Shown piece by piece: positions 1-64,000 of a stretch of 64,000 bases of DNA (the stretch's first letter is position 1; each line of letters starts with the position of its first letter). The notes below the pieces were generated by a model. The model saw only the letters and a program-made list of their open reading frames with translations, did not search any database and was not told where the DNA came from. The stretch covers positions 62,001 to 126,000 of the IMG/VR virus record IMGVR_UViG_3300047553_000365; one strand, given 5' to 3'. Source of the DNA: a virus. The translations under genes were made by a program, and so were the position numbers.

Positions 1-9
1 TGTGACCAT

Positions 10-30
10 AGTATAGGTCGGTTTTAATTA
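10..30 (-). promoter_or_regulatory. Early/middle-type promoter copy 1
   Basis: On the minus strand this reads TAATTAAAACCG, then ACC, then a -10-like TATACT. It overlaps the stop codon of the gene ending at 28 and points out of the left edge, so its target gene lies outside the window. It is one of fourteen copies of the same element in the first 31 kb. Confidence 0.7.
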
Positions 31-1128
31 CAAATCTATTTTGTGAAATTGATAATATAATCCAATTTGTGCAGCAATCATAAGTATAAAGGCAGTAATA
101 ACCCATCCAGTAGGAATTAGAAATGCTGTATCTCTATACATTGTCCAATCATGCGGTCTAAAATCTCTTCGCACAATTCTCTTGATATCAGGAATGATAT
201 CATCATTCACGGGTTTATCAAGTAAAAGTGTTTGTAAATTTTGCTTTACGAGTTCAGACTTTGACCATCCGAAAACATAACACCATTCCGCAGGTTTAGT
301 TGGTTCTCCACCATAGCAGATAACGATATCATTTTTCTTACCATTCTTCCAATATGCTTGTAGATTCTTAGCCTGTTCAATTCCATTAGGAAGTTTAACT
401 AGAATAAGGTTAATATGTTTTTCCGCACCCAAGGCAGCATTCATCTTATCCCAATCCCAAATAGTCATTTCCGTATTACCTACTAGACGAGAAGAACAGA
501 AGGTATTATTTTCAGGATATGAAAAGAGTCTTAACTTTCTTGCTTCCTGTTCAGAAATATCTTTATATGAATAAAGGTTTTCAGTTCCAATCAAAGGGTT
601 TTGCCAACTGTTTGTTAATGTAACAGGATAGTCACAATACTCTGGATCGTCTTTAACATAGCTGAAGTAATCATTTCTATCACCAGAATCATAATCAGGT
701 CTATGTCCCGGCTTGGAAACTATACCATGTTTCTTGGAGATTTGTTTAAAGAAGTTCTCTGATATACTAATATCTCCAATAGTAGTTTCAACCCACCACT
801 TAGGATAATGCGTTTCATGTCTAGTCACCCACCTAGTATGAGTTTCAGTATTTCCCTCACTATCAGTTGTAGTGTATGTTTCAAGTTCCTCCCATTCTGC
901 TTCCCATCTTGGAATATGAACAGCAGTTACAACCCTACCAGATAAAGTCTCTGTGTCAGATTTAACACTACATTCCGATACTCCAAGAACAAACATGATA
1001 AGGACTAGAGCAGTTCCAACACTAACACCAGCCTCTTTAATACTGATAGTTGAGAACTTCATCCATGAAATAACCCCCGCAATAACGGGGATTATCATTA
1101 GAACAAATAGCCAGTATCCGTAAGTCAT
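28..1128 (-). CDS. Membrane-anchored protein with large soluble domain
   Basis: The 366-residue protein has two hydrophobic segments near the N-terminus (about residues 5-22 and 33-52), a long polar central domain of about 280 residues, and a third membrane segment near the C-terminus (about 339-357). The central part has several Trp, Cys and His residues and is probably exposed outside the membrane. It starts 1 nt after the stop of the LemA-like gene and is expressed from the same promoter (1694-1714). The pairing with LemA suggests a shared role at the host envelope. I do not recognise the family and assign no function. Confidence 0.8.
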   Translation of the reverse strand: MTYGYWLFVLMIIPVIAGVISWMKFSTISIKEAGVSVGTALVLIMFVLGVSECSVKSDTETLSGRVVTAVHIPRWEAEWEELETYTTTDSEGNTETHTRWVTRHETHYPKWWVETTIGDISISENFFKQISKKHGIVSKPGHRPDYDSGDRNDYFSYVKDDPEYCDYPVTLTNSWQNPLIGTENLYSYKDISEQEARKLRLFSYPENNTFCSSRLVGNTEMTIWDWDKMNAALGAEKHINLILVKLPNGIEQAKNLQAYWKNGKKNDIVICYGGEPTKPAEWCYVFGWSKSELVKQNLQTLLLDKPVNDDIIPDIKRIVRRDFRPHDWTMYRDTAFLIPTGWVITAFILMIAAQIGLYYQFHKIDL

Positions 1129-1129
1129 A

Positions 1130-1687
1130 TTACTTTACCCATTCGGTGTTATCTTCTCCAGTCCTAAAGTTTTCCTTAGTTTCAGCAGAAGTTACAATAA
1201 CCACTTCAATCTCTTTCTTTCCAAGGAACTTCAAAATCATTCCAGTAGGAAACATATTAATCATATCATCTGCTTGTCGTTTAATTTCCAATAGACGAGT
1301 CTGGGAAAATTGCCAATCCTTACGACCTGCCACAACAATGTTTTGTAGGTTCTTAAGAGTTTCAATTCTCTGAATAGATGGCACAGCTTCCGTTACCATT
1401 CCAACAGTTACCAATGCACCATCCCCAGCAGTATTACCCCCACGCGCATTAGCATAACCAGTAATGATATTAGTTAGTGCTTCCACTTCCTTATCGGAAA
1501 CATTTGCAGCTTCCTTAATTTGTTTTCGGGTATTATCCAAAACATTTTGGTTATCTACCTGAGTTGCTTTTGCTAGATTTTCCAATCTGGTATAACTATT
1601 AAAGCTACCAATTACTGAAAATAGGAGAATGATTCCAAGTAGAAGCACACCCCCCACGACTGTTCCTGCGATTATTAGTTTATTCAT
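1130..1687 (-). CDS. LemA-like membrane-anchored helical protein
   Basis: The 185-residue protein has one N-terminal membrane segment (about residues 4-26), then a long helical region containing the FNSYTRLEN stretch and a segment (GYANARGG) that resembles the core of LemA proteins. LemA proteins are short envelope proteins of largely unknown function, with the helical domain outside the cytoplasmic membrane. The ATG lies exactly 6 nt after the -10-like box of the promoter at 1694-1714. The gene is followed by a second membrane protein with a 1-nt gap. The family call rests on architecture and partial similarity. Confidence 0.7.
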   Translation of the reverse strand: MNKLIIAGTVVGGVLLLGIILLFSVIGSFNSYTRLENLAKATQVDNQNVLDNTRKQIKEAANVSDKEVEALTNIITGYANARGGNTAGDGALVTVGMVTEAVPSIQRIETLKNLQNIVVAGRKDWQFSQTRLLEIKRQADDMINMFPTGMILKFLGKKEIEVVIVTSAETKENFRTGEDNTEWVK

Positions 1688-1693
1688 ATGTGT

Positions 1694-1714
1694 ATTGTAT
1701 TTCGGTTTTAATTA
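1694..1714 (-). promoter_or_regulatory. Early/middle-type promoter copy 2 (LemA unit)
   Basis: TAATTAAAACCG, AAA, -10-like TACAAT, then 6 nt to the ATG at 1687. The TAATTA part contains the stop codon of the gene ending at 1712. If transcription starts 7 nt after the -10 box, the mRNA starts at the A of ATG and has no leader. Confidence 0.75.
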
Positions 1715-2185
1715 AATTTTTGCAAGTTTGTTTTTAATTTCTACTAACCAAGCATCGTAGTTATTAAACACTGGAATTCCGTAACGCTGACAAACAATGT
1801 CTACATTACCCTTTCTCCAGAATTCATCAGGACAACATACAACCACTGATCTAGTATTTGCATACAGTCCAAGTTCCAGTAATGAAATAGGAGACTTAGT
1901 ATTAGGATCAAAATACAAAGCAATAATGTCTGCCTTATTAAGATGATCTAATTCCCAAGTTACCTGTTCATAGAATTGTGGATTGTTGAGTTCTTGTTTC
2001 CAAGAAGAATCCCAATCGTCTCTACGAGGATTGAAAAATAGAATGTCATATCTCTTAAAATCATTAAGAATTTTGGATTGCCAATTTTCAGCAGCTCCCA
2101 TTTCAATAGAACCTGCTAAGAAAATAGAAGGCCATCTACTAGACTTCTCAGGGATAGCTCTGTTCGGTGCTTGTATTTCTTTCAT
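1712..2185 (-). CDS. Nucleoside 2-deoxyribosyltransferase-like protein
   Basis: The 157-residue protein contains the features of the nucleoside 2-deoxyribosyltransferase-like fold: an N-terminal IFLAGSI strand-turn, a WELDHLNKADIIALYF segment, and SPISLLELGLYANT with the expected catalytic Glu in a helix. Family members cleave or exchange the base on (deoxy)nucleosides or nucleotides. It is the last gene of the unit that carries the nicotinamide phosphoribosyltransferase-like gene, so a role in nicotinamide nucleotide turnover is possible but unproven. An upstream in-frame TTG would give a longer protein overlapping the preceding gene. The ATG at 2185, 4 nt after that gene's stop, is preferred. 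Confidence 0.8.
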   Translation of the reverse strand: MKEIQAPNRAIPEKSSRWPSIFLAGSIEMGAAENWQSKILNDFKRYDILFFNPRRDDWDSSWKQELNNPQFYEQVTWELDHLNKADIIALYFDPNTKSPISLLELGLYANTRSVVVCCPDEFWRKGNVDIVCQRYGIPVFNNYDAWLVEIKNKLAKI

Positions 2186-2189
2186 ATCA

Positions 2190-2495
2190 TCAGATAAATT
2201 GTTTAACGATTGCTCCAATAACGATTGCGGCAGTAGGTTTAGCAATACCAATAGAAACGGTATGAATCACCGATTCCAGATAAGACCTATCATCCTTCAA
2301 ATCTTCTTTTTTAATTTGATAAGTAAGATATTGTGCAATCATAATTACTCCAATAGCCTGTGCAACACTAAGAGGACTTAGAGGAAACATAGGAACTAGA
2401 AACCATTCCCACAATAGAGAGAATGCATATCCACTATATATGGTGAATAGAACATATAGAACTACTCCAAATACGATTTTAAGTAATGTTTTCAT
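2190..2495 (-). CDS. Small membrane protein
   Basis: The 101-residue protein is mostly hydrophobic with two to three predicted membrane segments (about residues 4-26, 35-55 and 78-98). It sits between the nicotinamide phosphoribosyltransferase-like gene (4-nt gap) and the deoxyribosyltransferase-like gene (4-nt gap) in one transcription unit. No family was recognised. Confidence 0.75.
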   Translation of the reverse strand: MKTLLKIVFGVVLYVLFTIYSGYAFSLLWEWFLVPMFPLSPLSVAQAIGVIMIAQYLTYQIKKEDLKDDRSYLESVIHTVSIGIAKPTAAIVIGAIVKQFI

Positions 2496-2499
2496 ATGA

Positions 2500-4107
2500 T
2501 TAAAAGTTCTTTGCTACAGTTGCACGAATCTCTGCCAAAGTGTATTCCTTGGTAAGCTTACCATTAGAGAACACTTGCTTGAATGCACAGTTCTTAACTT
2601 CATCCCAAGTTGCTTGATCCTTAAGAATAAAGTTACCATCATCTTCATAGACAGCAGTAAGACCCTTTGCGGATTTCTTAAGACCACTATCAGTCTTAGG
2701 ATCTTTAAAGATTTCAATGCCCACAGTCTTACCACCCTTAAGGACTTCTCCATAAGTAGACTTAACTGCAAATCCATGAGTATCACGGGTAATGATTGCA
2801 TCAGGAGTAACAGCCCCTTGATAGGTAAAGCTACCAATACCATACACAAGGTTAGTGGATGCAAATCCCTTAGCAGCAAGACGCTCACAAATTTCCTTGG
2901 CACGATCAATAGTAATACTATCTCCGTAGATAGCACCAATATGAGAATCAAGTTGCTTATAACCAGTAGAAGTAGTAGTTCCACCGAAGATTTCCCACAG
3001 ACATTGGATCATACCTTTAATTTCATTTTCGGTAAGATCAGCCCTTTCTCCAAGCTTTCCATTGTCGTTATATCTGTATGCGCCATTAGGCATTTTGATT
3101 AGATCGTATTTGTTCCAATCATCGCTTTCAAAGTCTCCAATAGTATATCCAGTAACAATCTTCACTGGATCACCACTATCAGGACGAATAACAACCTTAC
3201 CATCACGATTCATGATGATATCTTTAAGTTGCTTACAGATACCATTAACGGGATCAACAACATTCCAGAAGTCCCAAGTATCACTAACAATGCTAACAAT
3301 TCCAGCAGGATAGATTTCAGAAATCAAACGCTTAAAGGTTCCAACTTCATCTTCCAATCCACCCATACACATAACGCTGTGTTCCGTAGCACTAACACTA
3401 CCACCCACAAGTTCTTTATCACTATCAGCACCATAGTATTGCTCCAAGAAATCAATAGCAGGAACAGTATCAGTTCCAGTAAAGGATAACAAGTGAGCAG
3501 CACCCGACATAGTAGCAGCCTCTAATCCAAAGTGACCACGAAAACTAAAGTCATGACCCTGCCAAGGAACAAACTCAATCATTTCAGGATTGGTTTTCTT
3601 AGCCCAAGTATTAAAGATCTTACGATAGATCAATGCAGTAGTTGCGCTAGTGCATGGACCCCAAACAGTTGTGCTAATAATAGTTTCAATGGCATTAGTA
3701 AACCAGAAGAAACGAGGATCAGTATTATACATCACAAACATTGGAACACGAAGATTAACATTAGAACCTTCTGGCAATGCCCAAATCTCAAGAGGAATAT
3801 AACCCAATGCATGAAGATCACGAATATGTTGCTCTCCAATACCATTAGGCCCAAGGTAGTTATTCAGTCTACGAGTATAAGCCTTAACAACTTCTTCAAC
3901 ATCCTTTTGGAAGAAGTTCTTATTCCAGTCATTAATCAAATATTCCTTAATGAAATATTGCAGACCGAAAAGAATAACCTTGTTAAGTCCTTGAACACGA
4001 CTACCACGGGCAGTCATATTAGAAAAGACCATTTGGCTATTACTAGGGTATTGGCGGCGATGGTCACACTTGTAACCATCATATAGTAGATGCGGGTTGT
4101 TTTTCAT
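2500..4107 (-). CDS. nadV: Nicotinamide phosphoribosyltransferase family enzyme (Nampt or Namat)
   Basis: The 535-residue protein aligns along its length with nicotinamide phosphoribosyltransferase (about 490 residues in animals). It keeps the LFGLQYFIKEYL segment near residue 50, SFRGHFGLE at 188-196, GTDTV at 211-215, the ATEHS stretch with the catalytic His at 243, VSDTWD near 274-279 and IRPDSGDP at 307-314. Classical enzymes join nicotinamide to PRPP to make NMN. A phage branch of the family joins nicotinamide to ADP-ribose pyrophosphate, rebuilding NAD+ in one step. With a Prs-like gene 1 kb upstream, either reading is possible. It lies in the unit started by the promoter at 4333-4353. 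Confidence 0.93.
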   Translation of the reverse strand: MKNNPHLLYDGYKCDHRRQYPSNSQMVFSNMTARGSRVQGLNKVILFGLQYFIKEYLINDWNKNFFQKDVEEVVKAYTRRLNNYLGPNGIGEQHIRDLHALGYIPLEIWALPEGSNVNLRVPMFVMYNTDPRFFWFTNAIETIISTTVWGPCTSATTALIYRKIFNTWAKKTNPEMIEFVPWQGHDFSFRGHFGLEAATMSGAAHLLSFTGTDTVPAIDFLEQYYGADSDKELVGGSVSATEHSVMCMGGLEDEVGTFKRLISEIYPAGIVSIVSDTWDFWNVVDPVNGICKQLKDIIMNRDGKVVIRPDSGDPVKIVTGYTIGDFESDDWNKYDLIKMPNGAYRYNDNGKLGERADLTENEIKGMIQCLWEIFGGTTTSTGYKQLDSHIGAIYGDSITIDRAKEICERLAAKGFASTNLVYGIGSFTYQGAVTPDAIITRDTHGFAVKSTYGEVLKGGKTVGIEIFKDPKTDSGLKKSAKGLTAVYEDDGNFILKDQATWDEVKNCAFKQVFSNGKLTKEYTLAEIRATVAKNF

Positions 4108-4116
4108 ATTTTTATT

Positions 4117-4326
4117 TTAGAGTTTTTTATTAAGTATTTGTTTTTCGTGTTGAAGCATTTTAAATCTTTGAGAATATGCCCATCTGACAATCTTCAAATC
4201 TTTATTCGTAAGACCATTATTAAGATTCGATGTTAGACAGTCCATAATCAGCTTTTGGTTTTCTTTTAATTCTTGTCCAGATTTATTCAAACCTTCAAGT
4301 TTTTTCAGTATCTCGTCTCGATTCAT
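4117..4326 (-). CDS. Small helical protein of unknown function
   Basis: The 69-residue protein is charged and predicted to be helical, with no membrane segment. It is the first gene after the promoter at 4333-4353; its ATG lies exactly 6 nt after the -10-like box. The nicotinamide phosphoribosyltransferase-like gene follows after 9 nt. No family was recognised. Confidence 0.75.
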   Translation of the reverse strand: MNRDEILKKLEGLNKSGQELKENQKLIMDCLTSNLNNGLTNKDLKIVRWAYSQRFKMLQHEKQILNKKL

Positions 4327-4332
4327 GTGGTA

Positions 4333-4353
4333 ATGATATCTCGGTTTTAATTA
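4333..4353 (-). promoter_or_regulatory. Early/middle-type promoter copy 3 (Nampt unit)
   Basis: TAATTAAAACCG, AGA, -10-like TATCAT, 6 nt, ATG at 4326. It overlaps the end of the Api92-like gene and should drive the 69-residue protein, the nicotinamide phosphoribosyltransferase-like enzyme, the membrane protein and the deoxyribosyltransferase-like protein. Confidence 0.75.
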
Positions 4354-5045
4354 CTCACTATCTTCCTCATCATCTTCATCTTCATCAATATATTCAAGCT
4401 TACCAGTAGTTGATTCTCTCTATAATATTCAGGAATTTCTTCATACTTTAACATTACTGCAAATCTAATAGGATCATCAATTTCGATTTCAATGATTTCT
4501 CCATCCTTAATAATAAAGTGTCCATAATTACTACCGATATCTTCATCGGCATACTTCACTTCAATACTTTCTTCTGGAAACATCTTAGACAGCTTTTCAA
4601 TTACTGGTCTAGGAGTTGCCCACGCAGTATCAAATTTAACATGATCCCCATGATTAACAAAGTCATAAGCATTCCACTTAGTTCCCCAATTATCAATACT
4701 CCACTCATACCAAGAAGTGTAACCAGTTTCCTTCTTGGCCTTAATCATATTGATAAGATTTTCGATTCTCTTATCATCCCAATTCTTAATCGCACCATCC
4801 TTTAAGGAATTGATCTTATTAGAATAAGCAATATTTTCAAAAATTCCACCATCCTTTATCTTAAGTCCATCAAACAATACTTCGACAATATCAACAGCAT
4901 GAAATTCACACTGAACATCTTTAAGGATTTTCGGCATGGGTATGATCTTGCTAAAGTCCACACATTGAGTTCCATCCTCTTCTGAGAGTAATGCATTCAA
5001 CACATTCTCGGAAGCTTTAATTATAGTAGTAATATGGTTAGGCAT
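4347..5045 (-). CDS. Api92-like phage protein, C-terminus probably frameshifted
   Basis: The 232-residue protein starts MPNHITT and contains the WYEWSIDNWGTKWNAYD and FDTAWATPRPVI stretches typical of the Api92/YubB ferredoxin-like phage family, whose function is unknown. An in-frame upstream start would run into the preceding Prs-like gene, so the ATG at 5045 is chosen. The last 22 or so residues look unnatural (Leu/Met/Lys-rich). The neighbouring frame from about 4412 to 4351 encodes a coherent acidic tail ending EDDEEDSE. The switch lies at a GAGAGA repeat (4415-4420), so a GA-unit slip may have changed the natural C-terminus. Confidence 0.8.
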   Translation of the reverse strand: MPNHITTIIKASENVLNALLSEEDGTQCVDFSKIIPMPKILKDVQCEFHAVDIVEVLFDGLKIKDGGIFENIAYSNKINSLKDGAIKNWDDKRIENLINMIKAKKETGYTSWYEWSIDNWGTKWNAYDFVNHGDHVKFDTAWATPRPVIEKLSKMFPEESIEVKYADEDIGSNYGHFIIKDGEIIEIEIDDPIRFAVMLKYEEIPEYYRENQLLVSLNILMKMKMMRKIVSN

Positions 5046-5058
5046 AATTTTAGTTTTC

Positions 5059-6018
5059 TTAGTAAAGTGGAAGGCAGGTAAACCTATCAGTAAAGGTATA
5101 ACAGAACTTACCCCAATTCTTTTTACTGTTGGTAGTATAGTAATAGTCAAAGTTTTCTACAATCTTTTGAACCCCCTCTACACAATCAGCATGAGCAGTA
5201 AACAACATCAGCTTACCACAATTCTTCTCACGAAGTTTCTTAGCAAGACCAATGAAGGTTCCACCCATGCAATTAATATCATCAACAATGAGAGTATCCA
5301 GTCTTCCAAGATCATCAGCTTGCACAAAGAAATCCTTAAGACTTCCATCCTTAACATCACGAACCTTTTCACAACGAATAAGTTTAAATTCACAGTTGGT
5401 AAATTTATTACTAAGGTGTTGAATAATTTTACCTACCCGTTTTCCAGCACCAGCATCAGGTTGAACAATATTAAATCTTTTAACTATCGCATCCTTCTTG
5501 GCAATATTAATATACCCTTGCATCGGTTTGAGACAATCCTCAATAACCTTTTCAACATATTCCAATTCATCCTTAACAACAACATTGTTAAGCAATGCAG
5601 GAACAACTTCACTATGCGGACAAAAGATTTCCACACTAGCAAAGCCACAGCCATTAATCATATCAGTAAAGACTTTACAAGTCAAGGGTTCTCCCATATT
5701 ACAAACCCTATCTTGTCTTGCAGCAGGAAAGTAGGGAAGAATCAAATGAATATTCTTAAAGCCCATTCTACGAGCAGCATCATTAGCAAGAATGATTTGA
5801 AATAGATCAGCAATATTATTATAGCGTTGAGTAATAATCAAATCGCCGGGATACTCCACAATAGTAGTAATTTGCAAATGAGGTTCACCCCCCTTAAATT
5901 CAAAATACTTATAATCCAAAACCTTAGTATCAGAAATAGTAGGAGTAAATTCCTCATCTAAATTAATCTGATAGGGAGTAGTTTTAGTTTCCCAATTTAC
6001 ATGAATATGATTTTTCAT
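5059..6018 (-). CDS. prs: PRPP synthetase-family enzyme (Prs or ADP-ribose pyrophosphate synthetase)
   Basis: The 319-residue protein has the length and landmarks of ribose-phosphate pyrophosphokinase. These are YFPAARQDR at 96-104 (ATP site), a conserved His at 135, QPDAGAGKRVG at 186-196 and a PRPP-loop variant VDDINCMGGT at 245-254 (usual form VDDMIDTGGT). The N-terminal ATP loop reads FKGGE instead of the common FSDGE. Normal enzymes make PRPP from ribose 5-phosphate and ATP; a phage branch pyrophosphorylates ADP-ribose instead. The gene sits in the unit begun at 6678, one gene before the Nampt-family unit. Together they form a candidate NAD+-rebuilding pair. Confidence 0.93.
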   Translation of the reverse strand: MKNHIHVNWETKTTPYQINLDEEFTPTISDTKVLDYKYFEFKGGEPHLQITTIVEYPGDLIITQRYNNIADLFQIILANDAARRMGFKNIHLILPYFPAARQDRVCNMGEPLTCKVFTDMINGCGFASVEIFCPHSEVVPALLNNVVVKDELEYVEKVIEDCLKPMQGYINIAKKDAIVKRFNIVQPDAGAGKRVGKIIQHLSNKFTNCEFKLIRCEKVRDVKDGSLKDFFVQADDLGRLDTLIVDDINCMGGTFIGLAKKLREKNCGKLMLFTAHADCVEGVQKIVENFDYYYTTNSKKNWGKFCYTFTDRFTCLPLY

Positions 6019-6020
6019 AA

Positions 6021-6464
6021 TTACTTACATTTTTCTTGTTGAGTCTTACTATTATAAAAGTTGAGTGCTTCTTCGATCAGATAAACACGGGGAGCAACTT
6101 TAATTTGCACACAGTCTTTAGCATTATCAATAACCTTACAAACACCTATCCCACTAATTACCACTATAGCGAGAAGGACTATAGCAAACAAAGGTTCCAA
6201 TCCATCAATAGAATTTTTATTATCTTTCCACATCCAACAAAGAAATTTCTTACCATAGTAGATAGTAAGGGGAACGATAATCAACGAAATAATACCACTG
6301 ATAAGACATTCATAAAATCTCCAAGTCAAAAACTCTTGCAGAACAATAGGAATTTGTTCAAGCATAAAATTAGTGCCAGCTTGAATTGCTTCCACTCCAT
6401 TCTTAATAACGGTTTCCGCCCCTTCAATACCTTTTTCCAATGCTTTTTCTACTGTAGGATTCAT
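6021..6464 (-). CDS. Two-segment membrane protein, possibly holin-like
   Basis: The 147-residue protein has an amphipathic N-terminal half and two membrane segments (about residues 53-70 and 91-108). It ends with IKVAPRVYLIEEALNFY, a type of C-terminal stretch I associate with small phage membrane proteins. Size and topology would fit a holin, but there is no adjacent endolysin here, and the neighbouring genes are metabolic, so function stays open. It overlaps the upstream gene by 4 nt and ends 2 nt before the Prs-like start. Confidence 0.7.
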   Translation of the reverse strand: MNPTVEKALEKGIEGAETVIKNGVEAIQAGTNFMLEQIPIVLQEFLTWRFYECLISGIISLIIVPLTIYYGKKFLCWMWKDNKNSIDGLEPLFAIVLLAIVVISGIGVCKVIDNAKDCVQIKVAPRVYLIEEALNFYNSKTQQEKCK

Positions 6465-6652
6465 GATTGTGTTTGTTTTATATAGTGAATTATTTCGTTT
6501 TGTTGACTCTTAGAATGAAAATCTTTTGCTCTTTCTCTTATCTCAATAATTGATCTACAGCTTTTATAACGCTTAATAAAGGATATATGAAATACACAGC
6601 CTGTTTTATGGAAGTGTATTGATTCTCCTATTACTGTATATCTTTCGTTCAC
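6461..6652 (-). CDS. Small basic protein of unknown function (GTG start)
   Basis: The 63-residue protein is basic and rich in His, Lys and Ser, with no recognised motif. It is the first gene of the unit from the promoter at 6658-6678 and uses GTG 5 nt after the -10-like box. The downstream gene overlaps by 4 nt. The fixed promoter-start spacing is the main support for this small gene. Confidence 0.6.
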   Translation of the reverse strand: MNERYTVIGESIHFHKTGCVFHISFIKRYKSCRSIIEIRERAKDFHSKSQQNEIIHYIKQTQS

Positions 6653-6657
6653 ACACT

Positions 6658-6678
6658 ACTATAGTGCGGTTTTAATTA
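6658..6678 (-). promoter_or_regulatory. Early/middle-type promoter copy 4 (Prs unit)
   Basis: TAATTAAAACCG, CAC, -10-like TATAGT, then 5 nt to a GTG start at 6652. The element carries the stop codon of the gene ending at 6676. It should drive four genes including the Prs-like enzyme and the Api92-like protein. Confidence 0.72.
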
Positions 6679-7029
6679 CTTATTCTTTGGATCATAGATA
6701 ACAACTTCATAGTTAGTATAGCTATCAAATCCCCAAGAATTACGATGAGTTGTCTTTTTAACCTGCAACATTCTATCCAAATACTTAACATCAGTTACAA
6801 TCTGTGTTGGAAAGTTTTCAGAGAGAACAATAATATCGCTCTTAGTTTGAAATCCTTTTGCCGTTTCATACTCAATCTTCGCATCCCCAAAACCAGCAAC
6901 AATAGATAGCATTAAATTAACTCCAAATAATACAAAACTTAAAACAAATCCTAATTCACTTCCTTTACGAAATGCGTAAATTACTACTAGTAAAAGAAGA
7001 CCTGTGCAGACTAAATGTATAATATTCAT
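6676..7029 (-). CDS. Small membrane protein with soluble C-terminal half
   Basis: The 117-residue protein has two membrane segments (about residues 4-18 and 25-45) and a soluble C-terminal half of about 70 residues that ends NYEVVIYDPKNK. A GTG further upstream lies inside the hairpin at 7054-7087, so the ATG at 7029 is preferred. It follows the rIIB-like gene after the hairpin. No family was recognised. Confidence 0.72.
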   Translation of the reverse strand: MNIIHLVCTGLLLLVVIYAFRKGSELGFVLSFVLFGVNLMLSIVAGFGDAKIEYETAKGFQTKSDIIVLSENFPTQIVTDVKYLDRMLQVKKTTHRNSWGFDSYTNYEVVIYDPKNK

Positions 7030-7053
7030 ATGTTTATTTTGTTTATAAAATGG

Positions 7054-7087
7054 GGGGTGATGATAAGCAACCACCTATCATCACCCC
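7054..7087 (-). terminator. Strong intergenic hairpin after the rIIB-like gene
   Basis: A perfect 12-bp stem (7054-7065 with 7076-7087) with a 10-nt loop lies 21 nt beyond the rIIB-like stop. On the minus strand the stem is followed by CCATTTTATA, a weak U-run, so it may terminate, pause or protect the rIIB transcript. It may also separate that transcript from the membrane-protein gene below. Confidence 0.55.
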
Positions 7088-7108
7088 GATTACTAACCTC
7101 CCCCTTCT

Positions 7109-8116
7109 TTACAGATACACAACCTCCATGCCAATCTCATCATCATATTCCCAATCATACCACAAGTCTTGAAGAATATTGAAGGCTACTTCCTTAGTGA
7201 TATAACTAGGAGATACACTATTTTGCACCTGCCTAATAGTCACTTGATCGACACCAGCATCCTTCTTATTCTCAAGATAGGTTTGCACCTTCTTAGTGTA
7301 TGCTTGCAATTCAGATGAATTCTTCTCATCAGTCTTATCAACTTCAAGAACATCTTGTCCCTTCTCATCAACAACAGAAGTTTTGATTTCGTGTGTGAAT
7401 TCTGCAACAACTTCATACTTACAAACACGACACTTTTGGAAATTGCAATCCGTTGGAACGGACACAACATCTTTAGGATTGACCTTAACTAACACAGTCT
7501 TGTTAGCAAAGGTAGAACCATAATCAAAGCTACCACAATGCAGACCAAAGGAACAATGCTTATTACGATCATCATCCACATGACTACGGGAAACTTCAAT
7601 GACTTCTCCCACGCCATTATAGATATGACCATGTTCATCAACCTTACCCTTAATCACCTTAGTTTCCTTATTACCAGAAGCGGAGTAGTAATCATCACGA
7701 ACTCCCTTATAGGCAACAAAGCAACCATCTTCAGTAATTGGCAGTTCCTTATAAGAAAGGAAGTCAGTCAATTCTGCAATAGATTGAGCAGAAGGATTGT
7801 CCTTAAGATTCTTCCAAAAGTTCTCAAAGTGTTCAATTGGAAGACCATCACGAATAATGGACTTAATCTTAGTTGCTAGTGCCTTGGGAAGCTTCTCCCC
7901 TTCATAACTAACATCATCTCCTGCGACCACAAATCCCTTATCGTTAAGCTTACGAGCAGGATTTACAATATCAAGGACAGCCTGTTCTTGCTCATCCTTG
8001 GGAAGTTCAAAGACCTTAACAATACTTGCGTATTTAGGATCAGTCTTTTCAACTCTAACTTTCTCACCACTCTCAAGAATGATGATGATTGCGCTTGCGT
8101 TTGTAATGTATTTCAT
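7109..8116 (-). CDS. rIIB: rIIB-like protein
   Basis: The 335-residue protein keeps the rIIB central signature: LPITEDGCFVAYKGVRDDYY, a VDDDRNKHCSFGLHCGSFDY block, then VKVNPKDVVSVPTDCN and CRVCKYEVV. T4 rIIB works with rIIA at the membrane in exclusion-related and lysis-related phenotypes; the biochemical role is not settled. The gene lies just downstream of rIIA, as in T4, but has its own promoter copy (8140-8160) with a 23-nt leader, unlike most other units in the window. The C-terminal 90 residues are charged and more variable. Confidence 0.9.
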   Translation of the reverse strand: MKYITNASAIIIILESGEKVRVEKTDPKYASIVKVFELPKDEQEQAVLDIVNPARKLNDKGFVVAGDDVSYEGEKLPKALATKIKSIIRDGLPIEHFENFWKNLKDNPSAQSIAELTDFLSYKELPITEDGCFVAYKGVRDDYYSASGNKETKVIKGKVDEHGHIYNGVGEVIEVSRSHVDDDRNKHCSFGLHCGSFDYGSTFANKTVLVKVNPKDVVSVPTDCNFQKCRVCKYEVVAEFTHEIKTSVVDEKGQDVLEVDKTDEKNSSELQAYTKKVQTYLENKKDAGVDQVTIRQVQNSVSPSYITKEVAFNILQDLWYDWEYDDEIGMEVVYL

Positions 8117-8139
8117 AGCTTTGTATCTGTTTCGTGTTT

Positions 8140-8160
8140 ATTGTATCTCGGTTTTAATCA
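8140..8160 (-). promoter_or_regulatory. Early/middle-type promoter copy 5 (rIIB)
   Basis: TGATTAAAACCG, AGA, -10-like TACAAT. Unlike most copies, the ATG of rIIB is 23 nt beyond the -10 box, so this mRNA would have a short leader of about 17 nt. There is one base change from the TAATTAAAACCG consensus. Confidence 0.7.
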
Positions 8161-8172
8161 ATGTCAAGTAAG

Positions 8173-10155
8173 TTATTTCAGGTTCATAATCTTCCTAATG
8201 TCCTCTCTGGTAAGATTCTTTGAGGCATAAGAATGGCGAATTTGACGCAGAATTCTACCTCTGCAAGAATCTTCCGAAAAAATTCTACGCATAACTTTAT
8301 CAATCTTATCAAGTTTTTGTTGTCTAATATTGCTATCAGTATATTTCTTAATAGCCTTGGCAGTTCTAGGAGAAGCAGCCCCCAGACAAATATCCTTAAT
8401 CCTTGATTCAACTGCTTCAAGTTCTCTTTGTTCTCTGTGTCTTTCTCGGATTTCATCAGCCTTTTTATTATACTCTTTACTTCCATATTCAATCCATCCT
8501 GCTTCCAGAAGAGATTCAATCATGGCTTTACTATTAGTATAATAATAAAGATTATTAAATCCGTAAGTTGCCTTATTAACAATGGTCTTATATTCCAGTT
8601 CATTAAGATCCGTAACTTGGTCATACCAATCATCGGCGGTATAATCAACTTTAACATTAGGATTGTTCTTAAGAAAATTAGCGATTCTCTCATCAGAATG
8701 TTTAATGAGTTCTTCCGCATTCATAGTATTCTTCCAATTACTATTACGGAAGTAGACAAGAAACTTAGTAGTATCCTTGGCAGTAGTTTGAAGCTTGGGA
8801 AGCTTCATCTTCTTAACATCAATAAAGTCGCAGTCAGTGATATCAATATTCTTATCACCAGCAGCAATCTTAGCAGCCATGTTATTAAACTCTACCTCAG
8901 AGATATAAAGGAATCCTTCATAGTCTAAGCCTTGAAGATTCTTATAGTAACTAATAAGTCTCTTCTTCCAAGAGTTGGTATTCTTAATATCAGGAATGAT
9001 ATGAATAGGCTTTCTCTTACCCACAAGGTTCTTCATTCCATTATAACCATATTGATTAAGTTCCACCATCTTTACGATGTGTCGAGAAGTATAATGAGTA
9101 AGAGGAAAGAGTTGCGTATAGTTATGGGAGAAATATTCCAAAGTGGAAGTCTTACCAAAGGGAACTTCCTGTGTAAGAACTGCACCAAGCTTAGGACAAG
9201 TAATAAGTTCCTTCTCCTGCGCCCTAACTTCATCAATAAACTTAGTAATCTCTACATAAACCTTAGTATTAAGAGCAGTAGATTCAATACGCTCACGGCT
9301 AATGGGAAGAGTAAGCTTACCAATAGGAACATCAATCACAATAATGTGTTCCGATTCCACAGAGAAGGAATAATTTTCGTAACCATAGATCACTCCCCCC
9401 ATTCTAAGGTAAGGATTGTTATAGGTCTGCCTATCGGGAATATCACTAGCCTTGTAAGCTTCAATAGTAAAGTCTCCAATGGTCTTGGTATGCAATGGAA
9501 TTGCAGGAACCGTAACAGTATTGTAAACGATTTCCTTAAACTCGATAGGACTAGTAAAGGTTCTAACGAACTTCTTGGTAGTGTTAATGAAGTTAGCAAT
9601 ATCGCTATTCTTAACATCCACGGAAACTTCAATACCTTGCTCCGTAGTGGGTTCTTCTGAAACCTTATAGATTTCTCCAATGGGAATACCACTACCACTA
9701 GCTCCCAAGGTGCAGACATAAGTTGCCTTAACACCGTTATGGTGACTCACAACATAGTAAGTATCACTATAACAGAATGCAGCCTTACCACCGATACCAA
9801 ACCCACCAATAGAGTTATTCTCTGCGGACTTAGTAGATTCAAAGTAAACAGCAAAGATATTACGAACATCATGTTCATTCAATCCCATTGCATAGTCGCG
9901 CACTCCCCAAACATAACTACCATCACGACTTTCAATAAAGACATTAATGGGTTGAGTAATTCTATACTTAATATGCTCATCCCGTGCATTAGAAATATAC
10001 TCACGAACAACTGCAAGAACCTTATCAGAATAAATCTTATCCCGCATAAAGTATTGAGCCATTTCCATGCCCTTCATGGACATACCCATAATACTCTTAG
10101 AACTCTGCAAGTCCTCAGATACAAATGTTTTCTTAGTGATGATTCCTGTTTTCAT
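8173..10155 (-). CDS. rIIA: rIIA-like GHKL-fold ATPase protein
   Basis: The 660-residue protein (T4 rIIA is 725) starts with a GHKL ATPase domain. The N-box has Glu52, Asn56 and Asp59 (EYISNARDE), the G1 box is DYAMGL at 87-92, and the glycine-rich G2 loop GGFGIGGKAAF is at 117-127. The remainder is a helical, Lys/Tyr-rich C-terminal part. rIIA proteins act with rIIB and resemble type II topoisomerase or Hsp90-type ATPases at the N-terminus. The gene has its own promoter at 10162-10182 with the ATG exactly 6 nt after the -10-like box. The rIIA-rIIB order matches T4. Confidence 0.92.
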   Translation of the reverse strand: MKTGIITKKTFVSEDLQSSKSIMGMSMKGMEMAQYFMRDKIYSDKVLAVVREYISNARDEHIKYRITQPINVFIESRDGSYVWGVRDYAMGLNEHDVRNIFAVYFESTKSAENNSIGGFGIGGKAAFCYSDTYYVVSHHNGVKATYVCTLGASGSGIPIGEIYKVSEEPTTEQGIEVSVDVKNSDIANFINTTKKFVRTFTSPIEFKEIVYNTVTVPAIPLHTKTIGDFTIEAYKASDIPDRQTYNNPYLRMGGVIYGYENYSFSVESEHIIVIDVPIGKLTLPISRERIESTALNTKVYVEITKFIDEVRAQEKELITCPKLGAVLTQEVPFGKTSTLEYFSHNYTQLFPLTHYTSRHIVKMVELNQYGYNGMKNLVGKRKPIHIIPDIKNTNSWKKRLISYYKNLQGLDYEGFLYISEVEFNNMAAKIAAGDKNIDITDCDFIDVKKMKLPKLQTTAKDTTKFLVYFRNSNWKNTMNAEELIKHSDERIANFLKNNPNVKVDYTADDWYDQVTDLNELEYKTIVNKATYGFNNLYYYTNSKAMIESLLEAGWIEYGSKEYNKKADEIRERHREQRELEAVESRIKDICLGAASPRTAKAIKKYTDSNIRQQKLDKIDKVMRRIFSEDSCRGRILRQIRHSYASKNLTREDIRKIMNLK

Positions 10156-10161
10156 GCGCTC

Positions 10162-10182
10162 AGTGTAGGTCGGTTTTAATTA
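10162..10182 (-). promoter_or_regulatory. Early/middle-type promoter copy 6 (rIIA)
   Basis: TAATTAAAACCG, ACC, -10-like TACACT, 6 nt, ATG at 10155. The TAATTA contains the stop codon of the gene ending at 10180. Confidence 0.75.
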
Positions 10183-11109
10183 ATTATCTTCCACCCATCG
10201 TTGATTGATCTCAACTGCGGCATCCGTAATAAGCTTTGCAGTAATTTCTTGCATATTTGTATTAGAATCTTGGCTACCCTCCCCAGAAGGTTTAATCCAT
10301 ACTTTACGAGAACGACCCATATAGTAATTTAGAACAGTCATAACAATGTAGCACTTCAAGAAGTGATTATGCTTATCTTTATCTTTCGCTTCTTTAAGAA
10401 TAACTTGTTGGGCATGTTTGTATCCATATCTAATATCCATACCTCTAAAAATATCCCAATAGTCAGGCATTTTGTAACCTGTTTGTTTGAGGGAAATACT
10501 CAAACTGGTAAGTCCTGCCAACAGCATAAATCTTGACATAGAATCATCCTCACTAATTTTGATTATTGCTTGTCTAACATTCTCAAAATCAGATTCAAAA
10601 TCCTTATAGTATGCTTTTAAGGTAGTATAGTAGTCTTCATCCCCATTTTCCTTTTTAGGATTATAGGAAAGTCCTACACTTTCCAATAAGGAATCAAGAA
10701 CATTTTTCTTAATGATGATATGTGTAAATCTTAATTCGTCTTTACCATACTTTCCATTTTTAACATACAACCTGCCTTCATGATCTGCTTCCAAAACTTT
10801 ATAGATATCAAGATCATCCACTTTAACAGGAACATCATGGTATTTATTTTCCCCTTGCTCCATCTCCACAATATTTTCTTTAAGAAAGTCAACAATGTAT
10901 TGTGATTCAGGGCTACATTTTTCAACCCCACCATAATCATCATATTCACCCTCAAAGAAAAGAGGGAATGGAGTATAGTAAGTATCACAATAACAATGAT
11001 CCCCGTCTACTCCCTTATAAGGACTTTCTACCAAAAATAAGCAATACACTTTATCTCCTGCCATAACAGGAAGATTAGTAATTGCACAAGTTCCATTCCA
11101 GCATCCCAT
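10180..11109 (-). CDS. Conserved protein of unknown function, Cys-rich N-terminus
   Basis: The 309-residue protein begins MGCWNGTCAITNLPVMAGDK, an N-terminal Cys-containing pattern seen in hypothetical proteins of phages and bacteria, with further Cys/His residues near 38-45 that could bind a metal. The middle is acidic and the C-terminus helical. It is the second gene from the promoter at 11620-11640, 12 nt after the preceding gene. No function is assigned. Confidence 0.75.
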   Translation of the reverse strand: MGCWNGTCAITNLPVMAGDKVYCLFLVESPYKGVDGDHCYCDTYYTPFPLFFEGEYDDYGGVEKCSPESQYIVDFLKENIVEMEQGENKYHDVPVKVDDLDIYKVLEADHEGRLYVKNGKYGKDELRFTHIIIKKNVLDSLLESVGLSYNPKKENGDEDYYTTLKAYYKDFESDFENVRQAIIKISEDDSMSRFMLLAGLTSLSISLKQTGYKMPDYWDIFRGMDIRYGYKHAQQVILKEAKDKDKHNHFLKCYIVMTVLNYYMGRSRKVWIKPSGEGSQDSNTNMQEITAKLITDAAVEINQRWVEDN

Positions 11110-11121
11110 ATTATTAGTTTT

Positions 11122-11613
11122 CTATTGGTTAATCCATTCGGGTTTGTTTTGTTTCCAGTTATGAAGATGTTTCTTATCGTGGATATAGTAAAGACGATAA
11201 CAATGCACAGGATCAGATTCATCAAAGTCAGGCATAGTGCGACAAATAGAATCTTGACTAATAGCAATGGCAAACTTGGTAAGACCCTGTGTAGGGAATG
11301 TAAGCTTGTTCATATTGAGAACACACCAATCTAAAACATCTTGGCTTTTGTGACGCTTACCATATCGTGCAGTATATTCATGAAAGGTAGCATAAGAATG
11401 CCTAATAAGCCAGAGCATATTTTCTTTAGACTCACGCACCCAAATAGAACTAGGATGATTCTGGTGAGACTTTTTATAAGGCGCATCAATACCTTGTAAT
11501 TGAAATGCGGTGCATAAGAGTTGTGTATGCTCTAAGCCCATCTTACTAATATGACGATCAACTTGCCATTGTGCAGATTGCACAGGATCATTAGATAGGC
11601 AGAAAATGTTCAT
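11122..11613 (-). CDS. Conserved phage protein, unknown function
   Basis: The 163-residue protein has conserved-looking blocks: DPVQSAQWQVDRHISKM at the N-terminus, NHPSSIWVRES in the middle, RYGKRHKS, and DPVHCYRLYYIHDKKHL near the end. This pattern recurs in hypothetical proteins of many phages. The conserved His, Asp and Lys residues would fit an enzyme, but I know of no established activity. The ATG lies 6 nt after the -10-like box of the promoter at 11620-11640. Confidence 0.78.
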   Translation of the reverse strand: MNIFCLSNDPVQSAQWQVDRHISKMGLEHTQLLCTAFQLQGIDAPYKKSHQNHPSSIWVRESKENMLWLIRHSYATFHEYTARYGKRHKSQDVLDWCVLNMNKLTFPTQGLTKFAIAISQDSICRTMPDFDESDPVHCYRLYYIHDKKHLHNWKQNKPEWINQ

Positions 11614-11619
11614 GGCCCT

Positions 11620-11640
11620 ATCATACCCCGGTTTTAATTA
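11620..11640 (-). promoter_or_regulatory. Early/middle-type promoter copy 7
   Basis: TAATTAAAACCG, GGG, -10-like TATGAT, 6 nt, ATG at 11613. It drives the 163- and 309-residue conserved proteins. Unlike most copies it does not overlap a stop codon; a hairpin lies between it and the upstream gene. Confidence 0.75.
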
Positions 11641-11654
11641 AACCTTTTTAATGG

Positions 11655-11688
11655 GAGAAACTATAATGTTACTGGCATCATAGTTCTC
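11655..11688 (-). other. Intergenic RNA hairpin, possible terminator or processing site
   Basis: On the minus strand GAGAACTATGATG pairs with CATTATAGTTTCTC around a 7-nt loop, with one bulge and one G-U pair. The G-U pair is tolerated only in minus-strand RNA, which agrees with the direction of transcription. It follows the gene ending at 11707 and precedes the promoter at 11640. There is no U-run directly after it, so simple intrinsic termination is uncertain. Confidence 0.45.
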
Positions 11689-11706
11689 GATTCAATCACT
11701 TCAAGT

Positions 11707-11937
11707 TTAGTAAGAAGTGATTCGGCTGTTGCGAATTTCGCAAGTAAGATCACGGGTATCAACATTAACCCATTCTCCACCGTGTTGATTCTTACGAATA
11801 AGAACCTTTGATTCTCCACCCAAAAGATGGAAAGAACCGTCAGGATTGCGAACCATGCTTACTTGATAAACCTTGGGGTTTTTTCTTTGGTCACGGTTAC
11901 GCAGCCATTGCTTGTTTTTTCTGTTTGTGTTTCTCAT
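11707..11937 (-). CDS. Small basic protein of unknown function
   Basis: The 76-residue protein has a basic N-terminus (MRNTNRKNKQWLRNRDQRK) followed by a probable small beta domain. No family was recognised. It is the last gene of the run from the RNA ligase promoter (14442-14462) and ends 19 nt before an intergenic hairpin. Confidence 0.65.
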   Translation of the reverse strand: MRNTNRKNKQWLRNRDQRKNPKVYQVSMVRNPDGSFHLLGGESKVLIRKNQHGGEWVNVDTRDLTCEIRNSRITSY

Positions 11938-11941
11938 ATGT

Positions 11942-12184
11942 TTATTTTTGTTTTTTTATATAACCTTCTGCTATTAATAGATCATCTACAGAATCTAGAA
12001 AACTTTCTACATTAATATCTATTAATAAGTTTTCCAATAAAGAATCAAGTCTGTCTAATTCTTTTTCGTATTTTTTCTTATCAACAGGATTGTCAATAGA
12101 TTCTATTTCTATAGCTATCTGGTTAAGTCTTTCTTTTACTGATTCAATTTGACTATCAATACGGTTCCAATCTTCTTGTCCCAT
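11942..12184 (-). CDS. Small coiled-coil protein of unknown function
   Basis: The 80-residue acidic protein is predicted to be almost wholly helical, with heptad-like Ile/Leu spacing from about residue 8 to 55. No family was recognised. It is 3 nt from the phosphoesterase gene upstream and 4 nt from the basic protein gene downstream. Confidence 0.65.
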   Translation of the reverse strand: MGQEDWNRIDSQIESVKERLNQIAIEIESIDNPVDKKKYEKELDRLDSLLENLLIDINVESFLDSVDDLLIAEGYIKKQK

Positions 12185-12187
12185 GTA

Positions 12188-12850
12188 TTAATTAGTCCGC
12201 TCATCGTGATGGTCAATCATTTCTGTGTCTTTTGTTGACATAATATCTTGAATATCATCGAACGACCATATCTTACCATAATCTATTCCAACGTCAAGTC
12301 CTTTTCCTAAAGGAAATTCAGGTCTACGTTGAGGATCATTTAAATGACTATGGCCAGATAAGTTCCAAGCCCCCCTATGACTCTTATGAAAGATTCGATA
12401 AGGAAAGTGATTAAGAATTACCATCTGCTTACCAACGTGTATTTCCAGATGATTACCCATAAATTCCACATTGGCAATTCTTAAGGGATAAACTTCAATA
12501 TCATCCCTACCAAATTGTTTTAATACTTCAGTCTTATAAATACGATACATATTAGATTCATGGTTTCCCCACAAATATCTAATAGTTCTACATTTAATAG
12601 ACTTCAGCCATGACATACAGAGTTCGTCCGTAGCATTTAAAAATCCGTCTCCAAGAAAGTAAAGAATACCATCTTCAGGAACAGTATTATTAATCATGAC
12701 CAACATCTTCTCTGCGGAATCCTGTGCGTTTAAATGTCCACGGGTTTCCCAGATTGGAGTAGGCCAATTAGGATTATGATAGGCATGAAAGTCACTACTA
12801 AAGTATAACTTACTCTTTTCTTCCCACTTGTGTTTTATTATTCGATACAT
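12188..12850 (-). CDS. Calcineurin-like metallophosphoesterase
   Basis: The 220-residue protein has the ordered metal-binding motifs of the calcineurin-like phosphoesterase family: SDFHAYH near residue 19, LGDGFLN near 66, GNHES near 95, a NHFPY His and SGHSH near 165-169. Such enzymes cleave phosphomono- or diesters with two metal ions. The substrate is unknown; the RNA ligase a few genes upstream makes nucleic acid ends or cyclic phosphates possible. Its start overlaps the end of the thioredoxin-like gene by 41 nt. Two more members of this family are in the window. Confidence 0.88.
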   Translation of the reverse strand: MYRIIKHKWEEKSKLYFSSDFHAYHNPNWPTPIWETRGHLNAQDSAEKMLVMINNTVPEDGILYFLGDGFLNATDELCMSWLKSIKCRTIRYLWGNHESNMYRIYKTEVLKQFGRDDIEVYPLRIANVEFMGNHLEIHVGKQMVILNHFPYRIFHKSHRGAWNLSGHSHLNDPQRRPEFPLGKGLDVGIDYGKIWSFDDIQDIMSTKDTEMIDHHDERTN

Positions 12851-13082
12851 GTTCTTTTAAGTATTCTACGATATCATCTGTTCCTGTCAGTCTACCAGTA
12901 ATCTCTCCATTGTCAAATGTAATTAGAACGGGGGTAGACTTAACATTTCGCTTTTTAAATTCCTTGGGGTTGTCCTTGGAGTTAAAGTATTCCACTTCAA
13001 GGTTGTTCTGTTCCAGCTTTCTTTTTAATACAAATCCTAAGCCCTCCCAAATATTTAAAAATAATATATAATCATTTTTCAT
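12810..13082 (-). CDS. Thioredoxin-fold protein lacking the CxxC motif
   Basis: The 90-residue protein has the C-terminal half of a thioredoxin/glutaredoxin fold: a cis-Pro strand STPVLITF (Pro51) and GTDDIVEYLKEH. Where the redox CxxC should be it reads NIWEGLG, with no cysteine. It is therefore unlikely to be a normal redox enzyme and may be a binding protein. It overlaps the phosphoesterase gene by 41 nt. The fold assignment is moderately sure. Confidence 0.65.
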   Translation of the reverse strand: MKNDYILFLNIWEGLGFVLKRKLEQNNLEVEYFNSKDNPKEFKKRNVKSTPVLITFDNGEITGRLTGTDDIVEYLKEHVSNNKTQVGRKE

Positions 13083-13089
13083 ATATTAA

Positions 13090-13356
13090 TCAACATCTGG
13101 GGGTGCATCTCTTACAAGGACAGGAGATGAAGTGAATACAGGATTGTTTAGTTACCTTATCTACACCAGTCCCATTACAACGCTCACATTGTTTATGTAA
13201 ACAATCATTATCTTCATTACTATTTGTCCAAAGAGGTTTGAAATCTTCGAAAGGATCTATCTTATTATCACTTCTCACAAATTCTGAAAAAGTGATTTCT
13301 CCCCTTCCTATAACTTCACTGAGTTTAGGTAATTTATCTTTATCTATATCATTCAT
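13090..13356 (-). CDS. Small zinc-binding protein with DnaJ-like CxxCxGxG motif
   Basis: The 88-residue protein has a disordered acidic N-terminus and a C-terminal cysteine cluster, CERCNGTGVDK followed by CPCKRC, like the zinc-binding repeat of DnaJ. It overlaps the RNA ligase start by 4 nt (ATGA) and is probably translated with it. The binding partner is unknown. Confidence 0.72.
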   Translation of the reverse strand: MNDIDKDKLPKLSEVIGRGEITFSEFVRSDNKIDPFEDFKPLWTNSNEDNDCLHKQCERCNGTGVDKVTKQSCIHFISCPCKRCTPRC

Positions 13357-14435
13357 ATATTAAGTTTGTTTTCCATATATTTTTGAACGAGCTTATCATC
13401 AATGAAGGCTTTGTCAAGCATAGTAAATGCCATGCTTTTCTCTATTCCAGTTCGGAATCTAGTTTGAATTGCTATGGCTTGATCCTTACGAGTATCTAGC
13501 TTCTTTATGTAAGTATCCAACTCATATTCGATATCTTCAACATCCTTACGAAAGTCATTAAAGGCATTCACAACATCTTGCATATAGTCCTTACACTTCT
13601 CTGCAATTTCGTGATCCATAGTATCTTCCACATACTTATAGAATTCGTCATAAGTAGTAGGACGATGAGATTCCATGAAAACACCAAGAACTTGCTTTAC
13701 CCCCTTAACACCAGTAGCAAGAGCATGAAGAGACAAATACCAATCTGCTTTACACTTACGAAGATATTGACCACATTCTGAATACAATACAACACCTTCC
13801 TTACCTTCCCACATCTTTACATCTTCAATACAGTCATGTATAGAATCAAACTCATAACGCTTAGGACGATTCATATACCATGTATCGGCCAATACATCCA
13901 AATAAGATTGAGAAGTCAATTCACCAGTTTCATTGTTTATGATGCCGATAAGTGACAGAGTAGGTTCCTTAGCATTGTTAATAACAATGACATTACTAGG
14001 AGTAGTCCATTCGGTAAGAATCGAATAGTAGTCAGAAAACAGAAAAAGATTGTTTACGAATTTAGAATACTTCTTCTTAAGAAATTCTATTTCCTTACCA
14101 TTTACCATCTGTTCTGCATTAACAGTTCCACGGGTTCTGTGTATGATTTCTTCATTGTGGCATCCCCAGATAAGCAGAGAACCATCCATCTTTTCAATTG
14201 CAGTAAATCCCCCATTGGGAAACTTATTCAAATCAGGCTTTTCAGACCAGTTAAAGAACTTATTAAATCCACGGGAAATAACCTTATGATCGGACTTACG
14301 CACAATCATAGAACGAAACTTAAGATTGTCTTCAGTCCAAGTGCAACGAATATCATTAGGAGTAATAAGGACACAATCATCCCCTCCTATGACACAATCT
14401 TTAAAGTTGAAATTTTCTGTATCGGGCAAATTCAT
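13353..14435 (-). CDS. rnlA: RNA ligase of the T4 RnlA (Rnl1) type
   Basis: The 360-residue protein has nucleotidyltransferase motifs of ATP-dependent RNA ligase 1: motif I EKMDGSLLIW with the adenylated Lys at 82, a LTEWTTP motif III region, EGVVLY as motif IV and RKCKADWYL as motif V. A helical C-terminal domain follows, as in T4 Rnl1 (374 residues). Such ligases seal tRNA cut by anticodon nucleases after end-healing. It starts exactly 6 nt after the -10-like box at 14442 and leads a unit with a zinc protein, a thioredoxin-fold protein and a metallophosphoesterase. Confidence 0.9.
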   Translation of the reverse strand: MNLPDTENFNFKDCVIGGDDCVLITPNDIRCTWTEDNLKFRSMIVRKSDHKVISRGFNKFFNWSEKPDLNKFPNGGFTAIEKMDGSLLIWGCHNEEIIHRTRGTVNAEQMVNGKEIEFLKKKYSKFVNNLFLFSDYYSILTEWTTPSNVIVINNAKEPTLSLIGIINNETGELTSQSYLDVLADTWYMNRPKRYEFDSIHDCIEDVKMWEGKEGVVLYSECGQYLRKCKADWYLSLHALATGVKGVKQVLGVFMESHRPTTYDEFYKYVEDTMDHEIAEKCKDYMQDVVNAFNDFRKDVEDIEYELDTYIKKLDTRKDQAIAIQTRFRTGIEKSMAFTMLDKAFIDDKLVQKYMENKLNI

Positions 14436-14441
14436 GTAAGC

Positions 14442-14462
14442 ATAGTAAGTCGGTTTTAATTA
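14442..14462 (-). promoter_or_regulatory. Early/middle-type promoter copy 8 (RNA ligase unit)
   Basis: TAATTAAAACCG, ACT, -10-like TACTAT, 6 nt, ATG at 14435. It lies just beyond the stop of the gene ending at 14464. Confidence 0.75.
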
Positions 14463-14463
14463 C

Positions 14464-14784
14464 TTATTCCCAAAGTCCCATTACTAGACCATAAGCTTCT
14501 GCCCTAGTAGATGCATTACACATCCACCAGTAGGAACATCCTTGATATCCAACAGCCCTTAGATAAAGATATTCTATCTTTTCTTGATACTCTTCAACCA
14601 ATTCTTCTTCGTTCCACATTGTTAATTCTAATTTTCTCATGGAATCAAGACTTTTAAAATAGTTGGGAGGTATAACTCTCTTCTCTCCATTAGGGGTAGT
14701 TCCTCTTAAACAGAATTCTCCCCGTTTAAGTTCAGTCCATCCTAGATGTTCTAGAATCTTAATTCTCTTTTCCTCCGTAGTCAT
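14464..14784 (-). CDS. Small phage protein, ABA-sandwich-like
   Basis: The 106-residue protein (RIKILEHLGWTEL at the start, PPNYFKSLDSMRKLE in the middle, ASTRAEAYGLVMGLW at the end) resembles the phage ABA-sandwich type of small protein found in many tailed phages, with unknown role. A longer reading overlaps the previous gene by 64 nt; the ATG at 14784 follows that gene's stop directly and is preferred. Confidence 0.65.
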   Translation of the reverse strand: MTTEEKRIKILEHLGWTELKRGEFCLRGTTPNGEKRVIPPNYFKSLDSMRKLELTMWNEEELVEEYQEKIEYLYLRAVGYQGCSYWWMCNASTRAEAYGLVMGLWE

Positions 14785-14786
14785 AA

Positions 14787-14981
14787 TCAATTTATTTGAT
14801 ATATAGTAGTATTTGTAATCCAATAGGCGGAATGATAACTCTTTTTCCAAAGTTTTTTGGCCTTATTCTCTGCGGATTTTTCTGTCTTGGCGGATACATA
14901 ATACTCCGACCACCCATCACAAAGATCATATCCATTATACGATTCGTGATATGTTAAAAATTTAACTGTCCAATTTTTCAT
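14787..14981 (-). CDS. Small aromatic-rich protein, unknown function
   Basis: The 64-residue protein is rich in Tyr, Trp and Lys, has no recognised motif, and overlaps the peptidyl-tRNA hydrolase gene by 4 nt. The YYVSAKTEKSAENKAKKLW stretch suggests a strand followed by a helix. Confidence 0.6.
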   Translation of the reverse strand: MKNWTVKFLTYHESYNGYDLCDGWSEYYVSAKTEKSAENKAKKLWKKSYHSAYWITNTTIYQIN

Positions 14982-15418
14982 AGTAGTGGTAAGCGGTCGG
15001 TTACTCCCTCAAATTTATTATCCCAATGTGGACCGATTGCAATACAAGTTTTAGTAGTTACTCCATTAAATTCAGTAGCACCATTATCTTCAACCATATG
15101 AACAATTAAACCAGCATCAAGGGCTTTCTGATAAACAGCAACCAGTTCTTCTTCGCTTTCTACATAGACACAGATTTTACGAAAAGAGTTTCTAAGCCAA
15201 TGAGAAATTTCATCAACATAAATATCTGAAACAAAATCTGTGGAGAAAAAAAATGCTTTGGAACACCAAGGGGATTCGCCATCATCGTCTATAATTTCGG
15301 AATCAAGACGCATTCTCTTAGTCAAAAATGCCATAGACGCATGACAGGATTGTGCTGCAAGCTTGCCCTTACGCATATTCAAATCCTTACGGATAACTAT
15401 GATTTGTTTAGTATTCAT
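14978..15418 (-). CDS. Peptidyl-tRNA hydrolase 2 (PTH2) family protein
   Basis: The 146-residue protein carries the PTH2 signature near its N-terminus: IIVIRKDLNMRKGKLAAQS followed by CHAS. It also has the C-terminal TKTCIAIGPHWDNKFEGVT block containing the conserved Gly-Pro and the end of the fold. PTH2 releases peptides from peptidyl-tRNA that dropped off ribosomes. It fits the tRNA-maintenance theme of this region. The ATG at 15418 overlaps the stop of the upstream gene (ATGA); an upstream TTG is less likely. Length is normal for the family (about 120-180). Confidence 0.88.
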   Translation of the reverse strand: MNTKQIIVIRKDLNMRKGKLAAQSCHASMAFLTKRMRLDSEIIDDDGESPWCSKAFFFSTDFVSDIYVDEISHWLRNSFRKICVYVESEEELVAVYQKALDAGLIVHMVEDNGATEFNGVTTKTCIAIGPHWDNKFEGVTDRLPLL

Positions 15419-15624
15419 TCCCAAGAAATGGTAATAGGTTTCACATGAAGATCCTCAATTTTTAAATTTTTTGTAATTCTATATTTTGCTCCTGCTGCTT
15501 CATTAGGATCTTTATAAAGATCATTAAGATCAAGCTTATCAGAAAACCACCAGCTACTACGAACACTATAAAAGAATTCTCCCCCAGAATTTGCTAGTGC
15601 ATAATATACAATTTTCTTTTTCAT
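15415..15624 (-). CDS. Small protein of unknown function
   Basis: The 69-residue protein has an N-terminal MKKKIVYYALANSG strand and a mixed alpha/beta pattern. No family was recognised. It overlaps both neighbours by 4 nt, which supports translation in series with the HD-domain gene and PTH2. Confidence 0.6.
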   Translation of the reverse strand: MKKKIVYYALANSGGEFFYSVRSSWWFSDKLDLNDLYKDPNEAAGAKYRITKNLKIEDLHVKPITISWE

Positions 15625-16220
15625 TTTCCTTTAATTCTATCGTGCTTATCACAATCATCAAGTCTAGCAGAAAGATTATCTGCCAAATGTAATACCCATG
15701 CTTCCTTAGTAGCAGGAGCCACAGGACTACCCCATTCTCTCATACCATGATGAGATAAAATATTATGAGTTACGTTTTCAATTCTAAAAGGAAATACCGT
15801 ATCTTCATATATAGGATTGTTAATAATTCTATCAACATGTCTTTCCCACTCAATTGCGGATCTTGAAATATGATGAATTGTTCTAGCATGATTATCATGT
15901 TTCCCCCACACTCCATCATCATCCTTTTGATAATCCCAGAGTTTACCAAAATCATGCCAAATAACACTAACAAAAACTTCGACTTGATCGAAATGATTAT
16001 CATCCCCATAACTTTTATGAGTTGCCCATATACTTCTGGCTAACATCCAAACTTCATAAGTATGTTTAAGTAATCCCCCATCACCATAATGATGATGTTC
16101 AGGTTTACCTGCACCAGACCAAATTCTAAAGTCTTCATCATTTAAGACTTTATTTACAAAAATCTCCACCCCATAAACTCTGGCCTGATTTTTCAATTCT
16201 TTAATGTAATCTATATTCAT
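15621..16220 (-). CDS. HD-domain phosphohydrolase
   Basis: The 199-residue protein has the HD-superfamily metal ligands in order: GGLLKHTYEV, VIWHDFGKLWDY, a following HHISRSA, LSHHGMREWGSP and LHLADNLSARLD. The last two segments resemble the HD domain of YhaM-type 3'-to-5' exoribonucleases, although the OB domain is missing. It probably hydrolyses a phosphoester in a nucleotide or RNA. The ATG at 16220 follows the upstream stop by 2 nt; an upstream start would overlap that gene. Confidence 0.85.
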   Translation of the reverse strand: MNIDYIKELKNQARVYGVEIFVNKVLNDEDFRIWSGAGKPEHHHYGDGGLLKHTYEVWMLARSIWATHKSYGDDNHFDQVEVFVSVIWHDFGKLWDYQKDDDGVWGKHDNHARTIHHISRSAIEWERHVDRIINNPIYEDTVFPFRIENVTHNILSHHGMREWGSPVAPATKEAWVLHLADNLSARLDDCDKHDRIKGK

Positions 16221-16221
16221 A

Positions 16222-16422
16222 TTATTTTTTTTCCTCATCTAGTGTCCAGTAATATTCCACGGTAGTTCTATTTGATTCAAACACAAATGGAGACTCCACA
16301 CATTTCAAACGAATAAAATCTTTCTTAAGATCAACATACTCTAACATCGCTTTAATCCCTTCAAGTTTATGAGTATATATTCTACCCATAATTAGAGGCA
16401 TTGTATATAAATAGAAATTCAT
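16222..16422 (-). CDS. Small protein of unknown function
   Basis: The 66-residue protein starts MNFYLYTMPLIMGRI and has a beta-rich look. A longer reading to 16497 would overlap the upstream gene by 68 nt, so the ATG at 16422 is chosen. No family was recognised. Confidence 0.55.
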   Translation of the reverse strand: MNFYLYTMPLIMGRIYTHKLEGIKAMLEYVDLKKDFIRLKCVESPFVFESNRTTVEYYWTLDEEKK

Positions 16423-16429
16423 ATTCAAA

Positions 16430-16726
16430 TTAATAAAAATACTTATCTTGGTCAAGCTGTTCTTGAATATAAGATGCTCTTTTAAGAATACCTCCAACAG
16501 CGTTTTTTAATTCTTCTTCCGATGGGTCTGTAATATTTGATGCAATAGGTTTTTTTATCTTATCATACTCAAGATCCAACCATTCTGATAAAGCTAAAGA
16601 CTCTGAATATTTCATATTACCATCCTTTTCAAAAGTGAATCCAATGGATTTAAGAAAATCCATTCTCTGATAATATTTTTCGCAATCAGATTCTTTCCAA
16701 ATTTTTATAAAATCTTTTTTATTCAT
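16430..16726 (-). CDS. Small helical protein of unknown function
   Basis: The 98-residue charged protein is predicted to be mainly helical. No motif was recognised. It lies 15 nt after the DUF3307-like gene in the long run from the promoter at 19137-19156. Confidence 0.6.
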   Translation of the reverse strand: MNKKDFIKIWKESDCEKYYQRMDFLKSIGFTFEKDGNMKYSESLALSEWLDLEYDKIKKPIASNITDPSEEELKNAVGGILKRASYIQEQLDQDKYFY

Positions 16727-16740
16727 TGGTTTGTTATGTT

Positions 16741-17091
16741 TTACTTTAGTAAGAAATAGGTTCCAAACAGAGTAGCATAGTGAATTAATTGGTCAATACC
16801 CACACAATCCCAGAATTGCTTATTAGGATAGTGTTTAGCATTGTATCGGGAAGTAATAGCATCCGTAAGAAAGTGTAAAATGGTATTAGATTGCACCCAG
16901 ATCAACGCACAGACGATTGAAGCAAATGGTAGGATAAGTCCCGCAATAGCCAATCCAGCAAGGTATACAAGGACATGGACGCTTAATGCATTCCAGTTCT
17001 TACTCTTGTTTTCTGCCATCCATCTAGTCTGCAAAAGCCAATCAAAGGTGGTATGCATTGCCAGTATTGTTAATATTTGTAAGTATGTCAT
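16741..17091 (-). CDS. DUF3307-like membrane protein
   Basis: The 116-residue protein has several membrane segments and the DUF3307 pattern: HTTFDWLLQTRWMAENKSKN at the N-terminus, a membrane-embedded HFLTDAIT, and FWDCVGIDQLIHY near the C-terminus. The conserved polar residues inside membrane segments suggest an enzyme or transporter, but the family has no established function. It overlaps the upstream gene by 4 nt. Confidence 0.8.
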   Translation of the reverse strand: MTYLQILTILAMHTTFDWLLQTRWMAENKSKNWNALSVHVLVYLAGLAIAGLILPFASIVCALIWVQSNTILHFLTDAITSRYNAKHYPNKQFWDCVGIDQLIHYATLFGTYFLLK

Positions 17092-17291
17092 AATGTTTTG
17101 TTTAATAGGTTAGTAACTTCATCTTTCATTGAGATTAAATTTTCTAATGCGTTGGTTAAGGCTTCTTCATCAGACATTCCTTCTCCAATAATCATAAACC
17201 CATCATGATGTTTTTCATCATATTCCTGTCCCTTTATAATAACTTGTCTTGTGCCACAAGGCCATCCTATCAATGCAATTTTGTTATTCAT
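17088..17291 (-). CDS. Small protein of unknown function
   Basis: The 67-residue protein starts MNNKIALIGWPCGTRQV and ends in an acidic helix. It overlaps both neighbours by 4 nt. No family was recognised. Confidence 0.6.
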   Translation of the reverse strand: MNNKIALIGWPCGTRQVIIKGQEYDEKHHDGFMIIGEGMSDEEALTNALENLISMKDEVTNLLNKTL

Positions 17292-17734
17292 GGGTTTAAG
17301 AGTTCGGGATTTTCAAAAATGTTGCCAACAACTTCATACCGACCCATTGTTTGATTCAGTGGATACTGTTCTTGAAAGATAGATCCCAAAATAGAATGAT
17401 TTAATTCATGTAAGTGATAAGAGGGGGAGTGCATTTTATTTAAAGAAACTGCTACAGCAAATCCAACTTCTTCGTATTTAGACCAAACAACCAATTGAGG
17501 ATTTCCCCAATCTTCATCTGATGTTTCGTTAATAATCAAGTCTCCCTCATAAATCTCTTTTCCATTTTTGTCTTTTAATCCTGTGTATTGTTGAACTATT
17601 TGATCCCTACACTCATATTCATACTTAGATTTTTCTCCAAACAATACTTCACCATCAAGAGAAATTAAGAAATCTCTGCCCGTAGACCATTCTTTTTTGG
17701 ATTCATCCCATAATCTAAATTTAAGTGTTTTCAT
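17288..17734 (-). CDS. YopX-family protein, copy 1
   Basis: The 148-residue protein shows the YopX pattern: LKFRLWDESKKEW at the start, IVQQYTGLKDKNGKEIYEGD in the middle and YEVVGNIFENPELL at the end. YopX proteins are common in phages and have no firmly known function. It overlaps the second YopX gene by 4 nt, an adjacent duplication; a third copy is at 28044-28442. Confidence 0.88.
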   Translation of the reverse strand: MKTLKFRLWDESKKEWSTGRDFLISLDGEVLFGEKSKYEYECRDQIVQQYTGLKDKNGKEIYEGDLIINETSDEDWGNPQLVVWSKYEEVGFAVAVSLNKMHSPSYHLHELNHSILGSIFQEQYPLNQTMGRYEVVGNIFENPELLNP

Positions 17735-18162
17735 AATCCAAAATAAGGAGTATTTTCTACTTGTTTTAAAATTTGAAGCTCTCTTTGGGCTTCCTCTTCC
17801 AACATATCAGGAGTCTCAAAAATGTTACCAACTACTTCATCACCACCGGGAATATAAAATCCTCCAATTTCATCAGATTCAATATTTTTTCCCATTTCAT
17901 ATGTAGGATCTTCTTTGGAGTATCTTACCACTCTAATAGACCAATCCCAAACACCACGACCATAGTGTATATAGCTCTTAACAAGATCCCCCTCATATAC
18001 AGGAACCCCTTTAATATCTTTAAATCCAATATACTGTTGAATAGTTAGACCCTTAACATTAGCAAAGAACCACCCCAATCTATTCCTTCCTTCTGTAGTA
18101 AAGGAATAGATAAATTTATTTTCCTTGGGATTCCAAGCTCTGAATTTAAGTTCTTTACTCAT
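17731..18162 (-). CDS. YopX-family protein, copy 2
   Basis: The 143-residue protein has the YopX marks: LKFRAWNPKENKF, IQQYIGFKDIKGVPVYEGD and DEVVGNIFETPDML. It is a diverged tandem paralogue of the next gene and directly abuts the large protein gene upstream. After the usual C-terminal block it has an extra helical tail of about 25 residues. Confidence 0.88.
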   Translation of the reverse strand: MSKELKFRAWNPKENKFIYSFTTEGRNRLGWFFANVKGLTIQQYIGFKDIKGVPVYEGDLVKSYIHYGRGVWDWSIRVVRYSKEDPTYEMGKNIESDEIGGFYIPGGDEVVGNIFETPDMLEEEAQRELQILKQVENTPYFGL

Positions 18163-19241
18163 TATCTTACAGCAGCAGGAATATAGTTAAGGTTTGCAGT
18201 AGACAGATTTTGAACCTTAGTAGATGCATAGAGAGAAAGATCGGAAATAGTGTGTGCATATCTACGATAATCCAATGCGCTATCTGCTTCAATCTTAGTC
18301 TTTCTGTGTTTAATTCTAGCATTAGTAAAACGACCATCCCATGCATAAGTTTCATCATCTCCCGTATTAGACAGATAATTGAACTTGGTCTTATTCAAAA
18401 GGTGTCCGTTATTATGGTGCAAGTCGAGAACTTTGTCAACCCATAATTCCTTTTCCTTGGCATTTCTAGGATGTTGAAACAGGAATTCCGTAGCATCCCC
18501 CCAAAGCTTACCACCATAAGCCTCATCCCAACAAAATTCTCTATAACCATAGAAAATATCAGAAATAAGCTTGTTAGTAATATCTTCAGGTCTTTTACCT
18601 TTTTCAAGGTAAACTCGCAATGCTCCACTATCATACAAATGAAGACAATCCTTAGATACGGACTTAATACGAGTATACATACCTTTGGGATATTGCTTAC
18701 TCTCATGCAGCATAGCTTGGTCATTGAAGTGTCTAAACTCACGAATGACAGAGTATTCCAATGCTCTACGAACTTCATTATACATATCCTCCACGGTCTG
18801 TTCGTAGGTTTCCTCAATTCGTCTGACCCTATTAGAATGGTTTAACGAATTTGAACCAGCAAAGTAATTCAAAAGACTAAGGGTGTAGAAGTCGAAAAAT
18901 TTAGTAATACAATTAGGAAGCTTTTCAGGTTGAAAATTATCCTCTTCATCCCATTCATCCTCAATTTCGACAGTCCATTTAGAATCTAGCTTCTTAGCAT
19001 TCTTATTCTTACCAACCTCTACCGCCGTCACATTATACTTAACAGTGGGTTTATGCTTAATATGCTTACCACCCGCCACACTCTTCGCCTTTGGTTTTGC
19101 TTTAGTTTTCATATCTGGTTTTTCTTCGATAGGGGCATTATACCCGGTTTTAATTACTTCTTCCTTTTCTAAAAAGAATAGATTCGCTCCTGTAAGGACT
19201 TTTAACAACATTTCATCAGGTTTCGTATTCATATCATTCAT
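18162..19241 (-). CDS. Large protein of unknown function with two possible starts
   Basis: The reading frame encodes 359 residues from the ATG at 19241, which overlaps the HAD gene stop (translational coupling). A promoter copy (19137-19156) lies inside the frame. The next ATG at 19112, 24 nt past its -10 box, would give 316 residues starting MKTKAKPKAKS. The N-terminus is Lys-rich; the rest contains HFNDQAMLHESKQYPKG and a C-terminal ALDYRRYAHTISDL. No family was recognised. It may be made in two forms, one from each promoter, or only in the short form. Confidence 0.75.
   Translation of the reverse strand: MNDMNTKPDEMLLKVLTGANLFFLEKEEVIKTGYNAPIEEKPDMKTKAKPKAKSVAGGKHIKHKPTVKYNVTAVEVGKNKNAKKLDSKWTVEIEDEWDEEDNFQPEKLPNCITKFFDFYTLSLLNYFAGSNSLNHSNRVRRIEETYEQTVEDMYNEVRRALEYSVIREFRHFNDQAMLHESKQYPKGMYTRIKSVSKDCLHLYDSGALRVYLEKGKRPEDITNKLISDIFYGYREFCWDEAYGGKLWGDATEFLFQHPRNAKEKELWVDKVLDLHHNNGHLLNKTKFNYLSNTGDDETYAWDGRFTNARIKHRKTKIEADSALDYRRYAHTISDLSLYASTKVQNLSTANLNYIPAAVR
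19137..19156 (-). promoter_or_regulatory. Early/middle-type promoter copy 9, inside a reading frame
   Basis: TAATTAAAACCG, GG, perfect -10 TATAAT. The spacer is 2 nt instead of 3. It lies within the frame of the 359-residue protein and precedes the internal ATG at 19112 by 24 nt. It would drive the short form and the long gene run down to 14464. Confidence 0.68.
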
Positions 19242-19752
19242 GTTTGGTTTCTAAAAATGCTTTAACATCTTTCTCAAAGGTGCAATCAGGAAAATTAACA
19301 CCATAGTAATCATCAACCTGAAGGTAGTTACCACCCCCAAGTTTTATACCTATATACTGTAGCTTCTCAAAGTTCTTATGAATGGGAAGATTGTCAATCA
19401 GAACATTATTAGGATTTGCTAGTTTAGAGGGAATGACATAACCACCACCATAAGCACCCCGAACATAATTGTTTTGTAGGTCTTCCATTGCATGAATGGT
19501 TTGATATGTGAAATCAAATTTACCCAAAACATTTATCTCCATAGCATAGTGTCTCATGGCAGCAGTAAGGATGAACACCTTATCTTTACCAACTAATTCT
19601 CTTGCAAATCTCAATACTTCTTTCGCTTCTGGTCTTATGATAGTATAATATACTCCATCGGCCAAAACAATAGTAAAATGCTCTTGTTCAGGCTCATCAA
19701 TACTAGAATAGACCAAAGTTTCATCTAGGTCAAAAAATACATTCTCTATCAT
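19234..19752 (-). CDS. HAD-superfamily phosphatase (FCP1-like), possible 3'-end healing enzyme
   Basis: The 172-residue protein starts with the HAD catalytic motif FFDLDETLVYSS (nucleophile Asp and DxDxT) near residue 8, has ILTAAMRHYA as motif II and NVLIDNLPIHK plus LQVDDYYG as later acidic motifs. It resembles small FCP1/NIF-type phosphatases. It is 1 nt downstream of a P-loop kinase of the polynucleotide kinase type. T4 Pnkp is a fusion of exactly these two activities, so this pair may be a split end-healing enzyme; that link is inference. The start at 19752 avoids overlap with the kinase. Confidence 0.86.
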   Translation of the reverse strand: MIENVFFDLDETLVYSSIDEPEQEHFTIVLADGVYYTIIRPEAKEVLRFARELVGKDKVFILTAAMRHYAMEINVLGKFDFTYQTIHAMEDLQNNYVRGAYGGGYVIPSKLANPNNVLIDNLPIHKNFEKLQYIGIKLGGGNYLQVDDYYGVNFPDCTFEKDVKAFLETKHE

Positions 19753-19753
19753 A

Positions 19754-20158
19754 TTACAGTTTAAGTGATTCAATAATGCTTTCCTTCTGTCTAATCAAAG
19801 TTTCTTCAGGAACATTGTGAGTATTCTTACCACCGTGACGATTTTCCATCACAATAAAATGCACAGGAATACCACGGGATCTTGCAGTAGATGCATAGAA
19901 TTCAAAGTCCTTAGTTTTAGTATTGGTATTGGCAATCACGATGTTCTCAATAGAATCATCATCCAATGCCTTAAGAAACTTATCCTTACACCAACCATGT
20001 GCCTTGGGAATGTCCTTAACATTCCAGTTATAGAAACCATAGGTTTCATAATACCAATCATCTGCGGTGCAGATAACTTTAGGATCTGCAATAAGATTGG
20101 AGAAGGTAGACTTACCGCTACCACTCACACCACGAATGATAATAACACTCTTTTTCAT
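19754..20158 (-). CDS. P-loop kinase of the polynucleotide kinase type
   Basis: The 134-residue protein has Walker A GVSGSGKST at residues 10-18, a TADDW acidic motif near 32 and IVIANTNTKTKDFEFY near 73. This is the pattern of the kinase domain in T4 Pnkp and related small kinases that phosphorylate 5'-OH ends. It lies directly after the promoter at 20165-20185 (ATG 6 nt after the -10 box) and is followed by a HAD phosphatase. The role in RNA end-healing is inferred from the fold, the neighbour and the two RNA ligases in the window. Confidence 0.87.
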   Translation of the reverse strand: MKKSVIIIRGVSGSGKSTFSNLIADPKVICTADDWYYETYGFYNWNVKDIPKAHGWCKDKFLKALDDDSIENIVIANTNTKTKDFEFYASTARSRGIPVHFIVMENRHGGKNTHNVPEETLIRQKESIIESLKL

Positions 20159-20164
20159 GCGCCT

Positions 20165-20185
20165 ATCATATCCCGGTTTTAATTA
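20165..20185 (-). promoter_or_regulatory. Early/middle-type promoter copy 10 (kinase-phosphatase unit)
   Basis: TAATTAAAACCG, GGA, -10-like TATGAT, 6 nt (AGGCGC), ATG at 20158. Confidence 0.75.
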
Positions 20186-20189
20186 CTAC

Positions 20190-20525
20190 TTATTTCCCTC
20201 TTTTGATCTTTTCCTTACGAATAGCCTTAGATTCTTTTTTATTAGGAATATGAGGAAGTCCTTCCAAAACATCAATAAAATCCCCCACATTAACAGCCAT
20301 ACGAATCGAAGGATATTCTATTCCACAATATTTTATATTGGGAACTATAAAAACTATATTAGATTTACGATCATAACCATTAATACCAATAGGCTTTTGA
20401 TTTAAAATATACCTAGGATTAAAAGTTAAAATTTCTTCCTTGGTAATTCTGGGAAGTTTGATTCTTTCATATTCATCCCACCCAAGGCTAACTAAAACAT
20501 CTATAAGTTCTCTTTCGGTGTTCAT
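20190..20525 (-). CDS. Protein of unknown function
   Basis: The 111-residue protein has a mixed alpha/beta pattern and a basic C-terminal tail (KESKAIRKEKIKRGK). Its ATG at 20525 lies next to the stop of the upstream gene (TAGTATG); an upstream alternative start is less likely. No family was recognised. Confidence 0.6.
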   Translation of the reverse strand: MNTERELIDVLVSLGWDEYERIKLPRITKEEILTFNPRYILNQKPIGINGYDRKSNIVFIVPNIKYCGIEYPSIRMAVNVGDFIDVLEGLPHIPNKKESKAIRKEKIKRGK

Positions 20526-20526
20526 A

Positions 20527-20994
20527 CTACAACACAATTTTAATTTTAGAAACTTTATTTAAAATTTCCTCTCTAATTTTATCTACTGATATCTTTGGAG
20601 GATTTTTCTTTTTATAATCACTATCATCATAACTACCCCAAGAACACCCATAATAATAGGGTTCCCCACTTTTAGTCTTATTACAACAAGGATTATACTT
20701 TTCAGCTATTTCCATAAGTTTGAATGTATAATGATAGAAACTATCAAAATTCCAAACATCATATTCGAAAGAGGACGCACTACTATATCCTTCTTCTCTG
20801 GCAAGAACCATTATCTCTTCTTCCTTCTTTTCTTGTAGTTCCTTATTATTAGGCCACTCATGTCCCCAAATATCGTTTTCATCATTTCTATTTGAAAACA
20901 TAATACCAGAGTAATAGTAAATATTACCACTTTTATCAAACTCATATATTTCCATATGAGTTTCATCAACTTTATGTTCTATCGTTATGCTCAT
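20527..20994 (-). CDS. Protein of unknown function with a small Cys cluster
   Basis: The 155-residue protein is acidic, rich in Tyr and Asp, with a NPCCNKTKSGEPYYYGCSW segment that could bind a metal. No family was recognised. It overlaps the SLOG-fold gene by 4 nt. Confidence 0.62.
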   Translation of the reverse strand: MSITIEHKVDETHMEIYEFDKSGNIYYYSGIMFSNRNDENDIWGHEWPNNKELQEKKEEEIMVLAREEGYSSASSFEYDVWNFDSFYHYTFKLMEIAEKYNPCCNKTKSGEPYYYGCSWGSYDDSDYKKKNPPKISVDKIREEILNKVSKIKIVL

Positions 20995-21548
20995 GATATT
21001 AGCTCTAACTTATTAATCTCTTTCATAACATCATCTTCGGAAAGATGATATAAATTATAAATTGGTATATTTCTACTTTTTGCAATTCTCATGGCTTGCC
21101 CTGTTCCTCCTACATCGGTTCCATCATGTGTCCAACATATAACAAAACTACTATCGGGTTCATTATTCACATAACCACAAATTTGTCTATAGTTTCTAGC
21201 ATGAAAATAACCATCTGGAACATTAGGTTTTCCCTCCTTATTTATAATATATGATCCTCTAGGATGGAACTTTACTACAGATTTAAAAGCCTCTTCATCA
21301 TAATCAGATAAAATCCTATATGTATGTTGAGGATGAGAATCTTTAAATTTTTTGTTAAAATTATTCCAAGGCAACCATATTTGTGCATCACAACCCTTAA
21401 CACCTTTAGCAAATGCTTGATCTGCGCCCTCGGCATTACCTGATCTTAAAGTATATCCCATACATTCAAGTTTACCTGCAATACTAGTCATAGTCTTAGA
21501 AATATCATCAGGAATAGTCCTAGATCCTATACCAGCATAATACTTCAT
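20991..21548 (-). CDS. SLOG/DprA-like Rossmann-fold protein
   Basis: The 185-residue protein starts YAGIGSRTIPDD, has LRSGNAEGADQAFAKG near residue 35 and GGTGQAMRIAKSRNIPIYNL near 147-166. These are the nucleotide- or ADP-ribose-type binding loops of the DprA/LOG (SLOG) superfamily. Family members bind DNA, nucleotides or NAD-derived signals, or cleave nucleotide base bonds. No DprA-type DNA-binding extension is seen. In a phage with several NAD/ADP-ribose-related genes, a ligand derived from NAD is an attractive but unproven idea. Confidence 0.82.
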   Translation of the reverse strand: MKYYAGIGSRTIPDDISKTMTSIAGKLECMGYTLRSGNAEGADQAFAKGVKGCDAQIWLPWNNFNKKFKDSHPQHTYRILSDYDEEAFKSVVKFHPRGSYIINKEGKPNVPDGYFHARNYRQICGYVNNEPDSSFVICWTHDGTDVGGTGQAMRIAKSRNIPIYNLYHLSEDDVMKEINKLELIS

Positions 21549-21549
21549 A

Positions 21550-22188
21550 TTACTTCTTAGTTAAAGGGGTGGCACTACTAAGTTGATTATTTTCAATCAA
21601 AAACACTTCACCATTCTTAGGACTTTTATACGATTCAAATTCTTCAACAGTCCATCCAAAAAGATACATGAGATACACCTTGTTGAATTCACCATGAGAA
21701 ACCACAATGTTATTACTAGATGCATTATTAAGAAGATGTTGGTGAAAGATCATAGCTCTCTGATAACAGTCAGCAAAACTTTCTCCCCCATCAGGTCTAT
21801 TATAGAAGTTGAAATCATGTTCAGTATGAAGTTTATTAAAGGTTAGTTCTCTAAGCTTTCCCCATTCCCTTTCTCTAAGAATAGGCATAGTAAAATGCTT
21901 ACCAAAAGAATACATGGGAATACCACTTAGTTCATACTTAATAACACTAGCAGTTTGTTTTGCCCTCCTAAATGTAGAGGTAAACATATTAAACATTTGC
22001 GGTGTATGAGTAGGATACTCTACTTGATTATCAAATCTATCAAGTAACTGAATAATCTTCTTTGCTGCTAAAGATGCGTGTCCCGTTCCTTTAGCAGTAA
22101 GTTGAATATCTGCATCATGTTTAGTGAAGTAAACAGAATGATCTGCATTACCTTCTGATTCTCCATGTCTGACTAGCCAAATTCTCAT
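21550..22188 (-). CDS. Histidine phosphatase (phosphoglycerate mutase-like)
   Basis: The 212-residue protein begins MRIWLVRHGESEGNAD, the RHG motif carrying the phospho-accepting His8. It has the second-half NNIVVSHGEF motif near residue 160, FTSTFRRAKQTA with the phosphate-binding Arg, and an acidic REREWGKL. These are typical of the histidine phosphatase clan acting on small phosphoesters. The substrate is unknown. It overlaps the upstream small gene by 4 nt. Confidence 0.88.
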   Translation of the reverse strand: MRIWLVRHGESEGNADHSVYFTKHDADIQLTAKGTGHASLAAKKIIQLLDRFDNQVEYPTHTPQMFNMFTSTFRRAKQTASVIKYELSGIPMYSFGKHFTMPILREREWGKLRELTFNKLHTEHDFNFYNRPDGGESFADCYQRAMIFHQHLLNNASSNNIVVSHGEFNKVYLMYLFGWTVEEFESYKSPKNGEVFLIENNQLSSATPLTKK

Positions 22189-22316
22189 GATTCTTCTTTG
22201 ATTTGTTTTTTACCGTCTTTTCTTACACGCTTATTTTGTGGTTTTTTCCAATCTCGTAGATGTTTCCACCGTTGGACAGTTTTAACTGAACCTTTGCCTT
22301 TAGATGAAGATGCCAT
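22185..22316 (-). CDS. Very small basic protein
   Basis: The 43-residue protein starts MASSSKGKGSVKTVQRWKHL and is strongly basic throughout, as expected for a nucleic-acid or ribosome-binding peptide. The ATG at 22316 directly follows the stop of the upstream gene, and its end overlaps the histidine phosphatase start by 4 nt. A longer upstream reading would overlap the preceding gene by 71 nt. Support comes from position and the overlaps. Confidence 0.55.
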   Translation of the reverse strand: MASSSKGKGSVKTVQRWKHLRDWKKPQNKRVRKDGKKQIKEES

Positions 22317-22317
22317 A

Positions 22318-23046
22318 TCAGTTTCCTTTAAGATTAATAGGTTTTTCTCTGTCAGTAATTCTAAAGACAGGATGCGGAGTAAAGCCACCTTGATAAGTTC
22401 CCCAAGGGGGAGTCATATTATCACCAGTAACATCACAATACTTTGCAATATTAGGATACCACTTCTTGTTACTGATTAAACCAACCTTGTCCTTATGAAC
22501 AAAAATATGATAACCACCACGGGTTTCCACAACATCACAATAACCTTCGCAAAGGTCAATACACTCCATAATAGTCTTTTCATCCTTGGAGTCAAGATCA
22601 AAAGGAATATATTTTTTATTGCTACTGCAAGACCTTTGAATCTCACTAAGAATTTCCGCATGAGGATTTGCATTCTTGGAAGAACATTCCAATAGAGTAG
22701 CTAAAACGCTAATACCCTTAAGAGTAGCCTTCCATAGATCCCTAGGATTAGGAGTAACATATAATGCAAGTGCCTCTTGAGGAACAGGCTTATCTTGCTC
22801 TCCCTTAACTCTATATGCACCAAGCTTACATTCAAGCTGTGCTACCTTACCATAAAAGTATTCCTTATCGGTGGTGAACCTCTTAAGTTGTCCTTTGTCA
22901 CTTTTAATCCAAGGCATATCGTGACAATACTTCTTACGACAAAAAAGACAACCATAGTATTTCTCATTTACTTCCAGATCAGGAAGCCAATCAATAAATT
23001 CTCGGAAAAGTTTATCATCAGTAATAATTTGATAAGTTTCGCTCAT
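22318..23046 (-). CDS. Putative primase-polymerase (AEP/PrimPol)-like protein
   Basis: The 242-residue protein contains YIPFDLDSKDE followed by VVETRGGYHIFVHKD, which resembles the DxD and sxH motifs of archaeo-eukaryotic primase-polymerases. It also has an N-terminal Cys cluster (CLFCRKKYCHD) that could bind zinc. The catalytic assignment rests on motif spacing only and is uncertain. It starts exactly 6 nt after the -10-like box at 23053 and leads a unit with a basic peptide, a histidine phosphatase and a SLOG protein. Confidence 0.6.
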   Translation of the reverse strand: MSETYQIITDDKLFREFIDWLPDLEVNEKYYGCLFCRKKYCHDMPWIKSDKGQLKRFTTDKEYFYGKVAQLECKLGAYRVKGEQDKPVPQEALALYVTPNPRDLWKATLKGISVLATLLECSSKNANPHAEILSEIQRSCSSNKKYIPFDLDSKDEKTIMECIDLCEGYCDVVETRGGYHIFVHKDKVGLISNKKWYPNIAKYCDVTGDNMTPPWGTYQGGFTPHPVFRITDREKPINLKGN

Positions 23047-23052
23047 GACCCC

Positions 23053-23073
23053 ACTATACCTCGGTTTTAATTA
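23053..23073 (-). promoter_or_regulatory. Early/middle-type promoter copy 11
   Basis: TAATTAAAACCG, AGG, -10-like TATAGT, 6 nt, ATG at 23046. It overlaps the stop codon of the gene ending at 23067. Confidence 0.75.
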
Positions 23074-23255
23074 ATAAACTTCTCTGCCTCTTTCTCTGTC
23101 TTTAACAGAATTTTCTTAGAGACTTCCAACATACTAAGAGCAAATTCATCAGGAAGTTTTTTAACATGTTCTTCCCAAAATAAAACATAACCCTTGGCAT
23201 TCATTAAGCGTCTACTATAGATGCGCTTAATTCTATATTCATCATTCTCTTCCAT
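23067..23255 (-). CDS. Small helical protein of unknown function
   Basis: The 62-residue charged protein is predicted to be helical. Its ATG shares one base with the stop of the DNA ligase gene (TAATG), and its stop is inside the next promoter element. No family was recognised. Confidence 0.62.
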   Translation of the reverse strand: MEENDEYRIKRIYSRRLMNAKGYVLFWEEHVKKLPDEFALSMLEVSKKILLKTEKEAEKFIN

Positions 23256-24361
23256 TATTCAAAGTCTCTAATTCCGTAAACGAACGGGAACCTAGGAATA
23301 AGCTTATCAGGAGTAAGATTGAAATATCTTACAGTTGCTTTCTTACCAATATAGTTACCCTTATTCACCCAGAGTTCTTGTAAGTAGTCTCTATCACCCT
23401 TGATATTAGAATTAAACTGGTGTCCTAATTTGTTGACAAATACCATAGCACCTGCCAATCCGCTTCTATTACCATTTCCTTCAAGAATATCCATAATAAC
23501 AAATTCATCATCTTGGAATTCCTTTCTCTTAAGAAGAGAAGCAGAACGCTTGAATTCATACTTAGTATTCTCTCTCACCATTTGACCTTCATAACCATTA
23601 TCAAGAAATTGCTCATACAGGGAATCTAATTGACTATTATTTTCCGCTAAGTATGTGGGAACAACTTTTATACCATATTCACCAAGATTAAATACCGTGT
23701 GAATGTGGTTAATTAAGTTGTTTCTTTCTGAAAATGTATTTGTATCATCGGCAATATCATACCACCAGAATTGAACCATGTTCTTACACTCATTCAAATC
23801 TTTAGCAGATGGTTTTTGTTTCTTAACCAATGAAGTGATCTTGTTAAAATCATCTTTCAGATTATGGTTGTAGAGTTCACCATCCAACACAAGGTCAGGA
23901 TACATATTAAATACATTCTCAAGACCCTCTAAAATAAAGGGAATAGTCACCCATTTCTTACCATTTCTAGAGTATGCACCTTTACGGGAAATTACTGCTC
24001 TAAGACCATCAAGCTTTGGTTGACAGTAAAGAGGAAACTTAACCTTATCCTTACGATCTTCCCACTTCTTGGCTAACATGGGTTCAACATATTGTTGAAT
24101 GTCAATACTATTGATATCCTCATGATATCCTGTATCTTTTCTTTTTTGCCATGCTGCCTGTGCTTCAAACAATGCCTGTTCAGCAGGATTTCTCTGATTG
24201 GATCTACCAAAATTTGTAACATCACAAACAGTCCATTCAGTAGTTTGTAACTTACCATCTAATTGACCATGAATAGTTCGATATATCTCACCCTCAATCT
24301 CAATAGTCCAAGTTTGAATTGCACCCGTATTTGTTCTTGAATATAGTGTAGGTAATTTCAT
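23255..24361 (-). CDS. ATP-dependent DNA ligase with N-terminal WGR-like domain
   Basis: The 368-residue protein opens with a WGR-like segment (IQTWTIEIEGEIYRTIHGQL, then NFGRSNQRNPAEQA). The ligase core follows: motif I QPKLDG with the adenylated Lys at 116, VLDGELY as motif III, YEGQMVR as motif IV and SLLKRKEF as motif V. The C-terminal OB-fold region has KKATVRYF. It seals nicks in DNA. It is in the same unit as a macro-domain protein and an RNA ligase, giving the phage three different ligases in 13 kb. Confidence 0.93.
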   Translation of the reverse strand: MKLPTLYSRTNTGAIQTWTIEIEGEIYRTIHGQLDGKLQTTEWTVCDVTNFGRSNQRNPAEQALFEAQAAWQKRKDTGYHEDINSIDIQQYVEPMLAKKWEDRKDKVKFPLYCQPKLDGLRAVISRKGAYSRNGKKWVTIPFILEGLENVFNMYPDLVLDGELYNHNLKDDFNKITSLVKKQKPSAKDLNECKNMVQFWWYDIADDTNTFSERNNLINHIHTVFNLGEYGIKVVPTYLAENNSQLDSLYEQFLDNGYEGQMVRENTKYEFKRSASLLKRKEFQDDEFVIMDILEGNGNRSGLAGAMVFVNKLGHQFNSNIKGDRDYLQELWVNKGNYIGKKATVRYFNLTPDKLIPRFPFVYGIRDFE

Positions 24362-24363
24362 AA

Positions 24364-24771
24364 TTAAGATCCTGCATGTAATACTAATTCACCATTTTCC
24401 ATACTATATCCTTCCAGATAACCATGATGGCCATCGTGGTTGTTCGCAAAGAATCTAAAGATATCCTTTATGGTAGGATTGGTAAACACTTGTGATTTGT
24501 TTTCCCAATCTTCAATACGAACAGTCAATTCCCCTTCATAAATTACTTCTTCATTGGAGAAGTCTGGATACTTAACAATCCATTCAGATCCTTTATCATC
24601 ATCCCCATAATCAATCGAATCAAACATGGAAAATCTAGACCATGCATTGATAGTATACCCACCATATGTTTTCCATTGTCTAGGTGCATGTTCTCCAATT
24701 AATTCTTCCCATTCTCCGCACATCTGGTCATAAGTTCCAGTCTTAACATTTTCTAGTGGTTTTTCGTTCAT
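24364..24771 (-). CDS. Protein of unknown function
   Basis: The 135-residue acidic protein contains TYGGYTINAWSRFSMFDSID and ends with NNHDGHHGYLEGYSMENGEL. No known family was recognised. It overlaps the upstream gene by 4 nt and ends 2 nt before the ligase ATG. Confidence 0.65.
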   Translation of the reverse strand: MNEKPLENVKTGTYDQMCGEWEELIGEHAPRQWKTYGGYTINAWSRFSMFDSIDYGDDDKGSEWIVKYPDFSNEEVIYEGELTVRIEDWENKSQVFTNPTIKDIFRFFANNHDGHHGYLEGYSMENGELVLHAGS

Positions 24772-25067
24772 TTTCTTTTGGTCTTTTGTTTAAATTTCTT
24801 AAAATCATCATCAGATATCCAATCTACATCTTCTCTATAAAATTGGAATTCTACCTTACAATATTTTGGTTTAACATAAAGTATACCGTCCCCAATATCA
24901 TCCTTGGTGAGAGTTCCAACAGTTACAAAATATTCCTCTACAGGAATTAGAGTGGTCGGTCTAATCTTTCTAGGAGAATACATAGAAATCTTAAAGGGAT
25001 CTCTTAGATAACAGATAATCCTAGGCTGTTTCAACTTGATTTTATCACCTTTTCTTAGCGTGTCCAT
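24768..25067 (-). CDS. Protein of unknown function
   Basis: The 99-residue basic protein is probably beta-rich and has a Lys-rich C-terminus (DDFKKFKQKTKRK). Its ATG overlaps the RNA ligase stop. The upstream GGAGGAAG is part of the RNA ligase codons, so it is not by itself good evidence of a ribosome-binding site. Confidence 0.63.
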   Translation of the reverse strand: MDTLRKGDKIKLKQPRIICYLRDPFKISMYSPRKIRPTTLIPVEEYFVTVGTLTKDDIGDGILYVKPKYCKVEFQFYREDVDWISDDDFKKFKQKTKRK

Positions 25068-26425
25068 TAGCTTTCTTCCTCCATGTCAGATTCTCCATTG
25101 TCTCTAGATGCACTTTCCTTAATAACGAAATCAGGATTCTTAAACTTAAATGCTGGTCTAGTAGGCTTGCTTTCAATTCTTACAACAATACCTTCATTAA
25201 CAACAGCATTCTTACTAAGGAAACATTGCTTCTTGAAATAGGTTTCCTTAAGCTTAGTAATGAAGTTTGTTCTCCAATCATCATCCACAGGAATATTAAA
25301 CAGATCCTTGGCCAGTCCGTAGTAATGAATAGGAACAGTTTCCAATCCTCTATCCACACAGAACTCAACCATAGACGGAAGAGAGAATTCGTGCTTTTCC
25401 GTAGAGCTAATATTTCTCACGACACGATAAACATAGAATCCAAGTTCACCCTTAGTTAAACCATAGTCATATCCCTTTTGAACACACTTCTCAGGAGATA
25501 CCCATCCAACAATTTCTCCATAGATAAGATAATCGTCTGGAATGCTGTCCTTAATTCTTTCGGAAATAACAGACCACACACCATTATCATTACCAGTTAA
25601 AATTCTGCTTCTAGATGCATACACATGACGATATTCTGTATTAGGAATACCTACCAAAAATCTGAATGGATTAAATCTCTTCTTACATTCCAGTTCTGCA
25701 AAGATAGCAGATGTGCCATGAAGCTTTTCAGACACAGTAATAATATCATCGGGACTAATAAGAAACATATTCTTACCCAACTGTTCAGTCTTGTAATGAA
25801 AGGCAAATTGATTACCCACAATGCTCTTTTCCGCAGAAGGCTTACGGATAGCACTCTCCACAACATTGTATGCAGAGTTAAGAACCTTTCTAACGGGTCT
25901 TGGAAATATGCCAACGATCTTACCAAAGACTTTACGACACTTATTAGGTGTGCTTTGTGTTTGATTGCTAACTTTAACCTCTGGTCTTACATACTTAGTA
26001 ACCAGTAGATCACTACCCACAGTATCAAATTCTTTACCAAGAGCAAACACAGATTCATTCACCTTGTAATATTCTGCAAGTTTGGAAACCTTAAACACAA
26101 ATCCCTGACTAGGAACTTCACGAAGTCTAATAGCCTTTACACGGCATTGCTTACCAAAGAATCCTTTGGTCTTACCATCGCTATTAAGTTCTGGTCTGTC
26201 CAGAAGATTAGCCCAAGAAAGAAACTTTTTATCAATGCAACATTCCACAGGAAAATACACCAATAGTTCCCCTTCCTGATAAGTGCCTTTTTGAATGATA
26301 ATTTCATTACCGAAAATATCAATCAGAGAAAGCTTATCAGCATTAGGATGATCCTTAATTGTTGGACACTTTACAACTGTGGCCAAATAGTTAGGATCTG
26401 CTGTTTCGGAAATAGTAAGTTTCAT
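25067..26425 (-). CDS. RNA ligase of the Deinococcus Rnl (Rnl5) type
   Basis: The 452-residue protein has an N-terminal OB-like domain (ending about residue 115) and a central nucleotidyltransferase domain. Motif I is SEKLHGTSA with the adenylated Lys at 234, then YGEIVGW, NEGIVVRIE and AFKFKNPDFVIK. This arrangement, OB domain first and KxHGT as motif I, matches the DraRnl/Rnl5 family, which seals nicks with an RNA 3' end. It overlaps a macro-domain gene by 4 nt. The C-terminal tail is acidic. It is the second RNA ligase in the window and from a different family than the first. Confidence 0.9.
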   Translation of the reverse strand: MKLTISETADPNYLATVVKCPTIKDHPNADKLSLIDIFGNEIIIQKGTYQEGELLVYFPVECCIDKKFLSWANLLDRPELNSDGKTKGFFGKQCRVKAIRLREVPSQGFVFKVSKLAEYYKVNESVFALGKEFDTVGSDLLVTKYVRPEVKVSNQTQSTPNKCRKVFGKIVGIFPRPVRKVLNSAYNVVESAIRKPSAEKSIVGNQFAFHYKTEQLGKNMFLISPDDIITVSEKLHGTSAIFAELECKKRFNPFRFLVGIPNTEYRHVYASRSRILTGNDNGVWSVISERIKDSIPDDYLIYGEIVGWVSPEKCVQKGYDYGLTKGELGFYVYRVVRNISSTEKHEFSLPSMVEFCVDRGLETVPIHYYGLAKDLFNIPVDDDWRTNFITKLKETYFKKQCFLSKNAVVNEGIVVRIESKPTRPAFKFKNPDFVIKESASRDNGESDMEEES

Positions 26426-26937
26426 AGCGGAATACGAATTGAAGATTGGTTTTTTGTATTTGTGGGATTAAGTTTATAGACGATGAATTCAACATTGAAT
26501 AGATGTTCCATGTCTTCAAGAATAGCTTCCACTACTCTCCAAGAACCTCCTGCACGATCACAGCCCATCTTATAGGGAACACCAATCTTGATAGGAAAGT
26601 AACCATCATACAGATTATCGAAAGCTTCGCAAGCTTTAAAAATAGAATTATATAGGTGGTCATATGAACAGTTCCTATTAAGAGGATTGCCATCGCATCC
26701 AACACCAACTTGCCCATAGAGATTAACCACTAGCCTATTATCTGGCAAGGTGGCAATGGTAGAACTTCCAAGCCTATCCTCTGGTGCAGCATCCCATGCA
26801 TTATCTGCCTGTTCCACTTGGGGCCATTTAACCCTAAGTGCCAATGCAACACCACTACCCATAACTTTATGAGCATTGGCACAATGCATAGCAACATCCC
26901 AATCCCCTTCCAGAAGATCACCATCAATAGTTTTCAT
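26422..26937 (-). CDS. Macro-domain ADP-ribose-binding or hydrolysing protein
   Basis: The 171-residue protein has the macro-domain ligand loops: DGDLLEGDWDVAMHCANAHK at the start (residues 5-24, with Asn21), MGSGVALAL, VVNLYGQ, and KIGVPYKMGCDRAGGSW. It resembles Poa1p-type ADP-ribose 1''-phosphate phosphatases. Those enzymes process the by-product of tRNA 2'-phosphate removal, which would fit the RNA ligase translated directly after it (4-nt overlap). De-ADP-ribosylation is the alternative. It starts 6 nt after the -10-like box at 26944. Confidence 0.9.
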   Translation of the reverse strand: MKTIDGDLLEGDWDVAMHCANAHKVMGSGVALALRVKWPQVEQADNAWDAAPEDRLGSSTIATLPDNRLVVNLYGQVGVGCDGNPLNRNCSYDHLYNSIFKACEAFDNLYDGYFPIKIGVPYKMGCDRAGGSWRVVEAILEDMEHLFNVEFIVYKLNPTNTKNQSSIRIPL

Positions 26938-26943
26938 GCGCCT

Positions 26944-26964
26944 AGTATGAGTCGGTTTTAATTA
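26944..26964 (-). promoter_or_regulatory. Early/middle-type promoter copy 12 (macro domain and ligases)
   Basis: TAATTAAAACCG, ACT, -10-like CATACT, 6 nt (AGGCGC), ATG at 26937. The TAATTA contains the stop codon of the gene ending at 26962. Confidence 0.73.
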
Positions 26965-27366
26965 CACTCTTTGGTCGGTTTTTATGAATGATTCTACATC
27001 GAAAGAATTTACTACATTATATTCCAGACCGGGATAATGCATTTCCATATATAAATCTAGTTCATCTCTATTTTGAGCAGCCACAAAATATGTCTTTTGT
27101 TCACTATCTTCCACAAACAATTCATAGATGGTATGAACAATGGTGTCGTAGTAAATGATTGAAAATAATTTACCCCAAGCTATTCTCCCAATATACTCCC
27201 ATGAAAACAAAAACACAGAAGCTACCATCCATAGATTTCTATGTTCAATATTAAAGACTCCTCCAAAATGAAGGACTAGGTAAAAGCTTATAATAGTCCA
27301 AAACCATGCGGCAAAATCAAAATGTGATTTATATTTGTAATATATTTTTGGATTTCCTTCAGGCAT
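26962..27366 (-). CDS. Membrane protein of unknown function
   Basis: The 134-residue protein has two membrane segments (about residues 18-36 and 44-62) and a soluble C-terminal half with a DRDEL-like acidic stretch. It overlaps the upstream Lys-rich gene by 8 nt. No family was recognised. Confidence 0.68.
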   Translation of the reverse strand: MPEGNPKIYYKYKSHFDFAAWFWTIISFYLVLHFGGVFNIEHRNLWMVASVFLFSWEYIGRIAWGKLFSIIYYDTIVHTIYELFVEDSEQKTYFVAAQNRDELDLYMEMHYPGLEYNVVNSFDVESFIKTDQRV

Positions 27367-27583
27367 TTTTTTGTTTCTCTCTAATTTTTCTTTCTAGTAT
27401 ATCTAACTTAACAGTTATATCAGTCTTTTTAGGATTAGCATCTTCAATCCGTAGCAATGAAAAATACTTTTTCTTCAGTTCCTCAAGTTCTAGATCAACC
27501 ACAGGTTCTTTCTTTACAGCCTTTTTCTTAGCAGTAATTTTCTTTGGTTTCTTCTCTTTTTTTGCTGATTCTTCAGGCTCCAT
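27359..27583 (-). CDS. Lysine-rich small protein
   Basis: The 74-residue protein has a long Lys/Ala/Pro-rich N-terminal half (EESAKKEKKPKKITAKKKA) and a helical C-terminal half. The basic tail suggests nucleic-acid binding. The ATG at 27583 overlaps the end of the upstream gene by 11 nt; starts at 27610 or 27634 are possible but overlap more. Confidence 0.58.
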   Translation of the reverse strand: MEPEESAKKEKKPKKITAKKKAVKKEPVVDLELEELKKKYFSLLRIEDANPKKTDITVKLDILERKIREKQKNA

Positions 27584-27890
27584 ATTCAAAGTAATCTTCC
27601 TTTTTACCATAGGCAGTAAAGACTTTAACATCATCGTCTAATCTGGCCACAATGTCTTTGGTATTTAATCTGGATATAAGTTCTGCACAATCTGTTTTGA
27701 AATCATGACTCCAATATCCACACCCCCAATGTCCAATAACTCCCTCACAACATTTACAGTGAACTTCATATTCCAATACTGGTCCTAATGTTTCCAATCT
27801 ATCAATAATTTTTTCCTGAAAATCCGTAGATCCACAGAAATAGCACTTTATGGGCTTACCAATAGTATTATAGTAATCACTGACTTTCAT
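27573..27890 (-). CDS. Zinc-binding protein with paired CxxC motifs
   Basis: The 105-residue protein has CYFCGS near residue 16 and CKCC near 45, the pattern of a zinc ribbon, followed by GHWGCGYWSHDF with more possible ligands. It belongs to the type of short phage zinc-ribbon proteins with no known function. It overlaps the upstream 56-residue gene by 14 nt. Confidence 0.72.
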   Translation of the reverse strand: MKVSDYYNTIGKPIKCYFCGSTDFQEKIIDRLETLGPVLEYEVHCKCCEGVIGHWGCGYWSHDFKTDCAELISRLNTKDIVARLDDDVKVFTAYGKKEDYFEYGA

Positions 27891-28047
27891 AATCTTCTAC
27901 ATCGTAGTTGTAATCTATCTCCCAGCAGTTTATACCACAACAAGGGCATCCTGTCAACCATGCATCCCCTCCTAATTCATCAAGAGAGTAGAATCTTTGT
28001 TCTGCATGACACCATCCATCATATTCGTTTTCTTCTTCGATATTCAT
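27877..28047 (-). CDS. Very small acidic protein with a CPCC motif
   Basis: A 56-residue reading frame starts MNIEEENEYDG, contains LTGCPCCGINCW and ends EDYESQ. Its ATG overlaps the stop of the YopX gene (ATGA), and its end overlaps the zinc-ribbon gene by 14 nt. Both CPCC and a preceding Cys/His (WCHAEQ) could bind zinc. Coupling to both neighbours and a sensible composition support it as a real gene. Confidence 0.65.
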   Translation of the reverse strand: MNIEEENEYDGWCHAEQRFYSLDELGGDAWLTGCPCCGINCWEIDYNYDVEDYESQ

Positions 28048-28442
28048 TTTACTGTGGTTTTAATTAAATTATTATTTTCATTAACATTTCCTATTATGGT
28101 TAATTTATCGAAAGAGTCTTGTGATGTTACAACTCTACCAACAACTTCTGGCTCCCCGTTCCCCATAGCTCTATATATGTAGGGAGTATTAAATCCACCA
28201 TTGTAGTAATCCATATGATAGAGAAATTTTACACCACTTTCAGAACTACTCAATCCCGTAATAGGATTAGCTTCTAAAATATCTCCCTCATATATATCGT
28301 TACCTTTGGAATCTTTAAATCCAGTATATTGTTCAACCTTACACCAATATAGAGGAAATGAAAAGTCTTTAAACATTTTAAGTTCTCCATATTGGTATTT
28401 TTTCTGTTGGTCATACCATGCTCTAAATTTTAGTTCTCTCAT
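28044..28442 (-). CDS. YopX-family protein, copy 3
   Basis: The 132-residue protein has the YopX landmarks LKFRAWYDQQKKY, VEQYTGFKDSKGNDIYEGD and KLTIIGNVNENNNL. Its last codons run through a degenerate promoter element (28046-28066). It overlaps the phosphoesterase gene by 4 nt upstream and the 56-residue gene downstream. Confidence 0.87.
   Translation of the reverse strand: MRELKFRAWYDQQKKYQYGELKMFKDFSFPLYWCKVEQYTGFKDSKGNDIYEGDILEANPITGLSSSESGVKFLYHMDYYNGGFNTPYIYRAMGNGEPEVVGRVVTSQDSFDKLTIIGNVNENNNLIKTTVK
28046..28066 (-). promoter_or_regulatory. Degenerate early/middle-type promoter copy 13
   Basis: TAATTAAAACC followed by A instead of G, then CAG, then TAAAAT, which overlaps the ATG of the 56-residue gene. 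Transcription from here would begin inside that gene and could serve only the zinc-ribbon gene and those beyond. It lies within the YopX coding region, so it may be decaying or chance. Confidence 0.4.
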
Positions 28443-29284
28443 ATTCTCATTCTCACATCATCACAAATGCATTCCATAAATTCCAACTCATTCAGAATAT
28501 ATGATGCACATTCTTCTGTTACTCTTCTTTCAGTTCTATGAAAATGACCATGAAATGATTTCTTCGGTTTTGCCAGATCGAAAAGTTTATCATGTAATTT
28601 TCTTTCCATTACACATTCTTCCCAGAGTGTTTTGTCATTAACACACCAAGTAGCTATTCCATCTTTTCTATTTGGACCTAACCAACTAGGAGCAGAATGA
28701 GTTATTAGAACATCACACTCCACCACTTTACTCTCATCAAGATAAAATCGTTCATCGGGCCAATAGTCAACACCTTCAACTCTATATTTTCTATCAATGG
28801 AAATTCCTCCACCGACAAATAGAAACTTTTTACCATTGATAGTCTTTACCGTATAATCAGGTAAAAACTCAATGTTAGAAAGACATGTTATTCTCCAATC
28901 CCCATTAAAGTAATCAGGATTGTCATGATTTCCACGGATGACATACAGTTGTATGTTTCTTTCAGCCAAGACTTCATTTAACTTTGATTGTAATTCAATC
29001 TCATCACCAATCTTGCGCTTGAAACCTATACCATAATCTCCAACTTGAATTATGATACAATCTCTAAAATCTTCTTTAATGATCCTTTCTTTGAATCTAG
29101 TAAATCCTCCATGAAGATCACCAACCACAAGAACCATAGTGTAAAATGTGTAAGGAGCATTTTCCTCCACATTTTTCTTCTTTTTATTCGGGCCTACATT
29201 ATCCCACAAGGGAGATTTATTCCAAGCCTTAATATCATTCACCCTACTAGTCGGGCCTTTTCCACCATGCCATTGTCCTTTCAT
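28439..29284 (-). CDS. Metallophosphoesterase with an N-terminal GKG-type phage extension
   Basis: The 281-residue protein has a complete calcineurin-like set: GDLHGG near residue 55, VGDYGIG near 80, RGNHDNPDYF near 117, THSAP near 195 and HGHFHR near 245. The first 45 residues (MKGQWHGGKGPTSR, then AWNKSPLWDNVG) resemble short free-standing phage proteins with a GGKG start, so this looks like a fusion. It lies between the YopX gene and a receiver-like gene, overlapping both by 4 nt. The neighbours suggest nucleic-acid or nucleotide phosphoester substrates. Confidence 0.88.
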   Translation of the reverse strand: MKGQWHGGKGPTSRVNDIKAWNKSPLWDNVGPNKKKKNVEENAPYTFYTMVLVVGDLHGGFTRFKERIIKEDFRDCIIIQVGDYGIGFKRKIGDEIELQSKLNEVLAERNIQLYVIRGNHDNPDYFNGDWRITCLSNIEFLPDYTVKTINGKKFLFVGGGISIDRKYRVEGVDYWPDERFYLDESKVVECDVLITHSAPSWLGPNRKDGIATWCVNDKTLWEECVMERKLHDKLFDLAKPKKSFHGHFHRTERRVTEECASYILNELEFMECICDDVRMRI

Positions 29285-29706
29285 TGTGATAAAATTTTTC
29301 TTATAATCGGTCTTGCTCTAGCATTTGCAGAATGCACATAAAACTTAGGAATAGGGACTTCCGCAAGCTTACACGCACTCACTAAATATTGAGCGCAATG
29401 CGCTCCTGTCTTAATATCAAAATTCTCCCAATTTTCCATGAGAAATTGGGCTGCTAACTTCTTACTAGTTCTATTTTCGGCTAATTCATATGCCACATCC
29501 CACAGATCATTATCAAAACTGACAACATCAGGAATACCCACGGTATCAATGTAGTTTACAAACTCATCGTAGGATCTTACAATGTCCCACTTCCATACAG
29601 GTATACCAGAATAAACAATCAGATTAGCATCCTCATCCCACAGGTGAGCATGTTCTGGTTGTCTATCATCATCCAAGAATAGAAATCTCTTTTCCTTTAT
29701 ATCCAT
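29281..29706 (-). CDS. Cyclic-phosphate-processing receiver-like domain protein
   Basis: The 141-residue protein is a free-standing receiver-like domain: RFLFLDDDRQPEH at residues 7-19, VVRSYDEF-type segment (DIVRSYDEFVNYI), PDVVSFDNDLWD, TGAHCAQYLVSACK and FYVHSANARARPI. This fits the receiver family predicted from genome context to handle 2',3'-cyclic phosphates in RNA repair, which is not a signalling receiver. The phage has two RNA ligases and a kinase-phosphatase pair, so an RNA end-processing role is plausible. It overlaps the metallophosphoesterase by 4 nt. Confidence 0.78.
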   Translation of the reverse strand: MDIKEKRFLFLDDDRQPEHAHLWDEDANLIVYSGIPVWKWDIVRSYDEFVNYIDTVGIPDVVSFDNDLWDVAYELAENRTSKKLAAQFLMENWENFDIKTGAHCAQYLVSACKLAEVPIPKFYVHSANARARPIIRKILSQ

Positions 29707-29933
29707 GTTAAATCTATTTCTAATTGTAAGTCTTCCGAACCTTCTGGTTTAGTGACTATTCCCTCTGAAAGAAAATAGTCCAGATAATCAAGCAGTTTCT
29801 TATTAAGAAACCATTTTGAATCTCTCTTCATTTTAGGCATTGCCATTAATACTACTAATGCTCCAATTTCTTCTAATGTTAAGCTATCGGAAGCAATGTC
29901 TAACGGCAGGGTTATTTCTTCTTTATTATCCAT
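29697..29933 (-). CDS. Small helical protein of unknown function
   Basis: The 78-residue protein starts MDNKEEITLPLDIAS and is acidic and mostly helical. The ATG at 29933 overlaps the RadA-like stop by 8 nt, and its end overlaps the receiver-like gene by 10 nt. A longer reading to 29996 would lie inside the RadA-like gene and is less likely. Confidence 0.6.
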   Translation of the reverse strand: MDNKEEITLPLDIASDSLTLEEIGALVVLMAMPKMKRDSKWFLNKKLLDYLDYFLSEGIVTKPEGSEDLQLEIDLTWI

Positions 29934-30780
29934 TTTTAAATATACTTTTGAGAATTGGCATCCATCCACCCTTCTTTTTGAATACAGTTCGGGCAATCGC
30001 TTCTCTTGCTACAAGCATACCAAGAGAAATCGCATAGTCAACTACTTTTTTATTACCCTTGAATTTCTTCTGAGTGGCAATAATTTTAGGAACATCATAC
30101 TTACCTCTATAGACATAGCCTGTGGAAGTAAGGTCTGCATGAAAAAGTCCTGTGACACCAAATCTATTTTTAATTACTGCAAATATTCTCTTATTAGGGT
30201 CTTCCTCATCATCTCTCAAAATCTCCATTTGAACATCTAGAAAGAATGATAACGATGGACCACCCCTAATTTCACCCTTACCGTTTTCTTGTAGAATAAA
30301 GATAAGAATACATCCATTTTGTTTGACAGCAGCAATTAGTGTTCTAATACAGTAATCGACTATTTTACTCTTAGTGATCTTCTTATCCTTACAGGTCAAT
30401 GTTTGGAATGAGTCGATAACGATCAGGTCGTTTATATAGGTGAGTTGAGTCAATTCGTCAATGTCGGTAACATTACCAATGTTGACATTATTTGCACCTA
30501 GCCTCTTGCCTGTAATAGATAGCTGTGCCTTACTCTCTTCACCAGATGCGTATTTAACACGCTTACCTAGTCGAGTGAGTCTTTCGCATATATCTAGGCA
30601 AAACGAAGTTTTACCTGCGCCAGCATTGGCGTGTATAATACAAGTAGATCCGGGCAATAGACCACCACCAAAAATGGCATCCAAGTTACTATCCCCCGTG
30701 CTTATTCTGTTTGAAAGGTAATCAGGTGCATTTACACAGGATACCCTCTCAAACCCGTCATTTTGCAGATTCAAGTTCAT
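29926..30780 (-). CDS. radA: RadA/Sms-like RecA-fold ATPase without zinc finger or Lon-like domain
   Basis: The 284-residue protein has Walker A HANAGAGKTS near residue 50-59, ASGEES near 75, Walker B DLIVIDSFQTL near 115 and the KNRFG motif that distinguishes RadA from RecA. It lacks the N-terminal zinc finger and the C-terminal Lon-like domain of bacterial RadA. RadA helps branch migration in recombination. An ATG at 30792 overlaps the -10 box, so the ATG at 30780, 7 nt after the box, is chosen. It heads the unit with the receiver-like and phosphoesterase genes. Confidence 0.88.
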   Translation of the reverse strand: MNLNLQNDGFERVSCVNAPDYLSNRISTGDSNLDAIFGGGLLPGSTCIIHANAGAGKTSFCLDICERLTRLGKRVKYASGEESKAQLSITGKRLGANNVNIGNVTDIDELTQLTYINDLIVIDSFQTLTCKDKKITKSKIVDYCIRTLIAAVKQNGCILIFILQENGKGEIRGGPSLSFFLDVQMEILRDDEEDPNKRIFAVIKNRFGVTGLFHADLTSTGYVYRGKYDVPKIIATQKKFKGNKKVVDYAISLGMLVAREAIARTVFKKKGGWMPILKSIFKNG

Positions 30781-30787
30781 CGCGCAT

Positions 30788-30808
30788 ATCATAGGTCGGT
30801 TTTAATTA
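30788..30808 (-). promoter_or_regulatory. Early/middle-type promoter copy 14 (RadA unit)
   Basis: TAATTAAAACCG, ACC, -10-like TATGAT, then 7 nt to the ATG at 30780. This is the rightmost copy; beyond about 33 kb the late element takes over. Confidence 0.74.
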
Positions 30809-30820
30809 ATAACTTACAAG

Positions 30821-31015
30821 TTACCCAACATTCGACATATACCAATATGATATCTCTGCGTGAAAATCCTTCTCTGATTTGACTGTATCCTCTTTAAGAA
30901 AAATGTAACTGAATGGATTCTCATTATCGTAATCCGTCCACACTTCAATTACATCAGGAGAAGTCATGAGAAAGGAATAAGTTCCTATTACGCCCTCGTA
31001 TTTTACTTTTTCCAT
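30821..31015 (-). CDS. Small acidic protein of unknown function
   Basis: The 64-residue protein is beta-rich with many aromatic residues. It starts 3 nt after the phosphoesterase stop. No family was recognised. Confidence 0.62.
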   Translation of the reverse strand: MEKVKYEGVIGTYSFLMTSPDVIEVWTDYDNENPFSYIFLKEDTVKSEKDFHAEISYWYMSNVG

Positions 31016-31018
31016 ATA

Positions 31019-32089
31019 TTACCCTTTAATAGTATGACCCAAAGTTGCAACATTAGCAACACCATTATTAATCATTACTGGTTCGACACCGAAATATCCT
31101 TCTTTATCTACAGTAACAATACCAAAACCATTTTGCCAGTTAGGAGCAGATGCATAGATAGGATCTAAATCACACAAACATCCTAATTCCCATGCATAAA
31201 TTTGTTGGTCTTTTCTTGTTCCAATACCGGGAATTCTCTGTGCAGTCATACCAAGTCTATGAGTGTGTCCCATTAGAACAGAGTGGTAATACTTTTCTAT
31301 CATCCCTCTAGCAGAATAGCCCCCGAACTTTCTAACAACATCACCGTGGAAAGCGGCTAAATCAGGGCAAATTTCGACATAATCGCAATGGTCGATTCGA
31401 TCCTTGAATTCACCTAGGAAGATATTCTCATAACTAAGTGCTTCTTGAATCTCTGGCAATGAACCAAGCTCTCCAAGTCTTTCACTTAAGTATCTAAACC
31501 ATCTACCATCAGTTCCATTACCAGAATGGTTAGCATGAGTTTCTACAATGTGTGCATTACCTGCAACAGAAATTAGATCATTCAAGAACTTATGATAAGC
31601 GGCTCTTTCATCCAGTAGAGAATAATTGTGTCTAATATCTTTTGGATATCTTGATACTGCTAATAGATCAACGGTATCACCATTTAAAATAATTTGTCGG
31701 GGTTGCAATTCTGCAATAGTTTCCAACACAATATTGAGGGATCTTTCACAATGCTTAGGAAAGTGCATATCACCAATAACAACAACAGTATCACTTTGAG
31801 AAGTTTTTGTTGGGGTGAAGTTTGAACTTGAAACATTGATGGGCGCAAGTTGTTCTAAGAATTCCAGAACTTCTTCCTCTGTTTTTCCAAACTTAGTTGG
31901 TTTAACCCTTTGTAAGTTTTCATTAACAAAAGTGGAACCTGTTACTACATCACTACTATCTCCTGATTGAAGATAAGTCTCTACCCAATCTCTTGCAGTA
32001 GATTTAGCAATGCCAAATTCTTCTTTAATTGCGCTATATGTGTAACCACGATTTAGCCTTGCATCTATTACTTGTTGTTTTATCGTCAT
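31019..32089 (-). CDS. HTH domain fused to a metallophosphoesterase
   Basis: The 356-residue protein begins with a helix-turn-helix region (residues 3-40, YTYSAIKEEFGIAKSTARDW) typical of transposase- or terminase-like HTH modules. After a linker, a calcineurin-like phosphoesterase follows: IGDMHFP near 104, NGDTVDL near 136, ANHSGNG near 184 in place of GNHE, FHGDVV near 247 and GHTHR near 272. It may therefore bind DNA or RNA and cleave a phosphoester in it. It is the third phosphoesterase of this family in the window. Confidence 0.86.
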   Translation of the reverse strand: MTIKQQVIDARLNRGYTYSAIKEEFGIAKSTARDWVETYLQSGDSSDVVTGSTFVNENLQRVKPTKFGKTEEEVLEFLEQLAPINVSSSNFTPTKTSQSDTVVVIGDMHFPKHCERSLNIVLETIAELQPRQIILNGDTVDLLAVSRYPKDIRHNYSLLDERAAYHKFLNDLISVAGNAHIVETHANHSGNGTDGRWFRYLSERLGELGSLPEIQEALSYENIFLGEFKDRIDHCDYVEICPDLAAFHGDVVRKFGGYSARGMIEKYYHSVLMGHTHRLGMTAQRIPGIGTRKDQQIYAWELGCLCDLDPIYASAPNWQNGFGIVTVDKEGYFGVEPVMINNGVANVATLGHTIKG

Positions 32090-32092
32090 TTG

Positions 32093-32323
32093 TTATTGTT
32101 TGTTTTGTTTGTTTTTCAGATTTTGAAAAAATTGTAAAATATCTGCTTGTGATACTGTCTGTTCTAAGTCTCTGACTTTTTCTTGGGCTTCTTCATAACT
32201 ATTGAAGTTCCCAATAAATGTCAAGCGACCCGTATCTAGGTATTTTTGATATACATCATAAGTATTGTCATCTGGTCTTGGTATAATCCTATTGATATGG
32301 GAATTTAATCGTCTTTGCTTCAC
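32093..32323 (-). CDS. Small protein of unknown function
   Basis: The 76-residue protein has a basic N-terminus, a GRLTFIGNFNSYEEAQEKVR strand-helix segment and a Gln/Asn/Lys-rich tail. No family was recognised. It starts 8 nt after the RmlB-like stop. Confidence 0.6.
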   Translation of the reverse strand: MKQRRLNSHINRIIPRPDDNTYDVYQKYLDTGRLTFIGNFNSYEEAQEKVRDLEQTVSQADILQFFQNLKNKQNKQ

Positions 32324-32331
32324 CCTATTAT

Positions 32332-33315
32332 TTAACCATTTTTGCTAAATTTTGAGGCGTAAAAGGTGACGGTTCTGTGCATAGCCTCGTCATGTTCCAT
32401 TAATTCAAACGAGCGTTTATAGTTAATAGAACTTATAGCATACCTAAAATCATGCCCCTGACGATCCTTTACAAACTTGATAATCGGGTCTATTTCTAAA
32501 ATTTTACCAATATCGGCAATCATTTCTAAATTGGTCATTTCCTTACCAGATCCGATATTATACACTCCTCCCGATTCCCCTATTTCTGCCAATTCTAAGA
32601 TACTTTTATTATGGTCATCTACATAGATCCACTCTCTAATGTTTGTGCCATCTCCATAAACAGGTATGGGTTTTCCATTTACTAAATTCTTAATTATGGT
32701 TGGAATTAACTTCTCATCAAACTGATTAGGCCCAAAATTATTACAACATCTAGTAGTAATAATATCTAATCCATAAGTATCCACATAAGATTTAGCAATT
32801 AAATCAGCGGCTGCTTTAGATGCAGAATAGGGACTTCTTGGATTGAGGTTAGTTTCCTCTGTGAATGGGTCAGAATTAAGCCCTAAATGCCCGTAGACCT
32901 CATCTGTTGATACATTTATAACTCTTGCCTGTGGTTGTTTTACACGCACCATTTCAAGCAATTTAGTAATACCCATTACATTGTTGTATACGAATGCTTC
33001 TGGACCAGAAATACTTCGGTCTACATGAGACTCGGCGGCAAAGTGAAAGACATAATCAAACTTGTTCTTGTTTATAACACCGTTCCAGAAAAGATTACTG
33101 TCAGGATTTAGATCACAAAGACTAAAGGATATTTCCTCATAATCAATATGGTTACATGCCATAGTGGTTGACATTTTACGATGGCCAATCCCCCATTTAT
33201 CGACATTTACTATACTTACGTTTTTATAATGTTTCTTTAAATATTCCAGAAAATTACTTCCAATAAATCCGCAACCACCCGTCACAAGAATGTTTTTGTT
33301 ATTTAAATCTACCAT
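32332..33315 (-). CDS. rmlB: dTDP-glucose 4,6-dehydratase (RmlB)
   Basis: The 327-residue protein has the full RmlB set: NAD-binding GGCGFIGSNF near residue 13, HFAAESHVDRSI, STDEVYGHLG, the catalytic Tyr/Lys in YSASKAAADL, PNQFDEKLIPTI, GTNIREWIYVDDH and KDRQGHDFRYAI. It converts dTDP-glucose to dTDP-4-keto-6-deoxyglucose in the cytoplasm. Earlier in-frame ATGs would run into the divergent plus-strand promoter, so 33315 is chosen, which places the NAD motif at the usual place. RmlA- and RmlD-like genes are at 60-62 kb; no RmlC is seen. Confidence 0.93.
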   Translation of the reverse strand: MVDLNNKNILVTGGCGFIGSNFLEYLKKHYKNVSIVNVDKWGIGHRKMSTTMACNHIDYEEISFSLCDLNPDSNLFWNGVINKNKFDYVFHFAAESHVDRSISGPEAFVYNNVMGITKLLEMVRVKQPQARVINVSTDEVYGHLGLNSDPFTEETNLNPRSPYSASKAAADLIAKSYVDTYGLDIITTRCCNNFGPNQFDEKLIPTIIKNLVNGKPIPVYGDGTNIREWIYVDDHNKSILELAEIGESGGVYNIGSGKEMTNLEMIADIGKILEIDPIIKFVKDRQGHDFRYAISSINYKRSFELMEHDEAMHRTVTFYASKFSKNG

Positions 33316-33329
33316 ATTAATTTTATTAC

Positions 33330-33335
33330 TATTTA
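33330..33335 (-). promoter_or_regulatory. Possible late promoter before the RmlB gene
   Basis: TAAATA on the minus strand lies 14 nt before the ATG at 33315. The spacing is longer than in the main late set, so it is a weaker candidate. Confidence 0.35.
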
Positions 33336-33411
33336 TTGACATTGAGGGGTTTTTTGAATTTGGAATGCCCTTCAAATATATGTTTAACATTGATTTTCCA
33401 TTTGTCAAGGC

Positions 33412-33417
33412 TAAATA
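33412..33417 (+). promoter_or_regulatory. Late promoter (small terminase)
   Basis: CTAAATA, then exactly 5 nt, then the ATG at 33423. It is the core of the T4 late promoter, TATAAATA. Confidence 0.7.
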
Positions 33418-33422
33418 TTGAT

Positions 33423-33908
33423 ATGGACGAAGAACTTGATGACTTTGAGAACGAGATTGATAAGGATGTGGATTCAATTATATCCCAACTCAAGGATCGT
33501 AACAAATCAATGAAAAAGGCTGCTAGAGAAATGACCACTCTAAACAAAGAGGATATTGAAAAATTTATCATAGATAATGCGGCTGCTGTAGTTACGCATT
33601 CTTTAGAAATGATTGAAGATATGAAGGACATTACCATAGCAGGTGGAGAAAGTGAAGCTATTGAAGCGATGGCAGAATTAGTTAAAGCTACCACAGGTGC
33701 AATTGATTCATTGTCTAAGCTTAAACTAGCGGACGATAAAATCAAGGCCCAAAAACAATTAAAAGAAATGGATATCAATTCCAAGAAAATTGGGGATAGT
33801 GGTGTGGGAGCAAGTGGTATATACATAAGCAGAGAAGAACTCATTAAGGAGTTGGTTAAGACTTCAAGCGATCCAGAGAAGATCGAAGAACCTACAATAG
33901 ATGTTTAA
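33423..33908 (+). CDS. Putative small terminase subunit (gp16-like)
   Basis: The 161-residue, highly helical, acidic protein resembles T4 gp16 in layout. It has an acidic N-terminus (MDEELDDFENEIDKD), a central helical hairpin (THSLEMIEDMKDI followed by EAMAELVKATTGAIDSL) and a C-terminal segment with GIYISREELIKEL. T4 gp16 is 164 residues and forms the ring that regulates DNA packaging with gp17. The fit is by length, helix pattern and short similar stretches, so it is moderately sure. It is alone on the plus strand, 17 kb from the large subunit, behind a late promoter. Confidence 0.65.
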   Translation: MDEELDDFENEIDKDVDSIISQLKDRNKSMKKAAREMTTLNKEDIEKFIIDNAAAVVTHSLEMIEDMKDITIAGGESEAIEAMAELVKATTGAIDSLSKLKLADDKIKAQKQLKEMDINSKKIGDSGVGASGIYISREELIKELVKTSSDPEKIEEPTIDV

Positions 33909-34810
33909 TTACCTAATTGTCCTTTATTAGTGTTAATGGTAAATTTCTCAACATTATTACCAGTATCTACGATTATTACTGCTTTCCTCTTTTCATCGGA
34001 ATCGTAAACATCACCCATAATGTCGATTTCCTCGATATGAGAACCAACTTGTTTTTCTAGAACTAGAGGTTCAGTAATAGATTCATTTGTATTACCGAAC
34101 GGATTGTAGTTCTTTTTATCTGTATACATTCTATAGTCTTCATCCCCCAGATATTCATTAATCTGTGAAAAAACTTTTTTTGTTATATTTGTAAGATTAT
34201 TATAAAAAGCTGAATCTTTTACAAGATATGTGCCATTAGAGGTATATACCCAACTTCCAGTCTTTTCTTTACCCATTCTGCTTCCATTATTTTTATTAAT
34301 AATGGGCATTGTGTTATCATACATTGTTGAACTCTTCAACGATGATCTAAACACATCTTCAACAACCTTATGAGCAGTTTGCAAATTTTTCTGAACGAAG
34401 TCTGGTAATTTATTATATGTGGTAACTGCACAACCCATAGGAATTGCATCCTTGGCATACAGACTAACATTGGATGGGGATCTTGTAAGATTGCCCATCA
34501 CTCCCATAGAATCAGGAGACTCTTTAAAATACTTACTACTCGCAGTTTTGGAAATTACAAGATCAGCAAATGGGCCTGATTTAAGCTGATTAACATAATA
34601 CTGTATGGAGTAGGTATCTAGCTGACTTCCCTCATTCTCCAATTTAGCCAGAAATTTATCTAGTTGGTCAATACCTAATTCGTAGATTTTCTTAAATTCA
34701 ATAATAAACTCAATATCTTTATCACTAAAGATCTTGGGTAAATTCTTGATCGTTTCAAGAGTCTCCTTATCAAAACAAAGAGATCTTAATAGCTCTACTT
34801 TATTTTTCAT
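33905..34810 (-). CDS. Virion-region protein of unknown function
   Basis: The 301-residue protein has a helical N-terminal third, a central part with SSKYFKESPDSMGVMGNLTR and a beta-rich C-terminus. It lies at the end of the hub unit, 5 nt after the lysozyme gene, so a role in the baseplate or tail is likely. No family was recognised. Its end overlaps the convergent small terminase gene by 4 nt. Confidence 0.72.
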   Translation of the reverse strand: MKNKVELLRSLCFDKETLETIKNLPKIFSDKDIEFIIEFKKIYELGIDQLDKFLAKLENEGSQLDTYSIQYYVNQLKSGPFADLVISKTASSKYFKESPDSMGVMGNLTRSPSNVSLYAKDAIPMGCAVTTYNKLPDFVQKNLQTAHKVVEDVFRSSLKSSTMYDNTMPIINKNNGSRMGKEKTGSWVYTSNGTYLVKDSAFYNNLTNITKKVFSQINEYLGDEDYRMYTDKKNYNPFGNTNESITEPLVLEKQVGSHIEEIDIMGDVYDSDEKRKAVIIVDTGNNVEKFTINTNKGQLGN

Positions 34811-34815
34811 TGTGA

Positions 34816-35712
34816 TTAATTAGATGCAAACATTTTTGCTTCAAAATTTCGTCTCTTTACTAAACCGGGAGCATCTTTACCACTAGCCTTAGTATATTCA
34901 AGAAGCTTTTTAGCAATCTCTTCATTACTTCTCTTACCGTTTTGTGTTAATGGTCCCAAAGAACCAATATTGAATCGGAAACTAGTTAATGCATCAACCT
35001 GTTTATCATTCCAATCATATCCCCATGCAGCCTTTGCTTTAAGAACTGCTTCCTTATGTTTGGCAAGATCTTCTCTTAGTCTCTTATCAGCTTCTTCTGG
35101 AGTAATGGTAGTTTCATTTGGTTTAGCTCTAGAACCATGACCAATTGACCATTGTTTATGATCCCAATGTTTGTTAGGCTTAAATCCTTCTTGTGTTTTA
35201 ACAAAGTTTACCAAATCTTCTCCCACGCCAGTATTTTTAGAAAACATGGACTGTGGCTTTTTAGGGGTGGGTATTGTTAGCTTACCCTTAACCAATACAG
35301 GTTTAGATTTGTCGGTCTTTGGTTCTGGAGGAGAGGATTTAATATCTTTTCCCTTGGGTTGTGAAATATTTGTTCTCTGTCTAAGAGGAGATGGTTGAGA
35401 CGGACCAATGTAATCCTTGGTGGCTGGTCCTGTTAGGACATCAATCCCATGTATGGTATCATCAATCTTAGGTTTGATCTTAGTGGAATAGTAGTTCTTA
35501 AGATCCTTAACAGTTTTATCGAAAGATGGAGATAGATCCTCTTTATCTGCTTGATTCAACGCTGCCATCTTTTGTTCAATGGGTTCTGGTCTGCTATCTA
35601 AATACTTAACAGCCTTATATGTTCCCACAGACGATGCTGCCATGGCTGTAAGGGCTAATAGAATTTCCTTAACGCCTTCGTCAAATTGAAACTTTTCCTG
35701 ATTATCGTTCAT
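34816..35712 (-). CDS. Tail-associated lysozyme (GH24-like) with hydrophobic N-terminus
   Basis: The 298-residue protein has a hydrophobic segment at residues 13-31, a long Pro/Lys-rich linker (about 95-155) and a C-terminal T4-lysozyme-type domain. The catalytic Glu175 (TQEGF), Asp184 and the WSIGHG motif follow, with Ser in place of the usual Thr and one residue fewer between Asp and it. A RKKK-free GSLGPLTQNGKRSNEEIA segment and the NFEAKMF end complete the domain. Its place beside the gp27-like hub suggests it digests peptidoglycan during DNA injection, like gp5 of T4. Confidence 0.87.
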   Translation of the reverse strand: MNDNQEKFQFDEGVKEILLALTAMAASSVGTYKAVKYLDSRPEPIEQKMAALNQADKEDLSPSFDKTVKDLKNYYSTKIKPKIDDTIHGIDVLTGPATKDYIGPSQPSPLRQRTNISQPKGKDIKSSPPEPKTDKSKPVLVKGKLTIPTPKKPQSMFSKNTGVGEDLVNFVKTQEGFKPNKHWDHKQWSIGHGSRAKPNETTITPEEADKRLREDLAKHKEAVLKAKAAWGYDWNDKQVDALTSFRFNIGSLGPLTQNGKRSNEEIAKKLLEYTKASGKDAPGLVKRRNFEAKMFASN

Positions 35713-35717
35713 ATTCT

Positions 35718-35723
35718 TATTTA
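35718..35723 (-). promoter_or_regulatory. Late promoter (tail lysozyme)
   Basis: TAAATA 5 nt before the ATG at 35712. It lies just past the stop of the gp27-like gene ending at 35721. Confidence 0.7.
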
Positions 35724-37061
35724 ATCAATTTCCTCGTTTATACTAGCTTTTGGTCCGATATAGGTCTTTGTGGCAAACACCTGATTAGTGTATAATCCGT
35801 CAAAAAACTGATGTTTTACCTGTGTCACAAACCACCTACCTAGTAACTTCTGGTCAGTTTTGGGTAGTTCGCCCTCTGGGGGTTTACTGGCAGATACTAT
35901 ATCAATGAAGCGTCCTGCCTTTCTAGACGCAGAACCAATATTACTGAAAGATAGCTGTAAATTGTAGAATGTTAAAGAATTATGTATTTCTGCTTCTATA
36001 ATTTTAGCAGAATCTTCGGCCCTATAGGGATAAACATATTTTTTATATATCTTATCCTTGGCCTTGTTTTTAACAGCAAATGGTTTGGGCTTTCCTCCCT
36101 TGGATCTGAAGGGTTCTACGAAAATCTTCTCCCACTTATCTCTAACCTCATCAAAGTTCAATCTAAACGCTTTTTGTTGACCCATAATAGGATCATAACC
36201 ATAAACTATACTGTTAATAAAAAACTCTGTGGACCAGTTGTAGAGAGGAGTATTATACACCAAATTCTTAATGGGTGAAATGTATAATCCAACAGAAACC
36301 TCTGGGTCAGATTGTGGATTGTTTTCATTATCAAATCCAATCTCCGACACCATATCTCCAATTGGAAATGCTTCTAAACCTAAACTCTTATTATTCTTGA
36401 AAATATCAGATAGTAATGTTAAGGAGTATTTCTTGGTCTTATTATCTTTACTAATAAATCCCTTAACATGTATGTCATCACTTTTAGCATAGAAGATCTT
36501 AATAAAGTAACGAAGAAGATCCATATAGCGGAATGTTGCAGGAGGATGATACTTTATATAAAAATCACCCGATGCCCATTGTTCACCAATACTATCACTT
36601 CCTAACAGTTCTATAAAAATCTCTTTTATAAGATCCCCAACATAACCTTCATAAACTTTACCATATGGAATTGAATCCATAAACTTTATGGCATCGATAG
36701 CCTCTATGGTAAATGTTTTAATGTCCATCGATCTACTTAATGGATCTACTGTGTCAATATTATCAATAAGTATAAACTCTTGTTCGAACTCTTCATCCTT
36801 CAATCCCTTTTGTTCTTTAGGTTTAAACTTGATGGAGAGAACATCTCTACCATCTCCTCTTAAAACATAATCCTGTTCAAACAATCCGAAAGGATTAACA
36901 ATAGAAATTGTTCCTGACATAAATGGATCAAAGAAATCATCTACTAATTCCATTCCACGAATAGCAGCCTTTGTGAATATGATTTGTTGGTTATCAGGAT
37001 TTGATAATTTGAACTCACATTCATATTCAATGTCATTAAGCTTGAATATATTAGTTGCCAT
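35721..37061 (-). CDS. Baseplate hub protein (gp27-like)
   Basis: The 446-residue protein starts with a tail-tube-like beta domain (KLNDIEYECEFKLSNPDNQQ, ELVDDFFDPFMSGTISIVNP), as in gp27 hub proteins. Its C-terminus has LLGRWFVTQVKHQFFDGLYT, the usual last block of phage hub proteins. Size fits T4 gp27 (391 residues). It forms the central hub that links tube and spike. It lies next to the lysozyme gene and 2 nt after the gp53-like gene. Confidence 0.8.
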   Translation of the reverse strand: MATNIFKLNDIEYECEFKLSNPDNQQIIFTKAAIRGMELVDDFFDPFMSGTISIVNPFGLFEQDYVLRGDGRDVLSIKFKPKEQKGLKDEEFEQEFILIDNIDTVDPLSRSMDIKTFTIEAIDAIKFMDSIPYGKVYEGYVGDLIKEIFIELLGSDSIGEQWASGDFYIKYHPPATFRYMDLLRYFIKIFYAKSDDIHVKGFISKDNKTKKYSLTLLSDIFKNNKSLGLEAFPIGDMVSEIGFDNENNPQSDPEVSVGLYISPIKNLVYNTPLYNWSTEFFINSIVYGYDPIMGQQKAFRLNFDEVRDKWEKIFVEPFRSKGGKPKPFAVKNKAKDKIYKKYVYPYRAEDSAKIIEAEIHNSLTFYNLQLSFSNIGSASRKAGRFIDIVSASKPPEGELPKTDQKLLGRWFVTQVKHQFFDGLYTNQVFATKTYIGPKASINEEID

Positions 37062-37063
37062 GA

Positions 37064-37459
37064 TTAGTAATGTCTTCCACCGAATACGGTTGAGTTAGTA
37101 ATATCCTCATAGATCAATGATCTTATGGGATCTAGAATGTATTTAAGTTGAACCCCACCCTCTACATAGAATGGTGCGCCTTCAAACTTATCCTTATTAA
37201 GTAAGTATAATATCCACCAACTTTTAATATCTCCGTAAATATTATAAGAAGCTATTGTCATTGCCATTCGTTTGTTGGGAGTATAGAAACCAATGTATTG
37301 ATCGTCAATCTCAGGAAAGTCAATCTTCTTTAAGATGTTATAGGTGTAGAAGTTCTTATCATCTTTCGATTGTTGAAAGACTTTAAAAATGCGTTCATAT
37401 TCTCTGATGCTTAATGCTGAGAGTGATGGTATATCGTTTCTGTAAGTTCCTGTGTCCAT
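37064..37459 (-). CDS. Baseplate wedge protein (gp53-like)
   Basis: The 131-residue protein has the conserved gp53-type core: NKRMAMTIASYNIYGDIKSW followed by WILYLLNKDKFEGAPFYVEG. This matches the T4 gp53 region around GNPQLYWVLL. T4 gp53 is 196 residues; this one is shorter at the C-terminus. gp53 binds wedge heterotrimers and helps close the baseplate. It shares its first base with the gp48/54-like stop. Confidence 0.72.
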   Translation of the reverse strand: MDTGTYRNDIPSLSALSIREYERIFKVFQQSKDDKNFYTYNILKKIDFPEIDDQYIGFYTPNKRMAMTIASYNIYGDIKSWWILYLLNKDKFEGAPFYVEGGVQLKYILDPIRSLIYEDITNSTVFGGRHY

Positions 37460-38328
37460 TATACGTGATCCATAAATCCTGCGTGTTCGATTGTGAGAGA
37501 TTGGAATGTCATGGAAACAAGATATGCTTCCGGTTCAATAACACCATTTATCTCTCTTCTTGTTCCAATAAAGTCAACAGCAAAATCACTACAATAGGCC
37601 CATCTGATAAATCTATGACCGGGAATTCTAATCTTATAGATTCTTGGCGGTTCTACTGTTAAGCTATTCTTTCTTAAAGGTCTATTTATTCTTGTTAGCT
37701 TATCGATCAGCTCTCTGTTTTTCTGTAAGCTATCAGCGTTGATAGTATTTGATAATACAAATGTCACTTCAATGGGACCATCTGTTTTATCGTATTGGTA
37801 ATACATTGGAGTTTCAATGTATGTACCGGGACTCATGTTGGTAGCAAATTGATTATTAAAAAAGTCTTTAACCCCTGCCCATCCACCTATAGCACCCGCA
37901 TTTTCAGCGTTTTTCTTGAAGGTATCCATTCCTTTATCTGCACCAGTTATATTCTTAAGTTCTCCCAACCCACCGAAAAGTTGTTTGACCATTTCATTTA
38001 CTTCACTACCTATACCACCTGAAGATGCACTACTTGGTCCTGCAAACGAATCACCGAAAGCGTTTGAGAATCCCCTAATACGATCACTAAACATCGGAAA
38101 ATTAAAATCATCTTCCTCAGTTACAGACTCCGAATACATCCTATCATAAAACTCATCAGCACTCTTATCTTGAGTATCGTATATATTCATATAACCCCTA
38201 AATGCCAACATGATTTGATTGGCATTTATCTTATATGATTTCACTATAGCCTTTGGTGCAGAATTTCTCAAACCAGATCCTCTTGGGGAACTGGTCCAAT
38301 CATAATCTCTGACTACATCGTATCTCAT
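37459..38328 (-). CDS. Baseplate/tube-initiation protein, tail-tube fold (gp48/gp54-like)
   Basis: The 289-residue protein has an N-terminal region with a low-complexity Gly/Ser stretch near residue 105 and a C-terminal half with tube-fold signs: IEVTFVLSNTINADSL, IPGHRFIRWAYCSDFAVDF and YLVSMTFQSLTIEHA. Proteins of this fold that lie after the tape measure in T4-type phages are gp48 and gp54, the platforms for tube polymerisation. The exact equivalent is uncertain. It begins with a late promoter and leads a unit with gp53- and gp27-like genes. Confidence 0.7.
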   Translation of the reverse strand: MRYDVVRDYDWTSSPRGSGLRNSAPKAIVKSYKINANQIMLAFRGYMNIYDTQDKSADEFYDRMYSESVTEEDDFNFPMFSDRIRGFSNAFGDSFAGPSSASSGGIGSEVNEMVKQLFGGLGELKNITGADKGMDTFKKNAENAGAIGGWAGVKDFFNNQFATNMSPGTYIETPMYYQYDKTDGPIEVTFVLSNTINADSLQKNRELIDKLTRINRPLRKNSLTVEPPRIYKIRIPGHRFIRWAYCSDFAVDFIGTRREINGVIEPEAYLVSMTFQSLTIEHAGFMDHV

Positions 38329-38335
38329 ATTTTAT

Positions 38336-38341
38336 TATTTA
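38336..38341 (-). promoter_or_regulatory. Late promoter (gp48/54-like unit)
   Basis: ATAAATA 7 nt before the ATG at 38328. It overlaps the end of the tape-measure gene. Confidence 0.65.
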
Positions 38342-40249
38342 TGCTTGTGCATAAGGACTAGCCCTATAGCCGTCTCTATTATTACCTACTGGAATTCTAT
38401 TAGTTGAAGAGGATTGATTTTGAACAGGCAATACTATAGGTGGGCCACCGCTAGAATTGTTTCCACTAATTCTCTTCAATTCCTTTAAGGATAATGTGCT
38501 TATAGTTACTAGGCTTGCCAGTAGCTCGACATTTTTAGATGATAGCTCTTCAAGAGTATTGATAGGTTTAGATTCTTTTGATATTGCACCAAAGTTTATT
38601 TTGCTCGCTTCCTCTGCTTTCTTAGCTTTTGCAGCGTTGGTCGAATTTGGCGATGATTTACCTTCACCGAAAAATGAATTCCATGACCAGTCTTGATTAA
38701 GCATACTTAAAATACCTGATCCTTTTTTAGCACCATTACTTATTCCAGCCTTTAAACTTTTTATAGTTTCTTTAGCGGAATCTACTAGTGTATCTACAAG
38801 TCCCTTATGTTCATCTTTTACATCATTCTGTGCATTTTTCAAATATTCGTATGCTTTGTTTCCTCCCAAGACTTTATCTACAGAACTATAGACCCAATCA
38901 GATGCATTATTAATTACCTTTGTAGTTTTCTCTGAAAGATAACCCCAAAAACCCTTTTTAACTCCATCATCAGATTTTAGAGGTTCTGCGGTCTTTTCCT
39001 CTCCACCAAAGAATGAAGTTAGTAAGGAGAATCCTTCCATAGCACCGGGAGCTAAAAATCTACTCATTCCATTTGCTACAGCCATAAGACCCTCTTTCTT
39101 TCTTCCACTCTTAAAGAATTTATTAGCATCTACCATTAACTTAACCCCACTCAATAATGGGATTTTGTCGGCATTATCCCACAACCAATCACCTATAGAT
39201 TTAGCCCATCCCTTAATAGTTTCCCATCCATGTTTTTCAAATGAAACATCTTTTGGTTTTTCTTTAGGACTTAAGAATCCAACTAAGGTTGCAAACCCTG
39301 TGAATATTTGATCGACTCCTATAAATCCAAGAAATGCTCGTCCTAAGTCGATAAGACCACCTTTGGTATCGCCAATGGCAAACTTGTATTGTGCATCAGT
39401 AAATCTTTTGATCCCTCCAAGAATTGGAAGATACTCTGCTTTAGACCAAATAAAATCACCTATATTGGATGCCCATCCTTTAATGGTCCCCCACGCATTC
39501 GCATTGCTTAATGATCCACCTTCGTCAAACATTCCCTTTTGTTCAGCATATGCAATTAATATATCTGCACCAATAGATAGTATAGGGCCAACGCCCGGAA
39601 TTAGATTTAAAAAGGCTGATATTAATTCTGCCACGCCTTTAGCTATATCCCCCTGCATAAATGCCGTGGCAGCATAGGCAAACCCAACAATAGCACCTAC
39701 GATTGGGAGTCTTTTCAACACATGTTTTGTAAATCTTTTTAAGAATAATTTGCTTACTAGTTTCAACCCTCCCCAAATACCTACTTTACCAATAGTCTTT
39801 ACCCATCCACCAGCGTTTCCAAACACCCCAAACAACGAGGCTATGATGCCACCAATACTGGCAGCGACTAGAGCTAATCCCCCAACAACCATTTTGATAA
39901 TAGACATAAGAGGACTTCCCTCTTTCTTCTCTTTAGCAAAACTGTATTTTTGTCTATCCTTATTGATTTTCTCAACTAAGGTTCTTTCTTTACTATCCCT
40001 CTCTTGTGTCTTCTTGTAATCAAAAAAGACCTTAGCAAATATCGAAAATGTTTCAACGGCTCTTTTCCTTTCCTTTGGGGAAAGCCTAGATGGTTGAACC
40101 TTCTGTCCCCTGTCTAAAGTGGACTTTTCGGACTTGATAACATTCTTATCTACTATCAATTCCCCCGAATCAGGAACACCCCTTTCTGATGAAAGCCGCT
40201 CTAGCAGCCCCATCATCTTTGATAGAAGGTCAAATGTCTGTTCGTTCAC
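38339..40249 (-). CDS. Tape-measure-like protein (gp29-like)
   Basis: The 636-residue protein is rich in helices, has several hydrophobic segments (about residues 112-140, 150-170 and 180-240) and regular Gly/Trp-containing repeats such as WGTIKGWASNIGDFIWSKAE and WETIKGWAKSIGDWLWDNAD. Length (T4 gp29 has 590 residues) would fit a contractile tail of T4 size. Its position between possible hub-assembly proteins and gp48/54-like matches T4. It starts with GTG, exactly 5 nt after a late TAAATA box. It also has a Ser/Gly-rich C-terminus. Confidence 0.8.
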   Translation of the reverse strand: MNEQTFDLLSKMMGLLERLSSERGVPDSGELIVDKNVIKSEKSTLDRGQKVQPSRLSPKERKRAVETFSIFAKVFFDYKKTQERDSKERTLVEKINKDRQKYSFAKEKKEGSPLMSIIKMVVGGLALVAASIGGIIASLFGVFGNAGGWVKTIGKVGIWGGLKLVSKLFLKRFTKHVLKRLPIVGAIVGFAYAATAFMQGDIAKGVAELISAFLNLIPGVGPILSIGADILIAYAEQKGMFDEGGSLSNANAWGTIKGWASNIGDFIWSKAEYLPILGGIKRFTDAQYKFAIGDTKGGLIDLGRAFLGFIGVDQIFTGFATLVGFLSPKEKPKDVSFEKHGWETIKGWAKSIGDWLWDNADKIPLLSGVKLMVDANKFFKSGRKKEGLMAVANGMSRFLAPGAMEGFSLLTSFFGGEEKTAEPLKSDDGVKKGFWGYLSEKTTKVINNASDWVYSSVDKVLGGNKAYEYLKNAQNDVKDEHKGLVDTLVDSAKETIKSLKAGISNGAKKGSGILSMLNQDWSWNSFFGEGKSSPNSTNAAKAKKAEEASKINFGAISKESKPINTLEELSSKNVELLASLVTISTLSLKELKRISGNNSSGGPPIVLPVQNQSSSTNRIPVGNNRDGYRASPYAQA

Positions 40250-40254
40250 ATATA

Positions 40255-40260
40255 TATTTA
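40255..40260 (-). promoter_or_regulatory. Late promoter (tape measure)
   Basis: TAAATA 5 nt before the GTG at 40249. It overlaps the stop codon of the gene ending at 40258. Confidence 0.7.
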
Positions 40261-40989
40261 ATCGTTGGTATCAAAGAAGGACACATCAATATCCACGGAA
40301 TTTCCACTATCATCCGTTAATAGGGTATTTTCAGCACTTTTAATCTTCTGAATAAAGGCTATGGCCTTTCTATTAACCTCTAATGGTAGGTTTTCAACCA
40401 CCTTATATCTGTCCTTGACGGGAATCTTATCGAATTCCAGTTCTTCATTACCAATGACTAATTTTGATATATATTTAACAATCTCAAAAGTATAGATTTG
40501 TCCAATTGACTTACTCACATTATTTTCCTCAACTTTAGTATTATCAATGGAGTATTTCAAAATCTTATTTTCTTCACTTATCTTGGGTGTCTCTAAATGA
40601 AGGATAACTTCTCCCTTAACTACCTCTGTTTTTGGAGGATTGAATTTAGAGACATTATTTAACAGAGATGATATTTTTACCACACCATCTGTTATTACAA
40701 CATCATCACTAATTGATTCCTGTCTCAACTTTAAAATGATAGGCAATTTATCTGTAACTAACAAATCTTGATTATCAGTATTTTCCAACACTACATCATT
40801 CAAAATCTTTTGAAATTTTAATACTCCAATAAACCCATCTCCAATAGTGCTGATGATGTCCTTCTGTTGTTTGAAAGTTAGGTTCTGGCAGCTAATCTCC
40901 TTATTTAGAGAGGCAACAAAAACCTTAGTATTCTTCTTATCACCAAGCTCTTGAATCTTATCCAAGAAATCTTTAATATTGTTTTCCAT
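40258..40989 (-). CDS. Possible baseplate hub assembly protein (gp51/gp26-like)
   Basis: The 243-residue protein starts with a helical FLDKIQELGDKKN, then VASLNKEISCQNLTFKQQKD, the type of N-terminus found in T4 hub assembly factors. Position before the tape measure and size (T4 gp26 and gp51 have 208 and 249 residues) fit. Assembly factors are not in the final virion in T4. The exact equivalent is uncertain. It starts 5 nt after a late box. Confidence 0.65.
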   Translation of the reverse strand: MENNIKDFLDKIQELGDKKNTKVFVASLNKEISCQNLTFKQQKDIISTIGDGFIGVLKFQKILNDVVLENTDNQDLLVTDKLPIILKLRQESISDDVVITDGVVKISSLLNNVSKFNPPKTEVVKGEVILHLETPKISEENKILKYSIDNTKVEENNVSKSIGQIYTFEIVKYISKLVIGNEELEFDKIPVKDRYKVVENLPLEVNRKAIAFIQKIKSAENTLLTDDSGNSVDIDVSFFDTND

Positions 40990-40994
40990 GATTG

Positions 40995-41000
40995 TATTTA
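40995..41000 (-). promoter_or_regulatory. Late promoter (gp51/26-like gene)
   Basis: TCTAAATA, then 5 nt, then the ATG at 40989. Confidence 0.7.
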
Positions 41001-41010
41001 GAATGGCGGG

Positions 41011-41736
41011 TTATAATTTCAAGTGGTTATTTTTGGTTTCAATTTCGGAAGTAAGCTTCTTTGTGTAATAGTCAATATCCTGTAATGTGCTGTTCATCAA
41101 CACGTTACCATCTATCTTCTCTGATAAGTGATATATAACATCTCTGAAATAGTCCTCTCCATATGAGGAAAATAGCCTTCTAAGAAAGACCACCGAATCT
41201 ACTGTTAAGAAATTTAATTTAATATCTGCAAATAAAAGATCATCAAAGGATAATATCTTATCCTTATATTCAGAAATATGTTTAATTATAACATTATATA
41301 ATTTTGGAGGAAGACTGTCAAGTATAATTTGTTTATCCTCTTCCTTAAGTTTATCTATATTGATAACAGTATTATGAATACTTATAGTTCGAATAATATC
41401 ATAAATAGGTATGACATCAGAGATCTTAAATTTTTTTGGTATGCTTAATTCTACCTTGTAAGGATCGAATGATACAAACATCGGTTCATTAATATCAGTT
41501 GTCTTCAACTGATCCATTATATAAGATACATTCATCTTAATGTCCTTACCATCTCTATTAAAATTCATAGTTGGAGAAACATCGATATTCCAACAATTCA
41601 ATATGTTCATGAATTTGTCATATGTAGTGTCTCCTCCAAAACTATTAATATACTCTAGAAAAAAACTATCGTTTCCTTTAACGAGTTGTTCTGTAATTGT
41701 TTGAAGATCCTTAAATGTTATTTTATTTTTAGTCAT
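41011..41736 (-). CDS. Possible hub assembly or tail chaperone protein
   Basis: The 241-residue protein is helical, with a ILDSLPPKLYNVIIKHISEY segment reminiscent of the T4 gp26-type family and an N-terminal TFKDLQTITEQLV. It is between the tube-like gene, whose stop it touches, and the gp51/26-like gene. A role in tail assembly is inferred from the position and pattern only. Confidence 0.6.
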   Translation of the reverse strand: MTKNKITFKDLQTITEQLVKGNDSFFLEYINSFGGDTTYDKFMNILNCWNIDVSPTMNFNRDGKDIKMNVSYIMDQLKTTDINEPMFVSFDPYKVELSIPKKFKISDVIPIYDIIRTISIHNTVINIDKLKEEDKQIILDSLPPKLYNVIIKHISEYKDKILSFDDLLFADIKLNFLTVDSVVFLRRLFSSYGEDYFRDVIYHLSEKIDGNVLMNSTLQDIDYYTKKLTSEIETKNNHLKL

Positions 41737-42368
41737 TACACTAAGAAGTTAGGTAAACTATAATCCATCTGCTCGTAATTTTCACATGCAAATGTTACAG
41801 ACTTCACTCTGAAATCTGTGGAATCATAGTTCATGGTATATCCCTCAACTGCTGTGGGAAATACTTTGTTAAACTTAAATCCTTTTAAGAATATTCCTTG
41901 GTTACTATAACACTTAACATTTATAGTAGCTTTGAGATTTGGTCCTGATTCAATGAGTCCTTTAATACCTATAGCAATGGCCCAAGGTCTAAAGAAGTTG
42001 TGTTCAATATCCACAGTGGTTTCTAAAAAATTAATAGAAAATGATCTGTCTAAAAAGTTACTTCTAGATGTAAGACCATATCCCGGTAGAAAGCCCCCCA
42101 TGGCTCCTCCTGTTTCTGTAGCCGCAAAGGATGAGGTTTCTTGGGGTAATGCTACCTCCTGTGCCACTAGCAGGTTCTTACTTCCTGTCATGTTTCTAGG
42201 AGTGGCAAGGTCTGATGCTCTCCACTTCTCTCCAGCATTGGCTAAAACATTATTAATAGAATCTGCTTCCACTCCATCAATAGTAACTGCCCAAAGGACA
42301 GGAAGGTTCATGAAGAACCTTGGATCATACGAGAAAGCGTATAGAAATTCTTTGATGTTGAGTATCAT
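41736..42368 (-). CDS. Tail-tube-fold protein
   Basis: The 210-residue protein ends with the usual tube-fold pattern: IFLKGFKFNKVFPTAVEGYT, then YDSTDFRVKSVTFACENYEQ. Its N-terminus has a Gly/Ala-rich loop (AATETGGAMGGFLPGYG). It is one of four tube-fold proteins in the tail region and may form the base or the end of the tube. It starts exactly 5 nt after a late box and just beyond a terminator hairpin. Confidence 0.72.
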   Translation of the reverse strand: MILNIKEFLYAFSYDPRFFMNLPVLWAVTIDGVEADSINNVLANAGEKWRASDLATPRNMTGSKNLLVAQEVALPQETSSFAATETGGAMGGFLPGYGLTSRSNFLDRSFSINFLETTVDIEHNFFRPWAIAIGIKGLIESGPNLKATINVKCYSNQGIFLKGFKFNKVFPTAVEGYTMNYDSTDFRVKSVTFACENYEQMDYSLPNFLV

Positions 42369-42373
42369 AAAAT

Positions 42374-42379
42374 TATTTA
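42374..42379 (-). promoter_or_regulatory. Late promoter (tube-fold protein)
   Basis: GGTAAATA, 5 nt, ATG at 42368. Confidence 0.7.
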
Positions 42380-42391
42380 CCGTAGTAAACG

Positions 42392-42423
42392 AAAAATCCT
42401 AGCTTTTTAGGGCTAGGATTTCG
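42392..42423 (-). terminator. Intrinsic terminator after the tail tube gene
   Basis: A perfect 10-bp stem, AAATCCTAGC with GCTAGGATTT, surrounds an 8-nt A-rich loop. On the minus strand the stem runs into a TTTTTC tract, as expected for intrinsic termination of the tube transcript. The next late promoter lies 13 nt further. Confidence 0.78.
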
Positions 42424-42441
42424 AAAATATGTTATATCATA

Positions 42442-43008
42442 TTAGCTTGAGAAGTTCTCATACCAGTGGTAGGAGAAGGTGCAAGGAATGGATAGAACCT
42501 CACCTGTACCATCTGCGATCTGATATGCTACTTCTCCAATGTCTCTAATTGAAACACCTACTAGTTTGATTTGTTCGATAACATCTAAACCTTGACCACC
42601 TTCATTATTTTGTCCGCAAGGAACTGATAACACATCTAGAATGATGTAGTGTTGTGGTCCGGGCATACACATTTGACCAGTAGTTGTGTCGTTGTCGAAT
42701 GCTGCTCTGGATGCTTTTTCAAGTTTCTTACGAAGATGTAAATCTTGTGTGTGATAGAACTCAATAGAGTATGCTTCAGAACCGGGATAAGTTGACTTAC
42801 CATTAAGGTTGAATTGTTGACCAGAATAGTTAACAATCTTATTCTCGATATTTCTACCGGGAATGGATGCTGTTTTCGCAAACACCAGTTCATCTTCACC
42901 ATTCAATGAAAGACCCGGAAGTTCGATTTGTTTAACTCTCATGAAGAAGTCCCTTTGGAACTGTCTCTGAGATGCTAAGTTGAAGAATGTATTAATTGTA
43001 GCGGGCAT
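42442..43008 (-). CDS. Tail tube protein (gp19-like)
   Basis: The 188-residue protein has the size and plan of a T4 gp19-type tube subunit. It has ELVFAKTASIPGRNIENKIV as the first loop, YPGSEAYSIEFYHTQDLHLR in the centre and LSIPCTFSYHWYENF at the end. It directly follows the sheath gene, as gp19 follows gp18 in T4, so this is the best candidate for the main tube protein. It has its own late box 5 nt before the ATG and a terminator behind it, consistent with strong separate expression. Confidence 0.85.
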   Translation of the reverse strand: MPATINTFFNLASQRQFQRDFFMRVKQIELPGLSLNGEDELVFAKTASIPGRNIENKIVNYSGQQFNLNGKSTYPGSEAYSIEFYHTQDLHLRKKLEKASRAAFDNDTTTGQMCMPGPQHYIILDVLSVPCGQNNEGGQGLDVIEQIKLVGVSIRDIGEVAYQIADGTGEVLSIPCTFSYHWYENFSS

Positions 43009-43013
43009 ATTAT

Positions 43014-43019
43014 TATTTA
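43014..43019 (-). promoter_or_regulatory. Late promoter (tail tube)
   Basis: GATAAATA, 5 nt, ATG at 43008. It lies just past the sheath stop. Confidence 0.72.
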
Positions 43020-43033
43020 TCTATAATGTTAAA

Positions 43034-45337
43034 TTATCCTCCAATTAACTCTTGGAAATTAGCATCTGTTCTAGTTGCAATGAAGGTTACGAGGATATAC
43101 TCAGCAGTTCTCACTGGCTTGATGTAGATATCTGCTCTCATTTCATTGTTATCGATAACTTCTCCTGTGTTGTTTCTTTCGTCACAGACAATCACATAGT
43201 CGTAGATACCACCATTGTTCTTCGCATATTCAAAGAGTGGTGTCAGAGTGTTTACGAATCTTGTTCTTGTAAACTCAGTGTTAGGTTCGAAGACAAAGAA
43301 CTTAGATGCTTTCTTAGTTGGTCTTTCCAATGCTAGGAATGCTCTACGAACATTGATTCTGTCGAATGCACTTGGTTTTCTACTCATGGTCTTTTGACCG
43401 AAGATTGCCATACCTTGTGATGGAGAGAAGAGAACAGGGTTTAGATTGCTCTTATACAGTTCGTCTCTTTGCTTTTGGTTAGGAGTGATTGCAATGTTGA
43501 TTACATTACCACTCACCAATCCTCTTGTGTAACCTGCTGGTGCAGACCAAGGGAATTCAGCGGCATCTGTTCTAGCATATGCAGCAGCAGCCACAGGGGA
43601 GAATGGAACCCAGATTCTGTCTCCTAAGAAGTCATCATAAACTTGCGCCCAGTTTGCATAAACTGCTGCATAGGATGTATTCTCAAGTTCGAATTGGTGT
43701 CTCATTGCCCAATACACATCTGTTTGGAAGTTCTTAGTGCGATCCGATAGAATCTTACTATCCTTACCAGTCACCATAATGTGTCTGATTGGGTCTGCAA
43801 TAAAGATACAGTCACCACGACCACCAGTGTTGGATGGAAGGTTACAGAAGTTTTCAAACTTGTTGAAGATTGTGCTGTAGTTAGCTCTCACAGTTTCACC
43901 AGAAGCACCAAGATCATTTGATGTTCTCAGAGATGCCATTGCACCGCTGATTGCTGCATTATACAGAGTGTCATCGTAGTAGGTTGTTCCTGCTGCTTGA
44001 GTGATGGTGTAGATGGTTCCAAGACCAGCTTCCACCACAACGTCAATGTCGTAGATTTCATCGTTCTTAACCAATTCAAGAACTCTATCAATCTTATCGG
44101 GAATCGAACCAAGATCCTTAGAACTGATTTGACCAGATGAGTAAGCACCTACTGGATATAGATTATCAGCCAATCCTAGAGTGCTGTAGAGTGTTCCATA
44201 ACCACCACTATCGATACCTGTTGCATCTAGGGATGCGGCAGATAGAGTAGTTGTAAGAACTCTAACTTTTCTGGTAGGTAGTCCATCAACACCAACCGCA
44301 GTAGTTGAATACTTGTTGGAGATGTATGGGTTTACCAGAACTTCAATGTTGTTGTTTTCGGAGTCTCTGCTTTCTAAGAAGAACGAGACAGGAGAACCAC
44401 CGCTTTGATTTGGAATGGTTCTGAAGGTATCAATAGATCCAACAACACCACTATCCAGAATGTAATCCAGTTTGTAGGATTCTGTAGCATACAGACTCTT
44501 ACGAAGTTTGAACACCCCGATGTTAAGAAGATCATCATCTTCTCTACCGTCAATGTTGTAGTTGGTTAGGTTCTCCATGATTTCGGAGATGCTTCCAGAA
44601 GTTCCACTTCCAGTTGCGGTTAAGCTGAACTGTAGAGTTCCCAGAGGAATGTCAGTAAAGCTTGAAGTAAATGTGGCAGACACGCTTACCGACTTGGCTC
44701 CAATGATCGCATCATAGTCAGATGATGGATTGATGTTGGAGTTGTCAGCAATGGCAACATAATAGCCTTCAAATTGGCTATTGATAGTTGTTTGAGCCTT
44801 GTTAAGAATGATAAGACCAGCTTTACCCAATTCAGAGAATGCGGAAAGTTGGCTTCTGTTACAACCCGATTGACTCCATGTGAATAGAGAACCTTCTTTA
44901 ATTTGAAGGTATTGTGTTTCGCTAAGAGTTACTTGAACAGGCGCACCAAGAACAATAGTAGAATCCGCAGTAGTAAGGTCTACCTTAACAGCGGAAAGAG
45001 CGGTATCATAAGCTTTTGCTGGATACACAAGAGCGGAGTATTCTGATCCGAATCCTACACCTGAACCACTACCATAAGGAAGTCTTGCAGTATAGATATG
45101 AGCATTGGAATTTAACAATTCCTTAACACCATGATAAAAGTATCTTTCAGCACTATTGGTAGGTGTGCCGTAGATTTGGTCCAACTCTGCTTTGGAAGAA
45201 ATTTTAATAATCTCATCGGTATAGCCTTGTGGCGCATATCCTGCGATGAATACATTTGTTCCTACATTTGGTTGGGCGATAAGAGACACATCCTTTTCGA
45301 AAATCTCGACACCCGGAGATAAAATTGATCTTTGCAT
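43034..45337 (-). CDS. Tail sheath protein (gp18-like)
   Basis: The 767-residue protein begins LSPGVEIFEKDVSLIAQPNV and has FIAGYAPQGYTDEI and YFYHGVKELL, the conserved N-terminal strand and fold of T4-type sheath proteins. The C-terminal half carries the polymerisation domain, including ILSDRTKNFQTDVYWAMRHQ, AAAYARTDAAEFPWSAPAG, FGQKTMSR and INVRRAFLALERPTKKASKF. It contracts to drive the tube through the host envelope. At 767 residues it is longer than T4 gp18 (659). It has its own late promoter. Confidence 0.95.
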   Translation of the reverse strand: MQRSILSPGVEIFEKDVSLIAQPNVGTNVFIAGYAPQGYTDEIIKISSKAELDQIYGTPTNSAERYFYHGVKELLNSNAHIYTARLPYGSGSGVGFGSEYSALVYPAKAYDTALSAVKVDLTTADSTIVLGAPVQVTLSETQYLQIKEGSLFTWSQSGCNRSQLSAFSELGKAGLIILNKAQTTINSQFEGYYVAIADNSNINPSSDYDAIIGAKSVSVSATFTSSFTDIPLGTLQFSLTATGSGTSGSISEIMENLTNYNIDGREDDDLLNIGVFKLRKSLYATESYKLDYILDSGVVGSIDTFRTIPNQSGGSPVSFFLESRDSENNNIEVLVNPYISNKYSTTAVGVDGLPTRKVRVLTTTLSAASLDATGIDSGGYGTLYSTLGLADNLYPVGAYSSGQISSKDLGSIPDKIDRVLELVKNDEIYDIDVVVEAGLGTIYTITQAAGTTYYDDTLYNAAISGAMASLRTSNDLGASGETVRANYSTIFNKFENFCNLPSNTGGRGDCIFIADPIRHIMVTGKDSKILSDRTKNFQTDVYWAMRHQFELENTSYAAVYANWAQVYDDFLGDRIWVPFSPVAAAAYARTDAAEFPWSAPAGYTRGLVSGNVINIAITPNQKQRDELYKSNLNPVLFSPSQGMAIFGQKTMSRKPSAFDRINVRRAFLALERPTKKASKFFVFEPNTEFTRTRFVNTLTPLFEYAKNNGGIYDYVIVCDERNNTGEVIDNNEMRADIYIKPVRTAEYILVTFIATRTDANFQELIGG

Positions 45338-45342
45338 ACCTT

Positions 45343-45348
45343 TATTTA
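45343..45348 (-). promoter_or_regulatory. Late promoter (tail sheath)
   Basis: GCTAAATA, 5 nt (AAGGT), ATG at 45337. Confidence 0.73.
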
Positions 45349-45376
45349 GCCTTTTTCGAACATAAATTTGGTAAAT

Positions 45377-45958
45377 TTATATTTCATTTAGTATTTCGAC
45401 ATGCATTTGGGAAAATAAGAAGGTAAATCCTGACACAAGTTCCACCCCTTCGGTCCCCTTTTGGTCATATTCTATAGGATCTAGGCTGGTTGGAAAGGCT
45501 TTCACATACTTAAAATGGATGCGTTTTTTGCCAAATTCGTCAAGTCCATAAACCGACAAATCTATCATATAATCATTAAAGTTGGCATCGTCTGGTTTAA
45601 GTCCTGCCTGATTGTAAACACCTGTTTTATGGTCATGTAGTAAGTTAAGCCAAGACCAAATAGTAAAATAATTGTTATACATAGAATCAATGACAAATTT
45701 TATGTTAACGGGGGGAGGAGTGTCCTTACTAAATGACGATATGTAAAGAGAGGAACCTGCAAATCGGGTTTCGACCCCCTTCACGGTAATTTCTGGTATA
45801 ACTGTGCCGAAAACTGAGAACTGAACACTATCAGGAATGACTGTCTTATTGTTTCGGTTATATTTTGCAGCAATTGGCTTCAAAATTGGCGGAAGGTCAA
45901 AGACAAGTATAAACTTGTCCTGACGGGCCTTATTGAGATACGACTGCTGAATGTCCAT
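45377..45958 (-). CDS. Tail-tube-fold protein upstream of the sheath
   Basis: The 193-residue protein has the tube-fold pattern: FSVFGTVIPEITVKGVETRF, IKFVIDSMYNNYFTIWSW, then HFKYVKAFPTSLDPIEYD and VSGFTFLFSQMHVEI. The place before the sheath would suit a tail terminator or completion protein, but the fold also fits a tube or baseplate ring. The function is therefore open. It has its own late promoter (5-nt spacing). Confidence 0.72.
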   Translation of the reverse strand: MDIQQSYLNKARQDKFILVFDLPPILKPIAAKYNRNNKTVIPDSVQFSVFGTVIPEITVKGVETRFAGSSLYISSFSKDTPPPVNIKFVIDSMYNNYFTIWSWLNLLHDHKTGVYNQAGLKPDDANFNDYMIDLSVYGLDEFGKKRIHFKYVKAFPTSLDPIEYDQKGTEGVELVSGFTFLFSQMHVEILNEI

Positions 45959-45963
45959 GATAG

Positions 45964-45969
45964 TATTTA
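45964..45969 (-). promoter_or_regulatory. Late promoter (tube-fold protein)
   Basis: GTTAAATA, 5 nt, ATG at 45958. Confidence 0.7.
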
Positions 45970-45986
45970 ACTAGCTATTAACTTTC

Positions 45987-46607
45987 TTATCGGATTTTCA
46001 TTAATGTTAGTTTGGACTCACCTAGGTCAATTTCCACCATGATTTTAATACCCACCGTATTTAGTCTTGAGCTTCTTCTACCAGAGTAGATTCTTAGGGT
46101 ATCCTGAAGACCATCAAAAGTCATGTAAGTATAACCTGCCGCTTTGACTTTTTCGATAAACTTTGGTAATAGTTTTCCTATACCTATTCTATTTTCCTTA
46201 TTAATAACAAAATTAGCAGTGTAGAACGTGTTTTCGGGTGTTAGGGTATTTTCGATTCCATTTTGTAACAATGTTTCTTTAAACCCTTGGTCATAAAATT
46301 GAGCATTGTTGAAGTCGCCTTCATCCAGAGAATCAAGTTCATCATCTGCTCCCAGAGAATTTCCGTATATGTAACCCACAATTCTTTCATGGTCATCAAA
46401 CAATCCAAGCCCTATATAGCCCTCCAGATTATAATCATGTAACAAATCGTATTGGGATGACACATAATAGGTAAAATTCTTTCTTTCTATCTCTGCCATG
46501 TCTCCCACATACTGTCTAATGTCCACTTCTTTCAAATCCTTAACATAGGATTCTTTTAGAATGTTGGAGTTATAAAACTCCGAAAATGATCTAATGTGGT
46601 CACTCAT
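45987..46607 (-). CDS. Possible GNAT-type acetyltransferase fold protein
   Basis: The 206-residue protein has an RSFSEFYNSNILKESYVKDL N-terminus and then a GNAT-like pattern: YIGLGLFDDHERIVGYIYG, FYTANFVINKENRIGIGKLL (the pyrophosphate-loop region) and YTYMTFDGLQDTLRIYSGRR. This would be acetyl-CoA-dependent, but the signature loop is imperfect and the target unknown. It has a late promoter with 7-nt spacing. A TTG at 46613 is not supported. Confidence 0.62.
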   Translation of the reverse strand: MSDHIRSFSEFYNSNILKESYVKDLKEVDIRQYVGDMAEIERKNFTYYVSSQYDLLHDYNLEGYIGLGLFDDHERIVGYIYGNSLGADDELDSLDEGDFNNAQFYDQGFKETLLQNGIENTLTPENTFYTANFVINKENRIGIGKLLPKFIEKVKAAGYTYMTFDGLQDTLRIYSGRRSSRLNTVGIKIMVEIDLGESKLTLMKIR

Positions 46608-46614
46608 ACTCAAT

Positions 46615-46620
46615 TATTTA
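46615..46620 (-). promoter_or_regulatory. Late promoter (GNAT-like gene)
   Basis: GGTAAATA, 7 nt, ATG at 46607. Confidence 0.65.
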
Positions 46621-46631
46621 CCAAAAATCTA

Positions 46632-49082
46632 CTATTTTTTAAATGTCCATGCTGTCAATTTATCTTCAATGATTTCAGGAACTTCTTTTCCCTTCTTTTT
46701 TAAGTAAGCTCTATAATCCAATGACATACCCTTATTATATGAAATAGCCTTTATTACGGATTCTGGAACCTCTAAATCATGTTTCACTAGAAGCTTAGCA
46801 TATGAATATGATGAGAACGGGGATTTGTCTATAGTATTAACAATAATTTCAGGAACTTCTTCCCCCGTCTCAATTAAGAATTTTGCATAGTTATATGCTG
46901 GAAAAATTTCTTTGGAGATTTTATATAAGACATCATCAGCAACAGTCTTTCCCCTTTCTTTAAGGAACATGGCATACCTATAGGCTGTATTACTCCAACT
47001 CAAAATCGACTTAAGAATATTTTCGGGAATCTTTGGATCTATTGTTTCCTCATCTTCAGAAAAATGAGTGATACGTTCCGCAGCATCTTTAATAATCTGT
47101 GGAATTTCTTCGTGGTAGGATCTTAAAAAAATATAATAATACCTAGCACTAACTCTTGATTTAGCAATAGCATTTAAAAGTTTTTCAGGAACCTTTTCTC
47201 CATTTTCATATAATCTTTCTGCATATTTACGAGAGAATGCGGAGCTTTGTAGTAAAGCATCAAACATGTGTTCGGGAACTTCCTTTCCCAATCCTCTCAT
47301 ATATAATATGTAATCATAAAGAACCCAAACATCTCCTTGTATGCCATTTAATATTTGGTCGGGAATTTTCTGGGGGGCGTTATCTTTAGACTCAGTGACT
47401 GGAGAAGATCCCACAATGCGAAGATTGTCAAGAGAGTTCTTCCAAGAAGAGGTAGGGTTATTTACCCAACGGCGTGCTGCCTGTATAATAATTTCTGGTA
47501 TCTCCAACTCTTTCTTCATTAAAAAATCTATATAATAATCTATACTTGCAGGATGCTTTGTAATTCCTTGTAAAACTTTTTCGGGAACCTCCACCTTTAA
47601 TACCGTCTGTAAATGTTGGGCGTATTTACGAGATAGGGTAGAAGAGTCATCTACAATACAGTCCACAATATTTTCAGGAACCTCCTTCCCCAAATCTGTC
47701 ATAAATATAGCATACTCATAAGCTTTTTGAGGACTTTTGATGATAGCATCCATTATCTTTTGTGGAACTTTTTTATCTGTGGATTCTTGAATTGATTCGA
47801 CACTTTCTTCTACACATGCCTTCCTAATAATTTCAGGAACTTCCTCTCCTTGATCCTTTAAGAAACTAGCATACTCTCTACTATAATAAGTATTTGTAGT
47901 AATAGCCTTTAAAACAATTTCAGGAACTTCCTCTCCTTTAATTATAAGATATGTTGCATAATAAAAAGAATATTGTCTTGATTCTGATATACTCTTCAAT
48001 ATTCTCTCAGGAATCTCTTTCTTTTTCTCTTTTAAAACTCTTGCGAATTGGTAAGAGTATTCTGCATCATTTTCAATACTATCTAAAATAATACTAGGAA
48101 CTTCTGAATTATGTCGAATAAGCTTTGAAGCATAAATAAATGCATGTGATGCAAGTTCGGCTATTCCCTCTAAAACATCTTGCGGGGTTTCCTTCGCTCT
48201 TCCTATATTTATAAAATATTCTCCGCATTTCAAAGCATAATAGGTATCCTTTGACACAGTGTTTAATATCTTTTGTGGAATCTCTTTATCTGTGGATTCC
48301 CTAACTATTACATCCCTTACCTCCTCAGACTCCTCAGATGCTGTCGCCTTCATTATAATTTCAGGAACTTCTAAATTATGAATCGTTAATCTTCTTTTAT
48401 ATGCCGCCGCATATACAGAATTGGTAGCTAAAGTTTTTGTGATTGTATCAGGAACACTCTTGTTATAAACAATCAGTTTTTCGACAAATGCTAAAGAATT
48501 AGCTAAACTTTTGGCAATACTATCAACAATAGCCATTGGAATATCACTAACATCTGCTCCCGAATGTAGTAGATAGACCGCAAGGTAACGGGAATTATTG
48601 GTATCTTCCGAAATTCTATTTATAATATGTTCGGGGACTTCTTTCTTTCTATCAATTAATATTTCCGCATAGTCGCAAGTCGTTGAAAATTCTCTCATTA
48701 TACTATTTTCGACTTCTTTAGGCACAGCCTTATCTTTTCTTACCAAGCGTTTTGCAAAAGCAAACGCATAATAAGAGGATTCCAACATTTTTTTAAACAC
48801 TTTGGTAGGAATTTCTAATTCCATATTCATACAATCGACAGAATACTCGTATGATGAATCGTGTGCTCTTGCAATGGAGTTAATAATAATATCAGGAACC
48901 TCCCTTTTTAACTCTAGCAATGATGATGCATACACATGTGACCCACCGTGACTATGAGAAATTTTTTCCACTATATCATCGGGAACTTCTTGTCCTTTAG
49001 TCAATAATAGACGAGCATACTCAACAGTGAGTGCATAACTAGAAAGAATACTCTTAAGAATTTTATCAGGCAGTTTTTTCAT
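46632..49082 (-). CDS. Solenoid-like protein of about 28 tandem 29-residue repeats
   Basis: The 816-residue protein is almost wholly built from degenerate repeats of 29 residues. The unit is roughly VPE-x-II-x-x-I, then S/A-rich, then a YA-x-x-L helix and G-x-E. I count 27-28 units, with a few shortened or longer ones (near residues 160, 420 and 560). Each unit would be two helices, so a superhelix is expected. The ATG overlaps the previous gene by 17 nt in another frame, and the previous protein ends with a unit of the same type. No described family is recognised. The late-region location suggests a virion or injected protein. Confidence 0.82.
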   Translation of the reverse strand: MKKLPDKILKSILSSYALTVEYARLLLTKGQEVPDDIVEKISHSHGGSHVYASSLLELKREVPDIIINSIARAHDSSYEYSVDCMNMELEIPTKVFKKMLESSYYAFAFAKRLVRKDKAVPKEVENSIMREFSTTCDYAEILIDRKKEVPEHIINRISEDTNNSRYLAVYLLHSGADVSDIPMAIVDSIAKSLANSLAFVEKLIVYNKSVPDTITKTLATNSVYAAAYKRRLTIHNLEVPEIIMKATASEESEEVRDVIVRESTDKEIPQKILNTVSKDTYYALKCGEYFINIGRAKETPQDVLEGIAELASHAFIYASKLIRHNSEVPSIILDSIENDAEYSYQFARVLKEKKKEIPERILKSISESRQYSFYYATYLIIKGEEVPEIVLKAITTNTYYSREYASFLKDQGEEVPEIIRKACVEESVESIQESTDKKVPQKIMDAIIKSPQKAYEYAIFMTDLGKEVPENIVDCIVDDSSTLSRKYAQHLQTVLKVEVPEKVLQGITKHPASIDYYIDFLMKKELEIPEIIIQAARRWVNNPTSSWKNSLDNLRIVGSSPVTESKDNAPQKIPDQILNGIQGDVWVLYDYILYMRGLGKEVPEHMFDALLQSSAFSRKYAERLYENGEKVPEKLLNAIAKSRVSARYYYIFLRSYHEEIPQIIKDAAERITHFSEDEETIDPKIPENILKSILSWSNTAYRYAMFLKERGKTVADDVLYKISKEIFPAYNYAKFLIETGEEVPEIIVNTIDKSPFSSYSYAKLLVKHDLEVPESVIKAISYNKGMSLDYRAYLKKKGKEVPEIIEDKLTAWTFKK

Positions 49083-50403
49083 CGTCCAAAGAATAAAGAA
49101 TTTTTACATATTCAAACGATGTGTGAGGATCTTGGGCGATCATATCGATAATCTTTTCAGGAACTTCTCTTCCAACTTCCATATGATCTTTGGCTATCTT
49201 CAAACCAGTTTCTGGTTTTCCGTGTCTTGTAACACTTTGAATATACCAGTCATAATCATTTTTATCGGCATATTTTCTGAAAGTATCTCTACTCACATAC
49301 CCCCCGATGCCCATATATTTTTTAACCAAATCCTTCTTAGAATTTATATCGATAGGTAATTTATCCCAAGCACTATCCTCAACATCTTTTCCTGTTTGAA
49401 CAAACATGTCATAGTCTTCATACTCCGTCAGTCTTGGATCTAAAATATCCTCAATTCTTTCTTCGATATCCCTATATTTCTTTTCATTCTCTCCATATTC
49501 AATGAATTTAAATACATCCTTATCAAATGCATCTTTTAGCATAGGGTATTTTTCTATGACCGATTCCTTTGGTAGATTATATGCATCTCCTGTTTGTCTT
49601 CCAGTTTTTGAATCGACATTAGTATATGCATATTCATCATCTGCACCATACTCATCACCATGAGAATCAATAACTACAAATGGAAACTTGTCTCCCTTAT
49701 TAAAGGCAAAGTATGTGGTCATACCAGAACTCTTCATTCCTTTAAATCTATATCTCCAATAGTAATTGCTTCTTCTATCTCTTTCAGAAATACATAAGTT
49801 GGTTCCTTTGCCTAAAAGTTGACACATCACCATACTATCTCCCAGATAAATTTCAATTTGACCATTATCATACACTAACTTATCCTTTGGTTTTTCAGTG
49901 ACTTCAGTAGGGTCTTCTTTACTTTGTTTATTTTCTGGACGAACATATTGCTGGTGAATCTTCTCAACAAGTTCAGTGGCCTTGGTATTAAGAAAGTTAA
50001 TCTTCTCCTGTTTTTTCTCTGGAGTGTACAGCCTACCTTGTTTGATACCATTCTTAACATCGTTTGCCCATTTACTTAAAGTTTTATTTCTATAGAGAGA
50101 TGGAGTATCACAATAATTATTATACTCTGTTCTTATGGCTTCAAGGGTTGGAACTACTTGTGTTGCCAATGCTAAGAATGCCAATCCGACAATATCATAG
50201 TCTGTTTTAGCTTCTTGGTTTCGAACGCTATTATATACACTCTCAATTTGAGCTAATGCTTGCTCTGCATCATTGACATGGACAGATCCTAAAATCTTTC
50301 TGGCTTCAGCCCTAAAGGATTGATAATCCTCTACAACTAGCTCCGAATAATCCTCCAAAAGCTCAGAATAAACCTTCTCAAACAAATTTAACCTTTTCTT
50401 CAT
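49066..50403 (-). CDS. Late protein with a WCIS-like phage domain and one C-terminal 29-residue repeat
   Basis: The 445-residue protein has a helical N-terminal region of about 155 residues. A central domain follows with IYLGDSMVMCQLLGKGTNLC, YYWRYRF and TTYFAFNKGDKFPFVVIDSH, resembling a domain of unknown function in phage proteins (GAGTxWCTA type). The end, REVPEKIIDMIAQDPHTSFE to SLDDE, is one exact 29-residue unit of the repeat that fills the next gene. A late box is 5 nt before the ATG at 50403, so a longer start at 50427, which overlaps the terminase gene, is not supported. Confidence 0.78.
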   Translation of the reverse strand: MKKRLNLFEKVYSELLEDYSELVVEDYQSFRAEARKILGSVHVNDAEQALAQIESVYNSVRNQEAKTDYDIVGLAFLALATQVVPTLEAIRTEYNNYCDTPSLYRNKTLSKWANDVKNGIKQGRLYTPEKKQEKINFLNTKATELVEKIHQQYVRPENKQSKEDPTEVTEKPKDKLVYDNGQIEIYLGDSMVMCQLLGKGTNLCISERDRRSNYYWRYRFKGMKSSGMTTYFAFNKGDKFPFVVIDSHGDEYGADDEYAYTNVDSKTGRQTGDAYNLPKESVIEKYPMLKDAFDKDVFKFIEYGENEKKYRDIEERIEDILDPRLTEYEDYDMFVQTGKDVEDSAWDKLPIDINSKKDLVKKYMGIGGYVSRDTFRKYADKNDYDWYIQSVTRHGKPETGLKIAKDHMEVGREVPEKIIDMIAQDPHTSFEYVKILYSLDDEKTA

Positions 50404-50408
50404 ATCTA

Positions 50409-50414
50409 TATTTA
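50409..50414 (-). promoter_or_regulatory. Late promoter (repeat-protein unit)
   Basis: GGTAAATA, 5 nt, ATG at 50403. Confidence 0.72.
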
Positions 50415-50419
50415 CCTTT

Positions 50420-52213
50420 TTAGCCAAAAATCCTTTTCATTGCATCCCATTGATCCGGTGTAAATGTTCTACTTTGGTCAATATGTGGCATGGTCCCCTG
50501 TAATAGTTCCCATCCATCTGCCTTAAGTTGCTCAATTTCGTTCATTTGTTCCGTTCCACCCCCGAAAACTATGGGGGCTAGACGGGATTGCTCAATTCTT
50601 TCAACCTTTTCGTTAGAATAGATAGAAGTGGCGTTTTCAAAGTAGGATATTCCTAGATCTAGGGGGGTTATCTTTTTGGGCTTTCCACAGCTATCAGTTT
50701 CCTCAATAGTAAACCATCTTTCACAAAGATCCTTATCTAGAACCATTAAAGCCCAAATTAGTGCCATGGTTCTATCGTCATGTTTTCCTGAGATGGCTCC
50801 CCAAGAATCGTTTGGTAACTTTACAAAGTGTTTAAACAATTCTTCCAAAGAATCCTCATTTCTAAAGATAACAGCCCCCTTATCATTATAATAATAGCGA
50901 GCATTGGCACAAGCATAGTATTTAGTATTGCGCGAAGATACCATACCGAACAGTTCAAGATTCTTACGACCTGCTAGTTTAGACCCCCAATTTACCATCT
51001 TAGGATAACCATAGTCGTTACCTAATCTGTCTGCCACTTGCCCCCCTTGGTTGTTTCTTTCCACACAAACTAATGGATTGCCCCAATGTTGTAGAATGTC
51101 ATACACAATGTTTGAAAATTCCGATACAGGAGTATCATTACTATAATATTCCGCAACTTCAATAATTTCATCTAAGTCAGTAATATCTACTATCTTAATA
51201 ACAGAATAGTCTCCTCCCACCCCTTCTCCAACGTCTACACCTGCTACATAAATTCTGTCTGGATTTGGTAAATCCCAAATCTTATATTTTCCATCCATTA
51301 AAATTTCCTTGGGTTCTCTAAGTTCTCCCCTCAATCTTTTATATAGATCTTCATCAAGAGAGGATGTTCCTGAATTGATAAATTCACATTCATATTCCTG
51401 TCTCCACTTTTCTTCAGATGCAAGACCACTTCTAATCTTCTTGGCCCATGTTTCTGTTCTACCGGGAACTTCATTCCAAATAATCTTATCATTAACCCAT
51501 CCGTTTTTGCCCTCTAATGACCCAGAATATAACTCATGGAATAGATTTCCTGTTCCATTTGGCGTAGAACAGATAAAGATCTTACCGTCTGGAATGGAAG
51601 ACACAATGGGGAACACCGATGCCCAGAATGGGTCCATAAGGTGTTGCTCAATGAATGCAGCTTCGTCAATAACTAGAATGTTACAAGCCTTACCACGGGC
51701 TGCTGTTCCTGTTGTGGTTGAGATTTCAATTCTAGAACCATTCTCCAGACCCATAGAGGTTTTACCATATCCCCCGAATCCTTCATCAATTGGAGACTTG
51801 ATCCAGTTAGGCATTAATTCATATGCCATTCTTATTCTAGTAAAGATTTCAATTGCAGTTGATTCTTTGTTAGCAACCAACAGAATCTTGTTGTCATTAA
51901 AGAACATGGCTACCCATAATAGATAGATGGTCATAAGTGTGGACTTACCCACCTGACGACTTGCTAGAAGAATAAAGTAAGGATTGTTCCTCATCTTTTT
52001 TAATATTCTTTTCTGTGCTTTATATAACTTAATCTTTTCTTTTCCCTTACCCGGTATTAAAATAAAGAAGTAATTCTCTGCAAAGTGTAATATATCATTC
52101 TTACACTTATCTATCTCTTTAACCATTTTTGGGGTGTATTCGAATTCTGCTCCCTTGGAAGGAACATTCGGATTACCCATATAAAATTTTTCTTTTTTAG
52201 GATTTTGAGCCAT
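50420..52213 (-). CDS. Terminase large subunit (gp17-like)
   Basis: The 597-residue protein (T4 gp17 has 610) has the ATPase Walker A variant LLASRQVGKST near residue 83-93, Walker B ILVIDEAAFIEQH near 180-190, FICSTPNGTGN as the coupling motif and the nuclease domain with GVDVGEGVGGDYSV, CVERNNQGG and GKHDDRTMAL. It pumps and cuts DNA during packaging. The start at 52213 is chosen because a longer reading would run through the shared late promoter region. Confidence 0.95.
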   Translation of the reverse strand: MAQNPKKEKFYMGNPNVPSKGAEFEYTPKMVKEIDKCKNDILHFAENYFFILIPGKGKEKIKLYKAQKRILKKMRNNPYFILLASRQVGKSTLMTIYLLWVAMFFNDNKILLVANKESTAIEIFTRIRMAYELMPNWIKSPIDEGFGGYGKTSMGLENGSRIEISTTTGTAARGKACNILVIDEAAFIEQHLMDPFWASVFPIVSSIPDGKIFICSTPNGTGNLFHELYSGSLEGKNGWVNDKIIWNEVPGRTETWAKKIRSGLASEEKWRQEYECEFINSGTSSLDEDLYKRLRGELREPKEILMDGKYKIWDLPNPDRIYVAGVDVGEGVGGDYSVIKIVDITDLDEIIEVAEYYSNDTPVSEFSNIVYDILQHWGNPLVCVERNNQGGQVADRLGNDYGYPKMVNWGSKLAGRKNLELFGMVSSRNTKYYACANARYYYNDKGAVIFRNEDSLEELFKHFVKLPNDSWGAISGKHDDRTMALIWALMVLDKDLCERWFTIEETDSCGKPKKITPLDLGISYFENATSIYSNEKVERIEQSRLAPIVFGGGTEQMNEIEQLKADGWELLQGTMPHIDQSRTFTPDQWDAMKRIFG

Positions 52214-52221
52214 TATAATAC

Positions 52222-52227
52222 TATTTA
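52222..52227 (-). promoter_or_regulatory. Late promoter (terminase)
   Basis: TTAAATA on the minus strand, 8 nt before the ATG at 52213. It is paired back-to-back with the plus-strand late box at 52231-52236. Confidence 0.6.
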
Positions 52228-52230
52228 AGC

Positions 52231-52236
52231 TAAATA
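52231..52236 (+). promoter_or_regulatory. Late promoter (acidic protein)
   Basis: CTAAATA 7 nt before the ATG at 52244. Together with the minus-strand box it forms the near-palindrome TATTTAAGCTAAATA. Confidence 0.65.
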
Positions 52237-52243
52237 ATGGTAT

Positions 52244-53074
52244 ATGAAACATAAAGATTCAGTCTTACTAGGTGATATCTATGGAAAAATGCTTAATGGC
52301 ATTAAACAAAATATCAAAGAATCCAATAAAAGCGCATTTGAGGAAAAACCTGATGTTGTAGGGGATGGTCCTAAGACTGACGGGTTTCATGAAGCATTAA
52401 ATGATGAAAAGGGTTGCACTTGTAAAAAAGATGGAAAAGAGTGTAAATGTAAGGAAGAAGACGAAGAAATTTCACTGAAAAAGAAAAAAATTAACATCGA
52501 AAAGGTAAATAGTATTATGAGCAAATCAGCATTTGACAAAATTTATAGTAAGTTACTCAAAGAAAACTTTGGAGTAGAAGATCAAGACGTGGATGCCCTT
52601 GGCCTAGACGATGCAACCCCAGATTCCGAATTTGATTTTGGAGACGAAGGTGGTGACGACCTAGGGGAAGAAGGTGACACTGTTACCCTAACCCTCGACA
52701 AAGCTACTGCACAAGCCCTTGTGGATGTTCTACAAGCCGCTCTTGGTGGTGGAGAAGAAGAGGGTGACTTAGGCGAAGAAGGTGATGACCTAGACTTCGG
52801 TGGCGAAGGTGACGGATTCGGAGACGAAGAACCATCCTTTGAAGAAGACGAAGAAGAAGGAACCAAGGAAGCTCCTAAGAAGAACTTCAGCAAGCTACAA
52901 GGTAAGGACAACAAGGTTGGAGCAAACCCAAAACCAAAGGGTGGTTCTGCTAAGACCGATGTGACTGACGAAACTGGAACTAAAGTTGGAACTCCTCCAA
53001 TTGCCGCCCTACAAGGTAAGAATAACCAAGTTCCCGGTTCTACCATCAAAAAAGCATCTGATTATTTCCAATAA
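52244..53074 (+). CDS. Very acidic virion-region protein, possibly head core or scaffold
   Basis: The 276-residue protein has a helical N-terminal part, a Cys-rich Lys/Glu stretch (GCTCKKDGKECKC near residue 58) and a long acidic Gly/Glu/Asp-rich region (about 120-215). A Lys/Ser/Gly-rich tail contains LQGKDNKVG and LQGKNNQVP, two copies of one motif. Such acidic helical proteins act as head cores or scaffolds in T4-type phages, but I cannot assign it. It is divergent from the terminase gene and ends at a strong terminator. Confidence 0.75.
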   Translation: MKHKDSVLLGDIYGKMLNGIKQNIKESNKSAFEEKPDVVGDGPKTDGFHEALNDEKGCTCKKDGKECKCKEEDEEISLKKKKINIEKVNSIMSKSAFDKIYSKLLKENFGVEDQDVDALGLDDATPDSEFDFGDEGGDDLGEEGDTVTLTLDKATAQALVDVLQAALGGGEEEGDLGEEGDDLDFGGEGDGFGDEEPSFEEDEEEGTKEAPKKNFSKLQGKDNKVGANPKPKGGSAKTDVTDETGTKVGTPPIAALQGKNNQVPGSTIKKASDYFQ

Positions 53075-53097
53075 GAAATAACCAATAACAATCAACC

Positions 53098-53128
53098 ATT
53101 AAAGCTCACCATTCGGTGGGCTTTTTTG
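53098..53128 (+). terminator. Intrinsic terminator after the acidic protein gene
   Basis: A 10-bp stem, AAAGCTCACC with GGTGGGCTTT (one G-U pair), around an ATTC loop, followed by a T-run (cttttttg). It lies 24 nt after the stop codon at 53074. Confidence 0.88.
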
Positions 53129-53129
53129 T

Positions 53130-53135
53130 TAAATA
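53130..53135 (+). promoter_or_regulatory. Late promoter (107-residue protein)
   Basis: TTAAATA, 6 nt, GTG at 53142. It directly follows the terminator, so this gene is transcribed separately. Confidence 0.67.
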
Positions 53136-53141
53136 GATATA

Positions 53142-53465
53142 GTGAAATCTTTCAAACAGTTCTTTTTAGAGTATCGTCACAATCTTGCTGATGGAACTCC
53201 TGCACCATCTCTTCAGGCACACAACGGTAAGAATCCTAACAGAGTTCAACCGGGAAAGAGTCTTGCCACTAGGGGAGAGTATAAAAAGGACAATCCTAAG
53301 ATGAATGTTCCCGGTAGTTTATTATCACCAGTTGAACTAGCAGATATGGGTATTGAATACGAACACGGTAAGATTCTTCAAAATGTTAAGAATAGCGGAT
53401 TCGGTATTGAAATGGTAAGTATTGGTGGTAAACCAATGGGAAGAGTTTTCAAGAGTAATAAATAA
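53142..53465 (+). CDS. Small late protein of unknown function (GTG start)
   Basis: The 107-residue basic protein starts with MKSFKQFFLEYRHN, an amphipathic N-terminal segment similar in style to peptides that direct phage proteins into the prohead, and is Lys/Gly/Asn-rich. No family was recognised. It uses GTG 6 nt after a late box and is 5 nt from the gp14-like gene. Confidence 0.7.
   Translation: MKSFKQFFLEYRHNLADGTPAPSLQAHNGKNPNRVQPGKSLATRGEYKKDNPKMNVPGSLLSPVELADMGIEYEHGKILQNVKNSGFGIEMVSIGGKPMGRVFKSNK
53459..53464 (+). promoter_or_regulatory. Late promoter (gp14-like gene)
   Basis: TAAATA, 6 nt, ATG at 53471. It overlaps the stop of the preceding gene. Confidence 0.65.
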
Positions 53466-53470
53466 AGTAT

Positions 53471-54250
53471 ATGGGATGCTCCACAACACCAGCTTCATGT
53501 CTAGCACCAGTAAATATATTTGCTGGTCTATATAACTATTGTGAAGGGTTCGCAGATCCCTCAAATTTTCAAGCAGAAAGAGCAATCTTTGGAAACAACT
53601 TCAGAGAACAGATTTATAAGTATGGGGTTGATGTAAATTACTATGTTAATGGATTTAATCTATCTGCCATGAACATGCTTTATGGAGAACACCCATTACA
53701 GGAGTATTCTGGTCCATTCGCAATTAAAGCACTTATTGAATTGGAAGAAGGTGTTAGTATAACACAATGGGGTATGGCATCAGAAGATGAAGTGACTGCA
53801 TATATCGCCATTCAAGATTTCGCAGCATTATCTGCATTGTCTGCTAGTGCATGGATCAACAATGGTCAAAGATATGAACCTAAAGCAGACGACTTAATGG
53901 AAATCACTGCTCTGGGTTGTGATAGACCGGGAAATCGTGGAGCTAAAATCTTTGTTATTACAGAAGCATTGGATCAAAGTATTCAAGATGGTATCAATCC
54001 TGTCATGGGTCACTATGTATGGAAATTGACTGCTAAACGCTACGAAACATCTATGGAAACAAATGCTCCAATGGAACTTGGAAACGATCAGGTTTACGAC
54101 AATCTGTTGAGTGGAAAACTATCATCTATTCTCTATCCATCACTTACATCAGATGCGAAAGTCTACGATGATGACGCAGATACTATCAGTAGAACACAAG
54201 TCTACGATATGGACAATACCAATAATAGTGTTTACGGTAACTATTATTAA
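53471..54250 (+). CDS. Neck protein (gp14-like)
   Basis: The 259-residue protein has the length of T4 gp14 (256) and shares its plan: VDVNYYVNGFN, NMLYGEHPLQEYSGPFAIKA, WGMASEDEVTAYIAIQDF, DDLMEITALGC, and GHYVWKLTAKRYETSMETN. In T4, gp14 forms part of the neck that joins the head to the tail. It lies alone on the plus strand between wedge genes. Its stop overlaps the convergent wedge gene by 4 nt. The match rests on pattern and length. Confidence 0.72.
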   Translation: MGCSTTPASCLAPVNIFAGLYNYCEGFADPSNFQAERAIFGNNFREQIYKYGVDVNYYVNGFNLSAMNMLYGEHPLQEYSGPFAIKALIELEEGVSITQWGMASEDEVTAYIAIQDFAALSALSASAWINNGQRYEPKADDLMEITALGCDRPGNRGAKIFVITEALDQSIQDGINPVMGHYVWKLTAKRYETSMETNAPMELGNDQVYDNLLSGKLSSILYPSLTSDAKVYDDDADTISRTQVYDMDNTNNSVYGNYY

Positions 54251-56355
54251 TCTATCAATGATAGAGATTTATACAGGGTATTGATAAACATATTATCATA
54301 GATTCCGCCATCAACAATTAAGTCATTCTTACTTACAGTAGAAAGTATTGTTGTTCTTGTGTTGTAGAAGTCTGCAACAACATCCATTATGGTATTATCA
54401 TATCTTTCATTGATTGTGAAGAAAATATAATACTTACCAACATCTGCAAAATCAAACACACCGGGAAGAACCAATGGCCATCCCCAATCAGTTGAATATG
54501 CTGATAATGCATAGTGGAAAGCAGACATTGCTGATACAGGTTGATATGTATTCAGTCTTGTATATTTGTTGCTGAACTTTTCTAGAGCTACAATATCAGT
54601 TCCCGCAGACACAATGTATGTGGCAGTATCAATTTGACTGCCTAGGTTTAAACCATACTTAGTTCTTTCAGCCAATCCTTTAGTGTCAAAATTATCAGCA
54701 AATTTATTCGATGTTCCAAACAATCTATTCTTATCGATTGATAGTAGGTCTAGAAGTCTCTTGATCTTTTCAGGATACACATACTTCTCTTCATTCTTAT
54801 CATTGTATCCAATGTTTTGACATAGAGATTCTAATGCTTCCAAGGTGCATCTATCAACATCCGATGCATTATCCACAAAGTTTGCTATACGCTCATATAC
54901 CTTCAGACCAATAGCATCATGATCGGCATTCTCATCTCCCAGAATTCCCGCGAAAAAGTCATCATAGAGTTTAGTGCTTTCAAGAATAATTTCTTGGAAG
55001 GTAATGTCTCTTAGAGTTTGAGTAGCATCAAAATTTTCATTTATCTTATACAGATCATAATAGTTGTCAGGATAGACACTGAATGGTGTGGACTTGGCAC
55101 TTAAGTAATAGGAACTAGTGTCCGTGGTCAATGTGGTGTTGGCATACATCACAACATTTTCAAGAACACTGTCAGACTCAGTAAACAGAATATACCCTCT
55201 AAATGACGACCCATGATTTTGTGCAGAAAGAGTAGTATTTAAAGAAGAAATTGTGTATAGAGTAGTGTCGATTGCACTTAGAGGATTCCAGCTACCATCA
55301 ACTGCTGATAGGCTTATATTGAGAGCAGACAATTCAAGATTGTCGAAATTCTTTACTGAATACCACTCAGCATCCTTCATCTTAATAACGAATGGAATTT
55401 TAGTGTTGTATAATTTGATTGGATTTATCTTAAACGATGAAATTGCGTATCCTTCACCATCCAACCCATTAGAGGTTATGGATAGAGAGTATGGTTCATT
55501 TTCCAGAACATTAACAAGAGTAGTTATACCAAGATTATTGATAAAGTTTTCCGAAGAACTACCCTTAGAGTTATATCCTGTTTTATCGAATTTAAAGGTG
55601 ATGCCCAATTCATCTTTTGGTTGGTCATCTTTAAAGTATACAGATTTGGTCCCTGTCAATCCAACGAAGAATGCACCATCATCACTAGACTTACAAATAA
55701 CAATTTGGTTTCCATCTATCTTAGCAAATATACTGGTAGTCTCTGGAATAATTTTTTCCACATGTCTGTATTGATAACTACTAATTGCATAGTTATAAAT
55801 CTTATCATAAAAACTATAGGTATTATCTAGGTGAGCATATTTATTGGTTTCCAAATCTACATAATTATCACTAGAACTTCCGCTTACAGTATAATACAGA
55901 TTTAGTGCAGTTTGGTAATAAGGATATGTAACGGTGAAAACAAATGGTCCTGAAATTTTACCATTTTTGAAGACTATAGGATTTGTGTTGGCTGAGAGTG
56001 CTGGTAATTCGTTTCCATACACATCATACTTGCTATACACATCCAAATCAAATGTAAGTGGTTTAAAATCTATGACCACAATATCTTTTTCAAATGTCGA
56101 CTTGAGTGCATTGTTATAGCAATCATATACAATCATTTGAACAGTATACTTACCCGGATAAGTGTAGAACTTATATGCGGAAGTTGATCGAGAAATGGTT
56201 CCATCACCAAAGTCCCACACTACTCTATTTTTCTTCTCTTCGAAGATATTAAATTCTGGAACAAACAATAGGGGAGTGCTGGATAAAGCATAAGTTGACA
56301 ATACCTCACTATCGGTATAGTCCATAACCCTAAAGTCTGTAAATGTAGTTCCCAT
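54247..56355 (-). CDS. Large baseplate- or fibre-type protein with an N-terminal PKD domain
   Basis: The 702-residue protein has an N-terminal PKD-like domain (residues 39-75: VVWDFGDGTISRS and YPGKYTVQMIVYD), a long beta-rich region and a helical C-terminal part (about 440-600) before a final mixed region. It directly follows the gp6-like gene, the position of wedge protein gp7 in T4, although no clear sequence match to gp7 is seen. PKD domains in tails often bind sugars or other proteins. It shares one base with the gp6-like stop. Confidence 0.75.
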   Translation of the reverse strand: MGTTFTDFRVMDYTDSEVLSTYALSSTPLLFVPEFNIFEEKKNRVVWDFGDGTISRSTSAYKFYTYPGKYTVQMIVYDCYNNALKSTFEKDIVVIDFKPLTFDLDVYSKYDVYGNELPALSANTNPIVFKNGKISGPFVFTVTYPYYQTALNLYYTVSGSSSDNYVDLETNKYAHLDNTYSFYDKIYNYAISSYQYRHVEKIIPETTSIFAKIDGNQIVICKSSDDGAFFVGLTGTKSVYFKDDQPKDELGITFKFDKTGYNSKGSSSENFINNLGITTLVNVLENEPYSLSITSNGLDGEGYAISSFKINPIKLYNTKIPFVIKMKDAEWYSVKNFDNLELSALNISLSAVDGSWNPLSAIDTTLYTISSLNTTLSAQNHGSSFRGYILFTESDSVLENVVMYANTTLTTDTSSYYLSAKSTPFSVYPDNYYDLYKINENFDATQTLRDITFQEIILESTKLYDDFFAGILGDENADHDAIGLKVYERIANFVDNASDVDRCTLEALESLCQNIGYNDKNEEKYVYPEKIKRLLDLLSIDKNRLFGTSNKFADNFDTKGLAERTKYGLNLGSQIDTATYIVSAGTDIVALEKFSNKYTRLNTYQPVSAMSAFHYALSAYSTDWGWPLVLPGVFDFADVGKYYIFFTINERYDNTIMDVVADFYNTRTTILSTVSKNDLIVDGGIYDNMFINTLYKSLSLID

Positions 56356-58163
56356 TATTCTTCAACGATTTCTATTCTATTAACTATACCATTTGGACGA
56401 TATATGTAGGGGAATTTAAAGAACTCTAATGTCTTAGTCTGTGTTACAAGTGTTTCGTCCACTCCTTCAAACATTGGATTCCACATAATGAATGATAATC
56501 CGTTGATAACACTACCATCAGTATTTTCAGTTCTCAAACTAGTTATACCATCTATGCTTAAAATGTCTGTGGTGATTTTTGAAATATCAATTGTCTGTCC
56601 TAACTTAACATTAAGAGGGCTGAAGTAGGTCTTGATCTTATCGATGACTTGTTTCTTCAACTGTTCCTTGTTTTTCTTGTTGTTTTTGTCTCTGACGATT
56701 ACTAATTTGCTGTTCTTATAAACATCCTTAGTTTTGTCAGTATCACTATATCCAATATCGAGTGCCATATAGATAGGATCTCTTGGAACAACTTCATTGC
56801 TAATCATTTTCTTATCCTTAGTGATATCTTTGATTAGTGTCTTATAGCTGTTGCTAACGAAGTCTGGATAATCCTCATCAACAGTTATATTGAATGTTGG
56901 GACACAAAATACATTGACATTATTAAAGTCGCAAGAGTCCGCATAGTTGACTTGGTTTAAAATCACTCTATTAACCTTATTTGGATCTACGCAAATATCA
57001 TAGAAGTATTGAATGTAGCTAGAAATAAACACATCGTTGGATACCACACGAACATCATTCAATGCATTGGGGATACTCTTCTTAAAGAATCTCTCATAGT
57101 CTTCCTCAGTAACCAAACGAAGTTGTGATGATAGAAATACTGGTGTATTACTTCTGATGCTTTCAATACTCTCCGCATCTTGAATAAGAGTGGAGTTTGT
57201 GGGATTGGAAAATGATAGGAATGTGCTGTATGCCTGATCGATAATGGTTCCTGCTCCCACATCACGAACATCGTTATAAATCTGACTAAATGTTGAGTTG
57301 TTGTATAGGAAAAGTTTATTACCATCCACGGCTCCCTTACTAATCAATCCTCTATCACCATCACTCAAAATATAAAATACGGAAACTTCATCAGCAGTGT
57401 TTAATTTCTTACCAAACACGCCATTACCGAATTTGATTTCATAATGACCATTTTCATTGAGTCTAAGATCATATACTCTATCGGTTCCCTTGGTTAAAAA
57501 TAGAGTATCCACTTCTTCATACTCTTTCCAAGTTCCTGAATCGGCTTCTTTAACATATACGCTGATAGAACCGTGAGAGATGAATTTCTTGTTATTTGAA
57601 TCGACCAAATTATCTACAACCACAGGAAATGTTTCATATTCATCTCCAAGGGCGGTATATGTTGGATATTGACCAACGGTTCCTTGGAACAACACAACCT
57701 GATCGTTTAGAGTTTGAATAGCTTCCACACCACTTCCAACTTTCTCAAATGAGAAGTCTTTCATGAAGGTGTATTGAACGTTATCTACTAAAAAGTAACT
57801 ATACTTTCTGATAACATAGCTACCTGTGGCCAATCCATCCGATGCTTCACATGAGATGGGACATAAGGATGTTTGTCTACCTGTAGGTTTGTAACCCAGA
57901 AGTTTTACAATCTTGTTCATGTTCTCATAGATGGTTGCCTGAGAGAACATTGTTTCCGAAGATGTTTGGTTTAAATAAAAGAGAAGAACGTGGGTGTAAT
58001 ATGCCAAAATACTAATAATTGATGACATGTTACTACCTTCATAATTCTGGTCAGTAAATTTACCAGTTTTATTAAGTTGGTCAATCATGTAGGCTTTCAA
58101 TGAAAGCGCATCGAAATTGACATAAGCATTATTCGGTAGGTTATACTCTAAATTATCGTTCAC
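56355..58163 (-). CDS. Baseplate wedge protein (gp6/baseplate J-like)
   Basis: The 602-residue protein (T4 gp6 has 660) has a helical N-terminal region (DALSLKAYMIDQLNKTGKFT, then STSSIISILAYYTHVLLFYL-like ring-building helix), AQATIYENMNKIVKLLGYKP and the baseplate J core: VYDLRLNENGHYEIKFGNGV followed by LVTEEDYERFFKKSIP. It forms the inner ring that joins wedges. It starts with GTG exactly 5 nt after a late box and follows the gp25-like gene, as in T4 and related contractile systems. Confidence 0.87.
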   Translation of the reverse strand: MNDNLEYNLPNNAYVNFDALSLKAYMIDQLNKTGKFTDQNYEGSNMSSIISILAYYTHVLLFYLNQTSSETMFSQATIYENMNKIVKLLGYKPTGRQTSLCPISCEASDGLATGSYVIRKYSYFLVDNVQYTFMKDFSFEKVGSGVEAIQTLNDQVVLFQGTVGQYPTYTALGDEYETFPVVVDNLVDSNNKKFISHGSISVYVKEADSGTWKEYEEVDTLFLTKGTDRVYDLRLNENGHYEIKFGNGVFGKKLNTADEVSVFYILSDGDRGLISKGAVDGNKLFLYNNSTFSQIYNDVRDVGAGTIIDQAYSTFLSFSNPTNSTLIQDAESIESIRSNTPVFLSSQLRLVTEEDYERFFKKSIPNALNDVRVVSNDVFISSYIQYFYDICVDPNKVNRVILNQVNYADSCDFNNVNVFCVPTFNITVDEDYPDFVSNSYKTLIKDITKDKKMISNEVVPRDPIYMALDIGYSDTDKTKDVYKNSKLVIVRDKNNKKNKEQLKKQVIDKIKTYFSPLNVKLGQTIDISKITTDILSIDGITSLRTENTDGSVINGLSFIMWNPMFEGVDETLVTQTKTLEFFKFPYIYRPNGIVNRIEIVEE

Positions 58164-58168
58164 AAATA

Positions 58169-58174
58169 TATTTA
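58169..58174 (-). promoter_or_regulatory. Late promoter (gp6-like gene)
   Basis: CCTAAATA, 5 nt, GTG at 58163. Confidence 0.7.
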
Positions 58175-58177
58175 GGA

Positions 58178-58663
58178 TTATGGGAGCGAATAACCAGCAG
58201 AATTCAACTCAGATTTTATAGATAATCCATATACCCCCAAGGATGGGACGTTTATCTTCATCTGAATATAGATGGTATTGTTGTCTTCATCGCCATCCAC
58301 CAGAACCTCCTCTACCTCAACCCTAGGTTCGTGTCTGGGAAGTTTTGACTTAATATTATCAGTAATAATATCGATAATGAAGTCATTAATGGGTTCAAAG
58401 AGGTATTGTCTTAAATCGATTCCATAGGTAGGATTTAGCACCTTATCCCCCGGTTGGGTAGTAAATGCGGATATAATGCTGTTTTTAACGGCCTCAATAT
58501 CGTAAATTGCCACCAAATCCTTTAAAGGTTTGCTTTTATTAAGATCTCTATTTATGTAAACATTCTGGTTAATATCCAGTTGAATATCCTTATACAGATA
58601 GTCCTTCTTCAGAGTTTGCTCCGTCAAGGCTACAGGTTTTAGGGATTTTATCTTAATACTCAC
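58178..58663 (-). CDS. Baseplate wedge protein (gp25-like)
   Basis: The 161-residue protein has the gp25/lysozyme-like wedge pattern: YDIEAVKNSIISAFTTQPGD then LNPTYGIDLRQYLFEPIND and RHEPRVEVEEVLVDGDEDNN. T4 gp25 is 132 residues; the extra part is N-terminal. gp25 starts sheath assembly at the baseplate. It uses GTG 5 nt after a late box and lies 14 nt before the gp6-like gene. Confidence 0.88.
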   Translation of the reverse strand: MSIKIKSLKPVALTEQTLKKDYLYKDIQLDINQNVYINRDLNKSKPLKDLVAIYDIEAVKNSIISAFTTQPGDKVLNPTYGIDLRQYLFEPINDFIIDIITDNIKSKLPRHEPRVEVEEVLVDGDEDNNTIYIQMKINVPSLGVYGLSIKSELNSAGYSLP

Positions 58664-58668
58664 AAAAT

Positions 58669-58674
58669 TATTTA
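58669..58674 (-). promoter_or_regulatory. Late promoter (gp25-like gene)
   Basis: GATAAATA, 5 nt, GTG at 58663. Confidence 0.7.
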
Positions 58675-58726
58675 TCTATATGACCCCCATAAACCGAAAA
58701 ATACCAAATAATCCGGGTTGTTTTAT

Positions 58727-58732
58727 TAAATA
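58727..58732 (+). promoter_or_regulatory. Late promoter (188-residue protein)
   Basis: TTAAATA, 5 nt, ATG at 58738. Confidence 0.7.
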
Positions 58733-58737
58733 TAGAC

Positions 58738-59304
58738 ATGGGAAAAAAATTTGATGCAATTTACGAGGCTGTAATCTCCAGATATAATGTAGGAGGTTAT
58801 CTTCCGGGTGATATTATTAAGTTCAGACCTGACTATAAATCTTCTGAAACTTATAAAGCTATGCCTTCCTTGATGAAACAGGAATTGGATGAACTGGCAA
58901 ACAGTGGTCTAAACATTAAAGTGGTTCAAATCGGAACCAGAGTAGACAACCACTCCATTTCGGTAAATCCTAAGCTTGCTAACGATGTTGTTATTACAAT
59001 CGCAGGGGATCACGGTGGTAGACACTTTGGAACGATTGCAGTTGCTCCTGACATGATCGATCTTGAAGATCCTAACAATCCCACTCCAAAGGTTCCTGAC
59101 CAATTTAAGTGGGATGACAGCAAGTATACTAAATTTGAAGCTGAAGAGTATAAGCCAGATGAAAAGAACATCACCCGTGTTACTGACAAGGGAAATGGTA
59201 AAAATACTCCAACTCAATTAAAATTAGCAGGGGAATCCGTAAGAATTACCCGTGATAATGAAAAGATGGCAGAGTTATACGAAAAAACTCTAAATCAAGC
59301 ATAA
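58738..59304 (+). CDS. Late protein of unknown function
   Basis: The 188-residue protein has a probable beta-barrel-like central part (GGYLPGDIIKFRPDYKSSET, IKVVQIGTRVDNHSISVNPK, VVITIAGDHGGRHFGTIAVA) and a charged, disordered C-terminus. No family was recognised. It is alone on the plus strand between the wedge genes and the clamp-loader gene, whose end it overlaps by 10 nt. A late promoter suggests a virion or maturation role. Confidence 0.75.
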   Translation: MGKKFDAIYEAVISRYNVGGYLPGDIIKFRPDYKSSETYKAMPSLMKQELDELANSGLNIKVVQIGTRVDNHSISVNPKLANDVVITIAGDHGGRHFGTIAVAPDMIDLEDPNNPTPKVPDQFKWDDSKYTKFEAEEYKPDEKNITRVTDKGNGKNTPTQLKLAGESVRITRDNEKMAELYEKTLNQA

Positions 59305-60218
59305 TCTTCTAGAGAAAGAATACAGGCAAAGAAATTAATCTCTTTATCTGCAACTCTAGTAGTTTTATCTAAATAATCGGCTATGGTGATTACCATAGCC
59401 TTTTTATTGGCATCCTCAATCCTTTGAACATACACATAGTTTAAAAGATTGGTCAAAAGCTGATCCCAATCAGAGTTAAATAGGGCATCATTCTCAATAA
59501 GATACTTTCTAGTATCTAATCCTTTTTTACTCTTTAAGTTTTTCCAAATCAGGTTAAGAAGTTCGTCAGTAGATTCCTTCTTGACCAGTTTAAACACTCC
59601 CCCCACACAGTTCTTGGACAATTCCCCGATACACTTACGAAGATCGGGAAAATTCTGTTTAACAAGGTCAACAACCTGTTGTGCTTGTTCCTTATTGATC
59701 TTGATGCCTTCCTTGTCTAATATATGTAAGCATCTACCAACGGCACTTCTTAAATCAGGTCTAAGATCCAAACTTTGACACCTAGACTGAAGGGCAGTAC
59801 TAATCTTGTGCCTATGATTGCCAGTTAGAATGAATCTTGCGGTATTGGCATAAGATTCCATCAGATTTCTAAGGCATTTTTGTCCATCAATGGTCAACCC
59901 GTCTGCCTCATCCAAAATCACCACTTTTAGATTACCATCCAAACTCTTAGTTTGAACAAATCCTGTAACTTTGTTGCGAATGGTATCAATACCATTTTCA
60001 TCAGATGCGTTGATATACAAAAAGTCACATTTCAGTAAATCTTCCACCAAAATTCTAGAAAGAGTGGTTTTTCCAACTCCTGCGTGACCTATCAAAAGCA
60101 AATGGGGAATATCATCTCCCCATCCAACTATTAACCCCTTAATATCGTCAGAAATGCAAAGATCCTCAAGGGTTTTTGGGCGATATTTTTCAATCCAGAG
60201 ATTTTTATACTGTGTCAT
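59295..60218 (-). CDS. Clamp-loader ATPase large subunit (gp44-like)
   Basis: The 307-residue AAA+ protein (T4 gp44 has 319) starts with WIEKYRPKTLEDL, has Walker A GHAGVGKTT at 44-52, Walker B VVILDEADG at 99-107, sensor 1 ILTGNHRHKI and the SRC motif QSRCQSL at 144-150. It loads the sliding clamp on DNA for replication and, in T4, late transcription. In T4 the clamp also activates late promoters, which would fit the TAAATA boxes here. It overlaps the RmlA-like gene by 4 nt. Confidence 0.93.
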   Translation of the reverse strand: MTQYKNLWIEKYRPKTLEDLCISDDIKGLIVGWGDDIPHLLLIGHAGVGKTTLSRILVEDLLKCDFLYINASDENGIDTIRNKVTGFVQTKSLDGNLKVVILDEADGLTIDGQKCLRNLMESYANTARFILTGNHRHKISTALQSRCQSLDLRPDLRSAVGRCLHILDKEGIKINKEQAQQVVDLVKQNFPDLRKCIGELSKNCVGGVFKLVKKESTDELLNLIWKNLKSKKGLDTRKYLIENDALFNSDWDQLLTNLLNYVYVQRIEDANKKAMVITIADYLDKTTRVADKEINFFACILSLEDYA

Positions 60219-60949
60219 CCTTCAAGGAATATATCACAGTTTGCGCGTTTGTCAAGGGCGCGAATAAACTCTGCACACTCTAGCAAATCGTCATGATTAC
60301 CACAGTCAAACCAGACTCCTCCAAACTCCACAGCATCCACATAATCTGTTTCATCTAGTTCTCTAATTAAATCAACGATTTCCAGTTCTTTTCTGCTAGA
60401 TGGTTTGAGTTTCTTTGCAATCTCAACCACCTTATTGTTAAAGGTATACAGCCCTACAATTGCTTGATCGCTGATGAAATCTTTAGGCTTTTCAACGATC
60501 TGATCTATTCTACCCCACTCGTTGAAAGTCACCACACCGTATGCAGATGGATTTTTAACCTTATATGTCACGATGGTATTAGGCATACAAAACTTATATA
60601 TTTCATCATCCAGTAAGAACACATTATCCCCCAGAATTAGAGTAACATCATCATCACCTATAAACTCTTCTCCTAAAATAAATGCTTCGGGAAGACCATT
60701 TGGATTCTCTTGAACTATAAATTGAATGTTGACCCCAAAATTCTTACCCTCAAAATAATGTTTAAATAGATTTAATTGTTCATTCGATGCCACAATTATT
60801 AATATATCCTTAATACCCATCTTTATTAAGGTTTTTAATGGATAATAAATCATGGGTTGTTTATAAACAGGTAATAACTGTTTACTGATACCGTAAGTCA
60901 ATGGATATAAACGACTTCCCTTTCCTCCTGCTAAAATAATGCCTTTCAT
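60215..60949 (-). CDS. rmlA: Glucose-1-phosphate thymidylyltransferase-like protein (RmlA)
   Basis: The 244-residue protein has the RmlA start: MKGIILAGGKGSRLYPLT and then ISKQLLPVYKQPMIYYPLKT. LGDNVF at the metal-binding site and GGVWFDCGNHDDLLECAEFI near the end follow. It joins a sugar 1-phosphate to a nucleotide, most likely dTTP, to give dTDP-glucose. It is shorter than the usual 290 residues, missing the C-terminal helical extension of tetrameric enzymes. It lies between the clamp-loader and RmlD-like genes, overlapping both by 4 nt. Confidence 0.9.
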   Translation of the reverse strand: MKGIILAGGKGSRLYPLTYGISKQLLPVYKQPMIYYPLKTLIKMGIKDILIIVASNEQLNLFKHYFEGKNFGVNIQFIVQENPNGLPEAFILGEEFIGDDDVTLILGDNVFLLDDEIYKFCMPNTIVTYKVKNPSAYGVVTFNEWGRIDQIVEKPKDFISDQAIVGLYTFNNKVVEIAKKLKPSSRKELEIVDLIRELDETDYVDAVEFGGVWFDCGNHDDLLECAEFIRALDKRANCDIFLEG

Positions 60950-61818
60950 AATGAATTATTGTAATCACACACCATCTTCAGAATTTCTTCTTCGGTATGT
61001 AAACAATATATAGCATTGGCCTTTGAATTATCAAGTACACAATTGCTTCGGGGAGCAGCTATTTTCAACTCTTCAATGTTTACCCAATTTGGGTCTAGTT
61101 TTGGCCAGTTTCCCTTATTATTCTCATTAAGAATTTCAATCACTCTTTTTGTGGTAAGAGGTTCGCCATTTACCACATTATAGATGATCTGTCCTGTGGC
61201 ATATAGTTTGGTTTGAAGTAATTTACCAATGAATTCACACAGATCAGGAACATAGGTCTTAGAATTTAGAAAGTCCACTAGATTTGGATATTTCATAATC
61301 TTTGTCAGATAATTTCTACCACTATTAAGATCATTACATATAGGCATTCTTAATCTTATCACTTCCACTCTCATGTGTTTAGATCCTAGTTCATAAGCAT
61401 GTTTACTTTTACTGTAAAATGAACTATAATCAAACAATCCAAAGTTTGGATCGTCTTTTTCCGTAAACTTCTTATCGTAACCAGTAAAAATACACCCTGA
61501 AGAGATGTGAATGTAACGAACACCAATACTGTTACACATGGAAGTAATTCTTAGGGGAGAATTTACATTTAACTCCCAACATTCAGCCTTTCTAGATTCA
61601 GCTTCATCCACATTAGGTCTTCCTGTGAAGCCTGAACAGTTAATAACAGTTTCTATCTGGTTCTTACAAAGATAATACCTCAACGCATGAACATCGTGAT
61701 AATTAAGATCGGAACTACCCACAATCTCCACATCACAGGATTGTTTTAAAAAGTTATATAAATGATTTCCTATATAACCTTTACCCAGAATTAGTATCTT
61801 ACTTGGACAGTTCTTCAT
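60946..61818 (-). CDS. RmlD-like dTDP-sugar reductase or epimerase
   Basis: The 290-residue short-chain-type protein has an N-terminal NAD(P) motif ILILGKGYIGNHL (residues 8-20), VINCSGFTGRPNVDEAE near 57-73, HISSGCIFTG near 105 and the catalytic YSKSK near 133. It resembles RmlD, which reduces dTDP-4-keto-rhamnose, but could reduce or epimerise a related dTDP-sugar. With RmlA next to it and RmlB at 32.3 kb, three steps of a dTDP-deoxysugar route are covered. The ATG overlaps the upstream small gene by 20 nt. Confidence 0.87.
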   Translation of the reverse strand: MKNCPSKILILGKGYIGNHLYNFLKQSCDVEIVGSSDLNYHDVHALRYYLCKNQIETVINCSGFTGRPNVDEAESRKAECWELNVNSPLRITSMCNSIGVRYIHISSGCIFTGYDKKFTEKDDPNFGLFDYSSFYSKSKHAYELGSKHMRVEVIRLRMPICNDLNSGRNYLTKIMKYPNLVDFLNSKTYVPDLCEFIGKLLQTKLYATGQIIYNVVNGEPLTTKRVIEILNENNKGNWPKLDPNWVNIEELKIAAPRSNCVLDNSKANAIYCLHTEEEILKMVCDYNNSL

Positions 61819-62014
61819 TTAAATAGTCCTTAATATCATTAATAGACATTGTATTATTATATTCGATAAACTCTAAAAGAGCCTCACAAAATTGGGAACC
61901 CATATAAGATAGCTCCTCATCCTCCGTAGAATCTAGGTAATCCCTAATACTATAGGCACAATCCATAAGAGCTTCTTCCTTTTCCACTAGCTTTTTTAAT
62001 ATTTTTGCGTTCAT
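61799..62014 (-). CDS. Small acidic helical protein
   Basis: The 71-residue acidic protein is predicted to be helical, with no recognised motif. It is preceded by a late-type box with 7-nt spacing and overlaps the RmlD-like gene by 20 nt. Confidence 0.62.
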   Translation of the reverse strand: MNAKILKKLVEKEEALMDCAYSIRDYLDSTEDEELSYMGSQFCEALLEFIEYNNTMSINDIKDYLNEELSK

Positions 62015-62021
62015 TTTCTTT

Positions 62022-62027
62022 TATTTA
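62022..62027 (-). promoter_or_regulatory. Late promoter (nucleotide-sugar unit)
   Basis: GTAAATA, 7 nt, ATG at 62014. It would drive the small helical protein, RmlD-like, RmlA-like and clamp-loader genes. Confidence 0.58.
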
Positions 62028-62118
62028 CTCCAACTTTCCATTTTGCAACTTTTATTTAAGAGCCTTGACAATTTTTGATAAAATCAATCAAATACATTGA
62101 TGTGGAGTGCTACCTTTC

Positions 62119-62124
62119 TAAATA
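62119..62124 (+). promoter_or_regulatory. Late promoter (large edge gene)
   Basis: CTAAATA, 6 nt, ATG at 62131. Confidence 0.67.
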
Positions 62125-62130
62125 ATAGTA

Positions 62131-64000
62131 ATGGCATTCTCATTACAATTAGGCTTCCCAGAGGTTCCAAAATCTATCACCAATCCTAGCGTAGACAAAA
62201 AAGACGCATTGGATGTTGGAACCCCGTTTGCATTCCTAGATTTCATTAAGATCATTAATACCTCTTTCTCCCCTGATAGTTTACAGAATTATTACAACGC
62301 TTATTTAACAGATTGGAATAATTACAACAAAAGTAAGGGGGATTCTGAAAAAGACCTTATTGTAAGTAAGTATAAGGAATTCCTTAAGGATATTGTTCTA
62401 AAACACACCACCCTTGAAGAGAAGGAATTCCTTTCCAAGATTGATTTTGATGATCCTTTGGACTTGGAGATAGCCTTGGGATTCTATAGCAGAAAATTAA
62501 AGGAACTGTGTCTCTTTTATAACAATAAGAGAAACAATGCTAAGTTTCGTATAACTGCCAATAAGATGAAGGGAACCAACTATGGTTCGGAAATAACCAT
62601 AAAAGAGTTGGTCCTCTCATATATCGACAACATCGAAGAAAGCCAAATCTACATCGATTTGGATTCCGTCAAAGCCAATCTTGAAATTGAAATTGAAGAA
62701 CTTTACGATATTCACCCCCTATACTTTAATCAAGAACCAGATGAAACGGTTTACGATAATAAGGATCTGGATTATGGGTTAAACATCTTTTTAAAGGATA
62801 ATGCCACTCTCATCAATGAAGTATTTTCTGGATTTTCGGAAGATCTTAAAAGAATCAAAGAAGTTGACGAGCTTTTTGATAATAAGAGAAAACTTACAGA
62901 AAAATACATGGGAACCAGTTTCTATTACCTATCCACAGGTTCTACAGGAACTACCTTCCTCTCAGGTAAGTTGTTTGACAATCAAAACACCATTAAGAAT
63001 TTCATAAACAGAAATTATCCAACTACTGCATCAACCACAAGGGATAGTTTTGAAAATAGAATGGAGCGTGGGTTCTTCAGACCTATTAATACTTCATTTG
63101 TGATGATTGATGGGGTCAATAAAGAGTATGTAATCAATTCCAGAAATCTTGAACCAAACTCTCTTTACTTCTTTCCAGATCCAAAAATATTTGGCAACAA
63201 TCTACCAATATTCCAATTCGTAGTCGATGATTCCAAATTAAAAAGAAACACAAGTTCTGGAATAAGTAAGAACCATCCAAATAGTAGTAAGTTTGATACA
63301 AAATACTATGGTTACACATCTAGATTGGACCCAAATGTTAGGAAATATCTAAACTCTATCTTTAACTCTGGATATGTCGCAGATTTCAAAAAGGACATAT
63401 ATGGAAACTCTTACGGACTATTCAAAGATGGGTTTGATAGATACTTTGTCAATGTTGATGCAAACTCTCCTCCAACTTACAATCTAGTATTTAATGGGTA
63501 TGAGTTCTTCGATGAATTTTATAATGAGGGTTATAATTTCAACTACTTCACTGAAGATGATGTAACTTATTCTGAAACTATTAGAAGTGGTCTTTCCACA
63601 AACACAGGATTCTTCACCACAGCCGATGTTGATCTATTTCTATCATTCGGTAAGTTTGATCCATACTATCCCATCATTCCTGCAACAGAAGCACATCTGT
63701 TAAAGACCGAAAGATTTATAGATGCTGGATTTATACTTAAACCAAACCTATCAGCATATGCAGATCCCGTATCTTCTGATCTATCAGCATTTGAACTATC
63801 AACTGATGAGTTTTATTATACTACCCTTCTGGAAGGAGGAGTCAATGCTATCAGTCCTCTTCAAAGAGCATTACTTGATCCTCTCTACCCATCTCTAACT
63901 GCAAACTTCTTAACCTTCCCAAAAACAAGTGCCTTTGGAGTTATTGATTGTGGATCATTCTACGATAACCTTCAAAGTTTCGGAGTAACACAGAACAGTC
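62131..64000 (+). CDS. Large late protein, partial at the right edge
   Basis: An open frame of 623 residues starts MAFSLQLGFPEVPKS and runs off the window end. The first 230 residues are helical and charged; from about 285 the protein is beta-rich with many Tyr, Phe and Asn residues and has motifs such as PNLSAYADPVSSDLSAFELS. Similar LSA-rich stretches occur in the PKD-domain wedge protein (54247-56355), suggesting a related structural role. I do not recognise a family. A virion structural function is inferred from the late promoter and composition. Confidence 0.85.
   Translation, partial: MAFSLQLGFPEVPKSITNPSVDKKDALDVGTPFAFLDFIKIINTSFSPDSLQNYYNAYLTDWNNYNKSKGDSEKDLIVSKYKEFLKDIVLKHTTLEEKEFLSKIDFDDPLDLEIALGFYSRKLKELCLFYNNKRNNAKFRITANKMKGTNYGSEITIKELVLSYIDNIEESQIYIDLDSVKANLEIEIEELYDIHPLYFNQEPDETVYDNKDLDYGLNIFLKDNATLINEVFSGFSEDLKRIKEVDELFDNKRKLTEKYMGTSFYYLSTGSTGTTFLSGKLFDNQNTIKNFINRNYPTTASTTRDSFENRMERGFFRPINTSFVMIDGVNKEYVINSRNLEPNSLYFFPDPKIFGNNLPIFQFVVDDSKLKRNTSSGISKNHPNSSKFDTKYYGYTSRLDPNVRKYLNSIFNSGYVADFKKDIYGNSYGLFKDGFDRYFVNVDANSPPTYNLVFNGYEFFDEFYNEGYNFNYFTEDDVTYSETIRSGLSTNTGFFTTADVDLFLSFGKFDPYYPIIPATEAHLLKTERFIDAGFILKPNLSAYADPVSSDLSAFELSTDEFYYTTLLEGGVNAISPLQRALLDPLYPSLTANFLTFPKTSAFGVIDCGSFYDNLQSFGVTQNS

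What the first reader, a model, noticed from the sequence alone, without database searches (positions are those of the whole stretch)
2500..6018. Candidate NAD+-rebuilding pathway: Prs-like and Nampt-like enzymes in adjacent units
A Prs-family enzyme (5059-6018) and a Nampt-family enzyme (2500-4107) lie 1 kb apart. Phages are known to rebuild NAD+ after host defences (such as Thoeris or SIR2-type systems) degrade it. One route uses exactly these two folds repurposed: an ADP-ribose pyrophosphate synthetase and a nicotinamide ADP-ribose transferase. The Prs-like protein has unusual ATP-loop (FKGGE) and PRPP-loop (DDINCMGGT) sequences that may signal a different substrate. A PRPP-plus-NMN route is the alternative.
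Basis: partly seen in the sequence, partly recalled or inferred. Interest (0 to 1): 0.85.

Follow-up and report, generated by a model that had tools for sequence, protein, structure and literature searches.

The report
Phage NAD+-rebuilding enzyme pair (NARP1)
This large phage carries the two enzymes of a recently described pathway that rebuilds NAD+ after bacterial defences destroy it, in a version with an altered lid over the active site and a third, undescribed enzyme gene beside it that recurs next to this pathway in other phages and in bacteria.

Summary
In detail: 5059-6018(-) encodes a Prs-fold enzyme and 2500-4107(-) a Nampt-fold enzyme, 951 bp apart, in a large tailed phage (138.7-kb IMG/VR record). 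The preferred interpretation also holds. The Nampt-like protein is closest in sequence and fold to the SPbetaL1 Namat crystal structures and keeps the catalytic residues and most of the ADPR-PP clamp. The Prs-like protein groups with SPbetaL1 Adps and ICP1 NrsA, away from true Prs. Its 'odd' ATP- and PRPP-loops are traits of that family. An Adps-like gene lies near Namat in 78 of 80 related viral loci. No NMN adenylyltransferase was found in the record. So this is most likely a NARP1 module, a known kind. Two things are new here. First, the window's clade has a 7-residue insertion inside the clamp that removes the Tyr396 equivalent; one close relative lacks it. Second, a PF15891 deoxyribosyltransferase-like gene (1712-2185) recurs beside Namat in phages and abuts it in Bacteroidota chromosomes: a candidate third enzyme. 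Substrate use is inferred, not shown. Haemophilus ducreyi NadV, solved with NMN, nests among Namats, so tree position alone is not proof.

The parts
5059..6018 (-). Adps-like enzyme (predicted ADP-ribose pyrophosphate synthetase), 319 aa, Prs fold
   Evidence: AlphaFold pLDDT 90, best PDB folds are Prs
5884..5898 (-). ATP-loop FKGGE (residues 41-45); family consensus FPGGE, Prs FSDGE
5254..5283 (-). PRPP-loop equivalent DDINCMGGTF (residues 246-255); SPbetaL1 Adps DDLSSFGGTF, E. coli Prs DDMIDTGGTL
2500..4107 (-). Namat-like enzyme (predicted nicotinamide ADP-ribose transferase), 535 aa
   Evidence: AlphaFold pLDDT 91
3988..4017 (-). Selectivity-clamp loop (SCL); Arg37 = Arg40 of SPbetaL1 Namat
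   Evidence: clamp defined in PMC12774641
2782..2835 (-). Selectivity-clamp helix and following loop, GSFTYQ-GAVTPDA-IITRD (residues 425-442)
   Evidence: PMC12774641
2797..2817 (-). Clade-specific 7-residue insertion GAVTPDA (residues 431-437) inside the clamp; Tyr396 equivalent is Ile
3025..3147 (-). Second variable-length loop (residues 321-361) after RPDSGDPVKI; a few residues in SPbetaL1 Namat
   Evidence: low model confidence 346-354
1712..2251 (-). PF15891 nucleoside 2-deoxyribosyltransferase-like (DrHyd/NDT) protein; ATG start at 2185 or TTG at 2251; candidate third component
2190..2495 (-). Small membrane protein between Namat and the NDT-like gene (PHROG 2169); not shown to be part of the pathway
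4350..5045 (-). Api92/DUF1281_C-like protein between Adps and Namat; not shown to be part of the pathway
4117..4326 (-). 69-aa ORF between Adps and Namat, no family match

Best explanation
The two genes form a NARP1 module. [quoted passage not shown] The Nampt-fold enzyme (Namat) then joins nicotinamide to ADPR-PP, giving NAD+ directly. In this clade the lid over the adenine is rebuilt by a 7-residue insertion, while the two residues whose joint loss hurts SPbetaL1 Namat most (Arg40, Phe392) are kept. Shown: sequence, fold, phylogeny, residue conservation and gene linkage. Inferred: both reactions, their substrates and the anti-defence role.
For: Namat: best PDB hit 9w5x/9w5w (500 bits) versus 379 for HdNadV and about 200 for mammalian Nampt; Foldseek puts 9w5x/9w5w on top (TMq 0.84-0.86, 46-47% identity). 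PMC12774641 names these entries. The tree puts the window with SPbetaL1 Namat and ICP1 NrsB, apart from mammalian, Xanthomonas and KVP40 Nampt at 100/100. Catalytic F189, R192, D215, R306, D308 and clamp R40, S391, F392, T398, R399, D400 are kept. Adps: tree with SPbetaL1 Adps and ICP1 NrsA, apart from four true Prs at 100/100. TIGR01251: window 92, SPbetaL1 Adps 106, ICP1 NrsA 98, E. coli Prs 423 bits. The PRPP-loop Thr of all four Prs is replaced, as in SPbetaL1 Adps. Linkage: 78/80 viral Namat loci have Adps within 5 kb; the two others have almost no upstream DNA. No CTP_transf_like (NMNAT) match in the record. SPbetaL1 NARP1 and ICP1 NrsAB have experimental support (PMC12774641; PMC11559045).
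Against: No enzymatic data. HdNadV, solved with NMN, nests in the Namat clade, so clade membership does not fix the substrate, though HdNadV has lost R40, F392 and Y396. The window has lost Y396 and carries an insertion in the adenine site. Namat can also use PRPP in vitro (PMC12774641). Only four true Prs were in the Prs tree, and the record may be incomplete, so absence of NMNAT is weak evidence.
Confidence: 0.85

Rival explanations
1. A PRPP plus NMN salvage pair: the Prs-like enzyme makes PRPP, the Nampt-like enzyme makes NMN, and a host or unseen NMN adenylyltransferase finishes NAD+ (as in NARP2-type phages such as KVP40).
For: HdNadV, solved with NMN, nests inside the Namat clade. The insertion removes one adenine-contact residue. 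Namat has residual PRPP activity (PMC12774641).
Against: The Prs-like protein departs from true Prs at the PRPP loop and in the tree. R40, F392, T398 and D400 of the clamp are kept, while HdNadV has lost R40 and F392. No NMNAT in the record. KVP40, the NARP2-type reference, has no match to the window Prs.
Confidence: 0.08
2. A dual-use pair: the remodelled clamp relaxes selectivity, so the Namat accepts both ADPR-PP and PRPP, or another large donor such as a modified ADP-ribose. This is a variant of, not an exclusive alternative to, the best explanation.
For: Conserved 7-residue insertion exactly at the adenine-contact segment in the window, L002-L011 and L031, while L012, sister of L011, has the ordinary GSYTYQYVTRD.
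Against: Single clamp mutations in SPbetaL1 Namat cost only 1.3- to 1.7-fold (PMC12774641), so the insertion may be neutral. The insert has no aromatic residue, and the model is only fairly confident there (mean pLDDT about 69).
Confidence: 0.2
3. The module is larger than two genes: the neighbouring PF15891 N-glycosidase-like protein acts in the same pathway, releasing ADP-ribose from an NAD-derived signal or adduct for Adps, much as RyDEP feeds NARP1 in phage DyoEdafos. This extends, and does not exclude, the best explanation.
For: 9/80 viral Namat loci, 19/26 viral loci fetched with the NDT-like protein, and 11/80 bacterial Namat loci have both genes within about 5 kb, with overlapping or abutting genes in Bacteroidota. 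The Glu of the LELG motif is kept. Superfamily members act on N-glycosidic bonds of nucleotides, some on NAD+ (PMC9503650; PMC13174449).
Against: In the eight annotated named-phage loci examined the relative is not near an annotated Namat. Many related viral loci lack it. PF15891 enzymes may simply act on nucleotides. The NDT and Namat samples are not phylogenetically independent.
Confidence: 0.3

Closest known systems
NARP1 of Bacillus phage SPbetaL1 (Adps + Namat)
   Same: Same two folds and gene linkage; Namat 52% identical over aligned columns with all catalytic residues; Adps-like PRPP loop (bulky residue before GGTF)
   Different: 7-residue insertion in the clamp, Tyr396 equivalent lost, longer second loop, the two genes separated by two ORFs, an NDT-like gene downstream
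NrsAB of Vibrio phage ICP1
   Same: Linked Adps/Namat pair with in vivo evidence against the Nezha system (PMC11559045); Namat 50% identical
   Different: Ordinary clamp GSYTYQYVTRD; no NDT-like gene recognised in the stretch seen
Haemophilus ducreyi NadV (PDB 9ke8/9keo)
   Same: Nampt fold, 47% identical, nests in the Namat clade
   Different: Clamp residues lost (E40, Q392, R396); solved with NMN
Vibrio phage KVP40 NadV (NARP2 type)
   Same: Nampt fold in a large phage
   Different: 30% identical, true Nampt clade, no Prs-like match in that phage
RyDEP-NARP1 operon of mycobacteriophage DyoEdafos
   Same: A third, ADPR-releasing enzyme beside NARP1 (PMC13232231)
   Different: RyDEP has an RyR domain and cuts O-glycosidic 2'/3'cADPR; the window neighbour is a PF15891 DrHyd/NDT-superfamily protein of unknown substrate

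Membership tests
Namat (NARP1) | Nampt-like catalytic core (F189, R192, D215, H245, R306, D308) | tested here: met
[quoted passage not shown]
   GS-F-T-Y-Q and TRD kept; 7-residue insertion, position 7 is Ile not aromatic
Namat (NARP1) | SCL stacking residue (R/K/Y at third position) | tested here: met
   Arg37 = Arg40
Namat (NARP1) | Phylogenetic grouping with characterised Namat, apart from Nampt | tested here: met
   100/100 split from mammalian, Xcc and KVP40 Nampt; but HdNadV nests inside
Namat (NARP1) | NAD+ made from ADPR-PP and nicotinamide | not testable with these tools
   needs assay
Adps (NARP1) | Prs fold with conserved active-site residues | tested here: met
   Foldseek top hits Prs, TMq about 0.7; D103/R104, H135, D188, K218/R220, D246/D247 invariant among 33 relatives
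Adps (NARP1) | Phylogenetic grouping with SPbetaL1 Adps and ICP1 NrsA rather than Prs | tested here: met
   100/100; only four true Prs in the set
Adps (NARP1) | Linkage to a Namat gene | tested here: met
   window, and 78/80 related viral loci
Adps (NARP1) | Pyrophosphate transfer to ADP-ribose | not testable with these tools
   needs assay
Ordinary Prs | Score above the TIGR01251 cut-off and (D/S)T(G/A)GT-type PRPP loop | tested here: not met
   92 bits against 113; NCMGGT loop
NARP2 / PRPP-NMN salvage | True-Nampt clade and residues at the clamp positions | tested here: not met
NARP2 / PRPP-NMN salvage | Phage NMN adenylyltransferase | tested here: not met
   no PF01467 match in the 138.7-kb record (control genomes 14/14 ring); record may be incomplete

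The most novel reading that the evidence does not exclude
NARP1 in this lineage is a three-enzyme system: the PF15891 DrHyd/NDT-superfamily protein is an N-glycosidase that cleaves N-linked ADP-ribose immune signals or adducts (canonical or N7 cADPR, His-ADPR, ADP-ribosylated bases) into ADP-ribose for Adps, and the remodelled Namat clamp is a second adaptation of the same module.
Probability: 0.2. Interest if true: 0.75.

Novelty: new variant of a known kind. Interest (0 to 1): 0.45.

Why it matters
The pair itself extends NARP1, a known counter-defence, to another group of large environmental phages. The clamp insertion, present in L011 and absent in its near relative L012, is a natural experiment on how Namat chooses ADPR-PP over PRPP. 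The recurrent NDT-like gene beside Namat, in phages and in Bacteroidota, gives a concrete candidate for an upstream ADP-ribose-releasing enzyme, the sort of partner so far reported only for RyDEP in the papers read here.

Tried and rejected
Relatives of the window Prs-like protein sought directly in IMG/VR gave none; they were reached through the Namat loci instead. 'of' with a locus is not accepted, so more true Prs and NadV references could not be gathered that way. NMNAT, Nudix, Macro and NADAR domains were sought in the record and not found. The RyR search rang nowhere, even in controls, so it shows nothing. Considered and rejected: an ordinary Prs; an intein or intron as source of the clamp insert (only 21 bp, in frame, clade-conserved); the promoter scan as evidence for an operon (fewer promoter-like sites than in shuffles). 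A universal link of the NDT-like gene to NARP1 was rejected: in named phages it lies elsewhere. The paper that first defined NARP1 (looked up by DOI from memory) is not held; its content is taken from PMC12774641 and PMC11559045.
Full report
What is there. The window is bases 62001-126000 of a 138,655-base IMG/VR virus record, a tailed phage with T4-like terminase, tail sheath and baseplate genes and rIIA/rIIB homologues. On the minus strand, in transcription order, lie rIIA (8173-10155), rIIB (7109-8116), smaller ORFs, the Prs-like gene (5059-6018), an Api92/DUF1281_C-like gene (4350-5045), a 69-aa ORF (4117-4326), the Nampt-like gene (2500-4107), a small membrane protein (2190-2495) and a PF15891 nucleoside 2-deoxyribosyltransferase-like gene (1712-2185 or -2251).

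Nampt-like protein. Its best solved relatives are 9w5x and 9w5w (500 bits), ahead of 9ke8 (379) and mammalian Nampts (about 200). PMC12774641 names 9w5x and 9w5w; the Foldseek library titles them Namat with nicotinamide and with NAD, and 9ke8/9keo as HdNadV with NMN and with NAM. A confident AlphaFold model (mean pLDDT 91) has the Namat structures as top Foldseek hits. In a 67-row tree the window falls with SPbetaL1 Namat, ICP1 NrsB and other phage proteins, split from mammalian, Xanthomonas and KVP40 Nampt at 100/100. One caution: HdNadV, solved with NMN, nests beside SPbetaL1 Namat in the same clade, so the clade does not by itself fix the substrate. The residues do better: HdNadV has E40, Q392 and R396; true Nampts have A/G392 and K/Q396; the window has R40, S391, F392, T398, R399 and D400 of the Namat clamp together with every catalytic residue (residue roles from PMC12774641).

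The clamp insertion. The published Namat signature is GSX-phi-X-phi-X-phi-TRD, with adenine-contacting aromatics at positions 3 and 7. The window reads GSFTYQ-GAVTPDA-IITRD: seven extra residues (431-437, DNA 2797-2817) and Ile in place of Tyr396. The insertion is shared by L002-L011 and L031 and was in none of the other Namat-like sequences compared. L012, which pairs with L011 at 100/100 in the tree, has GSYTYQYVTRD, and the clamps of 80 bacterial relatives are all of the ordinary length. A DNA pattern fixed to the exact residues GSFTYQGAVTPDAI found two stretches in IMG/VR, one of them on the L002 contig. In SPbetaL1 Namat, single clamp changes cost 1.3- to 1.7-fold and R40A/F392G 16.6-fold (PMC12774641). 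Since R40 and F392 are kept, ADPR-PP use is the likelier reading. The effect of the insertion on selectivity is unknown.

Prs-like protein. It scores 92 bits on TIGR01251 (cut-off 113); characterised SPbetaL1 Adps scores 106, ICP1 NrsA 98, E. coli Prs 423. Some other phage Adps-like proteins pass the cut-off, so the score supports but does not define the group. In a 65-row tree it groups with SPbetaL1 Adps and NrsA and away from four true Prs at 100/100. The family replaces FSDGE by FPGGE-like loops and the Thr of the Prs DTGGT loop by Gly or a bulky residue (SPbetaL1 SSFGGTF, ISP TSYGGTF, window NCMGGTF), and shares a PHSxVxPALxNN motif. The model (pLDDT 90) has the Prs fold.

Linkage. Of 80 IMG/VR loci found with the Nampt-like protein, 78 carry an Adps-like ORF within the 5-kb flank; L008 and L024 lack upstream DNA. 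Of 80 bacterial loci found with the same query, 65 carry an Adps-like ORF within 3 kb, all with Namat-type clamps. The record has no match to NMN adenylyltransferase, Nudix, Macro or NADAR families. This fits the two-step NARP1 route, which needs no adenylyltransferase.

The third gene. The PF15891 protein was found beside Namat from three directions: 9 of 80 viral Namat loci, 19 of 26 viral loci fetched with the PF15891 protein itself, and 11 of 80 bacterial Namat loci, where it often overlaps or abuts Namat or Adps. Only 45 of 50,697 phage records have a relative at all. Against a strict link, eight annotated named-phage loci show it away from any annotated Namat, and the loci are related, so counts are not independent. 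The superfamily (DrHyd in PMC9503650) hydrolyses or transfers N-glycosidic bonds of nucleotides and includes NAD+-acting enzymes; that survey reported only ADP-ribosyl-cyclase-type DrHyd in viruses. I infer, without test, that it may release ADP-ribose or process an NAD-derived molecule for Adps, by analogy with RyDEP (PMC13232231). The candidate substrates named (canonical and N7 cADPR, His-ADPR) rest on my own knowledge of Thoeris signals.

Verdict. A NARP1 module (confidence 0.85): new variant of a known kind, by the clamp insertion and the NDT-like neighbour. Shown: sequence, fold, phylogeny, residues, linkage. Inferred: substrates, reactions, anti-defence role, and any role of the third gene.

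Noticed in passing
window 1712-2251 (-); L192:2538-3008, L182:2528-3001, L127:4929-5429: PF15891 deoxyribosyltransferase-like gene recurs beside Namat/Adps in phages and abuts it in Bacteroidota; not reported in the papers read.
   Followed up: partly
L140-L219 (bacterial genomes): Bacterial Namat-like genes, mostly with Adps-like neighbours; in Bacteroidota they sit in islands whose recurrent neighbours look like NADAR, Macro, KptA, ADP-ribosylglycohydrolase, PARG-like and NrtR-like Nudix proteins (judged by eye from sequence, not checked by HMM).
   Followed up: partly
L009:3723-4244, L011, L012; L090:596-1039: A NADAR gene lies near Namat in three close relatives of the window (Pfam 3.7e-47 for L009), and a Macro-domain gene near it in other phages; neither is in the window's own record.
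   Followed up: partly
L121:2013-2900 and 3582-4493: Namat match split into two same-strand ORFs about 680 bp apart; perhaps an intron, inserted gene or broken copy.
   Followed up: no
L015:4287-4727 and 12 other loci: HAD-phosphatase-like small protein (FDFDGT motif) recurs near Adps/Namat in 13 loci; no Pfam match.
   Followed up: no
PDB 9ke8 /: H. ducreyi NadV nests in the Namat clade with the clamp residues lost: an apparent switch back from ADPR-PP to PRPP.
   Followed up: partly
L084 (CAKLQF020000015.1): Record labelled Acinetobacter phage MD-2021a looks like bacterial chromosome here (fepC, TauE/SafE, AraC regulator) with a prs-nadV-nadM operon.
   Followed up: no
window 29284-29706 (-), 13356-14435 (-), 25070-26425 (-): A cREC cyclic-phosphate-processing receiver domain and two RNA ligases, suggesting an RNA-repair set that may link to ADP-ribose chemistry.
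   Followed up: no
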